64,000 bases of DNA from positions 2,687,501-2,751,500 of the forward strand of contig BQWY01000001.1 in the NCBI GenBank assembly GCA_036984305.1, in the 5' to 3' direction. Shown piece after piece: positions 1 through 64,000 of this stretch. How positions within the stretch are numbered: position 1 is the stretch's first letter; each line of letters begins with the position of its first letter. This stretch comes from Nitrospira sp. (GTDB taxonomy: Bacteria > Nitrospirota > Nitrospiria > Nitrospirales > Nitrospiraceae). A model generated the notes under the pieces. That model did not search any database. It saw only the letters and a program-made list of their open reading frames with translations, and was not told where the DNA came from. A program made the translations under genes and the position numbers.

Positions 1-386
1 GAGACCTTTTCTCCGGGTAAGTCTTGACGGAAATGTGCCACCAGCGGAAGCATGCCTTTTCTGTTGCGCGGGATCGCACGCAATGTCTGCGGAACCCACC
101 AGAATTCGTTGACGTGGACCAGATCCGGTTGCAGCTCACCGATCAGGGTCCGCAACGCCCAGACCGAAGGGAATCGCTTCCAAATTCCAGCCAGCTTCCG
201 CCAGGGCGGAAAGGCCGCCCCGAACGTCCGGATCCCCCGCGCATCCAGCGCAGTACGTAACGGCCCCCTCTCCGGGCAAATCACGGTTGGCTCATAGCCG
301 CGGGAAGGCAGGTAGTCCATGTACGTCAAGAGTTCGCGCTCCGCTCCACCCACTTCGCCGATGCCATGAATAAAGAGGACCTTCAC
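1..386 (-). CDS. Glycosyltransferase family 4, N-terminal part (runs off the window)
   Basis: Only the first 128 codons are inside the window. The protein begins VKVLFIHGIGEVGGAERELL, the typical GT-B opening of family 4 glycosyltransferases: a beta strand, then a glycine-rich GGAE loop that faces the acceptor. A further fold-typical segment, PDLVHVNEF, follows near residue 95. The start is GTG at 386, chosen because an AGGAGG box lies about 11 bases upstream; an ATG closer to that box is out of frame. It is the last visible member of the minus-strand surface-glycan run. The nucleotide-sugar site lies outside the window, so the donor sugar cannot be judged. Confidence 0.8.
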   Translation of the reverse strand, partial: MKVLFIHGIGEVGGAERELLTYMDYLPSRGYEPTVICPERGPLRTALDARGIRTFGAAFPPWRKLAGIWKRFPSVWALRTLIGELQPDLVHVNEFWWVPQTLRAIPRNRKGMLPLVAHFRQDLPGEKV

Positions 387-429
387 GATTCGCCGTCATC
401 CTCCTGTTGCATGCAGGTCACCCTGTCCC

Positions 430-1032
430 TCACTGCACGGTCCCATACTGTCGAAGAAGTGCCTTCACGTCGGAAGACATCAGCAGCGGGGCCGCTTCTC
501 GAATACGCTCAATGGGCCAGTTCCACCAGGCGATCGCCTGCAGCGCCTCGACCGTCGGCGGATCGAATCGGTATCGCACAACCTTAGCAGGCACGCCCGC
601 GACAATCGCATACGCCGGCACGTCTTTGGTCACGACGCTCCTGGCCGCCACCACAGCGCCGTTCCCGATGCTCACTCCAGACAGGATTAAGACATCGTTC
701 GCCACCCACACGTCATGTCCGATGACCACGTCTCCCTTCGTGCGTGAGGCATACGGGAGGTCTCGTCCGGTTTCTCCCAGGAGATGGAAATGATAGGTGG
801 AGATCCAATCGGTCCTGTGCTCCAATCCCGTCAGAATGGTTACGCCTGACGCAATTGCACAGAAACGTCCGATCCGAAGGGTCGCACCATCGAGGCATCG
901 GGGGACCGTCGGGCTGCCATAAGTCCAGTCACCGATCTGAAATCCCGCGTAAGCAGGATTCTGATTCATGAAAAACTTTGATGCCTTTCCTTTCGAAACA
1001 AATCGACGCAGTATTCTTCGGATCAGACCCAC
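430..1032 (-). CDS. Hexapeptide-repeat O-acetyltransferase (CatB/XAT-like)
   Basis: This 200-residue protein has the left-handed beta-helix pattern of acyltransferases. Repeating hexapeptides run from about residue 50 (ATLRIGRFCAIASGV) and again at 100-145 (GDVVIGHDVWVANDVLILSG, then VVTKDVPAYAIVAGVPAKVV). The segment EHRTDWISTYHF sits where CatB/Vat-type xenobiotic acetyltransferases carry their catalytic histidine loop. The family transfers acetyl from acetyl-CoA to a hydroxyl. In this cluster the likely acceptor is a sugar of the surface glycan rather than a drug, which is an inference from context. The ATG start is preceded by little of a ribosome site, so the start is only probable. Confidence 0.8.
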   Translation of the reverse strand: MGLIRRILRRFVSKGKASKFFMNQNPAYAGFQIGDWTYGSPTVPRCLDGATLRIGRFCAIASGVTILTGLEHRTDWISTYHFHLLGETGRDLPYASRTKGDVVIGHDVWVANDVLILSGVSIGNGAVVAARSVVTKDVPAYAIVAGVPAKVVRYRFDPPTVEALQAIAWWNWPIERIREAAPLLMSSDVKALLRQYGTVQ

Positions 1033-1093
1033 GGCTCATTTTCCATCAACAAAGCTACGTTCGGCGGGTATGACAGTCCCGCCCATGAATGCC

Positions 1094-2611
1094 CTATGAT
1101 CGCACTGAGTCGCGTCCAGAGGCTGTCCCCCGGAGGATCGAGGCCGGGAGCATGCCTTGTCCCATGGAATGCTCATACCGGACTGCGGGGGTTCCCTGAT
1201 TATAAGGAATCCCCAAACGTGTCCGCACATGATCCTCAAGCCAGTCACGCATCTGGACCAATTGTTGGGCAGTAAGATGGTCCGTATAAACGTAGGAGGT
1301 GTACTCCCCAGGTACACCTTTGTAATACTCCGCGACCTGCCGGTAGTCGACCTCAAGACTATGGAGTCGGTCTCCACTCTTGTCATAGGTGTATGTCCAT
1401 ACCCCTGGTGACGATTCAACGGCTTCGTCGAAGTACGGCGTCCCAGGGTAGGTAGTAATCACCGATGCATCAAAGTCGTCCGGTTGCACCTCCAACAGCC
1501 AATCGGCTGTAGCTTTGACTGTCTCCTCTGACTCCCCCGGATGTCCGACTGACATGAGCGCTTTGACCTTAAGACCATGTCGTTTGGCGATTTCCATACA
1601 ACGACTGTTGTCGGCTTGCGCCGCTTTTTTTTGGATATTGGTCAAGATCCGCTCATGGCCGGATTCGAATCCGACCAAGATCCACCTAAACCCGGCACGG
1701 TACATTGCATCCGCCTGTTCTTCGGTAAACAGTTCGGCCTTAATAAAACCACGAAGCCGAAACTCAACCTCCAACTGCCGCTGAGCCTGGCCGATTAGAT
1801 TCATCAGCTCCACGATCTTTGGGTTTACGTTGAGTTCATCGTCGTACAGCATGAACCCTCGGACTTTGTATGTGTGATACAAATGGACCATTTCGCTGAC
1901 GATATTCTCCGAGGTCCGCATTCGAATTTTTCTCAAAAACGGGCTCATACGTCCCCCGCAAAACCCACAGCCAAATGGGCACCCTAATTGCGCGATCATA
2001 GACAGCGCGCGCACACCGTCGATGGTGTATCGGTAACTCTCGACATCGAGCAGATGGCGAGACGGAAACGGCATATCGGTAAGTTTCTGATTCGTCAAGA
2101 ACAGCTCAGACCGAGGATTGTCGCCGTCGACTATTTTTGGTGGCGAAGCTTTCAGGGCTTCAAAAATTGCCTCCTCTCCATCCCCCACGACTAATACGTC
2201 GAACATTTCTTCCAGCAGCCGTAGCGCAGTCGTGGCTCGTCCGGCTCGCTGTCGCTTGGCCTCAAACCGATAAGCAGCATGGACCAGTGTAACGTGGGGC
2301 CCACCAAGTACCACTCGTGCCGAGGGATTCGATGCTCGCAGGCGTTGAAGAATTTTCGTCGCAGAGGGAAGCTGTGGTGTCGTCGCCGTGAGGCCGTACC
2401 ACACGGTATCGTGTGATTTTGCATAGTCGTGGACGACGTCCTCGAAGTTCTCGACCCCCGATAAGTCGAGCATATCCACGTGATGGCCTGCTCTCTCCAA
2501 TACGGCAGCGACCTTCAAAATACCCAATGTCATGAACACTCGTTCATCGAGTAGAAAGACGGACGGAGGCGTGATCAAACAGATGGGTGTTTTCATGGCA
2601 GCTACACTCAC
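1094..2611 (-). CDS. B12-binding-domain radical SAM protein
   Basis: The 505-residue protein has an N-terminal cobalamin-binding Rossmann region (about residues 5-155; openings such as CLITPPS and VVLGGPHVTL) and a radical SAM barrel with the cluster motif CPFGCGFC (CX3CX2C) near residue 212. The LYDDELNV and GFESGHERIL strands are usual in this class. Such enzymes methylate unactivated carbons or rearrange carbon skeletons, but the substrate cannot be read here. Its first codon is GTG, overlapping the stop of the upstream methyltransferase by 4 nt (GTGA); an in-frame ATG lies 15 bases later and is an equally possible start. Position within a glycan cluster suggests it modifies a sugar or lipid carrier. 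Confidence 0.85.
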   Translation of the reverse strand: MSVAAMKTPICLITPPSVFLLDERVFMTLGILKVAAVLERAGHHVDMLDLSGVENFEDVVHDYAKSHDTVWYGLTATTPQLPSATKILQRLRASNPSARVVLGGPHVTLVHAAYRFEAKRQRAGRATTALRLLEEMFDVLVVGDGEEAIFEALKASPPKIVDGDNPRSELFLTNQKLTDMPFPSRHLLDVESYRYTIDGVRALSMIAQLGCPFGCGFCGGRMSPFLRKIRMRTSENIVSEMVHLYHTYKVRGFMLYDDELNVNPKIVELMNLIGQAQRQLEVEFRLRGFIKAELFTEEQADAMYRAGFRWILVGFESGHERILTNIQKKAAQADNSRCMEIAKRHGLKVKALMSVGHPGESEETVKATADWLLEVQPDDFDASVITTYPGTPYFDEAVESSPGVWTYTYDKSGDRLHSLEVDYRQVAEYYKGVPGEYTSYVYTDHLTAQQLVQMRDWLEDHVRTRLGIPYNQGTPAVRYEHSMGQGMLPASILRGTASGRDSVRS

Positions 2612-3402
2612 GGTTTAGGCAGCGCCCCGAGACGCCCCTTAAATTGCTCACCCGCCTCCTCCCGAAAACAGACAGCAGATCCATTGTTCGCACGTACAAA
2701 TTCGCTGAAAGCCTCATTCCATCCGATATCATCTGACAAGAGCAATCCTCCGCCCTTGATAAACGGCCAGGCCGTCCGATACTCGAACATCATGTGGTCA
2801 TAGCTATGCAGGCTGTCATGAATGAACATGTCAACACCGCCCAGTCTCTTCAGCAGATCCGGCAGCACCTGCTTCGCGTCGCCGAGATGGAGATGCCATC
2901 GTCCTCGAAGCTCTTCCGGGACAAGCCAGCCCGGTTGTCGGCCCTGAGGAAGATGATTGATCTGCTGTCGTCCAGAATTGTCGACCATTGCTTCATGGTT
3001 TGGCAGGTCTATGGAATAAAGCACCCCTTCACGGTTCCGTTGCATCGCGAGCAAGATCAACCAAGACGAAATACCGTGCTCCACGCCAGTTTCCACGACG
3101 GTACCGGGCTTCATGAGGCGGACTAAGCAATAGGGAACGATTGAGTGCGGACTGATTGAAAGGGAAGGGGCACCTTGCTTGGTAATCGCCTTCTTCACGC
3201 GCTGATAAAACCTCTGAACATGCAGCTCTGAATAGATCCGGAGAACTTCATCCATTGGTCTTCCAGAGAGAGCACGAAGATGATCCAACATTGCCCGATG
3301 TTCCTGCCAATGCTTGGCGAGGAGCCCCCACTTGGCAGGATGTCTCCAAGCAAACCGTGCACCAAACGAAAGAAATGTCTTAAGCTCTCGGAAGGCCAGC
3401 AT
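2608..3402 (-). CDS. Class I SAM-dependent methyltransferase (Methyltransf_24-like)
   Basis: This 264-residue protein carries a class I methyltransferase core from about residue 95: VVETGVEHGISSWLILLAM matches motif I (the SAM-binding glycine loop), YSIDLPN is the acidic end of beta 2, and HLGDAKQVLPDLLKRLGGVD followed by MFIHDSLHSYDHM fits the Methyltransf_24 group, with GGGLLLSDDIGWN as the later strand. This group acts on varied substrates including sugars and antibiotics. The N-terminal 90 residues are helical and basic. It is directly upstream of, and overlaps, the radical SAM gene, so the two are probably co-translated. The methyl acceptor is unknown; glycan methylation is inferred from context. 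Confidence 0.8.
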   Translation of the reverse strand: MLAFRELKTFLSFGARFAWRHPAKWGLLAKHWQEHRAMLDHLRALSGRPMDEVLRIYSELHVQRFYQRVKKAITKQGAPSLSISPHSIVPYCLVRLMKPGTVVETGVEHGISSWLILLAMQRNREGVLYSIDLPNHEAMVDNSGRQQINHLPQGRQPGWLVPEELRGRWHLHLGDAKQVLPDLLKRLGGVDMFIHDSLHSYDHMMFEYRTAWPFIKGGGLLLSDDIGWNEAFSEFVRANNGSAVCFREEAGEQFKGRLGALPKP

Positions 3403-3448
3403 ACATCTCTTCTCTCAGTCACTGCATCATGGGTGTGTGTCACCCCAA

Positions 3449-4534
3449 CTAGATATACCGCCGGCACAGATCAAGAAAGTATTCTGCGCGCCGTTCGCAG
3501 GTGTGATGACGAAGAAGGTGCCGGTACCCCTCCTCTGCAAGCCCCTCGCGTGCCGCATCATCCCAGGTAAACGCCTTGACCAGGTCCATAAGATCACTGA
3601 GGTCCGACTTGCAGAAAACTGCGTGCTTGCCATGCTCGAAGTTATGGGGGATGCATATGTCCGGCTCTTCCGATACTAGCAAGGCCTTCGACGCGACAAT
3701 CTCCCAGTAGCGGACGGTGTCGAAACCTCCTCCACGAATAGACAAGGCGATCTTGGACCTCGCCAGAAGGTCGTGATATTCTTCGAATCCCAACCGGGTG
3801 CCCCGCTGCGCCACGGTGACCCGGGGATCTCCCCGAAGTTTAATAAGTAGTCTTGGTAGTCCAGACGCTAATTTTGACTGCCGATCTGTAGCCTCCGCGT
3901 AAAGGCTGCCCTCTACTTTAATCCCCTCGGTCTGGTGCAATAGCGTCCAGGCCCGAAGCCGCTTGGGATGCGATATGCGAGCGGCAAACGAGATGTCTAC
4001 GTCCCGTGTGCGCCGCTCTTCTTCTAGTTTCACCGTCCGAATTGCCGAAAACTGCAACGGAAAAGTCCTTTCAAAGAGCCAGGGGTTCTTCCTAAAGCTT
4101 TTCCACCGATCTAAACGGCCCTTCAGACTACTCGCAGGATGCCAGCGATATTCCCGCTTGAAATACAAACGGCATCGAAACCGCTCGACCACCTCATGCC
4201 GGATCCGGCTATCGTCTTCGCCATCGACCAGTACACATGGTGGACATTCGGCCATTTGAGAAAGTTCATCAGCCAGTGGTTCCTCACTAGCACGAGGCGA
4301 CGAAAGGACCATCAGATCGATCTTTCGGTCTCTGACGAGTGAGACAATGTCATCTTGACCGTACCTGCTCGTAACAACTTGAGGCAAATACGCGAGTCTA
4401 CGATCAGGATCGTGGTACACGCCTTTCCACGGATAGTCAATCACCGCGGACACACCTAACACGCGGCAGAGCCCAACATAGAGTTGATCGGCCAGGTAGT
4501 CAGGTGCAGCGGCAGCCACATAGAGCAACTTCAT
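3449..4534 (-). CDS. CgeB-like glycosyltransferase family 1 protein
   Basis: The 361-residue protein opens MKLLYVAAAAPDYLADQLYV and ends with a C-terminal module (about 265-355) typical of CgeB/spore-maturation-type glycosyltransferases: YHDLLARSKIALSIRGGG, DTVRYWEIVASKALLVSEEP and CIPHNFEHGKHAVFCKS. In that family these residues form the nucleotide-sugar pocket of a GT-B fold. It lies between two methyltransferase genes in the same direction. DNA here is visibly poorer in GC than the lipid A genes further upstream. Donor and acceptor cannot be determined. Confidence 0.7.
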   Translation of the reverse strand: MKLLYVAAAAPDYLADQLYVGLCRVLGVSAVIDYPWKGVYHDPDRRLAYLPQVVTSRYGQDDIVSLVRDRKIDLMVLSSPRASEEPLADELSQMAECPPCVLVDGEDDSRIRHEVVERFRCRLYFKREYRWHPASSLKGRLDRWKSFRKNPWLFERTFPLQFSAIRTVKLEEERRTRDVDISFAARISHPKRLRAWTLLHQTEGIKVEGSLYAEATDRQSKLASGLPRLLIKLRGDPRVTVAQRGTRLGFEEYHDLLARSKIALSIRGGGFDTVRYWEIVASKALLVSEEPDICIPHNFEHGKHAVFCKSDLSDLMDLVKAFTWDDAAREGLAEEGYRHLLRHHTCERRAEYFLDLCRRYI

Positions 4535-4595
4535 ATTGTAAATTGAAGGGTGAGCGCAGTTTTTCTTGGCTGTGTAAACAATTGGATTCTCGTAT

Positions 4596-5090
4596 TTACT
4601 TGTTCTTCTCCGCCCTTAAGGTGACGTGCATATTGTCGACAACGTTCCAGAGATAACGACGACACCGCTTCTGAAAATAGCGCGGCAAGCATCGAAACGG
4701 CTTGCGCATCTCATAAGAAATCCGAATAATGCGAAAGTTCGTGCGTATGCCATAATCTGTCGGCGGTTCGAAGTATTGAAACGTGTCCTCAGTAATAAAC
4801 CGCAAGTGAGTCGGGTCGCGGAATGCCCCGCGGGATGTGTAGTAGGGGGCATCAACTTCGACTGTTCCCCCCGGGCGACAAATCCGATAGACCTCTTCCA
4901 TGAGGCTAACAAGATCCCGAACATGCTCGACGACATGCCGCATCAGCACCGTATCGACGGAGTTGCTCAGAATAGGCAGCGGTGACTCGATATTGGCGAC
5001 AAGGTTGACGCCGTCCACCTTCCGAACGTCGATTCCCCATGATCCTGGAACCTTGTTAGCTCCGCAACCCAGATCAACACTTACAGCCAT
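4596..5090 (-). CDS. Small SAM-dependent methyltransferase (type 11-like)
   Basis: The protein has 164 residues and starts directly in the catalytic domain: VSVDLGCGANKVPGSWGID is motif I with the SAM-binding DLGCG, SVDTVLMRHVVEHVRD is the motif IV region with the HVVEH common in type 11 methyltransferases, and EEVYRICRPGGTVEVDAP is the motif VI strand. It is shorter than the usual 200-250 residues because it lacks an N-terminal extension. Local GC is near 45-50 percent, lower than in the heptosyltransferase genes upstream, suggesting a separately acquired segment. About 60 bases separate it from the CgeB-like gene that follows. Confidence 0.75.
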   Translation of the reverse strand: MAVSVDLGCGANKVPGSWGIDVRKVDGVNLVANIESPLPILSNSVDTVLMRHVVEHVRDLVSLMEEVYRICRPGGTVEVDAPYYTSRGAFRDPTHLRFITEDTFQYFEPPTDYGIRTNFRIIRISYEMRKPFRCLPRYFQKRCRRYLWNVVDNMHVTLRAEKNK

Positions 5091-5240
5091 TTTTTGAATC
5101 CTGCCTTCTCAACTCAGGGGCGGCTCCGTGAAATGCGCATGGAGGCCATTTGCCCGCAGAACCCCTTCCTTATCGCGCATTCACCTGAATCCTGCAGTAG
5201 TCGAAGTTCTGATACCTGAGGAATTACCCCCAATACTCTC

Positions 5241-6143
5241 TTATATGAATGCTCGGAAGATTCGGGAAACCGTTCGAAACTTAAGGGGGTCCAACGTGAG
5301 TGCACGCTTAAGCAGATTTAAGCCGTCCGCCTGATTGCCAATGCGAACTTCATACCATCCCCAGTCGGAGAGGCGATTCGCTAAGATCGTCCGTGCTATT
5401 CTTTCTTTCTTCAAGTCCCCTCGATAACGAGCATGTAGTTTTTCCAACAGATGTACACAGCATTGATGCCGCTTACGAGCAAACTGTTCCGAATAACTAT
5501 TAGACGAAGCATGAACGCGGCGGGCGCCGCCTGAACGCTCCACATATCTGGACTGTCCGACATCCCGTAATCGTACGCACAGATCTGTATCGCTATCGTA
5601 TACGGTCAGAAGCGGGTCGAGACCTCCAATTTGAGCCAAGGCAGTCTTTCGCACCATCATAAAGGATGGCAGCGCGATGGCGAAATCCTCACCCAGTAGC
5701 CGGTTCAACGGATTCTTCGGATCGATGTCCCGATACAGGGAGAGACCAGCGTCAACAAGCCGCATTTTCCCCGCTCCATCTATTTCATCATAGTTGGATG
5801 AAACCATAACGATATCGTGATGCGACTCCATTTCTCTTACCTGATCCTCTAGCTTTGTCGGGTACCAGACATCGTCAGCGTCCAAAAATGCGATATACCG
5901 GCCGGAAGAATGATCGACGGCATGATTCTGGGCAACTGTTTGCCCACTGTTGGGTTGCTCAAGCACTCGGATCTGATCGCCAAACTGCTTCAGGACAACA
6001 GCCGAGGAATCCGTTGATCCATCGTTGACACATATGATTTCAAACTCACGAAAAGTCTGCGCGAGTACACTCTTTAATGTCGCAGCGACATACCGCTCGG
6101 CGTTGTAGACCGGAATAATGACGCTCACCAATGGATCAGACAT
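5241..6143 (-). CDS. Glycosyltransferase family 2
   Basis: This 300-residue protein has the GT-A signature of family 2: VSVIIPVYNAERYVAATLKS at the start, EIICVNDGSTDSS near residue 36, and the metal-binding YIAFLDADDVWYPTKLE near residue 87 (DXD-type DADD). A further acidic segment, YDSDTDLCVRLRD, lies near 187. The enzyme would add one sugar from a nucleotide donor at the cytoplasmic face of the inner membrane. No membrane segment is evident. It lies 12 bases after the GT4-GT9 fusion gene, so it belongs to the same transcript. The specific linkage is not predictable. Confidence 0.85.
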   Translation of the reverse strand: MSDPLVSVIIPVYNAERYVAATLKSVLAQTFREFEIICVNDGSTDSSAVVLKQFGDQIRVLEQPNSGQTVAQNHAVDHSSGRYIAFLDADDVWYPTKLEDQVREMESHHDIVMVSSNYDEIDGAGKMRLVDAGLSLYRDIDPKNPLNRLLGEDFAIALPSFMMVRKTALAQIGGLDPLLTVYDSDTDLCVRLRDVGQSRYVERSGGARRVHASSNSYSEQFARKRHQCCVHLLEKLHARYRGDLKKERIARTILANRLSDWGWYEVRIGNQADGLNLLKRALTLDPLKFRTVSRIFRAFI

Positions 6144-6155
6144 CGCCGCTCGATT

Positions 6156-8417
6156 TCAGCTCCGACCCACTGCTTCTTTGAAGTCCACAACATCACCAAG
6201 GACCCGCCGGACCGCCTCAAGGACCTCGTCCACCGAGATCTGACGCATGCAATTATCCTCCCCACGCCGGCAGGTGGGATGGAAGCACTGCCGACAATCC
6301 ACCCCTTTATAACAGATCACAGATCTGGTGCCTCGAGGTGCCCACTCGGCTGGGTCGGAGGGACCAAACAACCCAATGACGGGCGTCCCAACCGCGGCCG
6401 CAATGTGCATCGCCCCGTTGTCATTACCGATGAACACAGCGCATCGCTTGACGAGCGCGGCATATTCGCGCAATTTGATGGTACCCACGAGATTGACGAT
6501 CGGGCCGTGCGCCATTTGGTCGATGGCCCTGCCGATCGGCTGCTCTGCCGCTCCACCCCCGATGATCACCGCACATCCGAGCGAATCGGTGAGGCAATCG
6601 GCCAACCGTGCAAATCGTTCCGGCGGCCATGTTTTGAACCAATAGCGGGCTCCCGGATGCAGCATGACCAGCGGACGCTCGATTGGATCCAGCTTCGATT
6701 CCCGGAGTATCCGCTCAGCCGCCTCCTCTTCTTCTTGCGAAAGGTATAACCGCGGCCACTCGACCGGTGAGGAAATCCCGATCGTCTTCAGAAGTCCGAG
6801 GTCTCGGTCAATGCGGTGGACGAGTTGGGCCGGAGGATCGTGTTCATGCGTGTAGGCCAGTCGGCCTCTCCAACGGCGCGCATCGTGAAACCCCACGCGA
6901 ACGGGAGCTCGGCTGATCAGACAGGCCAGTTCCGAACGATCGTTGCCTGTCAGGTCGATCACGCAATCGAATTGTCGGCGACGAATTTCGTCAAAGAAGG
7001 CTGCCTGCGTCCAAAATGTACTGCGGTCGACGATCAGAACATCGTCGACATACGGATTGCCGTTCAGAACAGCCTCCGTCCCTCGCATGACCGCCATGGT
7101 CATGTGCACCCCGGGAAACGCCAGTTTGACGGCACGCGGGACCGCCGTGGCCAACAGCACATCTCCTACATAGCGTAGCTTGATGACCAGGGCACGTTGG
7201 ATCGGCCTCGAAAGCCGGCCCTTCCCCTGGACGGGAGCAGAAACGACGGCGCCCTGCGCGGAGGTACCCAGCACGGGTCGCTCACGGACGAGGTTGGTTC
7301 TGCGAGTGGCAAGAGGGGACCGGCACACCTCCCGGTACACCGACATGACCTGACGAGCGGCGGTCGACCAGGAGAACCGCGCGACGCGCGCAAATCCACG
7401 TTGTCGAAGGCGGTCTCGCAAAGACGAATCATTCAAGAGTCGCACCATCGCCGCGCCAAGCTGCACGCTCTGCTCAGGGTCGACCAGGATCGCGGCGTCA
7501 CCAGCCACCTCGAGCAGCGAACTGCGATTCGATGTAATGACCGGTGCGCCACAGGCCATGGCTTCGAGCACCGGCATCCCGAATCCCTCGTACAGACTTG
7601 GAAAGGCAAATACGTCGGCATACGTGTAGAGCAGGCGTAACTCATCCATCGGTACCCGCCCGGGGCAGACCACCAGATCGGTCAGGCCCAGTTTTGCGGC
7701 AGTTTCGTAATAATTGCCATGCCGATGCACGGCGTCACCGATCAAGACTAATTTTCGTCCTTTCAACTCTTGGCGGACGGCCGCCGCGGCCTCCAGCAGC
7801 AGGCCATGATTCTTGCGCGGATCGGCGCCTCCGACGAACAACACGTACCCCTGATCACCAAGCCCCAGCCGGTGGCGTAACCCTTCCATGTCGGCAGCAT
7901 GGATGCGCGGAGAGAAATCCTCGGAGATGCCACAGTGCACCACGACGATACGGTCCATGGGAAGACCGTAGAGCTCGTTGATCTCACGTGCCGAGGCATA
8001 GGAGTCCGTAATGACGCGGCGAGCCTGCCAGGCGGTCCGGCGTGTATTCTTGGACGACTGGTTCGGGAACAGTTTGGGAGAATATTCCGGGTGGCGGTCC
8101 ATCCACAAGTCGTGGATGGTCACGACACCGCCGTACCGACCGAGTGTGCGCAATCGAAAATTTGGCCCGTGAAAGAGATCCAATCGATCGCTCGCTCCCC
8201 TCCAACGCATTGAGGTCCGCGTCGCCTCCCGCCATTGCAGTCTCGGGTCGTCCATCCAGGGCTCCCATGTCATCCGCTCTCGATACCCGGGATCGACATA
8301 GCAATATAATTCGTACTCGTCGTCCAACTGGGCGAAGGCTCGAAGGAGAAAATAGAGATACCACCCGACACCTCCGCGGTCGCCCAAGATGGGTGTGGCT
8401 TCAATGCCGAGTCGCAT
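6156..8417 (-). CDS. Two-domain glycosyltransferase: GT4 fused to GT9 heptosyltransferase
   Basis: Two complete GT-B enzymes are joined in one 753-residue reading frame. Residues 1-370 are family 4: MRLGIEATPILGDRGGVGWY, then GADPRKNHGLLLEAA and FPSLYEGFGMPVLEAMACG, the EX7E donor-site motif. After a roughly 35-residue basic and proline-containing linker, residues 405-745 are family 9 (heptosyltransferase): LVIKLRYVGDVLLATAVPRA, MLHPGARYWFKTWPPERFA and VFIGNDNGAMHIAAAVGTPV. The start was moved 63 bases inside the longest frame to the ATG at 8417 because GAGGGAG stands just before it; it then overlaps the upstream gene by 17 nt. The C-terminal CFHPTCRRGEDNCM segment resembles the cysteine-rich end of WaaF-like proteins. 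Confidence 0.88.
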   Translation of the reverse strand: MRLGIEATPILGDRGGVGWYLYFLLRAFAQLDDEYELYCYVDPGYRERMTWEPWMDDPRLQWREATRTSMRWRGASDRLDLFHGPNFRLRTLGRYGGVVTIHDLWMDRHPEYSPKLFPNQSSKNTRRTAWQARRVITDSYASAREINELYGLPMDRIVVVHCGISEDFSPRIHAADMEGLRHRLGLGDQGYVLFVGGADPRKNHGLLLEAAAAVRQELKGRKLVLIGDAVHRHGNYYETAAKLGLTDLVVCPGRVPMDELRLLYTYADVFAFPSLYEGFGMPVLEAMACGAPVITSNRSSLLEVAGDAAILVDPEQSVQLGAAMVRLLNDSSLRDRLRQRGFARVARFSWSTAARQVMSVYREVCRSPLATRRTNLVRERPVLGTSAQGAVVSAPVQGKGRLSRPIQRALVIKLRYVGDVLLATAVPRAVKLAFPGVHMTMAVMRGTEAVLNGNPYVDDVLIVDRSTFWTQAAFFDEIRRRQFDCVIDLTGNDRSELACLISRAPVRVGFHDARRWRGRLAYTHEHDPPAQLVHRIDRDLGLLKTIGISSPVEWPRLYLSQEEEEAAERILRESKLDPIERPLVMLHPGARYWFKTWPPERFARLADCLTDSLGCAVIIGGGAAEQPIGRAIDQMAHGPIVNLVGTIKLREYAALVKRCAVFIGNDNGAMHIAAAVGTPVIGLFGPSDPAEWAPRGTRSVICYKGVDCRQCFHPTCRRGEDNCMRQISVDEVLEAVRRVLGDVVDFKEAVGRS

Positions 8418-9213
8418 GTCTCCCTCGTCGAGCCTTCGGCATCGCATCGGCGTGCACCTGCGCCTCCCAGGCTTTGGCATACTTGAGAAATGTGAACATC
8501 CCGGCGAAAAGCGAGACGATCAAACCATGGATCCCCTCGCGAATGGCACCGCGCAAGACATAGGTCTTCGTAATCGTGCCGAGATGGTGCCATGCGATTT
8601 GAGACCGCGTGATCATACGTTGGCGCTTGAGTTTTTCTTCAGCGCCGAGCGTCGAATAGGCGGCCACTTTCCGGGCGTGATGTCCTACCGTCGGCATCGT
8701 GAGATGATCCATGGCATGGGACACGCGCAAGACACGTCCCTCATATGTCATCCGCTCGTGGAGGCGTGTGTCGTCGTAGCGGCATACCCTGCGGCGGACC
8801 AGCCGCAACTGATAATCGGGATACATGCCCCCATATTGAATCCATCGTCCGTAAAAGAAGTTTCTGCGCGGCACTTCCAATCCGGCTACGTCCGACGGAA
8901 GCGGCTTCGAAAGTCGGTCGCGGATCTCGCGAGCCAGATCGATGGGCACTCGTTCGTCGGCATCAAGGATCAGCACCCACTCCGTCTGCGCCTGGTCAAG
9001 ACCGAAGTTCTTCTGCGGCCCGTATCCGGCCCAGGGGCGCACCCACACACGGGCACCGGCCCGTTCGGCCAATGGCACCGTCTCGTCGGTGCTTTGCGAG
9101 TCTATGACAATTCGTGTTCGCGCCCACGCGACGGAGCGCAAGCAGGCCTCAATATTGTGCGCCTCGTTCTTCGTGATCACCAGAACCGTCAGATCGACCT
9201 CACCGTCATCCAC
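8401..9213 (-). CDS. Glycosyltransferase family 2 (WaaE/KdtX-like)
   Basis: The 270-residue protein opens LTVLVITKNEAHNIEACLRS and contains RIVIDSQSTDET, YGPQKNFGLDQAQTEWVLIL and LDADERVP. This combination, with the downstream RRNFFYGRWIQYGGMYPDYQ segment, is characteristic of the WaaE/KdtX branch of family 2, which adds a beta-linked glucose or related sugar to the LPS inner core. The carboxyl end (FLKYAKAWEAQ) is usual for the group. The start is GTG at 9213 with GAGGA upstream; it overlaps the preceding gene by 8 nt. A close relative is encoded at 10177-10926. Confidence 0.87.
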   Translation of the reverse strand: MDDGEVDLTVLVITKNEAHNIEACLRSVAWARTRIVIDSQSTDETVPLAERAGARVWVRPWAGYGPQKNFGLDQAQTEWVLILDADERVPIDLAREIRDRLSKPLPSDVAGLEVPRRNFFYGRWIQYGGMYPDYQLRLVRRRVCRYDDTRLHERMTYEGRVLRVSHAMDHLTMPTVGHHARKVAAYSTLGAEEKLKRQRMITRSQIAWHHLGTITKTYVLRGAIREGIHGLIVSLFAGMFTFLKYAKAWEAQVHADAMPKARRGRHATRH

Positions 9214-10051
9214 GGAATCCTCGTCGTGCCAACTCTCGATAGAATCGAGGATTCAACCATCGATTCAGGCGCGGCCTCAAACGAATGCTTTCACGCACTC
9301 GCGTCTCCATGACCGACGGATGACGACCCCGGAATTCTTTCAAGATGTCGTACTCCTCAAAGCTCGTCTCGTCGGATTCGAACCAGCACGTTTCGGACGC
9401 AGGCGGAGCGTCGCCATGATACACGCTGGTTTGCTCCCTCTTTTTTGCCGTCATCGTGCGAGGCGCTTTCACCCATCCATAATGAAACATACGCGCGCCG
9501 GACGGAACCAACCAGGTCTTCGGTCCACTTTGGAGATATTGTTGCGTGGCGGTCAGATGAAACCCCACGGCGTCTCCACAGGACTCGACTTCCCTGTTGT
9601 TCCGTATGATGCGAACGGCCCGATGATAGTACCAGGGGTTCAAGGACCAGTAGTCGCCGACAAAATGCAGATACCGAAAGACGAGGCCCTTCACCTCCGG
9701 GTTGTGCAATTGAGCGGTCATCGTCTCGACGATTGCAGGAAGATCATCTTCGTGGACCACTTCGTCAGCCTGGAGATAGAACGCCCAGTCTCCGGTACAG
9801 TGAGCCAGGGCGATATTGGTTTGCTGCGAATAGATCAGCCCTCCCTCACGCAGACCGTCGTCCCACACCGATTCGATGATCTTGATTTTCGAATCCCCAA
9901 TCGAACGGATCAACTCCATCGTTCCGTCTTCGCATCGACCGACGTTGACCACGAACTCATCGACGATCGGGAGGATGGATCGGATGGATTCCACCGCCGG
10001 GTAGTCGTACTTCACGGCGTTTCGGCAAAAGGTAAATCCGCTAACTCGCAT
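9206..10051 (-). CDS. Glycosyltransferase, family 2-like (GT-A fold)
   Basis: This 281-residue protein starts MRVSGFTFCRNAVKYDYPAV, a variant of the GT-A opening strand, followed by IVDEFVVNVGRCEDGTMELI (donor base binding) and GDWAFYLQADEVVHEDD, which replaces the usual DXD with QADE. Segments such as FRYLHFVGDYWSLNPWYYHR and ARMFHYGWVKAPRTM recur in a distinct set of bacterial family 2-like proteins. It is probably an LPS or exopolysaccharide glycosyltransferase, but the absence of a canonical DXD makes catalytic assignment less secure. It overlaps the following gene by 8 nt. Confidence 0.75.
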   Translation of the reverse strand: MRVSGFTFCRNAVKYDYPAVESIRSILPIVDEFVVNVGRCEDGTMELIRSIGDSKIKIIESVWDDGLREGGLIYSQQTNIALAHCTGDWAFYLQADEVVHEDDLPAIVETMTAQLHNPEVKGLVFRYLHFVGDYWSLNPWYYHRAVRIIRNNREVESCGDAVGFHLTATQQYLQSGPKTWLVPSGARMFHYGWVKAPRTMTAKKREQTSVYHGDAPPASETCWFESDETSFEEYDILKEFRGRHPSVMETRVRESIRLRPRLNRWLNPRFYRELARRGFRG

Positions 10052-10137
10052 GGCTCACTCGACAGTGAATCGTGAGACTGAGGCAATGGCACACGTGTTG
10101 ACGCGCAAGCCATCCATGATGCCGTGCGCTCGTCCAT

Positions 10138-10151
10138 CGTATGCGCATACG
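10138..10151. repeat. Perfect 14-base palindrome between two glycosyltransferase genes
   Basis: CGTATGCGCATACG reads the same on both strands and lies in the roughly 125-base gap between the genes at 9206-10051 and 10177-10926. It may be a protein-binding site or a small RNA hairpin. A chance match is possible. No promoter of good quality was found in this gap. Confidence 0.4.
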
Positions 10152-10176
10152 CGCTCGTATCGTCTCAACTCATACA

Positions 10177-10926
10177 TTATGTTCTGGCTGTAAGATCCCA
10201 GAATTTCGCGTATTTGATAAACGTGTAGTAGCCATAGAGCCCAGCGAGAATCAATCCTGGTGTCCCATCACGCCATCCGCTTCGTCCGACGTACATTTTG
10301 AAAAACGTGAAAAACGGATGGGTGACGAGTTGGTGGGCACGAAAGCGTCGCCCCTGGTCCAACATACGCTGGGCCATCAGATCGGAATAGCGGTCCATCT
10401 TTGCCAAATAATGATCGATATTGCGAAACGGATATTGGAGAACAGGCTGCGTCATGTACCCAATTCGACCGTCGACGTCAAATCCTTCATGGACCACGTC
10501 CTCACGGTATCGCATGGCCCGCTTTCGGTAGAGTTGAGGCTGGCGATAGTCGGGGTAAAACCCGCTGTGCTGAATCCATCGTCCCAAGAAAAAATTCTTT
10601 CTCGGGGTGAAATACGCGTCGGCCGCACCAGTCGTCGTCACGAGGCGACGGACTTCGATTTCTACTTCCGGCGTCGCTCGTTCGTCGGAGTCGAGACTGA
10701 AGATCCAGTCATGCGTGGCATGTTCCATGGATTCGTTTCGCAGGCGTCCAAAACCGCAAAAGTCGTGTTGGAAAACCTTCGACGTATACTCCTTGGCGAT
10801 GTCTGCCGTCCGATCGCTGCTGTGCGAGTCGACCACCACGATTTCATCCGCCCAGGTAATGGATTCGAGACAGGCTCGCATATTCGGTTCGTCGTTATAG
10901 GCGATGATCACTGCTGAGATCTTCAT
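10177..10926 (-). CDS. Glycosyltransferase family 2 (WaaE/KdtX-like), second copy
   Basis: The 249-residue protein is a paralogue of the product of 8401-9213. It shows KISAVIIAYNDEPNMRACLE, DEIVVVDSHSSDRT, FGRLRNESMEHATHDWIFSL, LDSDERATPE and PRKNFFLGRWIQHSGFYPDY, all hallmarks of the WaaE/KdtX branch. FIKYAKFWDL closes the protein as in its relative. Two enzymes of this branch in one cluster suggest two successive beta-linked core sugars or two acceptor specificities. It begins 27 bases after the GT4 gene. About 125 bases without a gene follow, containing a perfect 14-base palindrome at 10138-10151. Confidence 0.87.
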   Translation of the reverse strand: MKISAVIIAYNDEPNMRACLESITWADEIVVVDSHSSDRTADIAKEYTSKVFQHDFCGFGRLRNESMEHATHDWIFSLDSDERATPEVEIEVRRLVTTTGAADAYFTPRKNFFLGRWIQHSGFYPDYRQPQLYRKRAMRYREDVVHEGFDVDGRIGYMTQPVLQYPFRNIDHYLAKMDRYSDLMAQRMLDQGRRFRAHQLVTHPFFTFFKMYVGRSGWRDGTPGLILAGLYGYYTFIKYAKFWDLTART

Positions 10927-10953
10927 CGTGTGGTGCCCCAGGATCGCCCGTAT

Positions 10954-12054
10954 CTACCCTGCCACTTTGCCATAGATCCGCTCCAGCTCATCGAGCATCC
11001 GGTCGAGCGAATAGGACCGCTCCACCAACGCCCGGCCAGCTCTGCCCATCTCGCGCCGGATGGTTTCCTGATCCAGCAGGTAGTCAATCCGCTCAGCCAG
11101 CGCGACGGCATCGCGCGGCGGCACGACGAACCCCGTCTCTCCGTTCCGCACGACGTCAGGGATGGACCCGACCGTGGTCGACACGACCGGCAGTCCCACC
11201 GCCATGGCCTGCATCAATACTTGGGGAATCGTGTCGCCCTCGACGGAGGGGATAACAAAGAGATCAAGCGAGTGCATCACGTTGAGCAGATCCTCGCGGT
11301 ATCCCAACATGCGCACACGTTCGTCGACACCCTGTTCGGTAATCCTGGCCCGTAAACGCACCTCCTCCGGACCGCGCCCGCTGATCAGAAACGTCACGCC
11401 TTTTCGCCGGCCGACAACCCGTGCCGCCGCGTCGATGTAGTACTCATGTCCTTTGTAAGACCGTAAATACGACACGAGGCCCACCAGCAACTCCGAAGGA
11501 GGCAGGTCGAGTTCGTCTCGCAGATTTCGGTCCGGAATACCCGGTTTGAAGTGCGAGACGTCGATTCCAATCGGAAACGCCGCGACCCGGTCAGGGTCAA
11601 GGCCGTCGCGCTCGACGAGTGCCCGACGAGTCAGTTCGCCGCCGGTGACGATCACAAAGTCCAGGAGGCTCCGATAGAGCCATCGCGTCGTTACGTTCTG
11701 ATTCAACGGAGTGGAGATATGCCGCGTTCGGATCACCGGGGGACTCGGGGTGATGCTTCTCGCGGCAAGCGTAGCCAGCCAGCTGTCGCGCGAACTATTG
11801 ACGTGCACGATATCAGGTCTCACCCGTTGGATCATGGTCCGGATGCGCCAGAAGGCCGCTGGATAGCAGTACTTCTGCATGCACAACCGTTCCAGTGTGA
11901 CTCCCTCCCTTCTGGCCACATCTTCGATCGGGCTGTCGGGCTCGACGACCAAGGTCAGCTCGTGCCCACGCTTGCGAAGGCCCTGCGCGTGCAACAGAAC
12001 CGCGAGCTCCTGCCCCCCCATGGCCGTGCTGGACTCGAAAATCAACAGCCTCAT
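10954..12054 (-). CDS. Glycosyltransferase family 4
   Basis: This 366-residue GT-B protein has MRLLIFESSTAMGGQELAVL at its start, RPDIVHVNSSRDSWLAT near residue 90, GLVSYLRSYKGHEYYIDAAA at the start of the C-terminal domain, and DLFVIPSVEGDTIPQVLMQA, which corresponds to the EX7E donor-site motif although its second acidic position reads Q. The start was set at the ATG at 12054, which overlaps the stop of the upstream heptosyltransferase in an ATGA; the longest frame starts 33 bases earlier without added conservation. It probably adds a hexose to the heptose core. Confidence 0.87.
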   Translation of the reverse strand: MRLLIFESSTAMGGQELAVLLHAQGLRKRGHELTLVVEPDSPIEDVARREGVTLERLCMQKYCYPAAFWRIRTMIQRVRPDIVHVNSSRDSWLATLAARSITPSPPVIRTRHISTPLNQNVTTRWLYRSLLDFVIVTGGELTRRALVERDGLDPDRVAAFPIGIDVSHFKPGIPDRNLRDELDLPPSELLVGLVSYLRSYKGHEYYIDAAARVVGRRKGVTFLISGRGPEEVRLRARITEQGVDERVRMLGYREDLLNVMHSLDLFVIPSVEGDTIPQVLMQAMAVGLPVVSTTVGSIPDVVRNGETGFVVPPRDAVALAERIDYLLDQETIRREMGRAGRALVERSYSLDRMLDELERIYGKVAG

Positions 12055-13106
12055 ATCGACTTCGTGGTCGAACTCGCCACCAGACACTCTCGAACTTCAC
12101 GGACGACACGTTCGGGCGAGATGCCAATCAGACATTCCATGGCCACGGGGTTACGGCACGTACGGCTGTAGCACGGTTGGCATGACAGTGAAAGGAACAG
12201 CGGCCGATGACGAAAGCCATAAGGACCCGTCCGAACGGCACTGGTGGGGCCAAAAATGGCGACCACGGGGGTCGACATCGCCGCTGCCACATGCATCGGC
12301 CCGGAGTCGTTGGTGACCAAACAAGCCGCCTCCTGCAACAGCGCCGGGAGTACCGACAAACTGGTCCGGCCGGCAAGGCTGACCGCTCCCGAGGCTTCAG
12401 CCACCTGTTCGGCCTCCGCCCGGTCACCGGGGGAACCTATAAGAATGACCGGAATCCTCTCCTCCACAAGCGCGCGAGCCACGGCGCTAAACGACGCCGA
12501 CGGCCAACGTTTGGTCGGCCAACGCGCGGAGACCTGCATCGCCACCCATTGGCGATTCTCGGGCACACCGGCCTCGGCAAGAAGGGTATGCACGATCCGA
12601 CGATCCTCCGCAAGAGGCGCCAGACAAAAGACAGGAAGCGAAACCGAGCAGCCCAGCGCGCGGGCTACCAATAGGTACCGATCGACCGCATGCATCTCCG
12701 GCGTTGGTACGGTAATCCGATGCGTATAGCAGAGTGGGCTCCCTTCACGCGCGTTCGCAAACCCCACTCTGAAGCCGCACCCAGTCAGCCACGCCGCCGC
12801 GCCACTACGAAACAGTCCCTGGAGATCGATCACCAGATCGAAGGCGTGCGCACGGAGTCGACCGATTTGGGTCATCCAGTCGGCAAGCGATGGCTCCACG
12901 GGCCAAATTCGATCGAGTCCATCGACCCGTCGAAGCATGTCGGCCCATTCGGCCTTCACCATCCATGAAAACTCCGCGTCGGAAAATCGGCGACGGAGCG
13001 CCTCGAACGTGGGCAGCGTATGCACGATGTCACCCAGGGAGCTGGGCTTGATCAGCAGCAGGCGTCGTATGGGCGGTAATGCGAGCTCCTCCACGTCCTC
13101 TTCCAT
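12051..13106 (-). CDS. Glycosyltransferase family 9, heptosyltransferase I-like
   Basis: The 351-residue protein shows the ADP-heptose:LPS heptosyltransferase pattern: RLLLIKPSSLGDIVHTLPTF (lysine and SxGD loop), FDLVIDLQGLFRSG (acceptor site), WPTKRWPSASFSAVARAL and CLVTNDSGPMHVAAAMSTPV (ADP-heptose binding). The SSLGDIVHTLP and DLQG forms are closest to the WaaC side of the family, which transfers the first L-glycero-D-manno-heptose to Kdo2-lipid A. It follows the WaaF-GmhB fusion gene with a one-base TAATG overlap and lies downstream of waaA, which fits inner-core assembly on the cytoplasmic face. Confidence 0.88.
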   Translation of the reverse strand: MEEDVEELALPPIRRLLLIKPSSLGDIVHTLPTFEALRRRFSDAEFSWMVKAEWADMLRRVDGLDRIWPVEPSLADWMTQIGRLRAHAFDLVIDLQGLFRSGAAAWLTGCGFRVGFANAREGSPLCYTHRITVPTPEMHAVDRYLLVARALGCSVSLPVFCLAPLAEDRRIVHTLLAEAGVPENRQWVAMQVSARWPTKRWPSASFSAVARALVEERIPVILIGSPGDRAEAEQVAEASGAVSLAGRTSLSVLPALLQEAACLVTNDSGPMHVAAAMSTPVVAIFGPTSAVRTGPYGFRHRPLFLSLSCQPCYSRTCRNPVAMECLIGISPERVVREVRECLVASSTTKSI

Positions 13107-14827
13107 TACCGAATCGTGGACGCCTCCGGCTGTACAAAAGCCTCCCGCCGGTGGACCACGTCCTGAATGATCCAGTCGACCGCGTCGGCAAATTGCGCCG
13201 CGATATAATCTGGGGCCACGCTTGAAATTTCGGGCGTGCCAGGCGGCTCCCCGGGCACGAAACCGTGCCGAACGAGAACCGTCCGCCCCCCGATCCGTCG
13301 TCCAAGCTCGATGTCCCGCTGGTGATCCCCAACCACATACTCCCAGCGTGGTGCGTTGCCCGCCTCGCGCCGGCTCTGTTCCACCATGCCGATCTGCGGC
13401 TTTCGACAGCCGCAGTTGTCGTCAGGGTGATGGGGACAGGTGTAGAGCCCATCCAACTCGATACCCTGTACCGACAAGTCGTCGCGCAATCTAGCATGGA
13501 TCGCCGCGAGTTGGTCCGGCGTGATGAGCCCCCGCGCGATTCCCGATTGATTGGTGACCACGACGAGTCTTGCCCCGGCTGCCTTCAAACGTCTCAACCC
13601 GTCGAAGACCCCAGCAAACCATTCCACACGTTGAGGATCGTCGAGGTACTCCCTGTCGCGAATGAGCGTCCCATCCCGATCAAGGTACACGGTTACGCCA
13701 TGCAAACTTGGGTGCTGGGTACCGGATGCTGACTGTCGGGTGTGGAAAGCGGAAGATGGGCCGGCCCCATCAGGTTGAGACTGGGTCGACAGAAGGCGTT
13801 CGGCGGCATCGACGACGTGATCGACCGTCACCCGTGTCATGCAGCGGTGATCGATCGGGCATTCGCGAAGCAGACAAGGGGCGCAGTCCACCGGTTGCCG
13901 TATCAACGCATGTCGATCGCCAAATGGCGCAGTCGAGCGCCAGTCGGTAGGGCCGAAGACTGCAACCACGGGCACGCCGAATGCCGCCGCGACATGCATC
14001 GGGCCGGTGTCGTTCGTGAGGTAGACGCTGCAACGGGCGGTGACGGCCATCAGTTCTCGGATCGTCGTGCGGCCCGACCAGACCAAGACCGACTCGTCGA
14101 GCAAACGTGCAATCGACTCGCCCAATTTTTCTTCACCGGTCGCACCCACAATGACCACTCGCGCCGATTGCCCGCGATGGTCACGGTACCATCGCACCAG
14201 CCGCTCCACGGTGCCGGCAAATCGCTCGGGAATCCATCGCTTGGCGGCACCATAGGTGGATCCCGGGTTGAGCCCGATCAAAACCTCGTTCGGACGGACT
14301 CCGGCCTGCTCCAGCCGCCGATTAACGACCGCACAATCTTCCTCGCGCAAGTACAAGCGCGGCGGTTCCACCGCCCCCTCGTAACCGATCGTCCGAAGAA
14401 GACCCACGTAATAATGCGCTTGCTGCGCCGGTGTTGTGGGCGTGGGTACGGCATGGGTCAGTAGCCAACCTCGCCCATCGGTCGCGTATCCCAACCGCCG
14501 GGGAATACCGGCGAGGCATGAGAGCAGGGCCGCTTCGAACGCATTCTGAAAAAGGACAGCCGCGTCGAATCGCTCACGGCGCAAGGCACGTGCGAGATCC
14601 CACTTGCCCTTTAACCCACGATGACGGTTTCGATGGTCATAGACAATACAATCCGTGATGGAGGGGTGTCCTTCAAGCAAGGCAGCCACCGAAGGGCGCG
14701 CCAGCACGGTAAGGGAAGCGTGAGGAAAGCAGCGGCCGACCGCTCGCAGCGCCGGCTCGCACATCACCGCATCCCCGATCCAATTCGGGACTCGGACCAG
14801 CAAGCGGGCGACGGATGCATTACGCAC
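13106..14827 (-). CDS. Fusion of heptosyltransferase II-like GT9 and GmhB phosphatase
   Basis: A single 573-residue frame joins two heptose-pathway enzymes. Residues 5-350 are a family 9 heptosyltransferase (LVRVPNWIGDAVMCEPALRA, LIGLNPGSTYGAAKRWIPER, SVYLTNDTGPMHVAAAFGVP). Residues 380-555 are a HAD-superfamily D,D-heptose 1,7-bisphosphate 7-phosphatase: YLDRDGTLIRD with the nucleophile-plus-two aspartates, VVVTNQSGIARG, the zinc-type CPHHPDDNCGCRKP loop and VGDHQRDIELG. One protein would thus contribute both to making the ADP-heptose donor and to using it. The start codon is GTG with no clear ribosome site and overlaps lpxK by 8 nt, suggesting translational coupling. No gmhA or hldE is in the window. 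Confidence 0.92.
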   Translation of the reverse strand: MRNASVARLLVRVPNWIGDAVMCEPALRAVGRCFPHASLTVLARPSVAALLEGHPSITDCIVYDHRNRHRGLKGKWDLARALRRERFDAAVLFQNAFEAALLSCLAGIPRRLGYATDGRGWLLTHAVPTPTTPAQQAHYYVGLLRTIGYEGAVEPPRLYLREEDCAVVNRRLEQAGVRPNEVLIGLNPGSTYGAAKRWIPERFAGTVERLVRWYRDHRGQSARVVIVGATGEEKLGESIARLLDESVLVWSGRTTIRELMAVTARCSVYLTNDTGPMHVAAAFGVPVVAVFGPTDWRSTAPFGDRHALIRQPVDCAPCLLRECPIDHRCMTRVTVDHVVDAAERLLSTQSQPDGAGPSSAFHTRQSASGTQHPSLHGVTVYLDRDGTLIRDREYLDDPQRVEWFAGVFDGLRRLKAAGARLVVVTNQSGIARGLITPDQLAAIHARLRDDLSVQGIELDGLYTCPHHPDDNCGCRKPQIGMVEQSRREAGNAPRWEYVVGDHQRDIELGRRIGGRTVLVRHGFVPGEPPGTPEISSVAPDYIAAQFADAVDWIIQDVVHRREAFVQPEASTIR

Positions 14828-15920
14828 GATGCAGTGCGGCCTCCTGTAGCACTGGCGGGCTCAATAAATGTTCCAGGCGGTCCTGCCCCGCCCAAATTTT
14901 GGGATCCAGGCGCACCGCCCACCAGGCATCCGACGGGTCGAGCAACTCCGCGAGCTTGCAGGCATCCTTTTCCGTCGTGACGATGAGCTCAGCGCGACAG
15001 GCATGGGCGCGGCGCTGCACCGCGGACACATCAAGGGCACTGTAGGCATGATGGTCCCGAAAGACGACGTGATCAAGCACCTGGAGCCCCATCCGAGCCA
15101 GCGTCTGGGCAAAGGAGCGGGGATTGCCAATCGCGCTGACCGCCACGACCCGACGGCCTTGCAAACTCGTGGCAGCCAGCGCCTGGCCTTTCATAATATG
15201 CACCAAGGCCTTAGGGACAAACTCCAGGCGAACGGTCTCGAGTGGATGTCCCACCGCCATTTCCAACTCGGATTCCACCGACGTTGTGTCGATCTTGGCT
15301 TCGGCTCGAGTCAAGACGAGAGCAGAGGCTCGGCCGGCAGCCGACAGCGGCTCACGCAACCGACCGAATGGAAGTAGCGCGGAGAAGCCGGTCCTGTCGG
15401 ACGCATCGATCAACAGAAGATTGACGTCACGCTCCAGCTGCAGATGCTGGAAGGCATCGTCCAGCACGATATCGTCGACCGGATACCGTTCCAGGACCCA
15501 TTGCCCGACGGAGTAACGATCGGTCCCCACCGCGACAACGGCACGAGGACATCGGCGGGCGATGAGAAACGGCTCATCTCCGGCTTCCGCAGGGCTTGCC
15601 AGCATGGTATGCCCATCAGACACCAGCACATGACGTGCTCGACTACGACGCCGGTATCCTCGGCTGAGAACCGCCACACGCCGACCCTGCGTCAGAAGAT
15701 GCTGGACAATCCAGATGACAGTCGGCGTCTTCCCGGTCCCACCGACGGTCAAATTGCCAACACTGATGACGCGACAGGGTAGGCGTCTGGTTTGGAGGTA
15801 CCCGCGACGGTACGCCCAGGCCCTGGCGCGGACGACGGCCGCATACGGCCACGAAAGAACCCGCTGCCAACTCGGAGCGGCCCCAAGCCCCTCCCCGTGC
15901 GCCGAATTTGCACCGCTCAT
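14820..15920 (-). CDS. lpxK: Tetraacyldisaccharide 4'-kinase LpxK
   Basis: LpxK phosphorylates the 4'-position of the lipid A disaccharide at the inner membrane. The 366-residue protein carries the family's P-loop late in its N-terminal part, VISVGNLTVGGTGKTPTVIW, then VAVLSRGYRRRS, YPVDDIVLDDAFQHLQLERD and LVLTRAEAK. The start was set at the ATG at 15920, overlapping the waaA stop as ATGA; the longest frame extends 61 codons further into waaA with no family resemblance. Length agrees with the usual 330-370. Adjacency to waaA and msbA supports its role in Kdo-lipid A assembly. Confidence 0.94.
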   Translation of the reverse strand: MSGANSAHGEGLGAAPSWQRVLSWPYAAVVRARAWAYRRGYLQTRRLPCRVISVGNLTVGGTGKTPTVIWIVQHLLTQGRRVAVLSRGYRRRSRARHVLVSDGHTMLASPAEAGDEPFLIARRCPRAVVAVGTDRYSVGQWVLERYPVDDIVLDDAFQHLQLERDVNLLLIDASDRTGFSALLPFGRLREPLSAAGRASALVLTRAEAKIDTTSVESELEMAVGHPLETVRLEFVPKALVHIMKGQALAATSLQGRRVVAVSAIGNPRSFAQTLARMGLQVLDHVVFRDHHAYSALDVSAVQRRAHACRAELIVTTEKDACKLAELLDPSDAWWAVRLDPKIWAGQDRLEHLLSPPVLQEAALHRA

Positions 15921-17275
15921 GCCGGCCCGATCCGCATCGACTGTCCATGAACGACTGCCTGTGGGGAAGCGCGCTGCCCTGAGCCCGACTCTAAAAAGCT
16001 TTCGACCACGGCCTGGCATTGTTGGAGCGCACCTCGATTCTCTCGGACGGTTTGCTCGGCAATGCGACCCGCCTGGTCCCGGCTGATGGGATCGGTGAAC
16101 CACCGCGAGATAGTATGGACGAGTTCTTGCCGACCCGCTACTCGGACGCCCCCTCCGGCTCCTTCGAGGAGATTGGCAATGTCTTGGCAGTGATCTGTGT
16201 GGGGACCGAATAGCACCGGCTTCCCCCAGGCGGCAGGCTCTAAGAGATTGTGCCCCCCCACCGGAACCAACGTGCCGCCGACGAACGTGACGGTGGCAAA
16301 CTGATACACGGCCCCGAGTTCACCTCGACTGTCCAGCAAAAGGATCCATGAATCTTCGTCACCGTCCAGGGTGTTGAGTTGACTGCGCCGTACCAAACCC
16401 ATGTTATGCGATCGGATCAGGTGGACCAATTCCCCCGCCCGTTCGATATGCCGAGGGGCGAGGACCAAATGGAAATCAGGAAACTGCTCTTTCACAATCA
16501 TACACGCACGGAGGAGCACCTCTTCTTCTCCCGGATGCGTGCTTCCAGCCACCAGTACGTGACCCCCAGGCGTGCGCTCGAACCAGCGGCGAATGGCGTC
16601 CAACTGGGCGGGCGCCACGGTTGGGAGCGGTTGATCGAACTTGATATTCCCAACTCGCCGAACGCGTTCAGGCTGTGCACCAAGTGCAACAATTCGCGCC
16701 GCATCGCGATCCGACTGCATCAGACACATGGAGACCTTCTCCAACAGCCGAGCATACACGTGCCGGACGCCGGGCCACTGCTGTCGCGCAAATGACCGAC
16801 TGGAAATTCGTCCATTCACCAAGACTGTCGGTACCCGAGCCTGGTCCATCGCGGTTAACAGATTCGGCCAAAGCTCGGTCTCGACGAAGACATAGACCGA
16901 AGGACGAAGTGTGCGGATGAAACGGCGAACGACCCACGGAAAGTCCAGTGGCGCATAGCAATGTGTCGCAGTACCCTCCAACCGTTGTACGACCGCTTCG
17001 CGTCCTGTTTCCGTTACCGTGGACACGACGATCGTGCGGGTAGGATCCCGGGCGTGCAACGATTTCACCAGTGGAACCACCGCAACGACCTCGCCGAGCG
17101 AGACAGCGTGGATCCATACCACCTGGCTTGACGGTGTACGCCCGGCCTCTAGGACCGGAGAGCGGAGTCCCCATCGATAGGGAAGGCCAGGACGGCATCG
17201 GGCCTTGGCGAGCATGACCGCCACGATCACAGGCGCGCCGAGCACCAGAAGAATATTGTACAGCCAAAATGCCAT
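15917..17275 (-). CDS. waaA: Kdo transferase WaaA (KdtA)
   Basis: WaaA attaches 3-deoxy-D-manno-octulosonate from CMP-Kdo to lipid IVA. The 452-residue protein has an N-terminal membrane segment (LYNILLVLGAPVIVAVML), IHAVSLGEVVAVVPLVKSL, VFVETELWPNLLTAMD, VAGSTHPGEEEVLLRA, FVGGTLVPVGGHNLLEPAAW and GKPVLFGPHTDHCQDIANLL, all diagnostic for the GT30 family. Whether it adds one, two or more Kdo residues cannot be read from sequence. It ends in an ATGA overlap with lpxK, and about 45 bases separate it from the damaged DUF374 gene upstream. Confidence 0.95.
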   Translation of the reverse strand: MAFWLYNILLVLGAPVIVAVMLAKARCRPGLPYRWGLRSPVLEAGRTPSSQVVWIHAVSLGEVVAVVPLVKSLHARDPTRTIVVSTVTETGREAVVQRLEGTATHCYAPLDFPWVVRRFIRTLRPSVYVFVETELWPNLLTAMDQARVPTVLVNGRISSRSFARQQWPGVRHVYARLLEKVSMCLMQSDRDAARIVALGAQPERVRRVGNIKFDQPLPTVAPAQLDAIRRWFERTPGGHVLVAGSTHPGEEEVLLRACMIVKEQFPDFHLVLAPRHIERAGELVHLIRSHNMGLVRRSQLNTLDGDEDSWILLLDSRGELGAVYQFATVTFVGGTLVPVGGHNLLEPAAWGKPVLFGPHTDHCQDIANLLEGAGGGVRVAGRQELVHTISRWFTDPISRDQAGRIAEQTVRENRGALQQCQAVVESFLESGSGQRASPQAVVHGQSMRIGPA

Positions 17276-17320
17276 GACCGTCGTGGTACAGGACAGATGC
17301 GCGCAGCCAGAAGAGCGCCG

Positions 17321-17518
17321 CTACGTCAATACCGTCGCATCGGCCTCCGCGGTGATCCGATTCAATTCGTCCTGCAGGTCGCGGCGTCTCGCTTCGAGTT
17401 CCTCGGAATCGGCATCGGACCGCACGACGATTGGGCGCCCCCAAATAAAAAGGCCACGGCTGAAGGGAAAGGGAATCAGAAAGCGATCCCAGCTTGCGCA
17501 CAGTTTTTTTTTGAGCAA
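17321..17518 (-). pseudogene. C-terminal fragment of the DUF374 gene in the shifted frame
   Basis: The minus-one frame after the A9 tract reads LCASWDRFLIPFPFSRGLFI and then WGRPIVVRSDADSEELEARR, the conserved end of DUF374 proteins (a conserved WDRF-IPFPF segment and a helical tail). It has no ribosome site of its own at a plausible place. It is best read as the missing end of the gene at 17476-17985, separated by a one-base deletion, a sequencing error in the homopolymer, or transcriptional or ribosomal slippage on the A9 tract. The coordinates cover the open frame, of which the first few codons overlap the upstream part. Confidence 0.7.
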
Positions 17519-17985
17519 CCAAATGTCACCGGCACGATCGGCAGCCCCGTGACCTTGGCCAACTCCACGACACCCGCCTGCGCGACCTGTGCCGGTCCCT
17601 TCGGTCCGTCCGGTGTGACACAGAGATCCGCACCGGATCGACCGACTCGGATCAATTCTCGCAGCGCACGCATGCCGCCACGCGTCGTGGACCCGCGTAC
17701 GGTCCGAAAACCGAAATGGGCGATGATACGGGCGATGATCTCCCCGTCCCGATGCTGGCTGATCAACACATGGATCTGCCGCCCTCGATACGCCGCCGGC
17801 ATCATAAGCTGCCGGCTGTGCCAGAAGGCAAAGATCATCGCCTGCCCACGCGCGTAGTGCTCATCCATGACCTCCGCCCCTCGCCGTTGAACTCGAATCG
17901 ATCGGGCCAGGAAGCGGATGACGCCGGCTCCGATCGGCGGAACCACATGCAATTTCAGCCAATTTACGAGCGACACGACGTCCAC
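17476..17985 (-). CDS. DUF374 acyltransferase-like protein, N-terminal part before a frameshift
   Basis: This 169-residue frame matches the lysophospholipid acyltransferase-like DUF374 family: IFAFWHSRQLMMPAAYRGR (the HX4-type acyltransferase site), VLISQHRDGEIIARIIAHFG, TTRGGMRALRELIRVGRSG and VTPDGPKGPAQVAQAGVVEL. After VTFGCSKK the frame leaves the family pattern at a run of nine adenines (minus strand, 17505-17513) and soon stops. The expected continuation is in the minus-one frame at 17321-17518. A single extra A would restore a protein of about 221 residues. DUF374 proteins occur next to msbA and waaA in many lipid A clusters, as here, and are thought to acylate or transport lipid A precursors. 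The gene starts 10 bases after msbA. Confidence 0.75.
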   Translation of the reverse strand: MDVVSLVNWLKLHVVPPIGAGVIRFLARSIRVQRRGAEVMDEHYARGQAMIFAFWHSRQLMMPAAYRGRQIHVLISQHRDGEIIARIIAHFGFRTVRGSTTRGGMRALRELIRVGRSGADLCVTPDGPKGPAQVAQAGVVELAKVTGLPIVPVTFGCSKKNCAQAGIAF

Positions 17986-17995
17986 TCCCCCTGTA

Positions 17996-19738
17996 TCACG
18001 GTGCCTCGAGCGGCGTTTCGTGGAATTGCATACTGTGCAAACGACGATAGGTACCGTTACGCTGTAGCAACTGTTCGTGGGTACCCGTCTCGACCACTCG
18101 CCCGTGGCTCAATACGACGATTCGGTCGGCGTTCTGAATGGTCGACAGCCGATGAGCAATCACGAGCGTCGTCCGATCCTTCATCAGATTCGAGAGGGCC
18201 AACTGGACCACGCGCTCCGACTCCGTATCCAGGGCCGACGTCGCCTCGTCGAGAATCAGGATGGGCGGATCTCGAAGAATCGCTCTGGCGATCGCCAATC
18301 GTTGGCGCTCGCCGCCGGACAGTTTGACACCATGCTCTCCCACGCGCGTCTGATACCCCTCGGGAAGGCGTTGGATAAACTCGTGGGCGTGGGCGGCGCG
18401 CGCCGCCTGCTCGATGGCCTCGTTGGACGCGCCGTCGCGTCCATACGCGATGTTGTGCACCACGGTGTCGTCAAAGAGGACGACCTCCTGAGACACGATA
18501 CCGATCTGCGCGCGCAGCGACTGCAACCGATATAACCGAACATCCGTCCCGTCGATGGTCACCTGCCCTTCAGTCGGATCGTAGAAACGCGGTACCAGAC
18601 TGACGAGCGTGGTTTTGCCGCTACCGCTGCTGCCGACAATCGCGATGACCTCCCCGACCCGCACATCCAGACTCACGTCCTCCAACGCCGGAACGGTATG
18701 CCCCGGGTATCGGAGCGTGACGTCTCGAAATTCGATGGATTGATGGGCCCGGGAAAGCTCCATCGTCCCACGATCGAGTTGGTGTTCATGTTCGATATCG
18801 AGGACGAGAAACACCCGCTCGGCAGCGGCTAGGGCTTGTTGGATCGTGTTGTTCGCTCCCGACAAACGGCGCAAAGGGGTATAGGCCATAAACATGGCCG
18901 TCAGGAATGAAAAAAAAGCGCCGGGCGTCATCGAACCGTGAATCACCAGGTAGCCCCCATACCAGATGATACCGGCGACACCCAGAACTCCGATGACTTC
19001 CATGTGGGAACTGCCGAGGGAGGAGACTTGGATCGATTTCATGGCGGTCTCCAGCACGGCTCGATTGTTCTGATGGAACCGGTCGGATTCCGTCCCCTCC
19101 CGGTTGAACCCCTTGACGACCCGAACGCCGCCAAGCGTCTCCTGCAGCGTGGTGGCCATGTCTCCGATACGTTCCTGGCCGCTGGTCGCTAACCGCCTCA
19201 GCCGCTTGCCCATGCGCGTCATCGTGTAGACAGACAGAGGGATCACCAGAATCGACAGGAGCGCCAACCGCCAGTTTTGGTAGAAGATCACTCCCATCAT
19301 CACCAAGAAGGTCAGCCCCTGTTGGCAGAGGTCTTTGAGGACGCCGGATACCGCGGTTGTCATGAGATTCACGTCGTTGATCACACGCGCGACGAGCCGC
19401 CCGGAGTTGTTTGTGTCGTGGAATGAAACCGGTAGGCGGATCATTTGCTCGAAAAGCCGTTGGCGTATGTCCGCCACCACGCGATAGCCGACATAGTTCA
19501 TGAGGTAGTTTTGTCCGTAATTAAACGCCCCTTTGAGGACCGAGACGGCCAGAATCGCCAACGGCAAGATCACCAGGAGTGTCTCATCCTTGCTGATAAA
19601 AATGCCGTCCAGAACCGGACGCACCAACCAGGCATAGGCGCCAGAGAGCCCCGCAACCAGGGCTGAGCACACGATTGCTGCCAGCAGGCGCACGCGGTAG
19701 GGGTAAAGATACGTGAGCAGTCGTTGATAGAGATTCAT
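17996..19738 (-). CDS. msbA: Lipid A-core flippase MsbA (ABC transporter)
   Basis: MsbA flips core-lipid A across the inner membrane using ATP. The 580-residue protein is a half-transporter: six membrane segments in residues 1-310 (for example LLAAIVCSALVAGLSGAYAW and LALLSILVIPLSVYTMTRMG), then the nucleotide-binding domain with Walker A VGSSGSGKTTLV, signature KLSGGERQRLAIARAIL, Walker B ILILDEATSALD and switch histidine VIAHRLSTI. The start was moved to the ATG at 19738, which overlaps lpxB's stop as ATGA. Placement between lpxB and waaA supports lipid A over a drug or peptide substrate. Confidence 0.94.
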   Translation of the reverse strand: MNLYQRLLTYLYPYRVRLLAAIVCSALVAGLSGAYAWLVRPVLDGIFISKDETLLVILPLAILAVSVLKGAFNYGQNYLMNYVGYRVVADIRQRLFEQMIRLPVSFHDTNNSGRLVARVINDVNLMTTAVSGVLKDLCQQGLTFLVMMGVIFYQNWRLALLSILVIPLSVYTMTRMGKRLRRLATSGQERIGDMATTLQETLGGVRVVKGFNREGTESDRFHQNNRAVLETAMKSIQVSSLGSSHMEVIGVLGVAGIIWYGGYLVIHGSMTPGAFFSFLTAMFMAYTPLRRLSGANNTIQQALAAAERVFLVLDIEHEHQLDRGTMELSRAHQSIEFRDVTLRYPGHTVPALEDVSLDVRVGEVIAIVGSSGSGKTTLVSLVPRFYDPTEGQVTIDGTDVRLYRLQSLRAQIGIVSQEVVLFDDTVVHNIAYGRDGASNEAIEQAARAAHAHEFIQRLPEGYQTRVGEHGVKLSGGERQRLAIARAILRDPPILILDEATSALDTESERVVQLALSNLMKDRTTLVIAHRLSTIQNADRIVVLSHGRVVETGTHEQLLQRNGTYRRLHSMQFHETPLEAP

Positions 19739-20865
19739 GCCGCACACACTTTCAGCACCGCTTCAGCCGCACGTTCGGACGCGCCCGGCTCGCCGAGCGA
19801 CTGCCGTACGTCGGCCAGGTCCTGCTTCATCTTCTCGTAGGCACCACGATCGCGCAAGAGTCGCAGGGCTTCCTGGCTCAGCCGTTCACCGGTCGCGTCG
19901 CCTTGGATCAATTCGGGAATCACCTCGCGCCCGGCAAGGATGTTGACGAGGCCGATCCAGCGGACAAGGATCATCCGCTTCGCCAGCTGATACGTCAGCC
20001 AAGTCGTCCGGTATGTCAGGACCATGGGTGTCCCCACGATCGCGGCCTGCAGGGTTGCGGTTCCGGATGCGACCAATAGCACATCGGAGGCGGCCATGAC
20101 CTCACTAGGCTGTCCGGCCACCACCGTCACCGGGATGGCCGCACTTGACAAGTATCGATCGAGCAGCGAATGAGAAATCGAGGAGGCCTGCGCCAGGACG
20201 AATCGACACTCCGGGATTGCGGACCGGATTCGGCGTGCTGCCGCCAGCATGGGCGGCAGCAGGAACTCGATCTCCCGCACACGGCTTCCCGGTAGGAGCC
20301 CAACGACACGACCACCCCCGGTGAGGCCAAACTGACGACGAAGAGCGTCCCGGTCGTATGTCGCAGCAACCTCATCCAATAATGGATGTCCCACAAAACG
20401 ACAGGCGACACCGGCCTGCTCATAGAGGGCCGGTTCGAAGGGGAAAATAACCAGGACCAGGTCGATGACGCGCTTCATCAAACGAATGCGCCGAGGCCGT
20501 GACGCCCAAATCTGTGGCGCGATATAGTACACGACGCGATGTCCGGCTGCCTTGGCCGCTTTGGCCAATTGCAGGTTCATTCCCGCGTTGTCGATCAGCA
20601 CTACGGCGTCGAATCGATGTGACCGAAGATACCGTGCGATGAGGCGAAGGTTATAGTAGCCGTCGCGAAGGATCGATAGGCCGGCCAGTCCCATGTGGTC
20701 CAGTCGTCGCAGCCCTTCCAGCAGGCGCACCCCGGCAGCCGACATGCGAGGCCCGCCGACTCCGGACAATTCACAGGTCGGATCGGCCGCCCGAAGGGCC
20801 GTGGCAAGATTGGCACCATGTTGATCGCCGGACGCCTCCCCGGTCACGATCATGACTTTCGGCAC
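19735..20865 (-). CDS. lpxB: Lipid-A-disaccharide synthase LpxB
   Basis: LpxB condenses UDP-2,3-diacylglucosamine with lipid X to give the lipid A disaccharide. The 376-residue protein has VMIVTGEASGDQHGANLATA, LSGVGGPRMSAAGVRLLEGL, VVLIDNAGMNLQLAKAAKAA, VVYYIAPQIWASRPRRIRLM, LLPGSRVREIEFLLPPMLAA and LLVASGTATLQAAIVGTPMV, all fixed positions of GT19. Length is normal. It overlaps msbA by 4 nt and follows the Gfo/Idh/MocA gene after 39 bases. Confidence 0.96.
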   Translation of the reverse strand: MPKVMIVTGEASGDQHGANLATALRAADPTCELSGVGGPRMSAAGVRLLEGLRRLDHMGLAGLSILRDGYYNLRLIARYLRSHRFDAVVLIDNAGMNLQLAKAAKAAGHRVVYYIAPQIWASRPRRIRLMKRVIDLVLVIFPFEPALYEQAGVACRFVGHPLLDEVAATYDRDALRRQFGLTGGGRVVGLLPGSRVREIEFLLPPMLAAARRIRSAIPECRFVLAQASSISHSLLDRYLSSAAIPVTVVAGQPSEVMAASDVLLVASGTATLQAAIVGTPMVLTYRTTWLTYQLAKRMILVRWIGLVNILAGREVIPELIQGDATGERLSQEALRLLRDRGAYEKMKQDLADVRQSLGEPGASERAAEAVLKVCAA

Positions 20866-20904
20866 AACGGTCTCCTCTATAGAGACACCTGGGCTTCCGA
20901 TTGT

Positions 20905-21885
20905 TCAGGCCGAGCCGTCCGGAGAGACTGGTCTCACGTCGCCCAAACGTCGCCAGTAGGCGGCAATGGAGTCGCGAATTTGATAAGCCAATTCCAACGC
21001 GGCAGTCCCCGCCTCCCCACTCACGACCGGAGGCTCCCTTCTCAGGATCGACTGGACGAAGGCCTGTAATTGAAGTTTCAGCGGCTCCTCGTCCGATCCT
21101 TTGACCTGCTCCATGTCTACTCTCGGTCGATCGCCCTTCGCCGCAGTTCGCGAGGCAATGACGGCGTGTCTCGCTTGGAAGTCAATCGACAGGTATCCTT
21201 CACGCTGGAACACGCGACAACGGCGCAGCTTGGTCGCCGATACACGGCTGGCTGTCAGATTCGCCACACAACCATTGGCGAACTGCAGCCGTGCATTGGC
21301 GATATCGACGTAGGGCGACAGCACCGCGACACCTGCTGCTCGGATCTCTTCCACGGGGCTCTTGGTCATCGACAGCGCCAGATCCAAATCGTGGATCATC
21401 AAATCCAGCACGACGTCCACGTCGGTGCCCCGCTCGCTGAACGGCCCCAATCGATGTGACTCGATGAAGCCGGGCTGGCCAATCCGAGATTGGACGGCTA
21501 AGAATATCGGATTGAATCTCTCGCTGTGCCCAATCTGAAGCACACAGCCACGCGACTGGGCCAATGCGACCAGCTCCCGGGCTTCCGGCACCGATGCCGC
21601 GATCGGCTTTTCGACAAGCACATGGCGTCCCTGCTCGAGGCACGCTTTTGCAACGGCATGATGGAAGGTGGTCGGCACGGCAATACTGACCGCATCGACG
21701 GCGGCAATGCACGCCTCAAGCTCTTCGAACCGGCGACAGGCGTGGCGGGCAGCAATCAGCTCGGCTCGCTGGCGATCAATATCGAACACCCCGACGAGAC
21801 GGGTGTCGGGCAGGTCGGCGTAGAGTCGGGCGTGATGTTGGCCCAGATGACCGACGCCGAGCACTCCTACGTTCAATGTGCGCAT
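20905..21885 (-). CDS. Gfo/Idh/MocA-family oxidoreductase in the lpx cluster
   Basis: This 326-residue NAD(P)-dependent oxidoreductase has the Rossmann glycine loop VGVLGVGHLGQHHARLYADL, the family's EKP catalytic motif (HVLVEKPIAAS) and the C-terminal domain pattern VDVVLDLMIHDLDLALSM. The start at 21885 was chosen because conservation begins at MRTLNVGVLG; the longest frame adds 19 unsupported residues. Its place between lpxI and lpxB is known in other phyla, and GnnA, which oxidises UDP-GlcNAc at C3 for amide-linked lipid A, belongs to this family. No GnnB-type aminotransferase is nearby, so the GnnA role is a possibility only. About 190 bases without a gene precede it. Confidence 0.85.
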   Translation of the reverse strand: MRTLNVGVLGVGHLGQHHARLYADLPDTRLVGVFDIDRQRAELIAARHACRRFEELEACIAAVDAVSIAVPTTFHHAVAKACLEQGRHVLVEKPIAASVPEARELVALAQSRGCVLQIGHSERFNPIFLAVQSRIGQPGFIESHRLGPFSERGTDVDVVLDLMIHDLDLALSMTKSPVEEIRAAGVAVLSPYVDIANARLQFANGCVANLTASRVSATKLRRCRVFQREGYLSIDFQARHAVIASRTAAKGDRPRVDMEQVKGSDEEPLKLQLQAFVQSILRREPPVVSGEAGTAALELAYQIRDSIAAYWRRLGDVRPVSPDGSA

Positions 21886-22075
21886 ATGCTGACAGCCTCT
21901 TGAGCTGCCGAGTTTCGAGCTGGACGTCGAGCCTCGGGGCACCGGAGCGTCGGCCGCACGCAGGAGTTACCCTGAACTCGCCATCGCAACGTCGGGTCCG
22001 CCATGAGGCGCTGATGAAATGGGGATCGGCGAGTAGCGTCAGCGTATGTATGCGAGCATGACACGGCGATGGGAC

Positions 22076-22927
22076 CTACGTCCCTTTCATTCCCACCACG
22101 GCGATCCGTGATCGATTCGCATTCGCCAACATATCGTCGCGATCCAGCACGACGCTCCGTCCCGCCTCCGCGACGAGCACCGCGGCCTTGACCGCCTTCA
22201 TGGTATCGATCGTGCGAGGCCCGATCGCCGGTAGGTCAAACCGAAGATCTTGCTGTGGCTTACATCGCTTGACGACCACGGCGCCACCCTCGGCGAGTTC
22301 GCCACCGCGACGAATCGCCCCATCGGTCCCTTCGACGGCCTCGACAGCCACGACCACGCGATCCTTCACGACGATACATTGTCCGATATCGAGTCGCCCT
22401 ATTTCCCTCGCAATTTCCCAGGCATACTGGATGTCGCCCCACTCTTTCTCAGTAGGGGCTCGCTTCGACAACACACCTTCCTCGACGAGGACTCCCGCCA
22501 ACCCGAACGTCGATTCGCGAATGACGATCCCTTCCCGTTCCAATTCGGCGGCGAGCTCGCGAAGAATATCGTCGTCTCGCCAGATCGCTAATCGGGCGGC
22601 CATGGCCAGAGTCCGCAGATCGGGCCGCACGGTTTTAAAGACGTGCGTTTTCTGGATTCCGCCCAGCATCACGGCCTGAGTGATACCGTCCGCCTTGAAC
22701 GCGCCGACCAACTTATTTAATTGTCCGATTTTCACCCAGTGGATGCGATCGACGTGCTCGGCCAAGGCAGGATCCGTCTCACCGACATGGGCCACGGCGC
22801 AGACACGATAGCCCATACGCCGCGCATTGTCCGCAAAGATAATGGGGAACCTGCCGTTTCCCGCTATCAGACCCAGGGTTCCTTCGGCCTGAGGCTCGGG
22901 CGGACGGGCAACAACAGGGTCACTCAT
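22076..22927 (-). CDS. lpxI: UDP-2,3-diacylglucosamine pyrophosphatase LpxI
   Basis: LpxI hydrolyses UDP-2,3-diacylglucosamine to lipid X and UMP, replacing LpxH in many non-gammaproteobacteria. The 283-residue protein has LGLIAGNGRFPIIFADNARR at its start, KADGITQAVMLGGIQKTHVF, IVIRESTFGLAGVLVEEGVL, GDIQYAWEIAREIGRLDIGQ, VVAVEAVEGTDGAIRRGGEL and FDLPAIGPRTIDTMKAVKAA, the two-domain LpxI (formerly DUF1009) pattern. The start at 22927 overlaps the end of lpxA by 8 nt; upstream in-frame codons lie inside lpxA and are not conserved. Confidence 0.93.
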   Translation of the reverse strand: MSDPVVARPPEPQAEGTLGLIAGNGRFPIIFADNARRMGYRVCAVAHVGETDPALAEHVDRIHWVKIGQLNKLVGAFKADGITQAVMLGGIQKTHVFKTVRPDLRTLAMAARLAIWRDDDILRELAAELEREGIVIRESTFGLAGVLVEEGVLSKRAPTEKEWGDIQYAWEIAREIGRLDIGQCIVVKDRVVVAVEAVEGTDGAIRRGGELAEGGAVVVKRCKPQQDLRFDLPAIGPRTIDTMKAVKAAVLVAEAGRSVVLDRDDMLANANRSRIAVVGMKGT

Positions 22928-23726
22928 CGGCGGCTTCCTCGGCGGACGCCGCCCGACACACGCCACGCTTCGTTCCCTCAAGGAAGACCAGGAGATCCTT
23001 CACGTCCGGATTACCCTCGAAGCGCTCACGAGCGAGCTTGCTGGCCTCCGCAAGGCGATGCCCTTCCCGAAACAGAAGGTCGAAGGCCTTCTTGAGACCG
23101 GCAATTCGCTCCGAGGAGAATTGATGGCGCTTCAACCCCACGCTGTTCAGCCCATAGAGCCGCGCGCGGTAGCCTCCTGCAGCCCGTGTGAAGGGCGGAA
23201 CATCTTGCCCCAACGCACAGCATCCGCCGACCATGGCATACGCACCGATTCGGACGAACTGGTGCACGCCGGTCAACCCGCCGATGATGGCATGGTCGCC
23301 TACGGTGATGTGCCCCGCGAAGTTTGCCGAATTGGCGACGATCACATGATTGCCCACATGGCAATCATGTGCCAGATGCACATAGGCCATGAGAAAATTG
23401 TGATGGCCGATGCTCGTCACGCCTCCGCCCGCGACCGTCGCACGATTCACGGTGACATACTCCCTCAGCACGTTGTCATGGCCGATGATCACCTTGGTCG
23501 GTTCCCCTTTGTAGCCCAGATGCTGCGGCGGTCCGCCGATCGATGCAAAGGGGTGAAGTTCGCACCGTTCACCGATTTCGGTCCAGCCCTCCACACAGAC
23601 ATGCGAGAACAGGCGAGTCCCTTTCCCGATCTTCACATGTTCCCCGATCACACAGTAGGGACCAACGCTGACATCCGATGCCACCTGGGCCTTCGGATGT
23701 ACAACCGCTGTTGGATGAATGTTCAC
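22920..23726 (-). CDS. lpxA: UDP-N-acetylglucosamine acyltransferase LpxA
   Basis: LpxA transfers a hydroxyacyl chain from ACP to the 3-position of UDP-GlcNAc, the first lipid A step. The 268-residue protein is a left-handed beta helix (IHPTAVVHPKAQVASDVSVG, YCVIGEHVKIGKGTRLFSHV) with the catalytic region YVHLAHDCHVGNHVIVANSA and a helical C-terminal domain ending at RFEGNPDVKDLLVFLEGTKR. The start is GTG at 23726, preceded by GAGGAGAGAGC. Acyl-chain length or amide preference cannot be read with confidence. It is encoded 73 bases after fabZ. Confidence 0.95.
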   Translation of the reverse strand: MNIHPTAVVHPKAQVASDVSVGPYCVIGEHVKIGKGTRLFSHVCVEGWTEIGERCELHPFASIGGPPQHLGYKGEPTKVIIGHDNVLREYVTVNRATVAGGGVTSIGHHNFLMAYVHLAHDCHVGNHVIVANSANFAGHITVGDHAIIGGLTGVHQFVRIGAYAMVGGCCALGQDVPPFTRAAGGYRARLYGLNSVGLKRHQFSSERIAGLKKAFDLLFREGHRLAEASKLARERFEGNPDVKDLLVFLEGTKRGVCRAASAEEAADE

Positions 23727-23799
23727 GCTCTCTCCTCCCTCGAAGGATCAATCGCCATTCGGGTATCCGTCGAACAACGCCGCCGCCTCGTCATGTGAG

Positions 23800-24258
23800 T
23801 CATGTAACGGAGATCGACGACTGCTCCTCCGTGACCATCGCCGTGATTTCGGCCTCACACACCAATGTTTCCCCCACATACGCCTGCCCGTGCATTCGCC
23901 AAAACGGCGGACGGCGCTTCAACACCGTCACCTCGAGCCGAAGCTGATCGCCCGGCACCACCGGTTTTCTGAATTTTGCAGCATCGACACCCGTCAGATA
24001 CACCGCTGGCTTCCCGCCGGGAGGGGCGGACTTGAACGCCAGGACTCCGCCGACTTGTGCCATCGATTCCACGATCAGCACACCAGGCATGATCGGCCTC
24101 CCGGGGAAATGTCCCGGAAAAAACGGCTCGTTTGCCGTCACATTCTTGATTCCGACGATTCGTACATTCGGTTCCCATTCCCGAATCCGATCCACGAGCA
24201 GGAACGGATATCGGTGCGGTATTACGGAAAGAATAGTCGTGATGTCCATTTCAGCCAT
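23800..24258 (-). CDS. fabZ: 3-hydroxyacyl-ACP dehydratase FabZ
   Basis: FabZ dehydrates 3-hydroxyacyl-ACP in fatty acid synthesis and competes with LpxA for the same substrate. The 152-residue hotdog-fold protein has the catalytic histidine in IPHRYPFLLVDRI, the GHFPGRPIMPGVLIVESMAQ helix with the catalytic glutamate, and AKFRKPVVPGDQLRLEV. Length is typical. The ATG at 24258 has GGAG about 9 bases upstream; a second ATG lies 9 bases further in. A palindromic repeat ends only about 19 bases upstream of the start codon. Confidence 0.95.
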   Translation of the reverse strand: MAEMDITTILSVIPHRYPFLLVDRIREWEPNVRIVGIKNVTANEPFFPGHFPGRPIMPGVLIVESMAQVGGVLAFKSAPPGGKPAVYLTGVDAAKFRKPVVPGDQLRLEVTVLKRRPPFWRMHGQAYVGETLVCEAEITAMVTEEQSSISVT

Positions 24259-24276
24259 ACGCCCTGCTCCTTCTCC

Positions 24277-24400
24277 GCAGGATGTTGAACAAGTCCGTCA
24301 GCGTCGCGTCCCGAGTACGCCCCCTCGATACGCGGAAACACGCTCCCCTCGGTTTGGCGTGCACCAAAGCCCTGCTGGACGACCTTGTTGAACATCCTGC
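24277..24400. repeat. Palindromic intergenic repeat between ompH and fabZ
   Basis: A 124-base element is bounded by inverted arms: GCAGGATGTTGAACAAG at the left and CTTGTTGAACATCCTGC at the right, complementary in 16 of 17 positions. Pairing continues with gaps into GTCCGTCAGC against GCTGGACGAC. As RNA it would fold into a long imperfect hairpin just before the fabZ ribosome site. A diverged relative of one arm ends at 44900. The form resembles short palindromic repeats scattered through Nitrospira genomes, recalled from memory and not verified. No reading frame or transposase is present. Confidence 0.7.
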
Positions 24401-24525
24401 ATACCAGCCTCGTCTCATGCTCGACCGCTTCGACACATCGCCTGGATCAATCGTTTAATCGAGATTGCTCCCGACGATGCTGGCGTCCAATCCCTGGAGG
24501 TCGGCGATCGCTTTCCTGGCAAGTC

Positions 24526-25098
24526 CTATTTCGCGCGATTCACACGCGCATCGAACTCCTTGATGACTTCATCCGTCATATCGATCGACGGATGGCGATA
24601 AATGACGATGCGCACATTGCTCTCGGTCCCTTCGTCGATCACCGCCGCATAGCCGTGGCGCTTGGCCACCGCCTCCGCCGCGGCGCCGATACGTGTGCCA
24701 TATTCCGCCACCATCTCATTTTGTTTTTGCTGAATCTCACGATTGAAGCCCTGGATACGACGCTGATAGGCCTCGAGCTTGGTTCGGAATAATGACTCCT
24801 TTTCCCGCCGCTGCTCCTCCTTCAGACCCGTCTCTTGCGCGGCCGTCTCCAACGACTTGAGCTCGTCCTCATCGGAGGCGATGATCTTTTGTCGGGCCGC
24901 CGAATAGGCCTTCAGTTCATCCAACGCCTTGCGTCCAGTCTTGGATTTCTCGATGACGACCTGCTGATTCATCACGCCCACCACGTAGCGCTCCGCCCCC
25001 CAGGCGGGCGTCACGATCAACACCATCAACCCGACTGTAAAGTGCACGCCACACCAGTCCGGAATGAAGCGCAACCTGTTCACCATTCGAAGCATCAC
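24526..25098 (-). CDS. OmpH/Skp-family periplasmic chaperone (second copy)
   Basis: Skp/OmpH proteins hold unfolded outer-membrane proteins in the periplasm for the Bam complex. The 190-residue protein has a signal segment (FTVGLMVLIVTPAWGAERY), then YVVGVMNQQVVIEKSKTGRK, a long charged coiled-coil region (about 60-140) and a C-terminal VAKRHGYAAVIDEGTESNVR strand typical of the trimer base. It is the second of two adjacent copies and ends about 125 bases before the repeat. An internal ATG (MVNRL) is an alternative start five codons later. In many genomes lpxD would follow this gene; it does not here. Confidence 0.85.
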   Translation of the reverse strand: MMLRMVNRLRFIPDWCGVHFTVGLMVLIVTPAWGAERYVVGVMNQQVVIEKSKTGRKALDELKAYSAARQKIIASDEDELKSLETAAQETGLKEEQRREKESLFRTKLEAYQRRIQGFNREIQQKQNEMVAEYGTRIGAAAEAVAKRHGYAAVIDEGTESNVRIVIYRHPSIDMTDEVIKEFDARVNRAK

Positions 25099-25119
25099 TC
25101 CGTGCCCTCCTTACTCACT

Positions 25120-25707
25120 CTATTCTTTGTTCAGTTCGTCAATGACACGCTCCGAGATATCCAAGGACGCGTCACTGTAAATGGTCGGCGTTCCGCGACC
25201 GCGTTCCACCACGATCTGCACGCCCAACTGTTTGGCCATCCGTTCTACGACCTGCTCCAAGCGCTCGCGAAAGGCCTCGAGCACCTCTTTTTGCTTTTCC
25301 TGCACTTCTCGATTCATTTCGGCCGCCTTCTGCTGATAGTCGGCCATGCGTCGACGAAATGCCTCTTCCCGCTCCCGTTTGGCGCCGGCACTGAGCACAC
25401 TGTTTTGCTTGACAAAATCTTCTTCCATGCGTCGCAGGTCGCGCTCTTCCAACTCGATCAGCGCCTGACGATTCTTGGTAAAGGTCCCCAACGTCTCTTT
25501 GGCTTTCTTGCCCGGCACACTTTCGTTGAGCACCCGTTGTGCATCGATGACGGCAATACGTCCCTCCGCGATCTTCCCATTCCCATTGGGCTGCGCACAG
25601 GCCGCCAGGAAAAATGCGAAGAGCACGGGTCCCCATCGTGCCAAATCCCTGTATCCTGGGCCGCAATGGAAGGTTGAACAGAGTGATCTCGTGAACATCA
25701 TAGGCAT
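25120..25707 (-). CDS. OmpH/Skp-family chaperone, predicted lipoprotein
   Basis: The 195-residue protein follows bamA. Starting at the ATG at 25707 (GGGGAG upstream), it has a basic leader and hydrophobic core ending in the lipobox FFLAAC, so it should be lipidated on the cysteine near residue 37. The mature part begins with the family strand GRIAVIDAQRVLNESVPGKK, continues as a charged coiled coil (REREEAFRRRMADYQQKAAE and beyond) and closes with MAKQLGVQIVVERGRGTPTI. The longest open frame extends 40 codons into bamA and is not supported. Classical Skp is soluble, so a lipidated copy next to an unlipidated one is notable. Confidence 0.83.
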   Translation of the reverse strand: MPMMFTRSLCSTFHCGPGYRDLARWGPVLFAFFLAACAQPNGNGKIAEGRIAVIDAQRVLNESVPGKKAKETLGTFTKNRQALIELEERDLRRMEEDFVKQNSVLSAGAKREREEAFRRRMADYQQKAAEMNREVQEKQKEVLEAFRERLEQVVERMAKQLGVQIVVERGRGTPTIYSDASLDISERVIDELNKE

Positions 25708-25708
25708 G

Positions 25709-28012
25709 CTAGAACAAGCTCCCCACAGTAAATTCGAACACTCCTTGCCGCTCGGTGGGCCGCGGATCCAAATTGAACCCATAGGCCGCCCGCAGCGGTC
25801 CGAACGGAGAAATCCAGCGCAGTTCAACGCCTGTCGCGCTCCGGAGGTCCAAGCTCAGAGGTTCTCCATCGTCGAAGCCTTTACCGTAGTCGAAAAAGAT
25901 CACGCCGTTCAACTTGGCTTCCGAGGAAATCGGGAAGATAAAGTCGAAGTTGAAGATCAATTCCTTCGCGGCTCCCACTAAGGATCCGCTCGGCGTCACC
26001 GGCCCTGCACGTCCGAAGACGAAACCGCGCATCGTATTGATGCCTCCGACGAAATATCGCTCAGCCAATGGAATGGCTTTTCCGTTATAGGCCCGAACCT
26101 GCCCGTACCGAGCGCGAACCGAAAATCGCGTATCAAACAGGAGAGGGGTGTATTTCAAAACGTCGGCGGTGATCTTGTAGAAATCGTTCGTTCCGCCCAG
26201 CTTAGATGACGCGAAGTCGAACCCGATGCTGGTTCGGAGGCCCGTGCGAGGATCCAGGTAATAGTCCCGCGTATCTCGCGCCAAGAGGGTTCGCATTCCC
26301 GTCGACGATTGTTTCCCCAACTGGAGCAAAATGAACTCCGGCGCATCCGCCGTCGCATTCGAATAGTTCAATTGCTCCGCAAACGGAGTAATACTACCGA
26401 AAATATACTCGGACAACCAGCGCCCGAACGAGACACTGGTACCCGCCTTGTTCTCGAAGTACGTCAGGTAATTCGTCGCGGTGCTGTAAATGTCGAGCTG
26501 CAGTGATGTATACGAATCGTTCAAGTAGGGGTTCCGGAATGTAATCAATCCAAGGTTACGCCGCTGACCCAACTGACCACGGATCCGCCCCAGCCATCCG
26601 TAGCCGCCGAGGTTCCCCTCCGTAATATCGGCCACTGCCACCAACTGATCCAGCGTACTGAACCCGCCGCCGATGCTGAAGACCCCGGTCGACTTTTCCT
26701 TGACTTTGACCTCAAGATCCACCTTGTCGGGCTCAACCTGCTTGGGCAGAATTTCGACCGTCTCGAAGAAGTTGAGATTGTTCAGGCGTTGAAAGCTTCG
26801 TTTCAGTGAAACCGTGTCGATAATATCCGATTCGTCAACCCGCAACTCCCTCCGAATAACGTTATCTCGCGTTTTGTCGTTGCCAGAAATCTTAATCTGC
26901 CTGATCCGGGCGAGCTCGCCTTCTTTGATGTGGAAAATGAGCTTGGCGGTCTTACGCTCGTGATCAGGGATAATATTGGGCGAGACATCGGCGAACGGAT
27001 ACCCCCGTGCGCCATACTTGTCAGTGATCCGGGTGATTTCATCCCGCAGCTTCTGGCGCTGAAAAATCTCGCCCTCTGTAATCTGCATCCCACTGCGCAG
27101 CTCCGCCTCTTCGAAAACGGTATTTCCCCGGAAGCCCAGTTCCTCCACCGTGAATGGCTCACCCTCCCCAATAGCGAAGGTCACCAGGAACCACTTCTTG
27201 TCTTCTGTCAACTCGATGGTGGGCAGGCCAACCTGCACGTTGAGATAGCCCTTGTTCATGTAAACTTCTCGAATTCGCTCGACGTCATTCGGCACTTCTT
27301 CGCGTTTAAGCGTGCCGGAGTCGGAGATCAGAGACGGCAAGGTGAACTTCGTAAACAGAGCGTACCAGGGGGCCCACTCACGCGTCGCCAGCACACCCTT
27401 GAGTTCTTTATGCGAAACGGATTTGGCACCCTCGAACATGACCGACTTAATCCTTGTCCTCGCGCCTTCCTTAATAAAAAAGGTCAATCGCTTGCGATCC
27501 TCGTCGAGCGTTTGAACGATCGGCGTGACCTGGCAGTTATAGTAGCCTTCCTCAGTGTACGCCACGCGGACTTTCTCTGCACTTTCCTTGACTTGCTGCG
27601 GATCGAGAAAGGCCTGGCTTTTAATCGTGATTTTTTCTTTGAGCTTGTCCTCGCTAAGTTCTTCGTTTCCGTCGAAAACAATTTCGGTAATGAAGGGCTT
27701 CTCTGTCAGATGAAAGGTGACGGCCACCCCGTCCGGGGTCGTGTCAACGTCGGTCTGGACGTCTTCGAAAAATCCGGAGTCGTACAGGTGGCGAATCTGA
27801 TCTCGAATCACGGCGGGGCTGTAGGGATCCCCAACCTTGAGCGTCAAACGTCCCTCGATGGCCGACGCGTCGATCCGGCGGTTACCTTCAATGGTAATGC
27901 CGGTCACGTGTTGGACAGGCTCCTGTGCCCCTGCAGTCAGGCTGTATCCGACGACCAACACCCAGAGCAATCCACAGCAGCACGCTCGGAGACTGGCGCT
28001 GAAGGGAGTCAC
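25709..28012 (-). CDS. bamA: Outer membrane assembly factor BamA
   Basis: BamA inserts beta-barrel proteins into the outer membrane. The 767-residue protein has a signal peptide (LLWVLVVGYSLTAGAQ), five POTRA repeats over about residues 35-430 (for example ITGITIEGNRRIDASAIEGR-type openings, IKSVMFEGAKSVSHKELKGV and IRQIKISGNDKTRDNVIRRE) and a C-terminal barrel ending GVFEFTVGSLF with the terminal aromatic signal. RGFVFGRAGPVTPSGSLVGA is the conserved lid-lock loop region. It is the first gene of the minus-strand lipid A run and has a leader of about 200 bases after a strong predicted promoter. Confidence 0.95.
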   Translation of the reverse strand: MTPFSASLRACCCGLLWVLVVGYSLTAGAQEPVQHVTGITIEGNRRIDASAIEGRLTLKVGDPYSPAVIRDQIRHLYDSGFFEDVQTDVDTTPDGVAVTFHLTEKPFITEIVFDGNEELSEDKLKEKITIKSQAFLDPQQVKESAEKVRVAYTEEGYYNCQVTPIVQTLDEDRKRLTFFIKEGARTRIKSVMFEGAKSVSHKELKGVLATREWAPWYALFTKFTLPSLISDSGTLKREEVPNDVERIREVYMNKGYLNVQVGLPTIELTEDKKWFLVTFAIGEGEPFTVEELGFRGNTVFEEAELRSGMQITEGEIFQRQKLRDEITRITDKYGARGYPFADVSPNIIPDHERKTAKLIFHIKEGELARIRQIKISGNDKTRDNVIRRELRVDESDIIDTVSLKRSFQRLNNLNFFETVEILPKQVEPDKVDLEVKVKEKSTGVFSIGGGFSTLDQLVAVADITEGNLGGYGWLGRIRGQLGQRRNLGLITFRNPYLNDSYTSLQLDIYSTATNYLTYFENKAGTSVSFGRWLSEYIFGSITPFAEQLNYSNATADAPEFILLQLGKQSSTGMRTLLARDTRDYYLDPRTGLRTSIGFDFASSKLGGTNDFYKITADVLKYTPLLFDTRFSVRARYGQVRAYNGKAIPLAERYFVGGINTMRGFVFGRAGPVTPSGSLVGAAKELIFNFDFIFPISSEAKLNGVIFFDYGKGFDDGEPLSLDLRSATGVELRWISPFGPLRAAYGFNLDPRPTERQGVFEFTVGSLF

Positions 28013-28218
28013 TCAACCCGGCCCCATGCGATGCCTCCCTCCGTGATCCAGGCCGATACAGTTCTGTATCCTGACATGTGCAGAAAGCGGCCGACGCGGT
28101 TCCAGATCCAGACGAAACCGATGCCGACTCGAACGAATTGTCGTCTCTGGAATCTGTGCGACCTCCGTCGCATGCATAGAGGCGAGGAATCTCGGAAAGC
28201 ATTCGACAAAACGGCCAA

Positions 28219-28247
28219 ATTATAGAGTTCACTCAGCCCAATGTAAA
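28219..28247 (-). promoter_or_regulatory. Predicted sigma70 promoter of the bamA-lpx run
   Basis: On the minus strand, TTTACA (28247-28242) and TATAAT (28224-28219) are separated by exactly 17 bases. This is a near-consensus housekeeping promoter. Transcription would begin near 28211, giving a leader of about 200 bases before the bamA GTG/ATG region. The rest of the divergent bamA-galU interval (28013-28367) holds only this site and the galU promoter. Confidence 0.72.
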
Positions 28248-28295
28248 GCGACGGCCATGGCGATCCGGCACCGCGTGCAACGTCCACGGTCTTCC

Positions 28296-28324
28296 TTGAC
28301 TTCGCCTACCCCATCACATAGACT
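28296..28324 (+). promoter_or_regulatory. Predicted sigma70 promoter of galU-lon run
   Basis: TTGACT (28296-28301) and TAGACT (28319-28324) lie 17 bases apart on the plus strand. The expected transcription start near 28331 leaves about 37 bases before the galU ATG at 28368. The same two hexamers with the same spacing occur before ffh. Together with the bamA promoter this makes a divergent pair with start sites about 120 bases apart. Confidence 0.62.
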
Positions 28325-28367
28325 CGCAGAGTCCGCGCGATCTCTTCCAAACCTCTTTCCAACGACG

Positions 28368-29249
28368 ATGGTCCGCAAAGCTGTCATTCCCGTTGCCGGT
28401 CTCGGGACACGATTCCTGCCCGCCACCAAGGCGTCTCCGAAGGAGATGCTGGCGCTCGTGGACAAGCCGCTGATCCAATACGCGGTGGAAGAGGCCGTGG
28501 CGTCGGGCATCGAGGACATCATCCTGATTACCGGACGAGGCAAGCGCGCAATCGAAGACCATTTTGACCGATCATTCGAACTCGAAGAGAACCTCCGTTC
28601 GAATGGGAAGCTCGACTTGCTCAAAGAGGTGGAACAGATCTCGAAACTCGCTAATTTTTGCTATGTCCGGCAGCCCGAGGCCCGCGGATTAGGTCATGCA
28701 GTCTTGTGCGCCCGGCACCTGATCGGCGACGAGCCGTTCGCCGTCATTCTGGGGGATGAGATCATCGACGGGCGTGTGCCGGGATTGGCGCAACTCGTCA
28801 AAGCCTATGAAGCACGGCGAGGCGCCGTGCTAGGGGTCCAGCAGGTCCCGCGCGACGAGGTTCATCGATATGGCATCATTCAACCGAAACCCGTCGGTAA
28901 GGGAATCTTTCGCGTGCACAGTGTAGTTGAAAAACCGGCGACGGCGGATGCGCCGTCGAACTATGCGATTATCGGACGGTATGTCCTGCCTCCAGAGATT
29001 TTTTCAATTCTCGGGCGAACCAAGCCGGGCAAAAACGGTGAGATTCAACTGACGGACGCCCTTCAGTCCCTGGCCAAAAAATCACCCATGTACGCCGTGG
29101 AGATCGATGGATCACGGCACGACGCCGGCGACAAACTGGGCTTCCTCATCGCGACCGTGGAGTTTGGGCTGGCCAATCCCAAACTTGGACCGACCTTTGG
29201 AGATTACCTGCGCACCCTCATTCCTCTACTCCGCCGGAGACGGTCCTGA
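28368..29249 (+). CDS. galU: UTP-glucose-1-phosphate uridylyltransferase GalU
   Basis: GalU makes UDP-glucose, a donor for surface glycans. The 293-residue protein has KAVIPVAGLGTRFLPATKAS, the G-X-G-T-R nucleotide loop, then PKEMLALVDKPLIQYAVEEA, YVRQPEARGLGHAVLCARHL, FAVILGDEIID and the conserved GEIQLTDAL. The start at 28368 was chosen because the family begins MVRKAVIPVAG; the longest frame adds 37 unsupported residues upstream. No good ribosome site is visible. It is the first gene of a plus-strand run, one base before lon. Confidence 0.94.
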   Translation: MVRKAVIPVAGLGTRFLPATKASPKEMLALVDKPLIQYAVEEAVASGIEDIILITGRGKRAIEDHFDRSFELEENLRSNGKLDLLKEVEQISKLANFCYVRQPEARGLGHAVLCARHLIGDEPFAVILGDEIIDGRVPGLAQLVKAYEARRGAVLGVQQVPRDEVHRYGIIQPKPVGKGIFRVHSVVEKPATADAPSNYAIIGRYVLPPEIFSILGRTKPGKNGEIQLTDALQSLAKKSPMYAVEIDGSRHDAGDKLGFLIATVEFGLANPKLGPTFGDYLRTLIPLLRRRRS

Positions 29250-29250
29250 A

Positions 29251-31812
29251 ATGGGCGGCACCCCGAAACCCAAACACGAGTCGGCCACGAAGGACGAGCC
29301 CCTCGTCGAGACGACCCCGGATCCGGGTCTCGAGTCGGTGTCGCATGCCGACGTCCCGGATCATCTGCCGCTGCTCCCCGTCCGGGACATCGTCGTCTTC
29401 CCCTACATGGTCTTGCCGTTGTTTGTCGGTCGAGACATGTCGATCAAAGCCATCGAGGCGGCCCTTGCGGGCAACCGCATGATTTTCCTCGCCACCCAAA
29501 AAGCCCTCGACGTGGAAAATCCCAGCCAGGACGATATTCACCGGGTCGGGACGGTCGGCGTGATCATGCGGATGCTGAAGCTCCCCGATGAGCGTATCAA
29601 GATTCTGGTGCAGGGCATCGTCAAGGCCAAAATCACTGACTATATCCAGCACGATCCTTACTTCTCCGTCCGCATCGATAAAGTCGTCGAGAAGAAGGTT
29701 ACGACCTCTTCACTCGAATCGGAGGCGCTGATGCGGACGGCCAAGGAGCAGGTCGAGCGCCTCGTCAGCCTGGGGAAGGTCCTTATTCCCGACGTCATGG
29801 TGGTCATTGAGAACCTGGAGGATCCGGGACGACTCGCCGATATGGTGGTGTCGAACCTTGGCCTGAAGGTCGAAACGACTCAGAGCGTATTGGAAATCTT
29901 CGATCCGATCGCCCGGCTGCGCCAGGCCAGTGAGATCCTGGCCAAAGAGATTGAAGTCCTCTCGATGCAGCAAAAAATCCAGGCCCAGGCCAAAGGGGAG
30001 ATGGACAAGACCCAGCGCGAGTATTTCCTACGCGAACAACTGAAGGCGATCCAGAAGGAGCTGGGAGAACTCGATGAACGCTCGGAGGAAATCCAGGAGT
30101 TCCGCAAGCGGGTCAAAGATTCCAAGATGCCGGAGAAGGTACTGAAGGAAGTCGAGAAGCAACTCAAGCGGCTCGAAAAAATGCATCCCGATACCGCCGA
30201 ATCCGCGACGGTCCGCACGTACCTGGAATGGATGGTCGAACTTCCTTGGAGCAAGAAATCGAAGGACAACCTGGATATCAAGGCCGCCGCCAAGGTGCTG
30301 AACGAGGATCACTACGACCTGGAAAAGGTCAAAGAGCGCATCTTGGAATATCTCGCGGTGCGGAAACTCAAAGACAAGATGAAAGGCCCGATCCTCTGCT
30401 TCGCAGGCCCTCCAGGCGTCGGAAAGACGTCGCTTGGGAAATCGATCGCCCGCGCCTTGGGACGCGAATTCGTGCGCATCAGTCTGGGCGGAGTGCGTGA
30501 CGAAGCTGAAATTCGTGGCCACCGCCGGACGTACGTGGGAGCGCTTCCCGGCCGCATCATCCAGGGCATGAAACAGGCTGGCACGAACAACCCCGTCTTT
30601 ATGCTCGACGAAGTGGACAAGGTCGGCATGGATTTTCGCGGGGATCCTTCCGCCGCGCTGCTGGAAGTGCTCGATCCGGAACAGAACCACGCCTTTAGCG
30701 ACCATTATCTCGGCGTGCCGTTCGATCTGACGGATGTCATGTTTATCGCCACGGCCAACCTGATCGATCCTATTTTGCCGGCTTTGCGAGACCGGATGGA
30801 GATCATCGAAATCCCCGGTTACACCGAAGAGGAAAAGCTGGGCATTGGGCAACGCTATATCGTACCGCGACAGCTAACGGAACATGGGATCACCGAAAAA
30901 CATATTCAGTTGGGCGAGGCGGCGCTACGCCAAACGATCTCGCATTACACCCGCGAGGCCGGCGTTCGCAGCCTGGAGCGGGAAGTCGCCAATATCATGC
31001 GGAAGGTGGCCAAGAAAGTTGCGGAAGGCCGCACGCAGTGCCAGACGATCACGCCGGCAAATTTGCATAAGTACCTCGGCGTGCCGAAGTTCGTTCCGGA
31101 TCCGGAACAGGAAAAAGATGAAGTCGGCGTCGCCACAGGACTGGCATGGACCGAAAGCGGTGGAGACGTCCTGTACATCGAAGCCTCGGCCATGAAGGGC
31201 AAAGGCCACCTCACGCTCACCGGACACCTGGGCGATGTCATGAAGGAGTCGGCGCAGGCCGCACTGAGCTATGTTCGGGCTCGGGCCAAGGTGCTCGGGA
31301 TCGCACCCGATCTCTTCGGGAAGACCGACCTTCACATTCACGTACCCGCCGGTGCCATTCCCAAGGACGGACCGTCGGCGGGCATCACGATGGCCACTGC
31401 GATCGCCTCAACTCTGTCAAACATGCCGGCCAGGCGCGACGTCGCGATGACCGGCGAAGTGACGCTGCGCGGGCGCGTGCTTCCCATCGGCGGCTTAAAG
31501 GAAAAAATTCTCGCTGCGAAGCGCGCGCACATGACCACGGTCATCTTGCCGAAGCGCAACAAGAAAGATCTCGACGAAATACCAAAGCACCTGCTGAAGG
31601 GCCTTACGTTCGTCTTTGCGGATACTATGGACGACGTGATTCGTGCCGGTCTTCGACGGATTCCCAGCGGCCTCGCAAAGACCGGCAACGGCACTCACGC
31701 CCGAAAAGGTAAAAGCAGGATCCCCCACCACAAAGCCTCGAAGCCGGCGCCGCGATCGCCGCTCCGCCGCCCAGCGCGTCCAGGTGCGGCGATTCATCCC
31801 CCGCAAGCGTGA
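29251..31812 (+). CDS. lon: ATP-dependent protease Lon
   Basis: Lon degrades misfolded and regulatory proteins in the cytoplasm. The 853-residue protein has an N-terminal substrate domain ([20 protein letters not shown]), an AAA+ module with Walker [21 protein letters not shown] and Walker [11 protein letters not shown], and the C-terminal Ser-Lys protease: [15 protein letters not shown] with the catalytic serine and [15 protein letters not shown] with the lysine. The start was set to the ATG one base after the galU stop. The last 50 residues form a basic, proline-rich tail not found in most Lon proteins. With the proteasome genes 3 kb away, two cytoplasmic proteolysis systems are adjacent. 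Confidence 0.96.
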
Positions 31813-31813
31813 T

Positions 31814-32872
31814 ATGCCGGGCGCTCGTTCTCGACGCTCCTCCGTCCCTCTTGACGAGTTTGCCCTCATCGATCTGATCCGATCCCGTTTCGGCGGTCTG
31901 GCTCCAGAGATTGTAGCTGGTATCGGAGACGACGCCGCGGTGGTACGGGCATCCGGAACGGCTCCGTGGATCTTCACGACGGATCTGCTCGCAGATGGCA
32001 TCCACTTTTCGTTAGCGACCACGAGTCTGGTGGATCTGGGGTACAAAGCAGGCGCCGCCAATCTCAGCGACTTGGCGGCGATGGGGGCGCATCCACGTTA
32101 TCTCTTGGTCGATGTCGCGATCCCTTCCCGCCTCTCTTCACGAGATGTCCTTCGGCTGTATCGTGGGCTCTCGGACGTGTGCCGCCCGCACGACGTCCGT
32201 ATTATCGGTGGCGATACGTCAGGGTCCCGTGAGGGATTGTTCATCGCCATCACCGCCATCGGCCGGGCGGCGGGTGCACGGGCAATCCTGCGACGAGGAG
32301 CCCAACCCGGCGATCGTGTGTTCGTCAGCGGTTTTCTTGGAGATGCCTTGGGAGGCCTGATTCTTACCCAGATGCACCCCAGGCGTGTATTGGGACGGCG
32401 CCTGCCGTTTCGGCATCGAGCATACCTGCTGCGGCGACATCGCCGGCCAGAGTGCCGCGTGGCCCTGGGTACCGAGTTGGGGCGCCTGAGACTCGCCACC
32501 GCAATGATCGATCTGTCGGATGGGTTATCTGCGGATTTACCGCACCTGTGCGAGGCCAGCCGGGTAGGAGCGCAGGTTGATTTGGCCGCTTTGCCCGTCT
32601 CCGCAGCGCTGCGAGGCCTGGCGGCGGCTACGTCCCGTCCATTGATCGACCTGGCGCTGCAAGGAGGCGAGGACTACGAGCTCTTGTTTGCCACGAGGCC
32701 CCACGACAGCGAGGCGGTTCGCGTGCTTGCTCGCCACCTGCACGTGCAGGTGACCGAAATCGGGCGGATCGTTCCTTGGAAGTTGGGTCGACAGGTACGT
32801 GAGCAATCCGGATTCCTCCGACCGCTGCCTATGACGGGCTACCGGCATTTTCGGACCTCGCATCGTCCCTAA
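31814..32872 (+). CDS. thiL: Thiamine-monophosphate kinase ThiL
   Basis: ThiL phosphorylates thiamine monophosphate to the active diphosphate. The 352-residue protein has FALIDLIRSRFG, the metal-binding VAGIGDDAAVV, TTDLLADGIHF, GYKAGAANLSDLAAMGAHPR, VRIIGGDTSGS, IDLSDGLSADL and LQGGEDYELLF, the ordered motifs of the PurM/ThiL ATP-binding fold. The ATG at 31814 lies one base after the lon stop. The rest of the thiamine genes seen here (thiSGE) lie 10 kb away on the other strand behind their own promoter, so kinase and thiazole synthesis are separately transcribed. Confidence 0.94.
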   Translation: MPGARSRRSSVPLDEFALIDLIRSRFGGLAPEIVAGIGDDAAVVRASGTAPWIFTTDLLADGIHFSLATTSLVDLGYKAGAANLSDLAAMGAHPRYLLVDVAIPSRLSSRDVLRLYRGLSDVCRPHDVRIIGGDTSGSREGLFIAITAIGRAAGARAILRRGAQPGDRVFVSGFLGDALGGLILTQMHPRRVLGRRLPFRHRAYLLRRHRRPECRVALGTELGRLRLATAMIDLSDGLSADLPHLCEASRVGAQVDLAALPVSAALRGLAAATSRPLIDLALQGGEDYELLFATRPHDSEAVRVLARHLHVQVTEIGRIVPWKLGRQVREQSGFLRPLPMTGYRHFRTSHRP

Positions 32873-32874
32873 CG

Positions 32875-33363
32875 ATGGCGAATCCCTCCCGCATCCGCAG
32901 CTTGCTCCGACAACTCCTGCACCTGGATGAGGCGCCGGAACGCACCGCCTTAGCATTTGCCATTGGGATCTTCATTACGTTTTCCCCACCCTACGGGCTT
33001 CACACAATCATGGTGCTCGCATGTGCCTGGGCGTTTCGTTTGAATCTTGTGGCCCTCTTCGCGGGGGCCTGTATCAACACGCCATGGACGTTGATTCCTG
33101 TCTTGGGGTTCTCACTATGGTTGGGCTGCGTCCTCACCGGGACCCCCTTCCCTACAAGTCTGGAGTGGTCTGACACAAGCGCGATGGGCATCCTCCATGC
33201 CGTTGCTCCCTATGCCGTCCCCTTCGTGATCGGGAGCACGGTGCTGAGCATGGTCACTGCGCTCGCCGCCTACCCAATCGCCCTCTGGCTGCTCGTTCGC
33301 TTCCGCTCACGACGCAAGCATGCCGATTCCGACCCATTGCCGCGTTCGCGCGACATTGGCTAA
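32875..33363 (+). CDS. DUF2062 membrane protein
   Basis: The 162-residue protein fits the DUF2062 family: after a basic N-terminus it has FAIGIFITFSPPYGLHTIMV, LNLVALFAGACINTPWTLIP (the family's conserved small-residue and asparagine-proline segments) and two further hydrophobic stretches, YAVPFVIGSTVLSMVTALAA and YPIALWLLVRF. Three to four membrane segments are likely. The family's function is unknown; members are often found near glycan or lipid genes. It follows thiL by 2 bases and precedes the HD hydrolase by 24 bases. Confidence 0.85.
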   Translation: MANPSRIRSLLRQLLHLDEAPERTALAFAIGIFITFSPPYGLHTIMVLACAWAFRLNLVALFAGACINTPWTLIPVLGFSLWLGCVLTGTPFPTSLEWSDTSAMGILHAVAPYAVPFVIGSTVLSMVTALAAYPIALWLLVRFRSRRKHADSDPLPRSRDIG

Positions 33364-33387
33364 GATAAAATCAATTACTGTGACGGG

Positions 33388-34833
33388 ATGAAACGACCAA
33401 GCCGGCCCACCACCAACGCGCACGTCTCCCATTCGGCATCTCCCTATGACGGCTGCGCCCTGATCGCCGATCCCATCCACGAGTACATCACGTTTACGGT
33501 GCCTTTCGATACGCCTGACCCATCGGAGCGCACGGAAAAAGACCTGATTGATTCCCCATGGATGCAGCGTCTTCGGTACATCTTTCAGTTGCAAAGCGCC
33601 CGATGGGTCTATCCCTCGGCCGAGCACAGTCGCTTCGTACATTCCCTCGGCACCATGCACGTCGCCGGTCGTTTTGCGAGGCATCTCTACCCGTCTTTGC
33701 TGGAGGCGGCGCCATCGGTGCCGTCAATCAACTATGTTGAAGAGTTGCTCAGAGTCACGGCGCTGGTCCACGACATCGGACACGGACCGTTCTGCCACTT
33801 TTTTGATGACAATTTCCTGACTCAATACGATCTGACGCACGAACGACTTGGTCAACTCATCATTAAAGACCACCTGGGCCCCTTAATCCAGAAGATCCGA
33901 CGGAGCCCGAACGGCGCTTTCGCAAAAGGAGAGACCCTGGACCCAGCACATATCGCGCACTTGATTTTGAAGGAAAAGACCAAGGACAGCTCGCGCATTC
34001 CCGAATGGCTACGGCACCTCCAACCCATCATTGCCGGTAGTTACACGGGGGACAATCTTGATTACGTCCTGCGGGACTCCTACATGTGCGGGGTGGCCGT
34101 CGGTCCCGTGGATTTGGATCGTCTGATCCATTACACGCTTATTTCCAAGCGCGGATTCACGATCCACAAGACCGGGCTTCCTGCGCTGCAAATGTTCCTC
34201 ACCACCCGCATGTATCTCTACTCGAACGTCTATTATCACCGGACGACCCGGGCGATCGACATTCACCTGCGCGACATATTCGGAGAGACGATGCAGTTAT
34301 TGTTTCCGCACAACCCACGCGACCACATGGACCGGTATCTTTCCCTCACGGACTGGTCGCTCTTGGAAGAGGTGCGGCGATGGAGTTCCTCGCGTCATCC
34401 GGGCCGCCGACGTCTCAGCCGTGAGTGGAACAGAATTCTTGGTCGCGATGTCAAGTGGAAGATGGCGTATGCGACAGTCCTCAAGGAGACGGGACAGGAG
34501 CGAGGAATGGACTTTCCCAGTCACGCCAACTTCGAGAAGCGGATCAAGAAAGCGCTGCCTCCATCTCTGCAATCCGTGCCGTTCCGGGTAGACATGGCAC
34601 CACTCGACCCCAGGCCCGACCCGAAAGACTCGAGAGGAACCCCGCTATTCGTGTACGATCCAAGCACAAAAAGCGTATCGCGAGACCCGCTTGAGGAATT
34701 TCTCGACTTGCTCCCGACCCGATTGGTGCAATTCCGCATCTATGCGCTCGATCACGTGCATGACACCGCGCTCTCGTGCGCGGCCGACAACGTCGTGAAT
34801 CGCGCGTCTCCCGCCGTCACCACGAACACCTAG
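33388..34833 (+). CDS. HD-domain phosphohydrolase (SAMHD1/dNTPase-like)
   Basis: The 481-residue protein has the metal-binding HD pattern in the order seen in SAMHD1-like and YdhJ-type hydrolases: HSRFVHSLGTMHVAGRFARH (first histidine), TALVHDIGHGPFCHFFDDNF (HD pair and following histidine) and YTGDNLDYVLRDSYMCGV (last aspartate). Members hydrolyse dNTPs or other nucleotide phosphates. The C-terminal 180 residues are less typical and contain a basic linker and LVQFRIYALDHVHD. It is the last gene of the galU run and converges on the M23 peptidase gene. The actual substrate is not predictable. Confidence 0.82.
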   Translation: MKRPSRPTTNAHVSHSASPYDGCALIADPIHEYITFTVPFDTPDPSERTEKDLIDSPWMQRLRYIFQLQSARWVYPSAEHSRFVHSLGTMHVAGRFARHLYPSLLEAAPSVPSINYVEELLRVTALVHDIGHGPFCHFFDDNFLTQYDLTHERLGQLIIKDHLGPLIQKIRRSPNGAFAKGETLDPAHIAHLILKEKTKDSSRIPEWLRHLQPIIAGSYTGDNLDYVLRDSYMCGVAVGPVDLDRLIHYTLISKRGFTIHKTGLPALQMFLTTRMYLYSNVYYHRTTRAIDIHLRDIFGETMQLLFPHNPRDHMDRYLSLTDWSLLEEVRRWSSSRHPGRRRLSREWNRILGRDVKWKMAYATVLKETGQERGMDFPSHANFEKRIKKALPPSLQSVPFRVDMAPLDPRPDPKDSRGTPLFVYDPSTKSVSRDPLEEFLDLLPTRLVQFRIYALDHVHDTALSCAADNVVNRASPAVTTNT

Positions 34834-34887
34834 CCAGGGTAGGAGGAGTGCGGTCGTGAACGGGAAAGCCGACGCAGGGGAGGGTAC

Positions 34888-35814
34888 CTAGTTGGACGCA
34901 CCCACATGCGGTGCAGCGTGATTGTCCAGAGGGAGACTTACGAGGGAAAAGGGGTTGACCCAGGCGCCTCCGACCCTCGCACCCCAATGCAGATGAGGTC
35001 CCGTCGCACGTCCGGTCGCTCCGACCTTACCAATCACTTGACCGGCTTTCACTTTCTCCCCATCAGTGACGAGAATGTCAGAGAGGTGAAAATAGAGCGA
35101 ATACAGCCCAAGGCCGTGGTCCAAATAGATGCCCTTTCCGGAAAAAATGTGATCCACGGTCAGGCGCACTAAGCCGTCGTTACTCGCCACCACGTCCTGG
35201 CCGGAGGGCGCGGCGATGTCCTCGCCACGATGAGGATTTTTCGGCTTGCCGTTCAGAATTCGCACGCTCCCGAAACGCCCACTGGTTCGGCCTTTGACCG
35301 GCTCGACGAAGTTCGATGCCCACAAACGCAAGGTCGAATCTTCAGCCAAAGCATCCTGCACCTGAGCCTGTTCGTCCTTGTATCGGGCGAGCGCCTTCTC
35401 GTCCAAGTCGACCTTTGCCTTCGGCAATTTCAGCCGCTCCACCGCGAAACGCTCCTTGATCACAACCACGTTATAGGTAAGAGTCTTGTGCTCGTTCTGG
35501 ATCTGCACGTCAACCGTCAATTCGTGGGTACCGGGCTTATCCTGCATGTCGATCCCCAGCAACGCAAGAAACCCTGACGATTGGCCGCCGTCAAACTCGG
35601 GAGAAAAATGAACAGTGCGTCCTAGAAACCGACCCTCGACCGTTGCGGTCCGATCGTCGACGGGCACACGTACGATCAGGACCTGCCCTTGTTTGCCGGA
35701 AAGTTGCCCGTCGGTGCCGTGCAACATCTGCACACCAACGGGGAGCCATTCTACCGGGAAGATACTGGCCAGGATGACAATTGCAGTGAGAACCAGACGT
35801 TCGGCCGCGCTCAT
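34888..35814 (-). CDS. M23-family (LytM) peptidoglycan endopeptidase, exported
   Basis: The 308-residue protein has an N-terminal signal or anchor (LVLTAIVILASIFPVEWLPV), a beta-rich central domain, and a C-terminal LytM domain with intact zinc ligands: NPHRGEDIAAPSGQDVVASN (HxGxD) and GPHLHWGARVGGAWVNP (HLH). Such enzymes cut peptide cross-links in the periplasm. It begins 28 bases after pafA on the same strand, so it is probably transcribed with the proteasome genes, although no functional link is evident. Convergent with the HD gene; no clear terminator hairpin is visible in the 54 bases between them. Confidence 0.87.
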   Translation of the reverse strand: MSAAERLVLTAIVILASIFPVEWLPVGVQMLHGTDGQLSGKQGQVLIVRVPVDDRTATVEGRFLGRTVHFSPEFDGGQSSGFLALLGIDMQDKPGTHELTVDVQIQNEHKTLTYNVVVIKERFAVERLKLPKAKVDLDEKALARYKDEQAQVQDALAEDSTLRLWASNFVEPVKGRTSGRFGSVRILNGKPKNPHRGEDIAAPSGQDVVASNDGLVRLTVDHIFSGKGIYLDHGLGLYSLYFHLSDILVTDGEKVKAGQVIGKVGATGRATGPHLHWGARVGGAWVNPFSLVSLPLDNHAAPHVGASN

Positions 35815-35842
35815 CGGTTGGCTCGGTCCTTATCCGTTCGCA

Positions 35843-37219
35843 TTAACGATAAAATCGAAGACCGGCCACTTGGGAAACCAGTTCCTCCACCCGCCTATTG
35901 ACGGGGCTGAACGGATCCATGCATAGGATCGTTTCTTCCCAGTAGCCGTTCAACTTCAGGTACGTCCAGTCGACGGTATACGAGCGATTCTTGGCTCGCG
36001 CGAAACGGATGAAATCTCCCCGTACCTTGGCCCGCGTAGACTGCGGCGGAACGGACATGGCTCGTTGCACGGCGTCCTCCGTGACCATGCGGTCGACCAA
36101 CCCTTTGTTTTCCATCAGATAGTAGAGTCCACGTGTTCGTTTGACGTCGTGAAACTGGAGGTCCATCAGGAACACCCGAGGATCATCCCACCCGACTGCC
36201 TTCTTGTCTACATAAGATTGAATCACGTGCCGCTTAGCCACCCAATCGATTTCGCGGCCCAACTGCATGGGATCTTCTTCCAAACGATCCAATATCCGCG
36301 CCCATTTTCCGAGTACGTCGTCCATGACAGCATCACTCGGCTGAGCTGCGAGGAATTCTTGCGCCCGGTCGAGGTACACCCGCTGTATCTCAAGTGCGCT
36401 CATCTGCCGTCCATCATCGAGCCGAACCTTTTTTTTCAAGGTCGGATCACGTGAAATCTCCCGAATGGCCTTAACGGGGTCTTCTAGTTCCATACCATTA
36501 ACGGTGTACCCCTCCTCGATCATGGAAAGGACCAGCGTCGCCGTCCCGACCTTCAAGTAAGTGGCGTACTCGGACATGTTCGAATCCCCCACGATGATGT
36601 GGAGACGACGATATCGCTCGGCATCGGCATGCGGTTCGTCACGCGTATTGATGATGCTTCGGGAAGAGGTCGTGGACGAGGATGTTTTTTCGTGAATGTG
36701 TTGGGCCCGTTGTGAAATGAAAAACTGCGGCTTCCCCGACACCTTCAAGACCTTTCCGGCTCCCGCGTAGATCTGTCTCGTCACGAAAAATGGGATCAGT
36801 TGCTCGGTGACTTTCCAGAAATCGACGTCACGCCGCATGAGGTAGTTTTCATGGCAACCGTAGGTGTTTCCAAGGGAATCGGTGTTGTTCTTGAAGATAT
36901 AGATCTCCCCCGACAGGCCCTCTTCGCGTAAGCGCTCTTCGGCGGCGGGTAGACACGCCTCGAGCAGGCGTTCCCCCGCCTTGTCGTGCACCACCAGATC
37001 AAGGATGTTATCGCACTCCGGCGTCGAATATTCGGGATGACAGCCTGTGTCTTGATAAAAGCGAGCCCCATTGACCAGGAACGCATTCGAAGGCCAGCTG
37101 TTGGGAATCAGTCCCTCAAAAATGTACCCAAGGACCTTCTCCATGGGCAGGTAGATCCGGCCATTTGGAGAAAAAATGAGCCCGTACTCGTTCTCAAGTC
37201 CAAAGATCCGTGGGTTCAT
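35843..37219 (-). CDS. pafA: Pup/UBact-protein ligase PafA
   Basis: PafA attaches the C-terminal glutamate of a Pup-like modifier to substrate lysines using ATP. The 458-residue glutamine-synthetase-like protein starts NPRIFGLENEYGLIFSPNGR with a glutamate at position 9 as in actinobacterial PafA, and has LVNGARFYQDTGCHPEYSTP with the putative catalytic Asp57, IFKNNTDSLGNTYGCHENYL, SIINTRDEPHADAERYRRLH and VGDSNMSEYATYLKVGT. It lacks the extra loop typical of Dop, which separates it from the Dop gene at 38849. The start at 37219 (AAGGGTG upstream) replaces a longer frame with 23 unrelated residues. Confidence 0.95.
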   Translation of the reverse strand: MNPRIFGLENEYGLIFSPNGRIYLPMEKVLGYIFEGLIPNSWPSNAFLVNGARFYQDTGCHPEYSTPECDNILDLVVHDKAGERLLEACLPAAEERLREEGLSGEIYIFKNNTDSLGNTYGCHENYLMRRDVDFWKVTEQLIPFFVTRQIYAGAGKVLKVSGKPQFFISQRAQHIHEKTSSSTTSSRSIINTRDEPHADAERYRRLHIIVGDSNMSEYATYLKVGTATLVLSMIEEGYTVNGMELEDPVKAIREISRDPTLKKKVRLDDGRQMSALEIQRVYLDRAQEFLAAQPSDAVMDDVLGKWARILDRLEEDPMQLGREIDWVAKRHVIQSYVDKKAVGWDDPRVFLMDLQFHDVKRTRGLYYLMENKGLVDRMVTEDAVQRAMSVPPQSTRAKVRGDFIRFARAKNRSYTVDWTYLKLNGYWEETILCMDPFSPVNRRVEELVSQVAGLRFYR

Positions 37220-37302
37220 CACGAGGTCACCCTTTGAGCAGCATACACACGCGCGACGGGGCCTGCAACCGATCGCGGACGACGTCACCAGGCTGTAGAG
37301 AT

Positions 37303-37995
37303 TTAGGCGGAGATGAACTGCCGGATTTCAGCGATCGACAACCGCCGGAATTTTCTCCCGGCCTTGCTGCTACGGTCCAACACCGCGACTTCCAGTCCTT
37401 CAGAGGCAATTTTCGCGCTGTTGCCGCCTTCGAGCAGCGCGGCGTAGGACAAGGCCAGTGCCTTCCCCAAGGGAGGCAGGGGTGTCGGCACCCGATCCTT
37501 TAAGTAGGCCTGGAGAACATCAGCCCGACCACCGATCACGGCGTATGCCCGTTCGTCAATGATGCTCCCGTCGAACGAGATGCGGTAGATTTCATTGGGT
37601 TCCGTTCCCATCCCGATTCCCACGACGAGGATCTCGACCTCCAACGGCTTCAATTCCTGGCTGAAAATGGTCCCCAGCGCCTGGGAGTAGGTATTGGCCA
37701 ACGAGCGCGCGGTCACGTCCTCACGGCTATAGGTGAACCCCTTGAGATCTGCGTGGCGGATGCCGGCTTTGCGAAGGTTTTCAAACTCGCTGTACTTTCC
37801 CGCTCCAGAAAAGGCGATGCAGTCGTAGACTTCCGAGACCTTGTGCAAGGAGGCACTGGGATTATCAGCTGTGAGCAGCACACCCTGGTCGTACTCCATG
37901 GCGACGATGGAACGGCCCTTGGCGATACCCTTCTTGGCGTATTCCGCCTTGTCCTGCATCACCTGTTCCGGTGAGACGTAGTAGGGCAGCGCCAC
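37303..37995 (-). CDS. prcA: Proteasome alpha subunit PrcA
   Basis: PrcA forms the outer gating rings of the 20S core. The 230-residue protein has EYAKKGIAKGRSIVAMEYDQ, GVLLTADNPSASLHKVSEVY, FSGAGKYSEFENLRKAGIRH, TARSLANTYSQALGTIFSQE and YRISFDGSIIDERAYAVIGG, colinear with actinobacterial PrcA. It has no N-terminal threonine, as expected for an alpha subunit; residues 1-25 before KGRS would be the gating segment. It starts 3 bases after the prcB stop and ends about 83 bases before pafA, too little room for a modifier gene. Confidence 0.95.
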   Translation of the reverse strand: MALPYYVSPEQVMQDKAEYAKKGIAKGRSIVAMEYDQGVLLTADNPSASLHKVSEVYDCIAFSGAGKYSEFENLRKAGIRHADLKGFTYSREDVTARSLANTYSQALGTIFSQELKPLEVEILVVGIGMGTEPNEIYRISFDGSIIDERAYAVIGGRADVLQAYLKDRVPTPLPPLGKALALSYAALLEGGNSAKIASEGLEVAVLDRSSKAGRKFRRLSIAEIRQFISA

Positions 37996-37998
37996 TGT

Positions 37999-38823
37999 CT
38001 ATCCTTCCGTCCTTGTACGAGAGGCGATCAGTTCGCCGTACAAGGCCTTGATGGTTGCCTCGTCGACATCCATCACTCCGTGTTGTGTGATGAGCTTCGC
38101 CGTCGGGAAAATACCGCGCACGAGGTCTGGCCCGCCGGTACCCACGTCGTCCTCCGCCGCGTTGTATAGAGAGAGGAGCGCCGTCCGGATGGCCTCGGCT
38201 TGGGGAAGACGTGGTCGATAGTGCTCGCGCATTGTGTTGCGCGCCTCTTTGCCTCCCGACCCTATCGCATAGTAGTCCGATTCTTCATACCGTCCGCCGG
38301 TCACATCGTACTTAAAGATTCTGCCCTCGTTTCTGGGCAGATCGAACCCGGCATAGATCGGCATGACCACCAATCCTTGAAACACCATCGGCAAGTTGGC
38401 CTTGACCATTTGCCCAAGCTTATTGGCCTTCCCCTCGCATGAGAGCTGAACGCCTTCGAGTTTCTCGTAGTGTTCCAATTCCGTTTGGAAGAGTTTGGCC
38501 ATTTCCAGACAAGGTCCTGCCGCACCGGCAATAGCCATGGCAGAAAATCCGTCGATGGAAAAGACCTTTTGGATCCGCCGATCGGCAATCTGATACCCTT
38601 CCGTCGCCCGTCGATCACCAGCCATCACAACACCATCGGCGAACTTGAGGGCTAACACCGTGGTCCCGATCGGGACGGAGGGGACACCATGACCTGATGA
38701 CGGATCGCGGGATCCGACCAGCGCTTGTGAACGCGGTGACGACGCGGTCAGATCGGGCCGCTCGTGTTGAAGAAAATCAAAAAAACTTGAACCGTCGTGG
38801 TGGGGGAAAAAGGGAAGCTTCAT
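37999..38823 (-). CDS. prcB: Proteasome beta subunit PrcB
   Basis: PrcB is the catalytic subunit of the 20S core. The 274-residue precursor has a propeptide of about 53 residues ending VPSVPIG, followed by TTVLALKFADGVVMAGDRRA: the nucleophilic threonine (residue 54), and the later catalytic aspartate and lysine positions match (GDRRATEGY, KVFSIDGFSAMAIAG). YYAIGSGGKEARNTMREHYR and LYNAAEDDVGTGGPDLVRGI fit the C-terminal half. The start at 38823 is the first ATG after dop, with no convincing ribosome site; translation may depend on coupling with dop, which ends 25 bases upstream. Confidence 0.95.
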   Translation of the reverse strand: MKLPFFPHHDGSSFFDFLQHERPDLTASSPRSQALVGSRDPSSGHGVPSVPIGTTVLALKFADGVVMAGDRRATEGYQIADRRIQKVFSIDGFSAMAIAGAAGPCLEMAKLFQTELEHYEKLEGVQLSCEGKANKLGQMVKANLPMVFQGLVVMPIYAGFDLPRNEGRIFKYDVTGGRYEESDYYAIGSGGKEARNTMREHYRPRLPQAEAIRTALLSLYNAAEDDVGTGGPDLVRGIFPTAKLITQHGVMDVDEATIKALYGELIASRTRTEG

Positions 38824-38848
38824 GGATGTAAGATCGCGGTCAACTCGG

Positions 38849-40348
38849 CTAGGCTTGGAGCTTCGTGAGCAGCTCGGTAGCCGTGTCGCTCCCGTCAATC
38901 AGGCTTCGCGTGAGCGCTTCGGTGCCTCGATGGGGGTCTATCAGTGGAACCTTCTTGATTGTGGTATTACCGACATCGAAAAGCACTGAAGTCCAACTTG
39001 CGCCATAGACGGCCGACGCATACTTCTTCACGCAGCGCCCTCGAAAGTAGGCTCGAGTCCCGGATGGAGGCGCTTGCTCGGACTCGGCGACGAGGGCATC
39101 CGAACACAGCCGATCAATCCGGTCTGTCCGCTCGAGGGCATAATACAACCCCTTCTCCGGACGGACGTCGTGGTACTGCAGATCCATCAGCCGTACGCGA
39201 GAGTCGGACCACCCGCACCCCTTCCGTTCCATATATGACTCGATTATCTGTCGTTTGGCTACCCAATCCAGCTGGCGAGCCAATGCCATGGGCTCGGACT
39301 CCAACTTATCGAGCACCTTTCCCCAGCACTGCAGAACTTCTTGGATCTGAGGGGAAGCCGGACGCGTGGCTGAGAACTCCACGGCGGCCCGCAGATACGT
39401 CCGTTGGATATGCAAGGCGGTTGTCGGGCGGCCATCAGCCAACTTCAACGTTTGCTTGACTTCCAAATCACGTGAGACTTCTTTGATGGCACGGACTGGA
39501 TTCTCCAGTTCGAACGCGGGTATCACCCATCCGGCTTCCACCATGTCCAGGACGAGGCCGAGGGTTCCCACTTTCAGGAACGTTGACAGTTCAGCCATAT
39601 TGGCGTCGCCCACAATTACATGAAGCCGTCGATACTTGCTGGGATCGCTGTGCGGTTCGTCCCGAGTATTGATGATGGGACGCTTCACCATCGTGTTGAG
39701 ATCCATCAGCGACTCGAAGAAGTCCGCCCGCTGGGAGATCTGAAATTCACAGTGCGATGTTTGGTTTTCGGCTCCTACCTTGCCTGCCCCGGCGAAAATC
39801 TGACGGGTCACGAAAAAGGGCACAAGGATCTTGGCCAGCATGTCAAAGGACACAGCTCGAGAAACCAGATAATTCTCATGGTAGCCGTAACTATTTCCCT
39901 TCCCGTCCGAGTTGTTCTTGTAGAGAACGAAGGGGTTTCCGGAACCACGTGACGTGTCTAACGCACGCAATGCCTTTTGGACGATCAACTCGCCCGCGCG
40001 CTCGTGCGCCACAATCTCACGAGGCGTCAAGCACTCTGGAGTGCTGTATTCGGGATGCGCTCCGTCGACATACAGGCGCCCTCCGTTCCCCAATAGCTTA
40101 TTTAATTGCCGATTGTATTCAGGACCGGGACGCTCGCGTTCGCCTTCGACTTCGAACCCCCGAGCATCCAGCAATGGGTTTTCATTCTCGTAGTCCCAAA
40201 CACCATGGGGAGCGGGCAGAGAAGGATACGCGGCGATGACCTGGATGGAGTTGACGACCGGATCCGAGAAATTCGGATCCATAGAGGCAATGCCGAATTC
40301 CGTTTCAGTTCCGACAACTCTGGAAAGCGGTGCATACGCTGCAGTCAT
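38849..40348 (-). CDS. dop: Pup/UBact deamidase-depupylase Dop
   Basis: Dop removes the Pup-like modifier from proteins and deamidates it where it ends in glutamine. The 499-residue protein is colinear with actinobacterial Dop: VVGTETEFGIASMDPN, the Dop-specific loop around WDYENENPLLDARGF (about 51-65), NGGRLYVDGAHPEYSTPECL with the nucleophile-position Asp95, KNNSDGKGNSYGYHENYLVS, PIINTRDEPHSDPSKYRRLH, VGDANMAELSTFLKVGT and PPSGTRAYFRGRCVKKYASA. The start is the ATG at 40348; the longest frame begins with a TTG two codons earlier. It starts 17 bases after the ATPase gene. Confidence 0.95.
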   Translation of the reverse strand: MTAAYAPLSRVVGTETEFGIASMDPNFSDPVVNSIQVIAAYPSLPAPHGVWDYENENPLLDARGFEVEGERERPGPEYNRQLNKLLGNGGRLYVDGAHPEYSTPECLTPREIVAHERAGELIVQKALRALDTSRGSGNPFVLYKNNSDGKGNSYGYHENYLVSRAVSFDMLAKILVPFFVTRQIFAGAGKVGAENQTSHCEFQISQRADFFESLMDLNTMVKRPIINTRDEPHSDPSKYRRLHVIVGDANMAELSTFLKVGTLGLVLDMVEAGWVIPAFELENPVRAIKEVSRDLEVKQTLKLADGRPTTALHIQRTYLRAAVEFSATRPASPQIQEVLQCWGKVLDKLESEPMALARQLDWVAKRQIIESYMERKGCGWSDSRVRLMDLQYHDVRPEKGLYYALERTDRIDRLCSDALVAESEQAPPSGTRAYFRGRCVKKYASAVYGASWTSVLFDVGNTTIKKVPLIDPHRGTEALTRSLIDGSDTATELLTKLQA

Positions 40349-40365
40349 AACCAATCGTGACTACC

Positions 40366-42135
40366 CTACAAATAATGCCCGGTTCCAACCGTCTCGATCT
40401 GCCGCGCGTCTGTTCCCCCGCCGGAAATCGTCCTGATATGCACGATCTTCTCCCCCTTCTTTCCGGCGATTTTTGCCCAATCATCCGGATTCGTGGTGTT
40501 GGGCAGATCTTCATGCTCTTTGAATTCCTCACGGATGGCGCGGATGAGATCCTCGCTGCGGAGTCCCTGCCCTTCATTAGCGATTGCCCGCTTGACTGCG
40601 AACTTTTTGGCCCGCGACACGATTCCTTCGATGAGGGCGCCGCTGGCGAAGTCCTTGAAGTACAGCACCTCTTTTTCGCCGTTCGCGTAGGTGACTTCGA
40701 TAAACCGGTTCTCTTCGGCCGTGCTGTACATCTGTGCCACGGTCGTCGCAATCACCTCCGCAACGAGTGCGTCGACGTCACCCTTGTGTTGTTTGAGATC
40801 GTTGGCGTCAAATGGCAAAGCGGTCGTGACATATTTCGAAAAGATGTCCTTGGCCGCCATCACGTCGGGCCTGGACACTTTCACTTTCACGTCCAATCGT
40901 CCCGCCCGCAAAACCGCGGGATCGATGAGATCTTGTCGGTTGCTTGCCCCGATGACGATCACATTGGTCAACCGCTCCACGCCGTCGATTTCGGAGAGAA
41001 ACTGCGGCACGATAGTCGACTCGATGTCCGATGAGATCCCGGTTCCCCGGGTACGAAACAAGGCATCCATTTCGTCAAAGAAGACGATGACCGGATGACC
41101 GCTCGCCGCCCGCTCTTTCGCTTTCTTAAATACTTCGCGAACCTGCCGTTCCGACTCCCCGACATACTTGTTCAACAATTCGGGCCCTTTCACATGCAGG
41201 AAGTAACTCCGGACTTCCTTGCCGGTGAGATGCCCCAGCTTCCGAGCGATCGAATTTGCAACGGCCTTCGCAATCAGGGTTTTCCCACAACCTGGTGGCC
41301 CGTACAGCAGGACTCCCTTTGGAGCCGCCAGCTTGTATTCCGCGAACAAGTGCGGATACAGGAAGGGCAACTCAACGGCGTCACGGACCTGTTCGAGTTC
41401 ACGCTGCAACCCTCCAATATCCTCATAGGCGATGTCTGGAATTTCCTCCAGCACCAACTCTTCGGCCTCGGATTTTGGCAACTTCTCGATCACGCAGCCT
41501 GAACGAGGGTCATATAGTAAATGGTCGCCCACACTGAGTCTCTGGGCCAGTAGCGGCTCGCCCAGTTCGGCCACCTTTTCTTCATCGAAGTGCAAGGTGA
41601 CGAGCGCCCGCTTCTCGTCAATGACGTCTTTGAGCCGCACCACCTCGCCCTGACTGTCAAATCCACGCGACTCAATGATGTTGAGCGCCTCGTTCAGGAT
41701 CACTTCCTGCCCCTTGCGAAGATTCTTCACGATGATCGACGGATGCACGCTGACTTTCATTTTGCGACCGGAGACATACACGTTCACGGTGTCATCGTCG
41801 TTTGCACTCGAAAAGATGGCGTAGGAATTTGGCGGCGCCGTCAACTTGTCGATTTCGGCGCGCAGCGATTCAATCTGCGCTTTGGCGTCCTGCAGCGTAC
41901 TAGCGAGGCGTTCGTTCTGACGATTGGTTTGTTCGAGTTGGTGGCGGGATTGATACAATCGGCGGATCTCTTCCTCCATCGATTGGATTTGCACGCGAAG
42001 CTTTTCGATCTCTCGCTGGTGCTCGTCGTGTTTCTGCACGCGTGGAGATTCTCCTTCGGACAGCCGACGGGTTATCTTCTTGACGGATTCACGGAGAGAA
42101 TGAATGCGTCCTGCGCCCTTTCGGGATTCACCCAT
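40366..42135 (-). CDS. arc: Proteasome-associated AAA+ ATPase ARC (Mpa)
   Basis: ARC/Mpa recognises the modifier through its coiled coil, unfolds the substrate and feeds the 20S core. The 589-residue protein has an N-terminal coiled coil (about 20-100, EKLRVQIQSMEEEIRRLYQS), OB-type interdomain (FSSANDDDTVNVYVSGRKMK, KNLRKGQEVILNEALNIIES), and an AAA+ domain with Walker A LLYGPPGCGKTLIAKAVANS, pore-loop region YFLHVKGPELLNKYVGESER and Walker B VIVFFDEMDALFRTRG. It ends GHYL, close to the GQYL docking tail of Mpa that opens the alpha-ring gate. The promoter lies about 57 bases upstream. It is the first gene of the proteasome run. Confidence 0.95.
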   Translation of the reverse strand: MGESRKGAGRIHSLRESVKKITRRLSEGESPRVQKHDEHQREIEKLRVQIQSMEEEIRRLYQSRHQLEQTNRQNERLASTLQDAKAQIESLRAEIDKLTAPPNSYAIFSSANDDDTVNVYVSGRKMKVSVHPSIIVKNLRKGQEVILNEALNIIESRGFDSQGEVVRLKDVIDEKRALVTLHFDEEKVAELGEPLLAQRLSVGDHLLYDPRSGCVIEKLPKSEAEELVLEEIPDIAYEDIGGLQRELEQVRDAVELPFLYPHLFAEYKLAAPKGVLLYGPPGCGKTLIAKAVANSIARKLGHLTGKEVRSYFLHVKGPELLNKYVGESERQVREVFKKAKERAASGHPVIVFFDEMDALFRTRGTGISSDIESTIVPQFLSEIDGVERLTNVIVIGASNRQDLIDPAVLRAGRLDVKVKVSRPDVMAAKDIFSKYVTTALPFDANDLKQHKGDVDALVAEVIATTVAQMYSTAEENRFIEVTYANGEKEVLYFKDFASGALIEGIVSRAKKFAVKRAIANEGQGLRSEDLIRAIREEFKEHEDLPNTTNPDDWAKIAGKKGEKIVHIRTISGGGTDARQIETVGTGHYL

Positions 42136-42191
42136 GCGAGCTCTCGCCTATCGAGTCAGCGAAACACCGCACCGTTGGCGAGCTTGAAGGC

Positions 42192-42220
42192 ATTCTAACA
42201 CCCACCCTATGCATGGTCAA
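42192..42220 (-). promoter_or_regulatory. Predicted sigma70 promoter of the proteasome operon
   Basis: On the minus strand, TTGACC (42220-42215) and TAGAAT (42197-42192) are separated by exactly 17 bases. Transcription would start near 42185, about 50 bases before the ARC start codon. It lies in the 144-base gap after thiE, so the proteasome genes have their own start rather than depending on the thiamine genes. Confidence 0.68.
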
Positions 42221-42279
42221 CTGGAACGCGGTTGTATCGCGACGATTGCATCTCAGTTGTACGAACTTGTTCGATTGCA

Positions 42280-42912
42280 TTATGCGGGCCGGCGCAATGC
42301 AGAAAGAAAATCGGCCGTCTCACGCGCAACGTTGTCCGCCATGAGCAGCGACGACAACACCGCAACTCCGAATGCTCCCGCTTGCCGCACTTGCGCCACA
42401 TGCTCCAATGTGATCCCGCCAATTGCGAACACTGGAATTTTGGTGACTCGCGCCACCGCCTCGAGCGATCTCAACCCCAACGGCGGTCCGTACGCCCGCT
42501 TGGAAGGCGTTTCAAACACGGGACCGAACACGACGAAATCCGCACCCTCGTCCGACGCGCGACGGACATCGTCAACGGAATGCGTCGATTGACCGATCAG
42601 CTTTTCAGCTCCCAAGATACGACGTGCCACGGAAGCCGGAAGACTATCCGCCCTCAAATGAACTCCGTCTGCATCCGTCGCCAAGGCGACGTCGAGACGG
42701 TCGTTCACGAGCACGATGGGATGGCGCGCCCGGAGACCGCGCCGAACGTCGGCGACGAAATTGAGCAGCGGCCCGACGGCAAGATCTCGCTCGCGCACTT
42801 GCAGCGCCGGTAGACCGGACTCGACGGCGGAGCGAATCAACGGCAGAATCGCCCGCCCCCGCGTCTGCATTCGATCGGTTACGAGATACAGACGAAAATC
42901 CACCGCCGCCAT
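42280..42912 (-). CDS. thiE: Thiamine-phosphate synthase ThiE
   Basis: ThiE joins hydroxymethylpyrimidine diphosphate and the thiazole phosphate to make thiamine monophosphate. The 210-residue TIM-barrel protein has RLYLVTDRMQTRGRA, ALQVRERDL, VLVNDRLDVALATDADGVHL, IGQSTHSVDDVRRASDEGAD, FVVFGPVFETPSKRAYGPPL and IPVFAIGGITLEHV, the usual ordered motifs. It follows thiG after 15 bases. Residues and length are ordinary, and no fusion to ThiD is present. Confidence 0.94.
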   Translation of the reverse strand: MAAVDFRLYLVTDRMQTRGRAILPLIRSAVESGLPALQVRERDLAVGPLLNFVADVRRGLRARHPIVLVNDRLDVALATDADGVHLRADSLPASVARRILGAEKLIGQSTHSVDDVRRASDEGADFVVFGPVFETPSKRAYGPPLGLRSLEAVARVTKIPVFAIGGITLEHVAQVRQAGAFGVAVLSSLLMADNVARETADFLSALRRPA

Positions 42913-42927
42913 GTCGGACCAACACGC

Positions 42928-43701
42928 CTACAGCATGCCCTCGATCGGGCTGCTCGCGGTGGCATACAAGCGGCGCGGCATCCGTCCGGCTTTAAATGCC
43001 AGTCGCCCCGCATCGACGGCGTGCTTCATCGCCTCCGCCATCATAATCGGATGCTGGGCTCCGGCGATTGCGGTATTCATCAAGACAGCATCGGCGCCGT
43101 ACTCCATCGCCAACGCCGCATCGGAGGCCGTCCCGACTCCGGCATCTACAATGACTGGAACTTTCACCGTTTCCAAAATGATTTTCAGGTTGTATGGGTT
43201 GCGGATGCCGAGACCGGACCCGATCGGAGCCGCAAGCGGCATGACAGCGGGACAGCCGACATCGACCAGTTTTTTGGCCACGATGGGATCATCGTTCGTA
43301 TAAGGAAAGACAACGAAACCCTCTTTCACCAGAATTTTCGCCGCTTCGATGAGTCCGGCGGTGTCCGGAAACAGAGTTTTCTCGTCTCCAATCACTTCCA
43401 GTTTGACCAGATCGGACACGCCTGCCGCGCGCGCAAGCCTCGCATACCGTACCGCGTCCTCCACCGTGTAGCATCCGGCCGTATTCGGAAGAATCGTATA
43501 TTTCTTCGGATCCAGATAATCGAGCAGGTTCTCCTTCGTGCGGTCGGTGACGTTGACACGGCGGACTGCCACCGTCACCACATCGGCACCCGAGGCCTCA
43601 ATGGCTTTCTGCGTTTCAACGAAGTCCTTGTACTTTCCGGTCCCAACCCACAACCGCGATTTGAACTCGCGGCCTGCTATTATCAACCGATCGTCCGTCA
43701 T
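42928..43701 (-). CDS. thiG: Thiazole synthase ThiG
   Basis: ThiG builds the thiazole ring from deoxyxylulose phosphate, dehydroglycine and sulfur delivered by ThiS thiocarboxylate. The 257-residue protein has [71 protein letters not shown] with the Schiff-base lysine, [20 protein letters not shown] and [20 protein letters not shown]. Its ATG overlaps the thiS stop by 4 nt (ATGA), coupling the two. Neither ThiF nor a ThiH or ThiO homologue is in the window. Confidence 0.95.
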
Positions 43702-43940
43702 GATCGTCCTCTGTCGCGGGGCGGAGACACAACGCCTGGGTCGCCACCGCCTATAAAGCTGATAATCTCAACCCGATCGCCCTCTCGCAGGGCGCGCGTC
43801 GGGAACTCTCCCCGATCTAGGATCTCCAGATTCAGTTCGACCGCAACACGGTCACCGGGCACATCGAGCGTCGCCAGCAAGTCGGCCACGGTCGAGCCGG
43901 ATATGGTCTCCCGCTGTTCGCCGTTGACCTGAATTTGCAT
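43698..43940 (-). CDS. thiS: Sulfur carrier ThiS with C-terminal extension
   Basis: ThiS is a ubiquitin-fold carrier whose C-terminal glycine is adenylated by ThiF and converted to a thiocarboxylate. The 80-residue frame has [40 protein letters not shown] and [10 protein letters not shown], but then continues for 14 residues ([14 protein letters not shown]) past the Gly64-Gly65-Gly66 end. Normal ThiS stops at the glycines. The tail would have to be cleaved, or thiS read differently, for function. The tail is encoded immediately before the overlapping thiG start. The promoter leaves only about a 13-base leader, so no riboswitch is upstream. Confidence 0.88.
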
Positions 43941-43959
43941 TCCACTCTCTCTCAGGGTA

Positions 43960-43989
43960 ATCCTAGGGAACCATTTCTCGGAATGTCAA
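43960..43989 (-). promoter_or_regulatory. Predicted sigma70 promoter of thiSGE
   Basis: On the minus strand, TTGACA (43989-43984) and TAGGAT (43965-43960) are separated by 18 bases. Transcription would start near 43953, giving a very short leader before the thiS ATG at 43940. A GAGAGAG stretch in that leader could serve as ribosome site. There is no room for a TPP riboswitch between this promoter and thiS. Confidence 0.6.
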
Positions 43990-44015
43990 TAAAGGTTGCT
44001 GCCGGGGATCCACAG

Positions 44016-44498
44016 ATGAACCGCTCCAATGAACGGGTCGCGGAACTTTTCCAGAGGATGGCCGACATCCTGCAGGCCAAACGGCAAAACCCCTACCGGA
44101 TTCGTGCGTATCGCCGCGCAGCAGAGGCCGTCACGGCCTTGGAGGAGAATCTTGACGCCGTCGCCCAGCGAGGGGCACTAGAGCAGATACCCGGAATTGG
44201 ACGCGAGCTGGCCAATAAGATCCACGAGTTCTTGCACGGTGGGACGATCCAAGCCTACGAATCTCTCAAACGACCGCTGCCAGATGAAGTAACCGCCTGG
44301 ATCATGCTGCCTGGCCTTTCGGAGCCACTGGTGCAACACCTCTATTTTAAGTTGGGCATCACGACGTTGGATGACCTGGCCGCCCTGGTTCGCACACACA
44401 TGCTGCGCACACTGCCAAGTTTTGATGCAGACGAGTTCATGCTACTGGAGGCCATTGAACAGCTCCGAGTTGAATCTACACCATCCCATGAGGGCTGA
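44016..44498 (+). CDS. Helix-hairpin-helix protein, PolX N-terminal-like
   Basis: The 160-residue protein resembles the N-terminal part of family X DNA polymerases without the catalytic domain: NERVAELFQRMADILQAKRQ, NPYRIRAYRRAAEAVTALEE and LEQIPGIGRELANKIHEFLH form the HHH_8-type DNA-binding helices and hairpin, followed by a second, degenerate helix-hairpin-helix (LPGLSEPLVQHLYFKLGITT). It may bind DNA ends or gaps. The polymerase and PHP modules of full PolX are absent. The start at 44016 is where conservation begins; an ATG at 43983 is also possible and would overlap the thiS promoter. Confidence 0.7.
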   Translation: MNRSNERVAELFQRMADILQAKRQNPYRIRAYRRAAEAVTALEENLDAVAQRGALEQIPGIGRELANKIHEFLHGGTIQAYESLKRPLPDEVTAWIMLPGLSEPLVQHLYFKLGITTLDDLAALVRTHMLRTLPSFDADEFMLLEAIEQLRVESTPSHEG

Positions 44499-44900
44499 GT
44501 CGACCGAATGCAGAGAATCTTTCCCGAACGCAGACATCTAAAGCCGTGGATCACCACGGGCGCAATCTTCCAGTGCATTCCTCTTTCATGGAGATAGGGA
44601 ATTAGGAAAAACAACCTTGATTCCTGCCGGATTGACCTCGCGTTAGCTTTCCAGTCGATCTCCAACGTCCTGGGATGAGAAAAACTCCCTCCCTGTTAAC
44701 CAACCACATCGGCCGATGACCGAGGCCTCCCAAAACTGTATTCGCCGGAACGACCTATTGCCCGATTGACTCTCCATCCAACGGCTCGGCGAAGATCTCT
44801 TGCCCTGGAGGCCGTACCTTTTTCTCCAAGCGTGCTTACTTTCGCAGGTTGAGTACCTGGGCGATGCGAAACGAGGCTGGCGGCCGTTTTCAACCGCCTG
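44499..44900. other. Convergent intergenic region with a repeat remnant
   Basis: About 400 bases separate the convergent HHH and ctpA genes. No convincing gene was found. A short hairpin (CCGTGG ATCA CCACGG, 44544-44559) lies just after the HHH gene but is not followed by a T run. The last 100 bases resemble the palindromic repeat at 24277-24400: the final 27 bases before the ctpA stop match its arm at 20 positions. The remaining sequence shows no structure I could recognise. Confidence 0.5.
44800..44900. repeat. Diverged copy of the palindromic repeat, next to the ctpA stop
   Basis: The segment ending at 44900 (GGCTGGCGGCCGTTTTC, then AACCGCCTGC) matches one arm of the element at 24277-24400 (reverse complement) at 20 of 27 positions. 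A weaker counterpart of the other arm, containing CCTGGAGGCCGTACC, lies near 44804-44818. It ends directly at the ctpA stop codon. The left boundary is uncertain and the pairing of its arms is poor, so it is best seen as a decayed copy. Confidence 0.42.
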
Positions 44901-46274
44901 CTACAGGGACGGTTTGAGTTCCTTAAAGATCGACCACGTTTTTAACAATTCCACCGCCTTCTGTAATTGTAGATCTTCCTCGAGTGAGGGCTCTCCGTTA
45001 CCCTGCGCCGGGGGTGAGGACGAGGGAGCATTCGCTTTGCCGTTCCCATTCGATGTCGATGCGGCGCCTGGCGGAGCCTTTTCCTTTCCCGGATTCGACG
45101 ATGTAGACGACGTATCGGACTTGTCGCCAGCATCTTTGTCCCCTGGCTTGACACTGGCCACCTGTTGCCCGGGTTGCGGCAGTTTGACGACGATGTCGGG
45201 TGTAATCCCCGTGGATTGGATCGTTCGGCCCTTCGGCGTGTAATATTTTGCTGTCGTGAGTCTCAAGCCGGACCCGTCTTGGAGAGGGAGAATCGTCTGG
45301 ACCGACCCTTTTCCGAAGCTCGTGGTTCCGACCACCACCGCTCGTCCCCAATCTTGCAGTGCGCCCGCGACAATCTCGGACGCACTTGCGGACCCCTCGT
45401 TCACGAGAACGATCATCGGCGATTCGTCCACCGGCTCCTTCGACTTGGCTACGTATTCATCCTTGCGCCCATCCCTCCCCTTGATATAGACGACCAGTTT
45501 TCCGGGTGCCACGAACTGTTCCGACACCTCTACGGCCGCCGTCAACAGCCCTCCGGGATTATTCCGCAGATCGAGAATCGTGCCGGTCGCCTTCTGCTCG
45601 CGAAGCTGCTTCAACGCCTTGGCTAAATCTCGTCCTGTGGACTCCTGGAACTGTGTCAGCCGCACATATGCGATGTTCTTGTCGATCAGCTTGCCCTTGA
45701 CGCTTTCGATCTTAATGGTATCCCGGACCAGCTCGAAATCCAATGGATCGGGCGTTGCCTCCCGTTGGATGGTCAGTACGACTTTCGTTCCTTTCGGACC
45801 ACGCATCTTCTGTACAGCGTCCATGAGGGTCAAATCTTTGGTCGTCTCGCCGTTTACCTTGGTAATGTAATCCCCCGCTTTGATCCCCGCCCGGGAGGCC
45901 GGTGTCCCTTCGATGGGTGCAATGACAGTGAGACGGTTGTCCTTAACCCCGATTTGGATCCCCACCCCGCCGAATTCACCCTTGGTTTCGACCTGCATCT
46001 CCTTATACATGTCCGGCGTCATATAGGCCGAGTGCGGGTCGAGAGTGGACAGCATCCCCCGGATGGCGCCCTGAACCAGATCCTTGACCTTTGCTTCTTC
46101 GACATAGTGCTTTTGCACCTGGCTCAAGACCTCCGAAAAGACTTTGAGCTCTTCGTAAGTCTCGGTGGCGTGACCCGTTCGGTCCACGCCCTTTCCGATC
46201 AGGACTCCGCCGATAAGCGCCACGATCACGAGCGGACTCAGGAACCAGACGCGCCGTCGAGACTGCTGTTCCAT
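44901..46274 (-). CDS. S41-family C-terminal processing peptidase (CtpA)
   Basis: The 457-residue periplasmic protease has an N-terminal membrane anchor (FLSPLVIVALIGGVLIGKGV), a PDZ domain (GIQIGVKDNRLTVIAPIEGT to KAGDYITKVNGET) and the S41 catalytic core: IVLVNEGSASASEIVAGALQ with the serine and VVGTTSFGKGSVQTILPL with the lysine. It ends in a serine-, proline- and glycine-rich tail of about 90 residues. Such enzymes trim or degrade periplasmic proteins, including cell-wall hydrolases, which fits its place after ftsE-ftsX-envC. It begins 24 bases after envC. Confidence 0.92.
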   Translation of the reverse strand: MEQQSRRRVWFLSPLVIVALIGGVLIGKGVDRTGHATETYEELKVFSEVLSQVQKHYVEEAKVKDLVQGAIRGMLSTLDPHSAYMTPDMYKEMQVETKGEFGGVGIQIGVKDNRLTVIAPIEGTPASRAGIKAGDYITKVNGETTKDLTLMDAVQKMRGPKGTKVVLTIQREATPDPLDFELVRDTIKIESVKGKLIDKNIAYVRLTQFQESTGRDLAKALKQLREQKATGTILDLRNNPGGLLTAAVEVSEQFVAPGKLVVYIKGRDGRKDEYVAKSKEPVDESPMIVLVNEGSASASEIVAGALQDWGRAVVVGTTSFGKGSVQTILPLQDGSGLRLTTAKYYTPKGRTIQSTGITPDIVVKLPQPGQQVASVKPGDKDAGDKSDTSSTSSNPGKEKAPPGAASTSNGNGKANAPSSSPPAQGNGEPSLEEDLQLQKAVELLKTWSIFKELKPSL

Positions 46275-46298
46275 TCCTTTTCCCTTTCCTTCTCCTAG

Positions 46299-47489
46299 CT
46301 AGCGTCGGGCCAGCCACTGCAACGGGTCGACTGGTTCGGCCCCTTGCCGTAATTCAAAATATAGCGTGCTATCACCCGTCATCCCAGTATCCCCCGTTTC
46401 ACCGATCGATTGGCCGGCCTCGATCCGATCGCCGACCTGCGCAAGAAGCGTCGAGGCATGGGCATAGAGCGAAAAATAACCATTCAAGTGATCCACGATA
46501 ATGACCAAACCGTATCCCTTGAGCCAATCCGCATAGACCACGCTGCCCGCCATCACCGCCTTGATGGTGCTGCCCTCGGTTGCTCGAATTTCTATCCCCT
46601 TACGCTGAACGTAGGTCTCGAACGTCGGATGCTTCTGCCGCCCGAAGTACGAGACGACCGCGCCTTCGACCGGCCACGGTAACGCGCCCTTGAATCCCCG
46701 CCCCGAAGGGACGATCGCAGACGGCTTGGACATGGCCAGCTTGCGTCGCTGCTCCAGCTCGTTCAATAGACTGTCCACCCGGCCCGCCGACCGGGAGAGT
46801 TCCTCGACCATTCGGTCGTATGACTCCTTCTGATAGGTGACTTTGTTGAGGTACCGCCGCTTCTGCTTGCGGACATCCTGAATATCCGCGAGCTTCCGCT
46901 CCGTCTTGAGGCGAAACACCATCAACTGTTCGCGGGCCATAGCCCGCTGATGCTCCGCCTGCTCCATCTTGGTCAGGTCACCGCGGTAGGACTCCAGTAA
47001 TTGGTATTCCCGCTGGGTCACCGCAGACAGATACTGAAACCGACGTTGGAAATCAGTATAGTTTTGCGCACCCAGCAGGACTTTCATCGCTCCCCATCTG
47101 CCCTGCATGTACTGGAGCTTTGCCCGAGCCAGGATTGCCGTTTGATGCTCGGCCACCTGGTCGCGCATCTCGGCCAGGTGGGCATTGAGTTCGTTCAACT
47201 CTTTGTCCTTTTTCGTCAGGTCGCGCGATACGCTCTGAAGATCGCGGCGCATCTTGACCAATCGCTGATCCAACCGCTGCAAATTTTGCAAGACCGACTG
47301 ACGCTTCCCCTCTGCGGCCTTGGCTTGTTGCTTCTGTTCCTGGATCCGGTTCTTGAGTTTTTCGAGATTCTTCCGCTCGCGCGCGATCTTCTCCGATAGG
47401 ACTTCTGCCTCCTTCGCCGCGTCAGATGGGATCGCGCTCGCCGCCCCGAGGGCAATGACCAAAACCATTGACAAGGTTTTCACGTTCAT
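46299..47489 (-). CDS. EnvC-like murein hydrolase activator, degenerate LytM domain
   Basis: The 396-residue exported protein has a signal peptide (LSMVLVIALGAASAIPSDAA), a long coiled coil (about 25-240, EKIARERKNLEKLKNRIQEQ onward) and a C-terminal LytM-like domain (about 270-395). The zinc-ligand positions are altered: QRKGIEIRATEG replaces the HxGxD motif and STLYFELRQG replaces the HLHFE motif. E. coli EnvC has a similarly inactive LytM domain and activates amidases under FtsEX control, and ftsE-ftsX lie immediately upstream here. The start at 47489 overlaps the ftsX stop as ATGA. Confidence 0.88.
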   Translation of the reverse strand: MNVKTLSMVLVIALGAASAIPSDAAKEAEVLSEKIARERKNLEKLKNRIQEQKQQAKAAEGKRQSVLQNLQRLDQRLVKMRRDLQSVSRDLTKKDKELNELNAHLAEMRDQVAEHQTAILARAKLQYMQGRWGAMKVLLGAQNYTDFQRRFQYLSAVTQREYQLLESYRGDLTKMEQAEHQRAMAREQLMVFRLKTERKLADIQDVRKQKRRYLNKVTYQKESYDRMVEELSRSAGRVDSLLNELEQRRKLAMSKPSAIVPSGRGFKGALPWPVEGAVVSYFGRQKHPTFETYVQRKGIEIRATEGSTIKAVMAGSVVYADWLKGYGLVIIVDHLNGYFSLYAHASTLLAQVGDRIEAGQSIGETGDTGMTGDSTLYFELRQGAEPVDPLQWLARR

Positions 47490-48391
47490 GTCCCCGAGGC
47501 CTCTTGCAATCGCACCACGGAAATGAAGCTTCCAAGCACGCCCAAGACCAGCCCGATCAGAACCAGGATCCCCATCAAATGTCCGGGAAAATAACTCAGC
47601 CATGCCTGCGTACCGAGCAACTTGGTGGTGGATTCCATCTGCAATCGAAACACTTCAAAGCCGCCCTTCAGAATGGCCAAGGACATGACTCCACCCACCC
47701 CGCCCAGAATCGCCCCTTCCACGAGGTACGGCAGCTTGATGAACAAGCCTGTCGCCCCGACCAACTGCAGGATATGTAATTCGTGCCGTCGTGAATTCAC
47801 CGTCAATCGAATCGTGTTCGCAATAATCGTGACCGAAGCCAGGGAAAGAATCAGCCCCACGCTCAAGGCCGCTCCCTCCAGGTTTCGCAGCAGGGCGGTC
47901 AGATTCTCCACCCAATCCTGACTATACTCGACTTCGGCCACACCGGGGAAGGATTTGAATTGTTCGGCCCAGCGGTGGACGAAGTCCGGTGCCCGGAATC
48001 GGGCCGCCAGGGTCACCAAGAAAGACGCCGGCAGAGGGTTTTCTCCCAACCCCTCGAGCAACTGCGATTCATTCGGAAATTGGGTTTGAAATTCCTCGAG
48101 CGCCTGATCTTTGGACACATAGGAGAGGCCGGCCACCGCTTGCTGGCGCTCCAATTCACGCTGCAGGTCCTCGACCTGCGTATGAGTGAGGTTGTCCTCG
48201 AGATAGACGATCACTTTGATCTCCTTGGCCAGAGACGTGGTCATGCCTCGGAGATTGAGATACACCAACAGGAAGACCCCCAAACAAGCGAGGGTGAAAC
48301 CCGTGGTCACGATGGCGACCACGCTCGTTGTACGATTCAACCGGATGTTGGCGATCGCCTCGCGAAGGAGATAGGACCAGGTGCGGATCAT
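47486..48391 (-). CDS. ftsX: Cell-division ABC permease FtsX
   Basis: FtsX is the membrane partner of FtsE and transmits division state to periplasmic hydrolases. The 301-residue protein has one N-terminal membrane segment (TSVVAIVTTGFTLACLGVFL), a periplasmic loop of about 130 residues (from EIKVIVYLEDNLTHTQVEDL), and three more membrane segments (LSVGLILSLASVTIIANTIR, LVEGAILGGVGGVMSLAILK and LMGILVLIGLVLGVLGSFIS). ELHILQLVGATGLFIKLPYL is the family's cytoplasmic coupling motif. It overlaps ftsE by 4 nt. Confidence 0.94.
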   Translation of the reverse strand: MIRTWSYLLREAIANIRLNRTTSVVAIVTTGFTLACLGVFLLVYLNLRGMTTSLAKEIKVIVYLEDNLTHTQVEDLQRELERQQAVAGLSYVSKDQALEEFQTQFPNESQLLEGLGENPLPASFLVTLAARFRAPDFVHRWAEQFKSFPGVAEVEYSQDWVENLTALLRNLEGAALSVGLILSLASVTIIANTIRLTVNSRRHELHILQLVGATGLFIKLPYLVEGAILGGVGGVMSLAILKGGFEVFRLQMESTTKLLGTQAWLSYFPGHLMGILVLIGLVLGVLGSFISVVRLQEASGT

Positions 48392-49059
48392 GCGATCGCC
48401 CCCTGCTGATCAGCCTGCACATACCCGTGACGCAACGTCACAACCCGACGATTGACTTGGCGCATGACTTGCGGATCGTGGGTCGCGACGACGACCGTGG
48501 TGCCCCGGGCATTGATCGTTTTGAAAAGGTCCACAATTTCGGACGTGAGCTGCGGGTCAAGGTTTCCCGTCGGTTCATCTGCGAGCAAGATGATTGGACT
48601 GTTGACGATTGCGCGCGCAATCGAGACCCTCTGCTGCTCTCCCGCGGAAAGGCTTGTTGGCAAGTGTTCTCGTTTGTGCTCGACTCCAACTGCACGCAAC
48701 GCGTCGGAAACCTTCCGGCGGATGTCCGTGCTCGACGCCCCTGAGACCATCAAAGGCAGCGCGACGTTGTCAAACACCGTGCGTTTGGCCAGTAGGCGGA
48801 AGTCTTGAAACACAATTCCCATGCGGCGCCTCAATTGGGGGATCTGACGCTCGGACAATTTCGCGATGTTTTGTCCCTGCACGAGAATTTGTCCCTCGTC
48901 TGGTTGATCACCGGCAAACATGAGCTTGAGAAGCGTGGATTTTCCAGCACCGCTCGACCCCATCAGCAAGACGAAATCCCCCTTGGCCACTTCGAGATTG
49001 ACGTCATGCAGGGCCTGGCATCGGCCATACGCCTTGGAGACATGGAAGAGTTGAATCAT
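48388..49059 (-). CDS. ftsE: Cell-division ATPase FtsE
   Basis: FtsE is the ABC ATPase driving FtsX at the division site. The 223-residue protein has IQLFHVSKAYGRCQALHDVN, Walker A LLMGSSGAGKSTLLKLM, the Q loop FQDFRLLAKRTVFDNVALPL, signature LSAGEQQRVSIARAIV, Walker B IILLADEPTGNLD and the switch histidine VVATHDPQVM. Length is normal. It starts about 42 bases after yraN on the same strand, so it is probably read through from the ffh promoter, unless an unseen promoter lies in yraN. Confidence 0.94.
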   Translation of the reverse strand: MIQLFHVSKAYGRCQALHDVNLEVAKGDFVLLMGSSGAGKSTLLKLMFAGDQPDEGQILVQGQNIAKLSERQIPQLRRRMGIVFQDFRLLAKRTVFDNVALPLMVSGASSTDIRRKVSDALRAVGVEHKREHLPTSLSAGEQQRVSIARAIVNSPIILLADEPTGNLDPQLTSEIVDLFKTINARGTTVVVATHDPQVMRQVNRRVVTLRHGYVQADQQGAIA

Positions 49060-49101
49060 CGGCCACGCGACGCGCGGGGGATCATGATCAGTTCTTGGGT
49101 G

Positions 49102-49509
49102 TCACCAGCGAAGGTCGTGTCCCGGTACCTCGATGGCGTTTTCGAGATGGTCGATGATGGCCTCCCCGGACGGAACATGTTGAATGATGACCACATCAAT
49201 CCGGGACGGCTGATCGTCCATCCGGTGAACGGCCAAATACTGAGCCGCTGCACGGATCAATCGATGCCGTTTCTCGCCGTTCACGGCGAACACCGCTCCT
49301 CCCATGGCGGAAGTCCGGCGGGCCTTGACCTCCACAAAGACCACCACAGCCCCATGTTTGGCCACGAGATCGATTTCGCCTTCCGCGAGGCGCACGTTCC
49401 GCTCGAGGATCGCATATCCCAACCCCCGTAGATGGCGCTCCGCGAGTCGCTCGCTCTCCCGGCCGAACTGGCGCGCATCGACACGCCGAGAGGTCAACAG
49501 AGGGCCCAA
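49102..49509 (-). CDS. YraN/UPF0102-family nuclease-like protein
   Basis: The 135-residue protein has the UPF0102 core: GRESERLAERHLRGLGYAIL, ERNVRLAEGEIDLVAKHGAV and VVFVEVKARRTSAMGGAVFA, in which the EIDLVA acidic pair and EVK form an Endonuclease VII/RecB-like site, with KRHRLIRAAAQYLAVH following. The family is thought to act in DNA repair or recombination, but no reaction is established. It is next to rnhB as in many genomes, 22 bases after it. Confidence 0.86.
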   Translation of the reverse strand: MGPLLTSRRVDARQFGRESERLAERHLRGLGYAILERNVRLAEGEIDLVAKHGAVVVFVEVKARRTSAMGGAVFAVNGEKRHRLIRAAAQYLAVHRMDDQPSRIDVVIIQHVPSGEAIIDHLENAIEVPGHDLRW

Positions 49510-49531
49510 TCCTGTGCGTCAGGGGAACCGG

Positions 49532-50224
49532 TCATCGCATCGACACCTTCGACTGTCGACCCTGTGGAGACGCCTTTGGCGCCCCTGATCGTGCTGGCGT
49601 CTCCAGGGGACATTCGCGCTGAAGGATCTTGGCGACCGGATCGAAGCTCCGACGATGAATGGGACTAGGGCCGTACTTTTCTAGCAAGCGAAGATGCTCC
49701 GGAGTCCCATATCCCTTGTGGGTGGAGAAATCATATTGAGGATAATGTTCGTGGACACGCGCCATCTCCTCGTCTCTCAGAACCTTGGCGATCACGGACG
49801 CGGCGGCAATCGAAACAGAGAGCTGATCTCCCATGATGATGGCGCGCTGGGGGAACCGCGGGCCCGGAATTGACACCGCATCGACGAGGAGAAAGTCCGG
49901 GTGCACTCGGCAGTCGTTCAGCGCACGCCTCATGGCCAGTCGCGTGGCTTCGAGAATATTGACGGCGTCGATTTCGGCGGCCGTGGCACGGCCTATCCCA
50001 ACAGCCACGGCCTTGCGCAGGATCACTCGAAAGAGCGCTTCACGTACCCCCCGCGTCAGCAGTTTGGAATCGTTCAATCCAGGAATCGAACAGCGGAACG
50101 GCAGCACCACCGCGGCCGCTACCACCGGGCCTGCGAGTGGCCCACGGCCTGCCTCATCAAACCCCGCGATACAGCGAAACCCGCGCCGCCGGAGCTCGGA
50201 CTCAAACTGGTCTGTAGGCTCCAC
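49532..50224 (-). CDS. rnhB: Ribonuclease HII
   Basis: RNase HII cuts the RNA strand of RNA-DNA hybrids, including single ribonucleotides in DNA. The 230-residue protein has IAGFDEAGRGPLAGPVVAAA with the DE pair, GLNDSKLLTRGVREALF, DFLLVDAVSIPGP with the third aspartate, SVSIAAASVIAKVLRDEEMA and YDFSTHKGYGTPEHL. The last 30 residues form a basic extension beyond the usual end (after RRSFDPVAKIL). It follows rplS after 66 bases. Confidence 0.93.
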   Translation of the reverse strand: MEPTDQFESELRRRGFRCIAGFDEAGRGPLAGPVVAAAVVLPFRCSIPGLNDSKLLTRGVREALFRVILRKAVAVGIGRATAAEIDAVNILEATRLAMRRALNDCRVHPDFLLVDAVSIPGPRFPQRAIIMGDQLSVSIAAASVIAKVLRDEEMARVHEHYPQYDFSTHKGYGTPEHLRLLEKYGPSPIHRRSFDPVAKILQRECPLETPARSGAPKASPQGRQSKVSMR

Positions 50225-50290
50225 GAAGTCGGTTCCTCAACACCGTGCTCGCGCGGAACGCGCGGTGCGCTCCAAGCTGGCGCGCCGAGG

Positions 50291-50668
50291 TTAGCTAGCC
50301 GGGGTGGCCGTCTTGACATCCGCCGTTGAGTCGCGCTCGGCGACCTTGGCCATTTTCCCCTTCTTGTCACGGAGGTAATACAACTTCGCCCTTCGAACCC
50401 GGCCTCGCCGTGCGATGTCGATCTTGGCGATGATGGGAGAATGAACGGGGAAAATCCGCTCCACGCCGACGCCATACGAAACTTTTCTGACGGTAAACGT
50501 TTCCGTATTCGAACCCCCCTTACGGGCTATCACCGTGCCTTCGTAGACCTGAATGCGATCCTTATCGCCTTCACTGACGGTGACGTGCACCCTCACCGTA
50601 TCCCCAATTTCGAAGTCTGGGGCCTTTTTTTTGACCAACGACCGCTGTAACCGCTCCATCCGATTCAT
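50291..50668 (-). CDS. rplS: Ribosomal protein bL19
   Basis: bL19 bridges the ribosomal subunits. The 125-residue protein has [75 protein letters not shown] and [13 protein letters not shown], all normal for the family. The start was set at the ATG at 50668, with GAGGAG just upstream inside the end of trmD; the longest frame adds 10 residues that are not conserved. Confidence 0.96.
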
Positions 50669-50672
50669 GACG

Positions 50673-51461
50673 CTACTCCTCCTCCCCACACTGCACACAA
50701 GTCGATGTCGTGTGTTCGTGAATAATATGGCTCAACAGCTCACGATCTTCTGCCGCCAACGTCCGATCGCGAAGCAAATCGGGTCGCTTCAAATAGGTGT
50801 TGCGCAACGCTTGTTCGCGACGCCATCGTCGAATCGCCTCATGGTTCCCCGACAGCAGAACCTCGGGAACGGTCAGGCCGCGGCACTCCGGAGGCCGCGT
50901 GTAGTGGGGATAGTCCAAGAGACCATCCTGAAATGATTCATTCGCCGCTGACGAAGGATCTCCAAGGACCCCCGGGATCAACCGAACGGCCGCATCGACC
51001 ATGACGAGTGCCGGCAATTCCCCTCCCGTCAACACGTAGTCGCCGATGGAGAACTCCTCCGGGCGCAAACCCAGTCGGACTCGCTCGTCGATTCCCTCAT
51101 AGTGACCGCAGAGCCATACCAACCGGCGCGAGTCACGCGCCAACTCCTCCGCCAAGGACTGGCCAAAGGGGCGACCTTGAGGCGAAGGCATCAACAGCCG
51201 AATCTTGCTTCCTGGAACGCTCTCACGTTCTTCCTCGCGAAGCGCGTCGACAGCCCGAAAGAACGGCTCTGCTTTCATCACCATCCCGCCGCCCCCACCA
51301 TAGGGCGCATCGTCGGCGACTTTATGCCGATCACCCAGCGTATCCCGCAGATTCCATGTCTTCACATCCAGCAACCCCTTCTCCTGGGCACGGCGCAGCA
51401 TGCTCTGATCGAGGACCGCGGCGACCATGTCCGGGAAAAGCGTGAGAACATCACATCGCAT
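50673..51461 (-). CDS. trmD: tRNA (guanine-37-N1) methyltransferase TrmD
   Basis: TrmD methylates G37 of tRNAs to keep the reading frame. The 262-residue SPOUT protein has [72 protein letters not shown] and [20 protein letters not shown], the knot that binds SAM. C-terminal [20 protein letters not shown] is normal. It overlaps rimM by 11 nt and lies 4 bases before rplS. Confidence 0.96.
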
Positions 51462-51993
51462 TCCGCGTTTCGGCTGAATCCCGATCAGGTTCCGCAGCCG
51501 CCTCTGGAACGCGCACCGTCATCATTCGCGCCGGCACGTCAATCCGTTTGACCCACTCGCGCACAGCCGGAATCATCAACTCACGTGTCCCATCGTGCAC
51601 GACAAAGAGACCATGCGCAGGAGTTTCCAATATGTGGTCGAGCACACCCAACGCCGCACCTTGCTCGTCGATAACCGTCATTCCCAGCAGATCACATTGA
51701 TAGTACTGCCCCGGTGGAGGAGCCACGTCGGTCTTCTCGGCATAAACGTACCCTCCACGAAACGTGGCAACCTCCTCCGGGGACGTCAGCCCGTGGACGG
51801 TCAGAATCAGCCGTTGTCCATGCGACTTGACCCCTGTCACAATCACCCGTACCCTCGCCCCCTCAGGACCAACCAAAAGCACGGGAATCTCAGCACGAAA
51901 TCGACCCGGCACGTCGCTCAAGGGTCTCACACACATAGCCCCCTTCACACCGAAGGATCGCTCGATGGCGCCGATGACCACCATATCCGTCAT
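51451..51993 (-). CDS. rimM: 16S rRNA processing protein RimM
   Basis: RimM assists maturation of the 30S subunit by binding S19. The 180-residue protein has the N-terminal RimM barrel (VVIGAIERSFGVKGAMCVRP, RLILTVHGLTSPEEVATFRG) and a C-terminal PRC barrel (YYQCDLLGMTVIDEQGAALG, ETPAHGLFVVHDGTRELMIP). The KH-domain gene that often stands between rpsP and rimM is absent: only about 93 bases without a gene separate them. Confidence 0.93.
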   Translation of the reverse strand: MTDMVVIGAIERSFGVKGAMCVRPLSDVPGRFRAEIPVLLVGPEGARVRVIVTGVKSHGQRLILTVHGLTSPEEVATFRGGYVYAEKTDVAPPPGQYYQCDLLGMTVIDEQGAALGVLDHILETPAHGLFVVHDGTRELMIPAVREWVKRIDVPARMMTVRVPEAAAEPDRDSAETRNAM

Positions 51994-52086
51994 AACCGCT
52001 CCAGGAGGCCTTACTGCCGCCGTGTCACCGGCGCTCCCACAGATTCCCGCAGGGGGATTCCATGTGTGCCGGCGCTACTGGGGGTG

Positions 52087-52368
52087 CTACTTGTTCCCTC
52101 CAGCCGCCGTGGCTGCCGGCGCGGATGTGAGAATTCCAGCGCGCTTCAAGATTGAGCGCACCGTCACCGTAGGCTGGGCACCACGGCTAATCCAATGTTG
52201 AACCCGCTCGGATTTCAAATCAGACACCGGTGGGTTCTTGAGTGGATTGTAAGTCCCGAGAATTTCCAAGTAGCGCCCGTCTCGTGGGCTTCTGGAATCC
52301 GCTGCCACCACCCGGTAAAAGGGGAGCTTGTGTCGCCCGCCCCGAGAAAGTCGTAAATGAACTGCCAC
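52087..52368 (-). CDS. rpsP: Ribosomal protein bS16
   Basis: bS16 is a 30S assembly protein. The 93-residue protein starts AVHLRLSRGGRHKLPFYRVV after a GTG initiator, and contains ADSRSPRDGRYLEILGTYNP and VQHWISRGAQPTVTVRSILK. The GTG at 52368 was chosen because AAAGGAG stands 6 bases upstream; the ATG nine codons earlier has no ribosome site and precedes the family's start. The alanine-rich C-terminal tail is ordinary. It lies about 45 bases after ffh. Confidence 0.94.
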   Translation of the reverse strand: MAVHLRLSRGGRHKLPFYRVVAADSRSPRDGRYLEILGTYNPLKNPPVSDLKSERVQHWISRGAQPTVTVRSILKRAGILTSAPAATAAGGNK

Positions 52369-52413
52369 GTGAGTCTCCTTTGTGTGAACCTTCAAAAAAT
52401 TCGACCGACGCTA

Positions 52414-53763
52414 TTACATCGACCGAAGCGCCTGCAAGAAGTTCCGGCGCCCAGACGGACCACTGATCGCCTTCATGAGCTTCCGGGTACTTAAGAACTG
52501 TTTGATGAGTCGATTGACCTCCGGCACGGTGGTTCCGCTGCCTTTGGCAATCCGCTTTTTGCGACTTCCGTTGAGCAACGTGTGGTCCCGTCGCTCACGC
52601 ACGGTCATGGAATCGACGATGGCCACGACCCGGAGGATCTCCCGTTCCGGCACGCGATCGCCGTTCATCATGTCCTTCAATTTCTGTCCACCAGGCAACA
52701 TGCCCAGTATTGAGTCGACGCTGCCCATCTTGTTGACCTGCTTCAATTGCTCTCGAAAGTCTTCGAGGGTGAGCGCTTGGCCGCTCATGGCCTTTCGCGC
52801 CAGCGCTTCCTGCTCTTCCGAGTGGACCTCTTGAGCTTTTTCAATGAGGGACAGGACATCACCCATCCCCAAGATACGGGAGGCCAACCGGTCGGGATGA
52901 AATAATTCAAGCGCGTCTAGTTTTTCCCCAACACCAAGAAACTTGATGGGCTTGCCCGTCACCGCACGAATCGACAACACGGCCCCGCCGCGCGCATCAC
53001 CCTCCGTCTTGGTCAAAACTACGCCGGTCAAGCCGATCCGTTGATCGAACTGACTGGCCATCGCCACAGCGTCTTGCCCCGTCATGGCGTCCGCCACGAG
53101 CAGGACTTCATGCGGCGTCACCGCTTCCCGGACCGCGACCAATTCGCTCATCAGGTCATCGTCAATATGGAGACGGCCGCCGGTATCCAATATGACGACG
53201 TCGTAGCCCTTGTCTCGACCACGCGCGACGCCTTCCGAACAGATTCGCACCACATCTTGCTGTGATGCCCCGGCTTGGTCGGCCCGATAGACATCGACCT
53301 CCAACGTACTTCCGAGATTGGCCAATTGATCGCCGGCCGCCGGTCGTCTCGGGTCGGCAGCAACGAGCAGTACGCGCCTGTCCTGAGCTTTGAGCCACCG
53401 CGCCAGCTTGCCGCACGTGGTGGTCTTTCCAGCACCCTGAAGACCGACCATCATGACCACTGTGGGAGGAAGAGACGCGAGCTTCAGGCCGGCATGCGCA
53501 CGCCCCATCATCTCGCCCAGCTCTTCCCAGACGAGCTTGATAACCTGGTGGCCAGGCGTGAGGCTCTTCAGGACCTCCTGCCCGATGGCCTTTTGTTGCA
53601 CGCGCTCGACAAAGTCTTTGACGACTTTGAAGTTCACGTCCGCTTCGAGCAGTGCAAGGCGGACATCCTTCAGAGCCTCGGCCATATTGGCCTCGGTCAG
53701 AACGGCCTGGCCACGTAGTTTCCGCAGGACACCGTCAAATCTGTCGCTTAAGGCTTCGAGCAC
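52414..53763 (-). CDS. ffh: Signal recognition particle GTPase Ffh
   Basis: Ffh binds signal sequences and SRP RNA and docks ribosomes at FtsY. The 449-residue protein has an N domain, a G domain with G1 VGLQGAGKTTTCGKLARWL, LLVAADPRRPAAGDQLANLG, DVVILDTGGRLHIDDDLM and TKTEGDARGGAVLSI, and an M domain with RVVAIVDSMTVRERRDHTLL and RIAKGSGTTVPEVNRLIKQF, the RNA-binding segment. The initiator is GTG with GAGGGG upstream. It is the first gene of the translation/division run. Confidence 0.96.
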   Translation of the reverse strand: MLEALSDRFDGVLRKLRGQAVLTEANMAEALKDVRLALLEADVNFKVVKDFVERVQQKAIGQEVLKSLTPGHQVIKLVWEELGEMMGRAHAGLKLASLPPTVVMMVGLQGAGKTTTCGKLARWLKAQDRRVLLVAADPRRPAAGDQLANLGSTLEVDVYRADQAGASQQDVVRICSEGVARGRDKGYDVVILDTGGRLHIDDDLMSELVAVREAVTPHEVLLVADAMTGQDAVAMASQFDQRIGLTGVVLTKTEGDARGGAVLSIRAVTGKPIKFLGVGEKLDALELFHPDRLASRILGMGDVLSLIEKAQEVHSEEQEALARKAMSGQALTLEDFREQLKQVNKMGSVDSILGMLPGGQKLKDMMNGDRVPEREILRVVAIVDSMTVRERRDHTLLNGSRKKRIAKGSGTTVPEVNRLIKQFLSTRKLMKAISGPSGRRNFLQALRSM

Positions 53764-53823
53764 AGAGCAGTCCCCTCGTGAATCTTCTAGGTCCTCGAAT
53801 TTTCAGGGAAAAGACCATCGGGC

Positions 53824-53852
53824 AGTCTAAACGACCGGCCAGATGAAGTCAA
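53824..53852 (-). promoter_or_regulatory. Predicted sigma70 promoter of ffh run
   Basis: On the minus strand, TTGACT (53852-53847) and TAGACT (53829-53824) are separated by 17 bases. Both hexamers and the spacing are identical to the galU promoter. The start would be near 53817, leaving a leader of about 54 bases before the ffh GTG. Confidence 0.65.
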
Positions 53853-54207
53853 GGCGAGATCGATGATCTCAGTAGCGCCCGAAACGCAGATTCACGGTGA
53901 ACATGGCCAGTACCCCGCGAATTGCCGTCAAAGGATGCGTACTTCGAATGAGGTCAACGCGCGTCCGTCACCAACCGGAGCTCGGACCGGTGCCCTTCAC
54001 GCGGAGTAGCGCCTAGATCGGTTGGTATCCCGCTCAGTTGCCGTCGGCCAATCAAAAAGTGCCCTGCGACCTCCACCTCGTGCCGAGAGACCGAGCGCAG
54101 ACGACGATCCTTCGAACATGTCATCCGATCATGGCAATGTTGGCTCTTGGAGACTCGTTGGGAAGCGACCGCGGTCGATGCACCGTTACACGACAAGTGC
54201 CGTTTTG
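53853..54207. other. Divergent intergenic region without a recognised gene
   Basis: About 355 bases lie between the ffh promoter and the DUF4321 promoter. A minus-strand open frame of 87 codons (53954-54217) has arginine-rich composition and no recognisable family, and its start would fall inside the opposing promoter. I saw no tRNA cloverleaf and no SRP RNA domain, though the latter would be hard to exclude by eye. Confidence 0.45.
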
Positions 54208-54236
54208 TTGACACCATATCAGGGTTTCGCTATTGT
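54208..54236 (+). promoter_or_regulatory. Predicted sigma70 promoter of the DUF4321 gene
   Basis: TTGACA (54208-54213) and TATTGT (54231-54236) lie 17 bases apart on the plus strand, a full-consensus -35 element. Transcription would start near 54243, about 44 bases before the ATG at 54287, which has AGGAAACA just upstream. Confidence 0.66.
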
Positions 54237-54286
54237 GCGGTTGCGACACTCCACTATCGTCAATAGGAGCTTTTACTCAGGAAACA

Positions 54287-54547
54287 ATGAGGAAATCCTC
54301 GTGGGTACTAGTCATCTTTATCCTGGTGGGGGGCTTGCTCGGGGGCGTCATGGGAGAGATCCTGCGAGTCATCGCTCCGCACGGCACCATTCAAAGCATC
54401 TTCGCCACCAGTATACGGCCTGGAATCGACCCCCCACTGACGATTGACCTGGTGTTGCTTAAGCTGACCATCGGATTCATCTTCAAAATGAATCTCCTCT
54501 CCTTCATTGGTATCCTGCTTGGCATCTACCTTTACAAACAGGTTTAA
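54287..54547 (+). CDS. DUF4321 small membrane protein
   Basis: This 86-residue protein has two hydrophobic segments, [20 protein letters not shown] and [15 protein letters not shown], around a short loop. The [13 protein letters not shown] start and [19 protein letters not shown] ending fit the DUF4321 family, whose function is unknown. The start was moved to the ATG at 54287 because of the AGGA box before it. Its stop codon overlaps the uvrB stop on the other strand by 4 bases, so the two transcripts meet tail to tail. Confidence 0.75.
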
Positions 54548-56553
54548 CGAGCCTCGTCAGTAGCCTCCAATTCACGCAGCCGAATTGCGCGCATCTGATC
54601 ACGTAAGGCCGCGGCTCGTTCGAATTCCAGCTGTTTGGCGGCCGTTTTCATTTCCTCCTCCAAGCGCTTGAGCACATCCGTCCACGAAGAAGCCTTCCCC
54701 TGATACGACATCGGCGGCTCCGCAACCAGGTCGAGCTGGACATAATCCTGAGAGGCAATGTGATACTCGAGTGTTGGGATACCTTTCCGCACGCTCGTGG
54801 GCGTAACGCCGTGTACTCGATTGTACTCGCATTGAATCTGGCGCCGCCGAGCAGTCTCTTCCATAGCCAGCCGCATCGACTCCGTCACCTGATCCGCGTA
54901 CAGCAGCACCCGGCCAGCCACATGCCGAGCGGCACGCCCGGCGGTTTGAATCAACGAGCGATGGGACCGCAGATATCCCTCCTTGTCGGCATCGAGAATG
55001 GCCACCAATGCCACTTCCGGCAAATCCAGTCCTTCGCGGAGGAGATTGATTCCGACGAGCACATCAAAGGCACCACGCCGGAGATCTCGGATGATCTCAG
55101 CACGTTCCAAGGTCTTGATATCTGAATGCAGATAGCGAACCCGCAGTCCCAATTCGTGGTAATACTCCGTGAGGTCTTCGGCCATCCGCTTTGTCAGGGT
55201 CGTGACCAAAATGCGATTCCCTTTGGCAATTTCGGTCCGCACCTCTCCCAGAAGGTGATCAACTTGCCCACGTGCTGGGAGCACCTCCATCACAGGATCC
55301 ATCAGTCCGGTTGGCCGAATAATTTGTTCGATCACCTCACCGCTGGCCTTGGCGAGTTCATACGGACCGGGGGTAGCCGACACATAAATCGCCTGCCTCA
55401 CACAGCGTTCGAATTCGTGGAACTTCAGCGGACGATTGTCAACGGCCGACGGCAATCGAAATCCGTACTCCACCAACGTTCGCTTCCGAGAAAAGTCGCC
55501 CTCGTACATCCCTTGAACTTGCGGTACCGTCACGTGCGACTCATCCACGATGAGTAAAAAGTCTTTTGGAAAGTAATCCAGCAGCGTGGGTGGTGGCTCT
55601 CCCGGCTTTCGCCCACTGAGATGTCGAGAGTAATTCTCAATGCCGTGGCAATATCCCATGGCGCGAATCATTTCGAGATCGAATTTGGTGCGCTGTTCGA
55701 TCCGTTGCGCCTCCAAGAGCCTTCCGGCCTTACGAAAGGCCGCGATCCGTTCGTCCAGCTCCGCCTCCATGCCATTGATGGCTCGCTCGTACCGATCGGG
55801 CGCGATTAAGTAGTGGGTATTGGGATAAATGGCCACCTTGGGCAACTTTTCCAATGACTTGCCGGTCAGCGGATCAATTCGGTGGATCGCGTCCACAATG
55901 TCGCCGAACAGCTCGATCCTCACGGAGGCGGCGTCCGAGGAGGCTGGATAAATTTCGACCACGTCCCCGCGAGCCCTGAACGTACCACGATGAAAATCGA
56001 CGTCATTGCGTCCGTACTGGATCTCGACCAGCTTACCGAGGATCTTTTCTCGACGAATTTCCATGCCCTCTTCAAGATAGAGCAGCATGTCATGATAAAC
56101 CTCTGGCGATCCAAGACCGTAAATACAGGAGACGGACGACACGATCAGCACGTCGTTCCGTTGCAGCAGCGACGTCGTGGCAGCATGGCGCATCTGATCG
56201 ATGGCATCGTTAATCGACGAGTCTTTAGCAATATACGTATCGGTCTGGGGCAGATAGGCCTCCGGCTGATAATAATCATAGTAGCTGACGAAATATTCGA
56301 CGGCGTTCTCAGGAAAAAACTGTTTGAACTCTTGGTAGAGCTGCGCCGCCAAGGTCTTGTTGTGGACCAGGACGAGCGTCGGTTTTTGCACGCGCTCGAC
56401 CAGGTTCGCCATGGTGAACGTCTTCCCAGACCCTGTGACCCCTAGCAGGACATGGTGCGGCTTCCCTGCGCGAACACCACGGACCAGCGCTTCGATGGCA
56501 GGTCCTTGATCGCCACAGGGCTTAAACGGGGCGTGTAGGGTGAAGGGAGGCAT
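54544..56553 (-). CDS. uvrB: Excinuclease ABC subunit UvrB
   Basis: UvrB verifies damage and positions UvrC in nucleotide excision repair. The 669-residue protein has Walker [21 protein letters not shown], the beta-hairpin region [40 protein letters not shown] (helicase motif II), [20 protein letters not shown] and [20 protein letters not shown] (motif VI), and a C-terminal UVR domain [20 protein letters not shown] for contact with UvrC. Length matches the family. On the minus strand a TATGAT lies at 56576-56571, but its -35 partner is poor. No LexA-type box was seen upstream. Confidence 0.96.
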
Positions 56554-56663
56554 GGGCCGGTCGTACCAGCATCATACCGCGCGTGACCGTATGACTCCAC
56601 ATGAACAATGCGCGGAAAACGCGTGAGGGGAAGGAGGAAACGGTCAGGTGTCACCCGTAGGGA

Positions 56664-57203
56664 CTACTTTTCGCGAGTACTTTCGGCCGGCGCATGTTCC
56701 TCACGATCGACCTTGAGCACTTTCACGTCGAAGGTCAAATTCTTCCCGGCGAGCGGGTGATTCGTATCGATCACGACATCCGACTCACTGACGCGGACAA
56801 CCCGCACGAGCTGACCATCCGGGGCCTGCAACATGTCGCCATCCTTGATACCGTCGGGCAGCTTGCTCTTCGCGACGGTGACCCGCTTCTTCATATCGTA
56901 GGCACCGTACGCGTCCGCCGCGGCAACCTCGATTCGCCTGCTGTCACCGGCTTTCATTCCCGTGAGCGCACGCTCAAGCCCCGGGACGATCTGGTTAGCC
57001 CCGTGGAGATAGGAGATCGGCGCATCCCCCACGTTGCTATCGACGACCGTTGCGTCCGGGAGCGAGAGCGTGTATTCCAACGTCACGGTCATGCCATCCG
57101 CGATTTCCGGTTCGGCGTCGGCTTGAGCTACGCAAGCCCAGAGCATCCCTGCCACGATGCATGGGACCGAGACGAATCTATACCTACCGTTTGTCACGTG
57201 CAT
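56664..57203 (-). CDS. Exported FKBP-type peptidyl-prolyl isomerase (SlyD-like)
   Basis: The 179-residue protein has a signal peptide (VSVPCIVAGMLWACVAQADA) and a SlyD-type FKBP domain: GMTVTLEYTLSLPDATVVDS, ISYLHGANQIVPGLERALTG, MKAGDSRRIEVAAADAYGAY, then the inserted flap domain (VRVVRVSESDVVIDTNHPLA) and GKNLTFDVKVLKVDRE. Such proteins isomerise prolyl bonds and act as chaperones; here in the periplasm. It lacks the histidine-rich tail of SlyD. Start ATG at 57203 has a GAGAGTAGGGA stretch before it. Confidence 0.92.
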   Translation of the reverse strand: MHVTNGRYRFVSVPCIVAGMLWACVAQADAEPEIADGMTVTLEYTLSLPDATVVDSNVGDAPISYLHGANQIVPGLERALTGMKAGDSRRIEVAAADAYGAYDMKKRVTVAKSKLPDGIKDGDMLQAPDGQLVRVVRVSESDVVIDTNHPLAGKNLTFDVKVLKVDREEHAPAESTREK

Positions 57204-57371
57204 TCCCTACTCTCGTCGCCAGCGCCTCGGATAGCGTAGACACATTTCTGGCCTATTGAATGTCCTTCGGACCCTTGCGGCGAGCAGCAGCTTTCGCTCC
57301 GCCCCGCTCAAGCTCAGGCGACGAAGACACGCTTCGGAAGACCCGCAGACCGGGGGACGAGGCGAAGGTGT

Positions 57372-57659
57372 TTACCGAGGACCGCCGGGCCCACGCCCGC
57401 CGGAACGCGGCTCTTGCGGCCGCGCTTCATTCACAGTCAGCGTCCGGCCTCCGAATTGCGTGCCATTGAGCGCCGTAATCGCCTTTTGGGCGTCTCCATC
57501 CGTGGTCATCTCGACAAATCCAAAGCCACGGGATTGCCCCGTAAACTTGTCCGTGATGATACGCGCCGAGGCCACGGCCCCATATTGGGCAAACAGGTCG
57601 TTCAACTGTTGATCCGTGGTCGAATACGGCAACCCGCCGACATACACTTTGGCACCCAT
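57372..57659 (-). CDS. RRM-domain RNA-binding protein
   Basis: The 95-residue protein is one RNA recognition motif with a short Gly/Arg/Pro-rich tail. RNP2 is KVYVGGLPY and RNP1 is RGFGFVEM, with AQYGAVASARIITDKFTGQS between them and ALNGTQFGGRTLTVNEAR after. Bacterial proteins of this type (Rbp) bind single-stranded RNA and are often cold induced. The start has GGAGG 9 bases upstream. The probable leader is about 190 bases and contains a long-range inverted repeat, which suggests post-transcriptional control. Confidence 0.93.
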   Translation of the reverse strand: MGAKVYVGGLPYSTTDQQLNDLFAQYGAVASARIITDKFTGQSRGFGFVEMTTDGDAQKAITALNGTQFGGRTLTVNEARPQEPRSGGRGPGGPR

Positions 57660-57688
57660 GGGGGTCTTCCTCCCTTAACAAAAACCCG

Positions 57689-57796
57689 TGTTGTTTGGGA
57701 CGCGAAAACGAAGATCCATAGGGAAGGAGCGGGCCGAAGGCGCGGATGGTGCGGCGACTTGGTCTGGCTTCCAAACAGTTTCCCGGCCAAACAACA
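57689..57796 (-). promoter_or_regulatory. Inverted repeat in the leader of the RRM gene
   Basis: TGTTGTTTGG (57689-57698) and CCAAACAACA (57787-57796) are perfectly complementary over 10 bases and enclose about 88 bases. If transcription starts near 57852, both arms are in the untranslated leader, the proximal arm about 30 bases before the start codon and close to the ribosome site. Such long-range pairing occurs in cold-shock mRNA leaders. Chance cannot be excluded for a 10-base match. Confidence 0.4.
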
Positions 57797-57858
57797 TCAC
57801 TTCAGGGCCCGATTGCTCATCACTCCACGAGGTGGCCCATCCACCGCGAAGCCGTCTC

Positions 57859-57887
57859 ATGCTAGCGCAGGGCTGGGGCAATTGCAA
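57859..57887 (-). promoter_or_regulatory. Predicted sigma70 promoter of the RRM gene
   Basis: On the minus strand, TTGCAA (57887-57882) and TAGCAT (57864-57859) are separated by 17 bases. Each matches consensus at four of six positions. The start would be near 57852, giving a leader of about 190 bases. The remaining gap to 58087 shows no gene. Confidence 0.48.
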
Positions 57888-58087
57888 GCAAAGGGGCATA
57901 GGGAGAGGGAGGCTCTCACTGCAAATACACGCATATATACAGGACCATGCTCGCCACTGAGCAGATGCGCATGGGGTGGAAATGACATCCGGATGGAACG
58001 ATCGAAGGTGGACCGACCTAAATACGTTGAGCGATTGCCCGATAAATTGGCAGTCTTTTGTGTGAGATCCTGTACCAAACCAAACGG

Positions 58088-58330
58088 TCAGCGCGAGGAA
58101 CCTCTTTTCAAATCGATGATTTGTCGCTGCAGTCGGTCGCGCTCGGCCAGAATTTTCTTCCGGCGCCATGCTCGAGTAGTCCACCACTTCAGCTTCTGAG
58201 CGAACTGGGTGATAGGGGGAGGCACACTTCCACTGGTCGCCTGCTGAAATTCGTATCCTTCATGCGTATCCCGCTTCTCGAAAAATCGTTGGTACAGATG
58301 GTCGTATATGCCTTTACTCGGATCCGCCAT
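58088..58330 (-). CDS. Small protein of unknown function
   Basis: This 80-residue protein is not recognised. It begins ADPSKGIYDHLYQRFFEKRD after the ATG at 58330, has GYEFQQATSGSVPPPITQ in the middle, a tryptophan-rich stretch (KLKWWTTRAWRRKKILAERD) and a basic helical end (RLQRQIIDLKRG). No signal peptide or membrane segment is seen; the C-terminal 40 residues could form a helix or coiled coil. The upstream ORF codons 58354-58331 were dropped because ADPSKG looks like the natural start and is preceded by AGAGAGGA. It could be a nucleic-acid-binding or assembly protein; no function is claimed. Confidence 0.6.
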   Translation of the reverse strand: MADPSKGIYDHLYQRFFEKRDTHEGYEFQQATSGSVPPPITQFAQKLKWWTTRAWRRKKILAERDRLQRQIIDLKRGSSR

Positions 58331-58406
58331 GAGGTCCTCTCTTTCGCAACCCACTGCCAGATCGAGGCCACCTCCCAGACCAGTCGGCCTCTATGCGGCG
58401 CACGCA

Positions 58407-58441
58407 TTTATAGCCTCGGCGTGGCTCTTGCCGCAAGAGCC
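58407..58441 (-). promoter_or_regulatory. Possible promoter with overlapping hairpin, upstream of the unknown gene
   Basis: On the minus strand TTGCGG (58436-58431) and TATAAA (58412-58407) lie 18 bases apart. The -35 hexamer sits within a perfect 8-base inverted repeat, GGCTCTTG/CAAGAGCC (58423-58430 and 58434-58441). The repeat might be a protein-binding site covering the promoter. Neither strand has a T run after the hairpin, so it is not a terminator. Confidence 0.38.
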
Positions 58442-58466
58442 ATCCAGGCGGACCTGAGAACGGGTG

Positions 58467-58495
58467 TTGGAACGCTCGACTGGCCGTGCTAGCCT
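58467..58495 (+). promoter_or_regulatory. Possible sigma70 promoter of the M28 peptidase gene
   Basis: TTGGAA (58467-58472) and TAGCCT (58490-58495) are 17 bases apart on the plus strand. The predicted start near 58502 would leave only about 6 bases before the ATG at 58508, implying a nearly leaderless message. The -10 match is weak. Confidence 0.33.
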
Positions 58496-58507
58496 CTTCC
58501 ACAAAAC

Positions 58508-60046
58508 ATGACTCATCAAAGCATCGCACCAATTCGCACTCTGCATTGGGTTGCTCTCTGGTCCTGGCTTTTCGCCGCCATGTTGGGACGGGCCCTCGCA
58601 GATGAGCCGACCCCAGCATCGGGTCCGACCTCTATCGCATCGCTGTCTTCCGAGCGGATGATGTCGGATATCTCACAGTTGGCAGGCCTGGAGTTCAACG
58701 GCAGACAAACCGGAAGTCTCGACGATCTTCGTTCTGCCAACTGGGTCGCGGAACGTTTCCGCACACTCGGTCTGCAACCGGCTGCCCCAAACCCGCTGTA
58801 TGCCGGGGTCAGCCAACCGTGGATGATGTCGACCGGTGTCCTCGTATCGACCCTCACCCCCACGGCGACCTTGGCACTTACGACGAGCACGACCGTCACG
58901 CCTCTCCAAGTTGGAACGGAGTTTCTCCCATTTCTCGATTCTCCCTCGATAGACCTCACAGCACCCGTCACCTTCGTCGGTTATGGCATTGCGGATCCTT
59001 CGCGAGCCTACGACGATTATCGCGATATCGATGTGGCCGGGCATATTGTCCTCGTCTTACGAGGGAAACCTACCTGGTATGAGGGCGTCGCTTCCCACCA
59101 ATCCAAAGCTCACCTCGCGCATCGACACGGAGCCGTCGCGATACTGACGGTCACGGGGCCCGTGCTGACGGCCTACGAAGCCCGTCGCGGGGTAGGCCTC
59201 GCCCCTTTGGGTTATGTCAGCCAACCGGGGAACGACGATGGTGCCCGCGACTCCCTGCCCGGAGCCTGGCTCAGTGTGGCGGCGGCCGATCAGATATTGA
59301 GTGATACCACAGGGGGAAGCGCAACGCTGGGAACTCTTCAGGACTCGCTCAATCACGAGCTGATTCCCCGATCCCGCACCGGCCGTATCGACGCACGGCT
59401 CCGGTGGGAGCAGCGACGTACTCAAGGCACACTGCACAATGTCGTCGGTTATCTCGAAGGAAGCGACCCGGTGCTACGCCAGGAGATAGTCGTGATTGGA
59501 GCCCACCGGGACCACTTCGGCCGGCAAGCGGGGCTCTTGTTCCCGGGGGCGGACGATAATGCATCGGGGACGGCCGTGATCCTTGAGGTGGCGCGCGCCT
59601 TGACTATGTCCGATCAGAGACCCAAGCGTTCGATACTCTTTGTCTCGTTTAGTGGTGAGGAGCTTGGACTCCTTGGATCGACCGATTTTGTGGCTCACCC
59701 GCCCCGACCACTGAGCCACACCACGGCCATGATCAATATCGATCATGCCGGCGTTGGAAATGGCCGGCTTACAGTGGGCGTCACTGGCATGGACCCGTCG
59801 GTGGTTCGAGAGGCCGCTGCGCGTGCCGATATTGCACCACTCGTCGATGTGTATGGATTCTTTCCCGGCGGCGACCACGTCCCGTTCAAAGAAGCGGGTG
59901 TGCCCACGGTGACGGTGGTAAGCGGCGGAAGTCACCCGCATTTCCACCAGCCGTCGGATACCACGGAGACGATTCAGCCGGAGGTTCTCACTACTGTGGC
60001 ACAATTCGTGCTGTCCGTTGCAGAACGATTAACGGGAGGTCCCTAG
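58508..60046 (+). CDS. Exported M28-family zinc aminopeptidase with PA-type insert
   Basis: The 512-residue protein has a signal peptide (WVALWSWLFAAMLGRALADE), an N-terminal part of the peptidase, an inserted PA-like domain (about 150-290; VTFVGYGIADPSRAYDDYRD to VLVLRGKPTWYEG), and the M28 catalytic core with zinc ligands in order: VIGAHRDHFG, FPGADDNASGTAVIL, SFSGEELGLLGS, NIDHAGVGNG and GGSHPHFHQPSDT. Such enzymes remove N-terminal amino acids from peptides in the periplasm or outside the cell. It is transcribed alone, convergent with the MarR gene. Confidence 0.92.
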   Translation: MTHQSIAPIRTLHWVALWSWLFAAMLGRALADEPTPASGPTSIASLSSERMMSDISQLAGLEFNGRQTGSLDDLRSANWVAERFRTLGLQPAAPNPLYAGVSQPWMMSTGVLVSTLTPTATLALTTSTTVTPLQVGTEFLPFLDSPSIDLTAPVTFVGYGIADPSRAYDDYRDIDVAGHIVLVLRGKPTWYEGVASHQSKAHLAHRHGAVAILTVTGPVLTAYEARRGVGLAPLGYVSQPGNDDGARDSLPGAWLSVAAADQILSDTTGGSATLGTLQDSLNHELIPRSRTGRIDARLRWEQRRTQGTLHNVVGYLEGSDPVLRQEIVVIGAHRDHFGRQAGLLFPGADDNASGTAVILEVARALTMSDQRPKRSILFVSFSGEELGLLGSTDFVAHPPRPLSHTTAMINIDHAGVGNGRLTVGVTGMDPSVVREAAARADIAPLVDVYGFFPGGDHVPFKEAGVPTVTVVSGGSHPHFHQPSDTTETIQPEVLTTVAQFVLSVAERLTGGP

Positions 60047-60124
60047 ATCCCAGCGCACCGGGCGAGCAGCACCCTACCGCTCGTGGAGCCTGAACCTCTT
60101 CCCAGATTTTGATCCGCTGCGACC

Positions 60125-60772
60125 TCAGGTTCCGGTCTTCAGCCAGACGTTCCAATTGGCCTTCTGGACTCTCTCTGGAGCAATCAGATGCTCGGGACAA
60201 TCGACACGAAGCAGGCGGTCCCCGAACGGAGCATCGACGTACTCACAGTGATGTGGGTTATTCGGATCCTTGTGGACGTTCGGCCGGAAGTATTGGCACG
60301 TGACACACATCCGCGCTGTCGAAATCTCGCCTTGTTCCTGCAACCCACGGATGATCTTGATCGTAGCCCGCAACAATGCGACCTGCTCGGAGTCCGACAA
60401 ATCGGCACTCGCCGCACGCAGATACGGCCATTCTGACAACCGGCCGGCTTCTCGCCTCCCCTTTGGCGTCAGCTCGATCTTGTAGACTCGATGGTCGTCC
60501 TTGGAACGAATTTTTCTCACCATCCCTTTACCAATCAGCACTCGAAGCATTTCCGAGACGGTCGGCATTGTCACGGCCAATTCGCTCGCAATCATCGAAA
60601 CCGTTGTATCCTGTCCGCTTCGACGATGGAGCAATCGCAGCGTCTGCGCCTGAAGAGGCGGCAGCCATTGTCGTCCTCCCTCGCGCCAGGCACGACTCTT
60701 GATTGCCATGGCGATCTTGGCAAGACCGGTCGTCACACGATCTTGAAGGGACTGTTGGGGTTGATCGGTCAT
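60125..60772 (-). CDS. MarR-family regulator with cysteine-rich C-terminal extension
   Basis: The 215-residue protein has a winged-helix DNA-binding region (about 40-115): LQAQTLRLLHRRSG, VSMIASELAVTMPTVSEMLR, VLIGKGMVRKIRSKDDHRVY and KIELTPKGRREAGRL. After a helix (SEQVALLRATIKIIRGLQEQ) comes a tail of about 60 residues with four cysteines, CVTC at about 154-157, then CEYVDAPFG and VDCPEH, giving C-X2-C-X16-C-X15-C with histidines nearby. This looks like a metal or iron-sulfur site and could sense redox state or a metal. It lies 14 bases after the secreted-protein gene, and a dyad lies at the adjacent divergent promoter. Confidence 0.83.
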   Translation of the reverse strand: MTDQPQQSLQDRVTTGLAKIAMAIKSRAWREGGRQWLPPLQAQTLRLLHRRSGQDTTVSMIASELAVTMPTVSEMLRVLIGKGMVRKIRSKDDHRVYKIELTPKGRREAGRLSEWPYLRAASADLSDSEQVALLRATIKIIRGLQEQGEISTARMCVTCQYFRPNVHKDPNNPHHCEYVDAPFGDRLLRVDCPEHLIAPERVQKANWNVWLKTGT

Positions 60773-60786
60773 AGCACCCTCGTGGG

Positions 60787-61218
60787 CTAGGGGACCTCGT
60801 CCAAGAAATCGAGCAACGTCGACCCAATGGGGGGAGCCGGCGCCAGCTGTCGGGGAGGAGGGGGCAACACGACTGGCGCACCCGCTTGATTCGCTCCCTG
60901 AATGAGTCCGATCGACAGTTGTGGGCCAAGCGTTCCTTGTGCTCCCGCCCAGCCTTGCCCACCCGGGGATCGGAAATTATACGATTCGAAGTATCCGAAA
61001 TTATAAATGTATCCTTGTGTCCCCGAGCTATCGAGATAGAGGTTGCCGGGCCCGACCAGATTGAACAAAGGCGCCACACCCCCGTCGAACCCACGGATGC
61101 CGGACACTTGTGCGGACGCTTCTCCGGATACGGCTGTGACATACAGAGCGATCGCGAGGGCCACTCGGAACGTACAGGTCAAGCTGAATCGATGTAGGAG
61201 ACCCGGATGGATGCGCAT
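60787..61218 (-). CDS. Secreted protein of unknown function
   Basis: This 143-residue protein is not recognised. It has a basic N-terminus and signal segment (RVALAIALYVTAVSGEASAQ) followed by a glycine- and aromatic-rich mature part (SGIRGFDGGVAPLFNLVGPG, GYIYNFGYFESYNFRSPGGQ) and a proline-rich end (APVVLPPPPRQLAPAPPIGS). No cysteines are present in the mature part. The start at 61218 was taken because GGGAGGA stands 8 bases upstream. It may be periplasmic or outer-membrane associated. It is the first gene of a pair with the MarR regulator and diverges from the TolC-family gene. Confidence 0.65.
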   Translation of the reverse strand: MRIHPGLLHRFSLTCTFRVALAIALYVTAVSGEASAQVSGIRGFDGGVAPLFNLVGPGNLYLDSSGTQGYIYNFGYFESYNFRSPGGQGWAGAQGTLGPQLSIGLIQGANQAGAPVVLPPPPRQLAPAPPIGSTLLDFLDEVP

Positions 61219-61275
61219 AATCGTCCTCCCAGATTCTACGGGCCTGGTCCACAGCATACTACACGAGGATATCGG

Positions 61276-61304
61276 GTGACAGCTAGTCATCTGTTGGATA
61301 CTAT
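61276..61304 (+). promoter_or_regulatory. Predicted promoter of the TolC-family gene, with overlapping dyad
   Basis: GTGACA (61276-61281) and TACTAT (61299-61304) lie 17 bases apart on the plus strand. An imperfect palindrome, TTGGATACTATACCAA (61294-61309), covers the -10 hexamer. MarR proteins bind dyads of about this size, and a MarR gene is next door, so this is a candidate operator controlling tolC and perhaps the divergent pair. The ATG at 61337 has AAGGAG upstream. Confidence 0.52.
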
Positions 61305-61336
61305 ACCAATCAGCTGCGAACCCCAAGGAGACCGTT

Positions 61337-62932
61337 ATGCGAGATCAGGTCATTCGAAGCCCCCTCGAGGGGATCTTCAGCGTGTGGTTGGCCGTGGCAG
61401 TGATTTTCTTCGGTCTGTCACGACCAGCAATGGGTGCCGACACCCGTTCCTTGATCGAACGTCCAAAGGAAACCGTGTCGTCAGGTGACCGGCAAGAACC
61501 GATTCCCCTGAGCGATGCGGTCATGCGCGCGCTACAAAACAACCTGGATATTACGATCAGCCGGTATACCAAGGAGAGCCGCCTGGCGGACATCACGATT
61601 GAGCAGGCCAAGTTCGACCCGACCGTCAGCCTCAATGGCACCTACTCGAGAATCGTCAATCCCCTCAACCGCCCCGTCTTCGGCGGCACCGGAGGCAATC
61701 TGACCGGCATCCAAATTTTCGACCAGCGTAACGAGGCCGTGACCCTCGACGTCACTTCGAACTTAATGACTGGAGGCAGCCTCGACCTAAACTATAGCCC
61801 GCAACGCACCAACGTCAACGCGGACGTGGCGTCAGGTTTTCTCTTTAATCCAGCTTACACCGGCGGCCTCGCGTTGACCTTCACGCAGCCTCTTCTGCGG
61901 AACGCAGGCGTCGACATTAATCAAACGTTCATTAAGGTGGCGCAAAACAATGCCCAGGTGGAAGCAAACGTCTTTAAGGACCGGGTCCTCGCCGTGCTCG
62001 CGACCGTCGAACAGACCTATTGGGAAGTCGTCTTTGCAATCGAAAACCTCAAGGTCGCGAAGGCCGCCCTGCGCGCCGCCGAAGAGCTGCTCGCCAGCAA
62101 TCGGGCCAAAGCCAAGGCGGGCGTCATGTCGATTGTCGACGTGCTTCAGGCGGAGGCAGCCGTGGCCTCACGCGTCGAGCAAGTCTTGGTCGCCGACAAA
62201 GCCATTGTGGATCAAAGCGATCAATTGCGCCGGCTTCTCAATCCCGGCGAAGCCCTCCTCCGCCAAGACGTGCGGCTCATTCCCACGGATCAACCCCAGA
62301 CCACATTGGAACCACTGAGCTCTCAGGAAGCGATCGACGTGGCCCTTGAGCATCGACCGGAGATCCTTCAGGCGTCGAAGAACGTCGAGACCACCGAACT
62401 GAATACCAAGTTCGCCAAGAACCAATTGCTACCGACACTCTCATTTCAGGGAACGACCGGCCTTGCGGGGCTTGGCCCGGACTATCGGGATTCAGCGAAG
62501 ACGAACTTTAGTGGCGACTATTACAACTATGGCGCCGGGCTAATCCTCAGCTATCCGTTGGGCAACCGCTCGGCATGGAGCAACCTCAACAAGCGCCAAC
62601 TTGAAGGACGCAATGCGGAGGCCACGCTTTTGAACGTGCGTCATCAAATCATCATCGACGTGCGCGAGGCGATCCGTCGCGTGCAGACCGACTTCAAGCG
62701 CATCGAAACGACCCGATCCGCACGGATCATGGCCGAGAAGCAATTGCAGGCCGAGCAAGAACGCCTCAAGGTGGGATTAAGTACGACGCGATTCGTATTG
62801 GATTTCCAGCGCGACTTGGCCACGGCACAGGGGAACGAACTGCGCGCCACCGTGGACTACAATAAATCGCTGTCGAACTTGGGTCGTCAAAAATCGACCT
62901 CGCTCGACCGCTATCGGATCGAGCTCCAATAA
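61337..62932 (+). CDS. TolC-family outer membrane efflux protein
   Basis: The 531-residue protein has a signal peptide (VWLAVAVIFFGLSRPAMGAD) and the tandem OEP repeat of TolC-like proteins: EPIPLSDAVMRALQNNLDIT, SRYTKESRLADITIEQAKFD, FNPAYTGGLALTFTQPLLRN, then SSQEAIDVALEHRPEILQAS and DVREAIRRVQTDFKRIETTR with long coiled-coil helices. These proteins form outer-membrane channels for efflux or type I secretion partners. No RND, ABC or membrane-fusion gene is visible beside it, so its partner is unknown. Confidence 0.9.
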   Translation: MRDQVIRSPLEGIFSVWLAVAVIFFGLSRPAMGADTRSLIERPKETVSSGDRQEPIPLSDAVMRALQNNLDITISRYTKESRLADITIEQAKFDPTVSLNGTYSRIVNPLNRPVFGGTGGNLTGIQIFDQRNEAVTLDVTSNLMTGGSLDLNYSPQRTNVNADVASGFLFNPAYTGGLALTFTQPLLRNAGVDINQTFIKVAQNNAQVEANVFKDRVLAVLATVEQTYWEVVFAIENLKVAKAALRAAEELLASNRAKAKAGVMSIVDVLQAEAAVASRVEQVLVADKAIVDQSDQLRRLLNPGEALLRQDVRLIPTDQPQTTLEPLSSQEAIDVALEHRPEILQASKNVETTELNTKFAKNQLLPTLSFQGTTGLAGLGPDYRDSAKTNFSGDYYNYGAGLILSYPLGNRSAWSNLNKRQLEGRNAEATLLNVRHQIIIDVREAIRRVQTDFKRIETTRSARIMAEKQLQAEQERLKVGLSTTRFVLDFQRDLATAQGNELRATVDYNKSLSNLGRQKSTSLDRYRIELQ

Positions 62933-62952
62933 GCGCGTGGTCGGCAGGGGTG

Positions 62953-63672
62953 ATGGCACATCCTCGCGCAGGGCCATTCGGCGGCTCTGCAACCGCACCG
63001 GAAGATGAGCAGGTACCATGGCTTGCTTTACTTCCTATCCTGGCCACGGTCGCGGTCTATCTGCTGCCCCATCCGATCCATCACTACACGCTCGTCCAAT
63101 TTGCTCCACAACTCGTCGCCTACTTCGCGCTCACCTGCTGGGCCCAACTGAATCCGCACCCACTCACGCGCCTCGGCCTGGAGTGGCCGAAGCTCCGCGA
63201 AGGCTGGCGTACCGGACTGTGGGTTGGACTCCTGCTGGGGTTCGTGAATGTCATCGTCATTCTCTCGGTGGTTCCCAGTCTGGGCCGAGATATCACGTTT
63301 CTCCAAGAAACTCCGCATGCTCAGATACCTCGATGGATCATGCTCCCCTGGTTCATCGCGGTCATTGCGGCCTTCGTCGAAGTCAATTTTCGGGGTTTCC
63401 TCTTGGGCCGGTTGCTTTTTCTCGCTCGTGGCTGCAGCCCTCTCCGTGCACCGGAATTGGGCGGCTTCCTTGCGCTCCTCACATCGGCAATCCTGTTTGC
63501 CTTTGACCCCTTCCTGGTGGCAACCTTCAAACATCTGCACTGGATTGCCTTGTGGGATGGGCTGGTCTGGGGCGCGCTCTGGATCCGGCGAAGGAATTTG
63601 TACATCCCGATCGTGGCTCATGCGGTAGAAGTGGCGATCCTCTATTCGGTCGTCCGGGCGTGGCTCCCGTGA
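62953..63672 (+). CDS. CPBP-like intramembrane protein
   Basis: The 239-residue protein has about six to seven hydrophobic segments (LPILATVAVYLLPHPIHHYT, GLWVGLLLGFVNVIVILSVV, MLPWFIAVIAAFVEVNFRGF, GFLALLTSAILFAFDPFLVA). The order of AAFVEVNFRGFLLG, LLTSAILFAFDP and IVAHAVEVAIL is that of CPBP/Abi intramembrane proteases, but the usual EEXXXR motif reads VEVNFR and the second motif lacks its histidine. It may be inactive or a relative of unknown function. Start ATG at 62953 follows AGGGG; a GTG one codon earlier is also possible. It lies 20 bases after the TolC gene. Confidence 0.6.
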   Translation: MAHPRAGPFGGSATAPEDEQVPWLALLPILATVAVYLLPHPIHHYTLVQFAPQLVAYFALTCWAQLNPHPLTRLGLEWPKLREGWRTGLWVGLLLGFVNVIVILSVVPSLGRDITFLQETPHAQIPRWIMLPWFIAVIAAFVEVNFRGFLLGRLLFLARGCSPLRAPELGGFLALLTSAILFAFDPFLVATFKHLHWIALWDGLVWGALWIRRRNLYIPIVAHAVEVAILYSVVRAWLP

Positions 63673-63683
63673 GTTCCTCAACC

Positions 63684-64000
63684 ATGCAGCCGTCCTTTTC
63701 CAGCTATCTCGTGAACGATGTTTTCGGCGACCCCGGTCTCTACATTGAGATCAAATGGGCACGTCGCGCCCTGTTATTCGACCTTGGCCAGAACGCGGCT
63801 CTGGGCGCCACACGATTGCTGCGCGCGGAAGATATCTTCATCTCGCATACTCACATGGACCATTTCATTGGCTTCGATCAGCTGCTACGCGTGCACTTGG
63901 GACGAGGGAAAACGGTGCGGCTCTACGGCCCTCCCGGCTTAGCCGACAACGTCGAAGGGAAACTGCGCGGCTACACGTGGAACCTGGTCGACGGCTATCC
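63684..64000 (+). CDS. Metallo-beta-lactamase-fold hydrolase, N-terminal part (runs off the window)
   Basis: The visible 105 residues begin QPSFSSYLVNDVFGDPGLYI and contain the metal-binding motif DIFISHTHMDHFIGFDQLLR (HxHxDH), followed by GKTVRLYGPPGL, as in ribonuclease Z and related MBL hydrolases. The ATG at 63684 is one choice; a GTG at 63669 overlapping the previous stop (GTGA) is in frame and also plausible. The remainder, including the other metal ligands, lies outside the window, so RNase Z cannot be separated from other MBL enzymes. Confidence 0.75.
   Translation, partial: MQPSFSSYLVNDVFGDPGLYIEIKWARRALLFDLGQNAALGATRLLRAEDIFISHTHMDHFIGFDQLLRVHLGRGKTVRLYGPPGLADNVEGKLRGYTWNLVDGY

Follow-up and report, generated by a model that had tools for sequence, protein, structure and literature searches.

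A run of nine or ten adenines splits a putative LpxJ-type lipid A acyltransferase gene in eleven families of a bacterial phylum and is probably bridged by RNA polymerase slippage

In a 64,000-nucleotide stretch of Nitrospira DNA (the window), a gene of the DUF374 family is divided between two reading frames at a run of nine adenines, which raises the question of whether the break is a lesion of one genome or the state in which the gene is normally used. The gene lies on the minus strand (17985-17321) and, by the sequence and its list of open reading frames (ORFs), changes frame at an A9 tract at 17504-17512, which appears as T9 on the plus strand. The 0-frame ORF (17985-17476) encodes 169 amino acids and ends ...PVTFGCSKKNCAQAGIAF-stop, and the -1 frame reads LLKKKLCASWDRFLIPFPFSRG... 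up to a stop codon ending at 17321. The Pfam DUF374 match in the 0-frame part scores 105.9 bits against a curated cut-off of 26.8. Both the split at nine adenines, with the halves in the 0 and -1 frames, and the family assignment had been proposed from this sequence before, in what we call the sequence-only reading, and both hold. The predicted slipped product comprises 221 amino acids counted from the GTG at 17985, with the GTG at 17976 as another possible start. The parts of the gene are as follows.

17321-17985, minus strand: lpxJ-like gene (DUF374), both frames together (sequence, ORFs, Pfam, residue spacing)
17476-17985, minus strand: unshifted (0) frame ORF, 169 aa, with the counterparts of LpxJ W60, H61, D86 and D132 (ORF list, Pfam, spacing)
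17504-17512, minus strand: putative slippage tract A9, 0-frame codons TCA AAA AAA AAC (sequence, relatives)
17321-17518, minus strand: shifted (-1) frame ORF as listed, its post-tract part being the predicted C-terminal part of the enzyme (ORFs, relatives, dN/dS)
17486-17491, minus strand: TGG GAT, encoding W166-D167 of the predicted product in the shifted frame only (residue spacing; coordinates counted on the sequence)

The surroundings point to lipid A synthesis. An MsbA-like ABC transporter gene lies upstream and a Kdo transferase gene downstream, bearing out the placement between msbA and waaA made by the sequence-only reading, and the cluster runs in the order fabZ-like, lpxA-like, lpxI, oxidoreductase, lpxB, msbA-like, DUF374 gene, Kdo transferase, lpxK and heptosyltransferases.

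23800-24258, minus strand: fabZ-like gene with a FabA-like domain (ORFs, domain matches)
22920-23726, minus strand: lpxA-like acyltransferase gene, hexapeptide repeats plus Acetyltransf_11 (ORFs, domain matches)
22076-22981, minus strand: lpxI (ORFs, domain matches)
19735-20865, minus strand: lpxB (ORFs, domain matches)
17996-19747, minus strand: MsbA-like ABC transporter, upstream neighbour (ORFs, Pfam)
15917-17275, minus strand: Kdo transferase (waaA/kdtA), downstream neighbour (ORFs, Pfam)
14820-16103, minus strand: lpxK (ORFs, Pfam)

An Rfam search of window positions 16000-19800 returned no family at threshold. Two further observations concern the window itself. A 573-aa ORF at 13106-14827 (minus strand) combines a Glyco_transf_9 heptosyltransferase domain with a HAD-type phosphatase domain and looks like a heptose-pathway fusion. 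Runs of eight A or T occur at 1625, 18910, 36429 and 50625, that at 18910 lying within the msbA-like gene.

What the two frames would make together can be read from a characterised relative. In R. typhi LpxJ, alanine at W60, H61, D86, D132, W172 or D173 abolished activity (PMC6148475). Their counterparts in the predicted slipped product are W55-H56, D80, D126 and W166-D167, and the spacing of the catalytic residues is 22/2/46/40 as against 23/2/46/40 in R. typhi LpxJ, the positions being mapped by order and spacing without alignment to the Rickettsia protein. W166-D167 falls just after the tract and is encoded in the shifted frame only, and is therefore missing from the unslipped product; by its sequence, the 169-aa product should be inactive. 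A predicted model of a natural in-frame relative (locus L080, genome G096), built from a 17-row alignment, reaches a pLDDT of 90.6. Foldseek matches it to PlsC (5kym, E 1.3e-7), PatA (5f2z, E 1e-6) and LpxM (5knk, E 8e-5), with TM scores to these of only 0.47-0.55, and a profile search of solved structures gave weak matches only (PlsC, E 0.016; tetrapyrrole methylase, E 0.053). The model thus points to an acyltransferase fold like that of PlsC, PatA and LpxM for the DUF374 protein. In it, the junction residues 154-157 stand at the end of strand 148-155 and are followed by three short strands and a long last helix. No NCBIfam model matched the N-terminal half or the L080 protein at E 0.001. Its family membership and its place among lipid A genes lead us to infer transfer of a secondary acyl chain to lipid A and to read the gene as encoding an LpxJ-type late acyltransferase. 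LpxL/LpxM-type genes exceed their cut-off in only 3 of 21 genomes, so the DUF374 enzyme may often be the main late acyltransferase. Elsewhere, a 418-aa frame at locus L268 (G000:C1:1659682-1660251) matches the LpxL/LpxM family weakly (37.9 bits) and may be another acyltransferase.

The break proved to be widely shared. A search with PF04028 in 99 genomes, the window's own included, found one match each in 94; on a first reading of 90 of these 94 loci, 87 had the halves in different frames and 3 had them in one frame without the tract, the 87 comprising 79 with A9 and 8 with A10. In a second survey, the L080 protein was used as the query against 395 genomes of the phylum, with a match in 213; details were drawn for 20 and 32 chosen genomes. 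After 19 loci of other phyla, 8 A9 loci and 4 repeats were set aside, the pooled phylum loci numbered 234, and removal of 35 duplicates (34 locus repeats and one identical pair from two genomes) and of 7 loci with one half not found left 192 distinct loci. The same -1 frame change occurs in 167 of these 192 (A9 in 151, A10 in 16). One A10 locus (L052, genome G098), already among the eight of the first reading, is off by another net amount, and the remaining 24 are in frame with a longest A run of 2-6. Every one of the 168 frame-broken loci has A9 or A10; none has A8 or A11. The odd net change of L052 may be a draft-assembly error, or may mark a site needing another slippage product.

The seven loci left out of the count are L160, L161, L162, L163, L164, L175 and L187. 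In L160, L162, L163, L164 and L187 the match spans the junction without a stop, so that they look like in-frame distant relatives, and L175 is a weak second match. L161 (genome G036, about 1490-1560) has the tract and the C-terminal half with no recognisable N-terminal half upstream, and is the sole clearly damaged copy seen. Two genomes outside the count of 192, G017 and G244, have A9 at the site and the C-terminal half as a separate match. A scan of genome contigs gave 19 loci from other phyla (by title Planctomycetota, Verrucomicrobiota and one uncultured bacterium), and in every one of them the two halves share a frame. No intact duplicate of the gene was seen in 19 of the genomes with third matches in the protein survey; the third matches there are either weak, with E values of 8e-6 to 8e-4 and identities near 30%, and look like other acyltransferases, or are contig-end pieces (G244, G263). 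One such weak match recurs in the g24 genus as a 227-aa frame about 30% identical to the enzyme (e.g., G061:C19:6979-7380) and is probably another lipid acyltransferase. Phage records and viral contigs yielded no relative.

These counts bear directly on the idea that this genome carries a pseudogene or that its assembly is in error at the gene. Seen in one genome alone it would look like either, and one relative, G036, does carry a damaged copy. However, the break is common to 167 of 192 loci, the window's genome is 99.97% complete in 11 contigs, the same break occurs in the single-contig genomes G001, G012, G032 and G087, and both halves are under purifying selection (below), so that this explanation is hardly credible. 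The sequencing error offered by the sequence-only reading is thereby refuted. That reading took the break as a lesion of one genome; the break is real, yet in the window's order, and in several families besides, this is how the gene is normally found. It had also held that many further lesions in other strains would speak against it; relaxed selection or scattered lesions were not found. The window's 4.35 Mb genome holds only 8 A9 matches, which, together with the same break in 167 of 192 loci, places a frame break at A9 far beyond chance.

Selection on the two halves was assessed from 654 pairs of A9 phase-2 loci (78-95% upstream identity, ungapped comparison, pairs not independent). For the C-terminal half dN/dS is 0.13 (0.132) in the product frame and 1.30 when that DNA is read in the 0 frame; the N-terminal half has 0.059. 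By this measure, purifying selection acts on the post-tract part solely in the shifted frame, and the emphasis laid by the sequence-only reading on a loss that could alter lipid A was therefore misplaced. Across loci the 0-frame tail ranges in length between 2 and 88 codons, which gives no hint that the short product is under selection. The tract itself goes against codon preference: lysine codons outside it are AAA in only 170 of 506 cases and serine codons upstream are TCA in 80 of 1156, yet TCA starts 153 of 156 phase-2 tracts. Overlapping A9 matches are also rare, at 2-10 per genome in 13 genomes of the window's family; in the 3.1 Mb of G005 there are two, including the one at the DUF374 gene. 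Among eight other genomes of the same order the number spans 0 to 61 and is high in G062 (61), where the gene is in frame, and in G067 (44). According to the abstract of PMC1088944, nine is the length from which selection against A/T runs shows in a large share of bacterial genomes. Taken together, dN/dS, codon bias and A9 rarity argue that both the frame and the tract length are maintained, and comparison of the loci thus establishes, at the level of sequence, a conserved break, a kept tract length and selection on the shifted frame. Three further A9 runs (L116, L117 and L118, genome G000, contig C2) lie near short G+C-rich sequence and look terminator-like by eye.

Another possible reading is that the C-terminal half is started separately and joins the N-terminal half as a second chain. 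The frames are open on both sides, and 26 of 167 loci have a start codon within 30 codons before the W. Against such a split gene, in 110 of 167 loci the product frame offers no ATG, GTG or TTG from the closest stop upstream down to the W, a Shine-Dalgarno-like motif precedes the available starts in 0 of 26, and in-frame relatives make the enzyme as one chain. We regard a split gene as extremely unlikely.

A homopolymer in a gene of a cell-envelope pathway is a usual site of phase variation, and replication slippage could give rise to cells with the gene in frame, and thus on, and cells with it off, as the sequence-only reading had also suggested. A switching locus should give a mixture of states. 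Instead, none of the 24 in-frame loci has an A run longer than 6, 167 of the 168 broken loci have an identical frame offset, and at the A10 sites examined, L052 apart, the tenth A replaces the next base with none added, so that the frame stays off. With no in-frame allele carrying a long tract among the 192 loci, and neither A8 nor A11, phase variation is poorly supported and very unlikely.

The third reading on offer, productive slippage, is by contrast strongly supported by the comparison, through the same break in 167 of 192 loci and selection on the shifted frame. On these grounds we think it probable that the gene carries a conserved programmed slippage site at A9, used mainly by RNA polymerase, and that the full-length LpxJ-type enzyme arises only via slippage. 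RNA polymerase would stutter on A9, and a fraction of transcripts would be longer by one A, or altered by an amount equivalent to this modulo 3. Slipped transcripts would encode the 221-aa enzyme, and the others the 169-aa product, which lacks the C-terminal strands as well as the last helix and the essential W-D pair. The broken state, once gained, would be kept by selection, and the site would cap or set enzyme dosage. A conserved run of about nine or more adenines (168 of 168 broken loci) and a downstream frame conserved as protein, the features expected of programmed transcriptional slippage, are both present. The reading is weakened by L052, which needs another net change, and by G036, which lacks a recognisable N-terminal half.

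The same full-length protein could come, wholly or in part, from unaltered mRNA through programmed -1 ribosomal frameshifting on A_AAA_AAA, A_AAA_AAC or A_AAA_AAG in the tract. An A_AAA_AAA heptamer is in phase within the tract in both codon phases (156 loci in phase 2, 11 in phase 0), and the base after shift-2 A9 tracts (n = 151) is C in 118, G in 29 and T in 4, so that most phase-2 sites read A_AAA_AAC or A_AAA_AAG. A-rich cassettes do shift frame in E. coli (PMC3711429). However, the heptamer needs at most seven A's, whereas nine are always kept, even at ends where a change would leave the protein as it is (the TCA serine and the third lysine), and in the five loci of family f9, in which the tract starts one base later (TCT), there are still nine or ten A's. 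We sought two stimulators and found neither: a Shine-Dalgarno-like motif occurs at the site in 1 of 168 loci (control positions, 4 of 168 and 14 of 168), and downstream RNA folding is not unusual, with a mean z of -0.27 over 83 loci against -0.82, -0.59, 0.04 and 0.18 in other gene windows. This lowers the likelihood of ribosomal frameshifting to a degree, as some sites need no stimulator, and L052 would require another direction. Since the tract never falls below nine A's, lies in either of two codon phases and is accompanied neither by a Shine-Dalgarno-like stimulator nor by unusual folding, slippage by RNA polymerase appears likeliest; we judge it several times as probable as slippage by the ribosome, which is unlikely though by no means negligible. 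We therefore infer, from sequence comparison, slippage in the cell that is mainly transcriptional and a site that caps or sets dosage.

The broken state is found in eleven families: f1, f2, f3 (order), f5, f6, f8, f9 (class), f15, f16, f19 and f26 (phylum). The gene is in frame in the examined loci of f4, f18, f21, f22 and f32, of which f18, f21, f22 and f32 are represented by part of their matches in the second survey, and in single members of f1, f3 and f6. In a quick tree of 98 rows made with the tract left out, frame state needs five changes. From f1 the tree takes three chosen rows and every fourth other row, and from f3 L080 and every second other row; it also holds all other families and three outgroup rows. 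It fits one gain and four losses (G096, G317, G363 and f4), and its starred branches force at least 3 changes; the outgroup is not one clade and some branches are long, which makes the root uncertain. The simplest account is that the broken state arose early in one clade of the phylum by a single gain, with about four losses. L120 (G363) and L080 (G096), in-frame relatives without the tract, would be natural losses of the site. At the tract position, in-frame relatives have the residues SHKH, SQKT, AKKY and SSRK, and none has KKK.

Why, then, is the site kept? Replication slippage should easily restore the frame; in-frame genes are few (24 of 192), and all lack a long tract. Nor is slippage indispensable, as the in-frame gene of G096, G317, G363 and family f4 shows. 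Two options present themselves: either the site caps the dosage of a full-length enzyme that is harmful in excess, or the cell's state governs slippage. A neutral trap, in which slippage merely makes the break tolerable, seems less likely: about four losses stand against roughly 21 amino-acid changes per column, a rough sum over branches whose tips mostly carry the slipping state. A more speculative and quite unlikely idea is that A9 acts as a sensor, the slippage rate following nucleotide pools, temperature or polymerase speed and thereby setting the share of active LpxJ and lipid A acylation; a membrane regulator would then be written into the error rate of RNA polymerase and kept across many families of a phylum. 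If the slippage reading is right, a large clade of the phylum has relied on slippage for a cell-envelope enzyme during much of its history. Annotation pipelines are likely to call such a gene frameshifted or a pseudogene, and so would miss a lipid A enzyme. The about 170 known sites and about four losses offer a natural experiment on whether recoding sites are kept for regulation or merely tolerated.

The mechanism is known elsewhere; its use in a DUF374/LpxJ gene across eleven families was not found in the literature searched, the text on the GeneTack clusters of PMC3711429 included, nor was any paper that links slippage or recoding to DUF374/LpxJ. In the part of PMC5009743 covered, "acyltransferase" and "Nitrospira" are absent, and the word "frameshift" is absent from the LpxJ paper (PMC6148475). 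The LpxJ proteins of Rickettsia and Epsilonproteobacteria described there belong to the same Pfam family, and the positions essential in R. typhi are kept here with matching spacing. PMC3711429 describes two comparable cases. In its "Tetraacyldisaccharide kinase/acyltransferase" cluster a frame transition is likewise predicted within a region of lipid A genes; this cluster stands among those with both frameshift and coupling, in a survey with one Nitrospirae genome. Its -1 frameshift cluster of chlD (magnesium chelatase), with an A9 cassette that shifts 40% in E. coli, likewise joins parts of a metabolic enzyme by a frame change at a poly-A run, although the gene is another and the site type is there termed programmed frameshifting. 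Thermus thermophilus dnaX likewise has nine A's and RNA polymerase slippage, but there the unslipped RNA gives the full-length protein, whereas here slippage would be needed for it (PMC1088944 and PMC3711429). A further parallel is Citrobacter rodentium tssM1, in which transcriptional slippage at A11 reaches about 20% by GFP fusion, with RT-PCR products of 10-15 A's, and which, according to PMC4256274, is likewise without a Shine-Dalgarno-like or structure signal near the site. The tssM1 product is a secretion protein, and each of its two forms was shown to be required; the present gene is for a lipid A enzyme, the tract is A9 or A10 in eleven families of a phylum and, unlike in tssM1, the unslipped form should lack essential residues.
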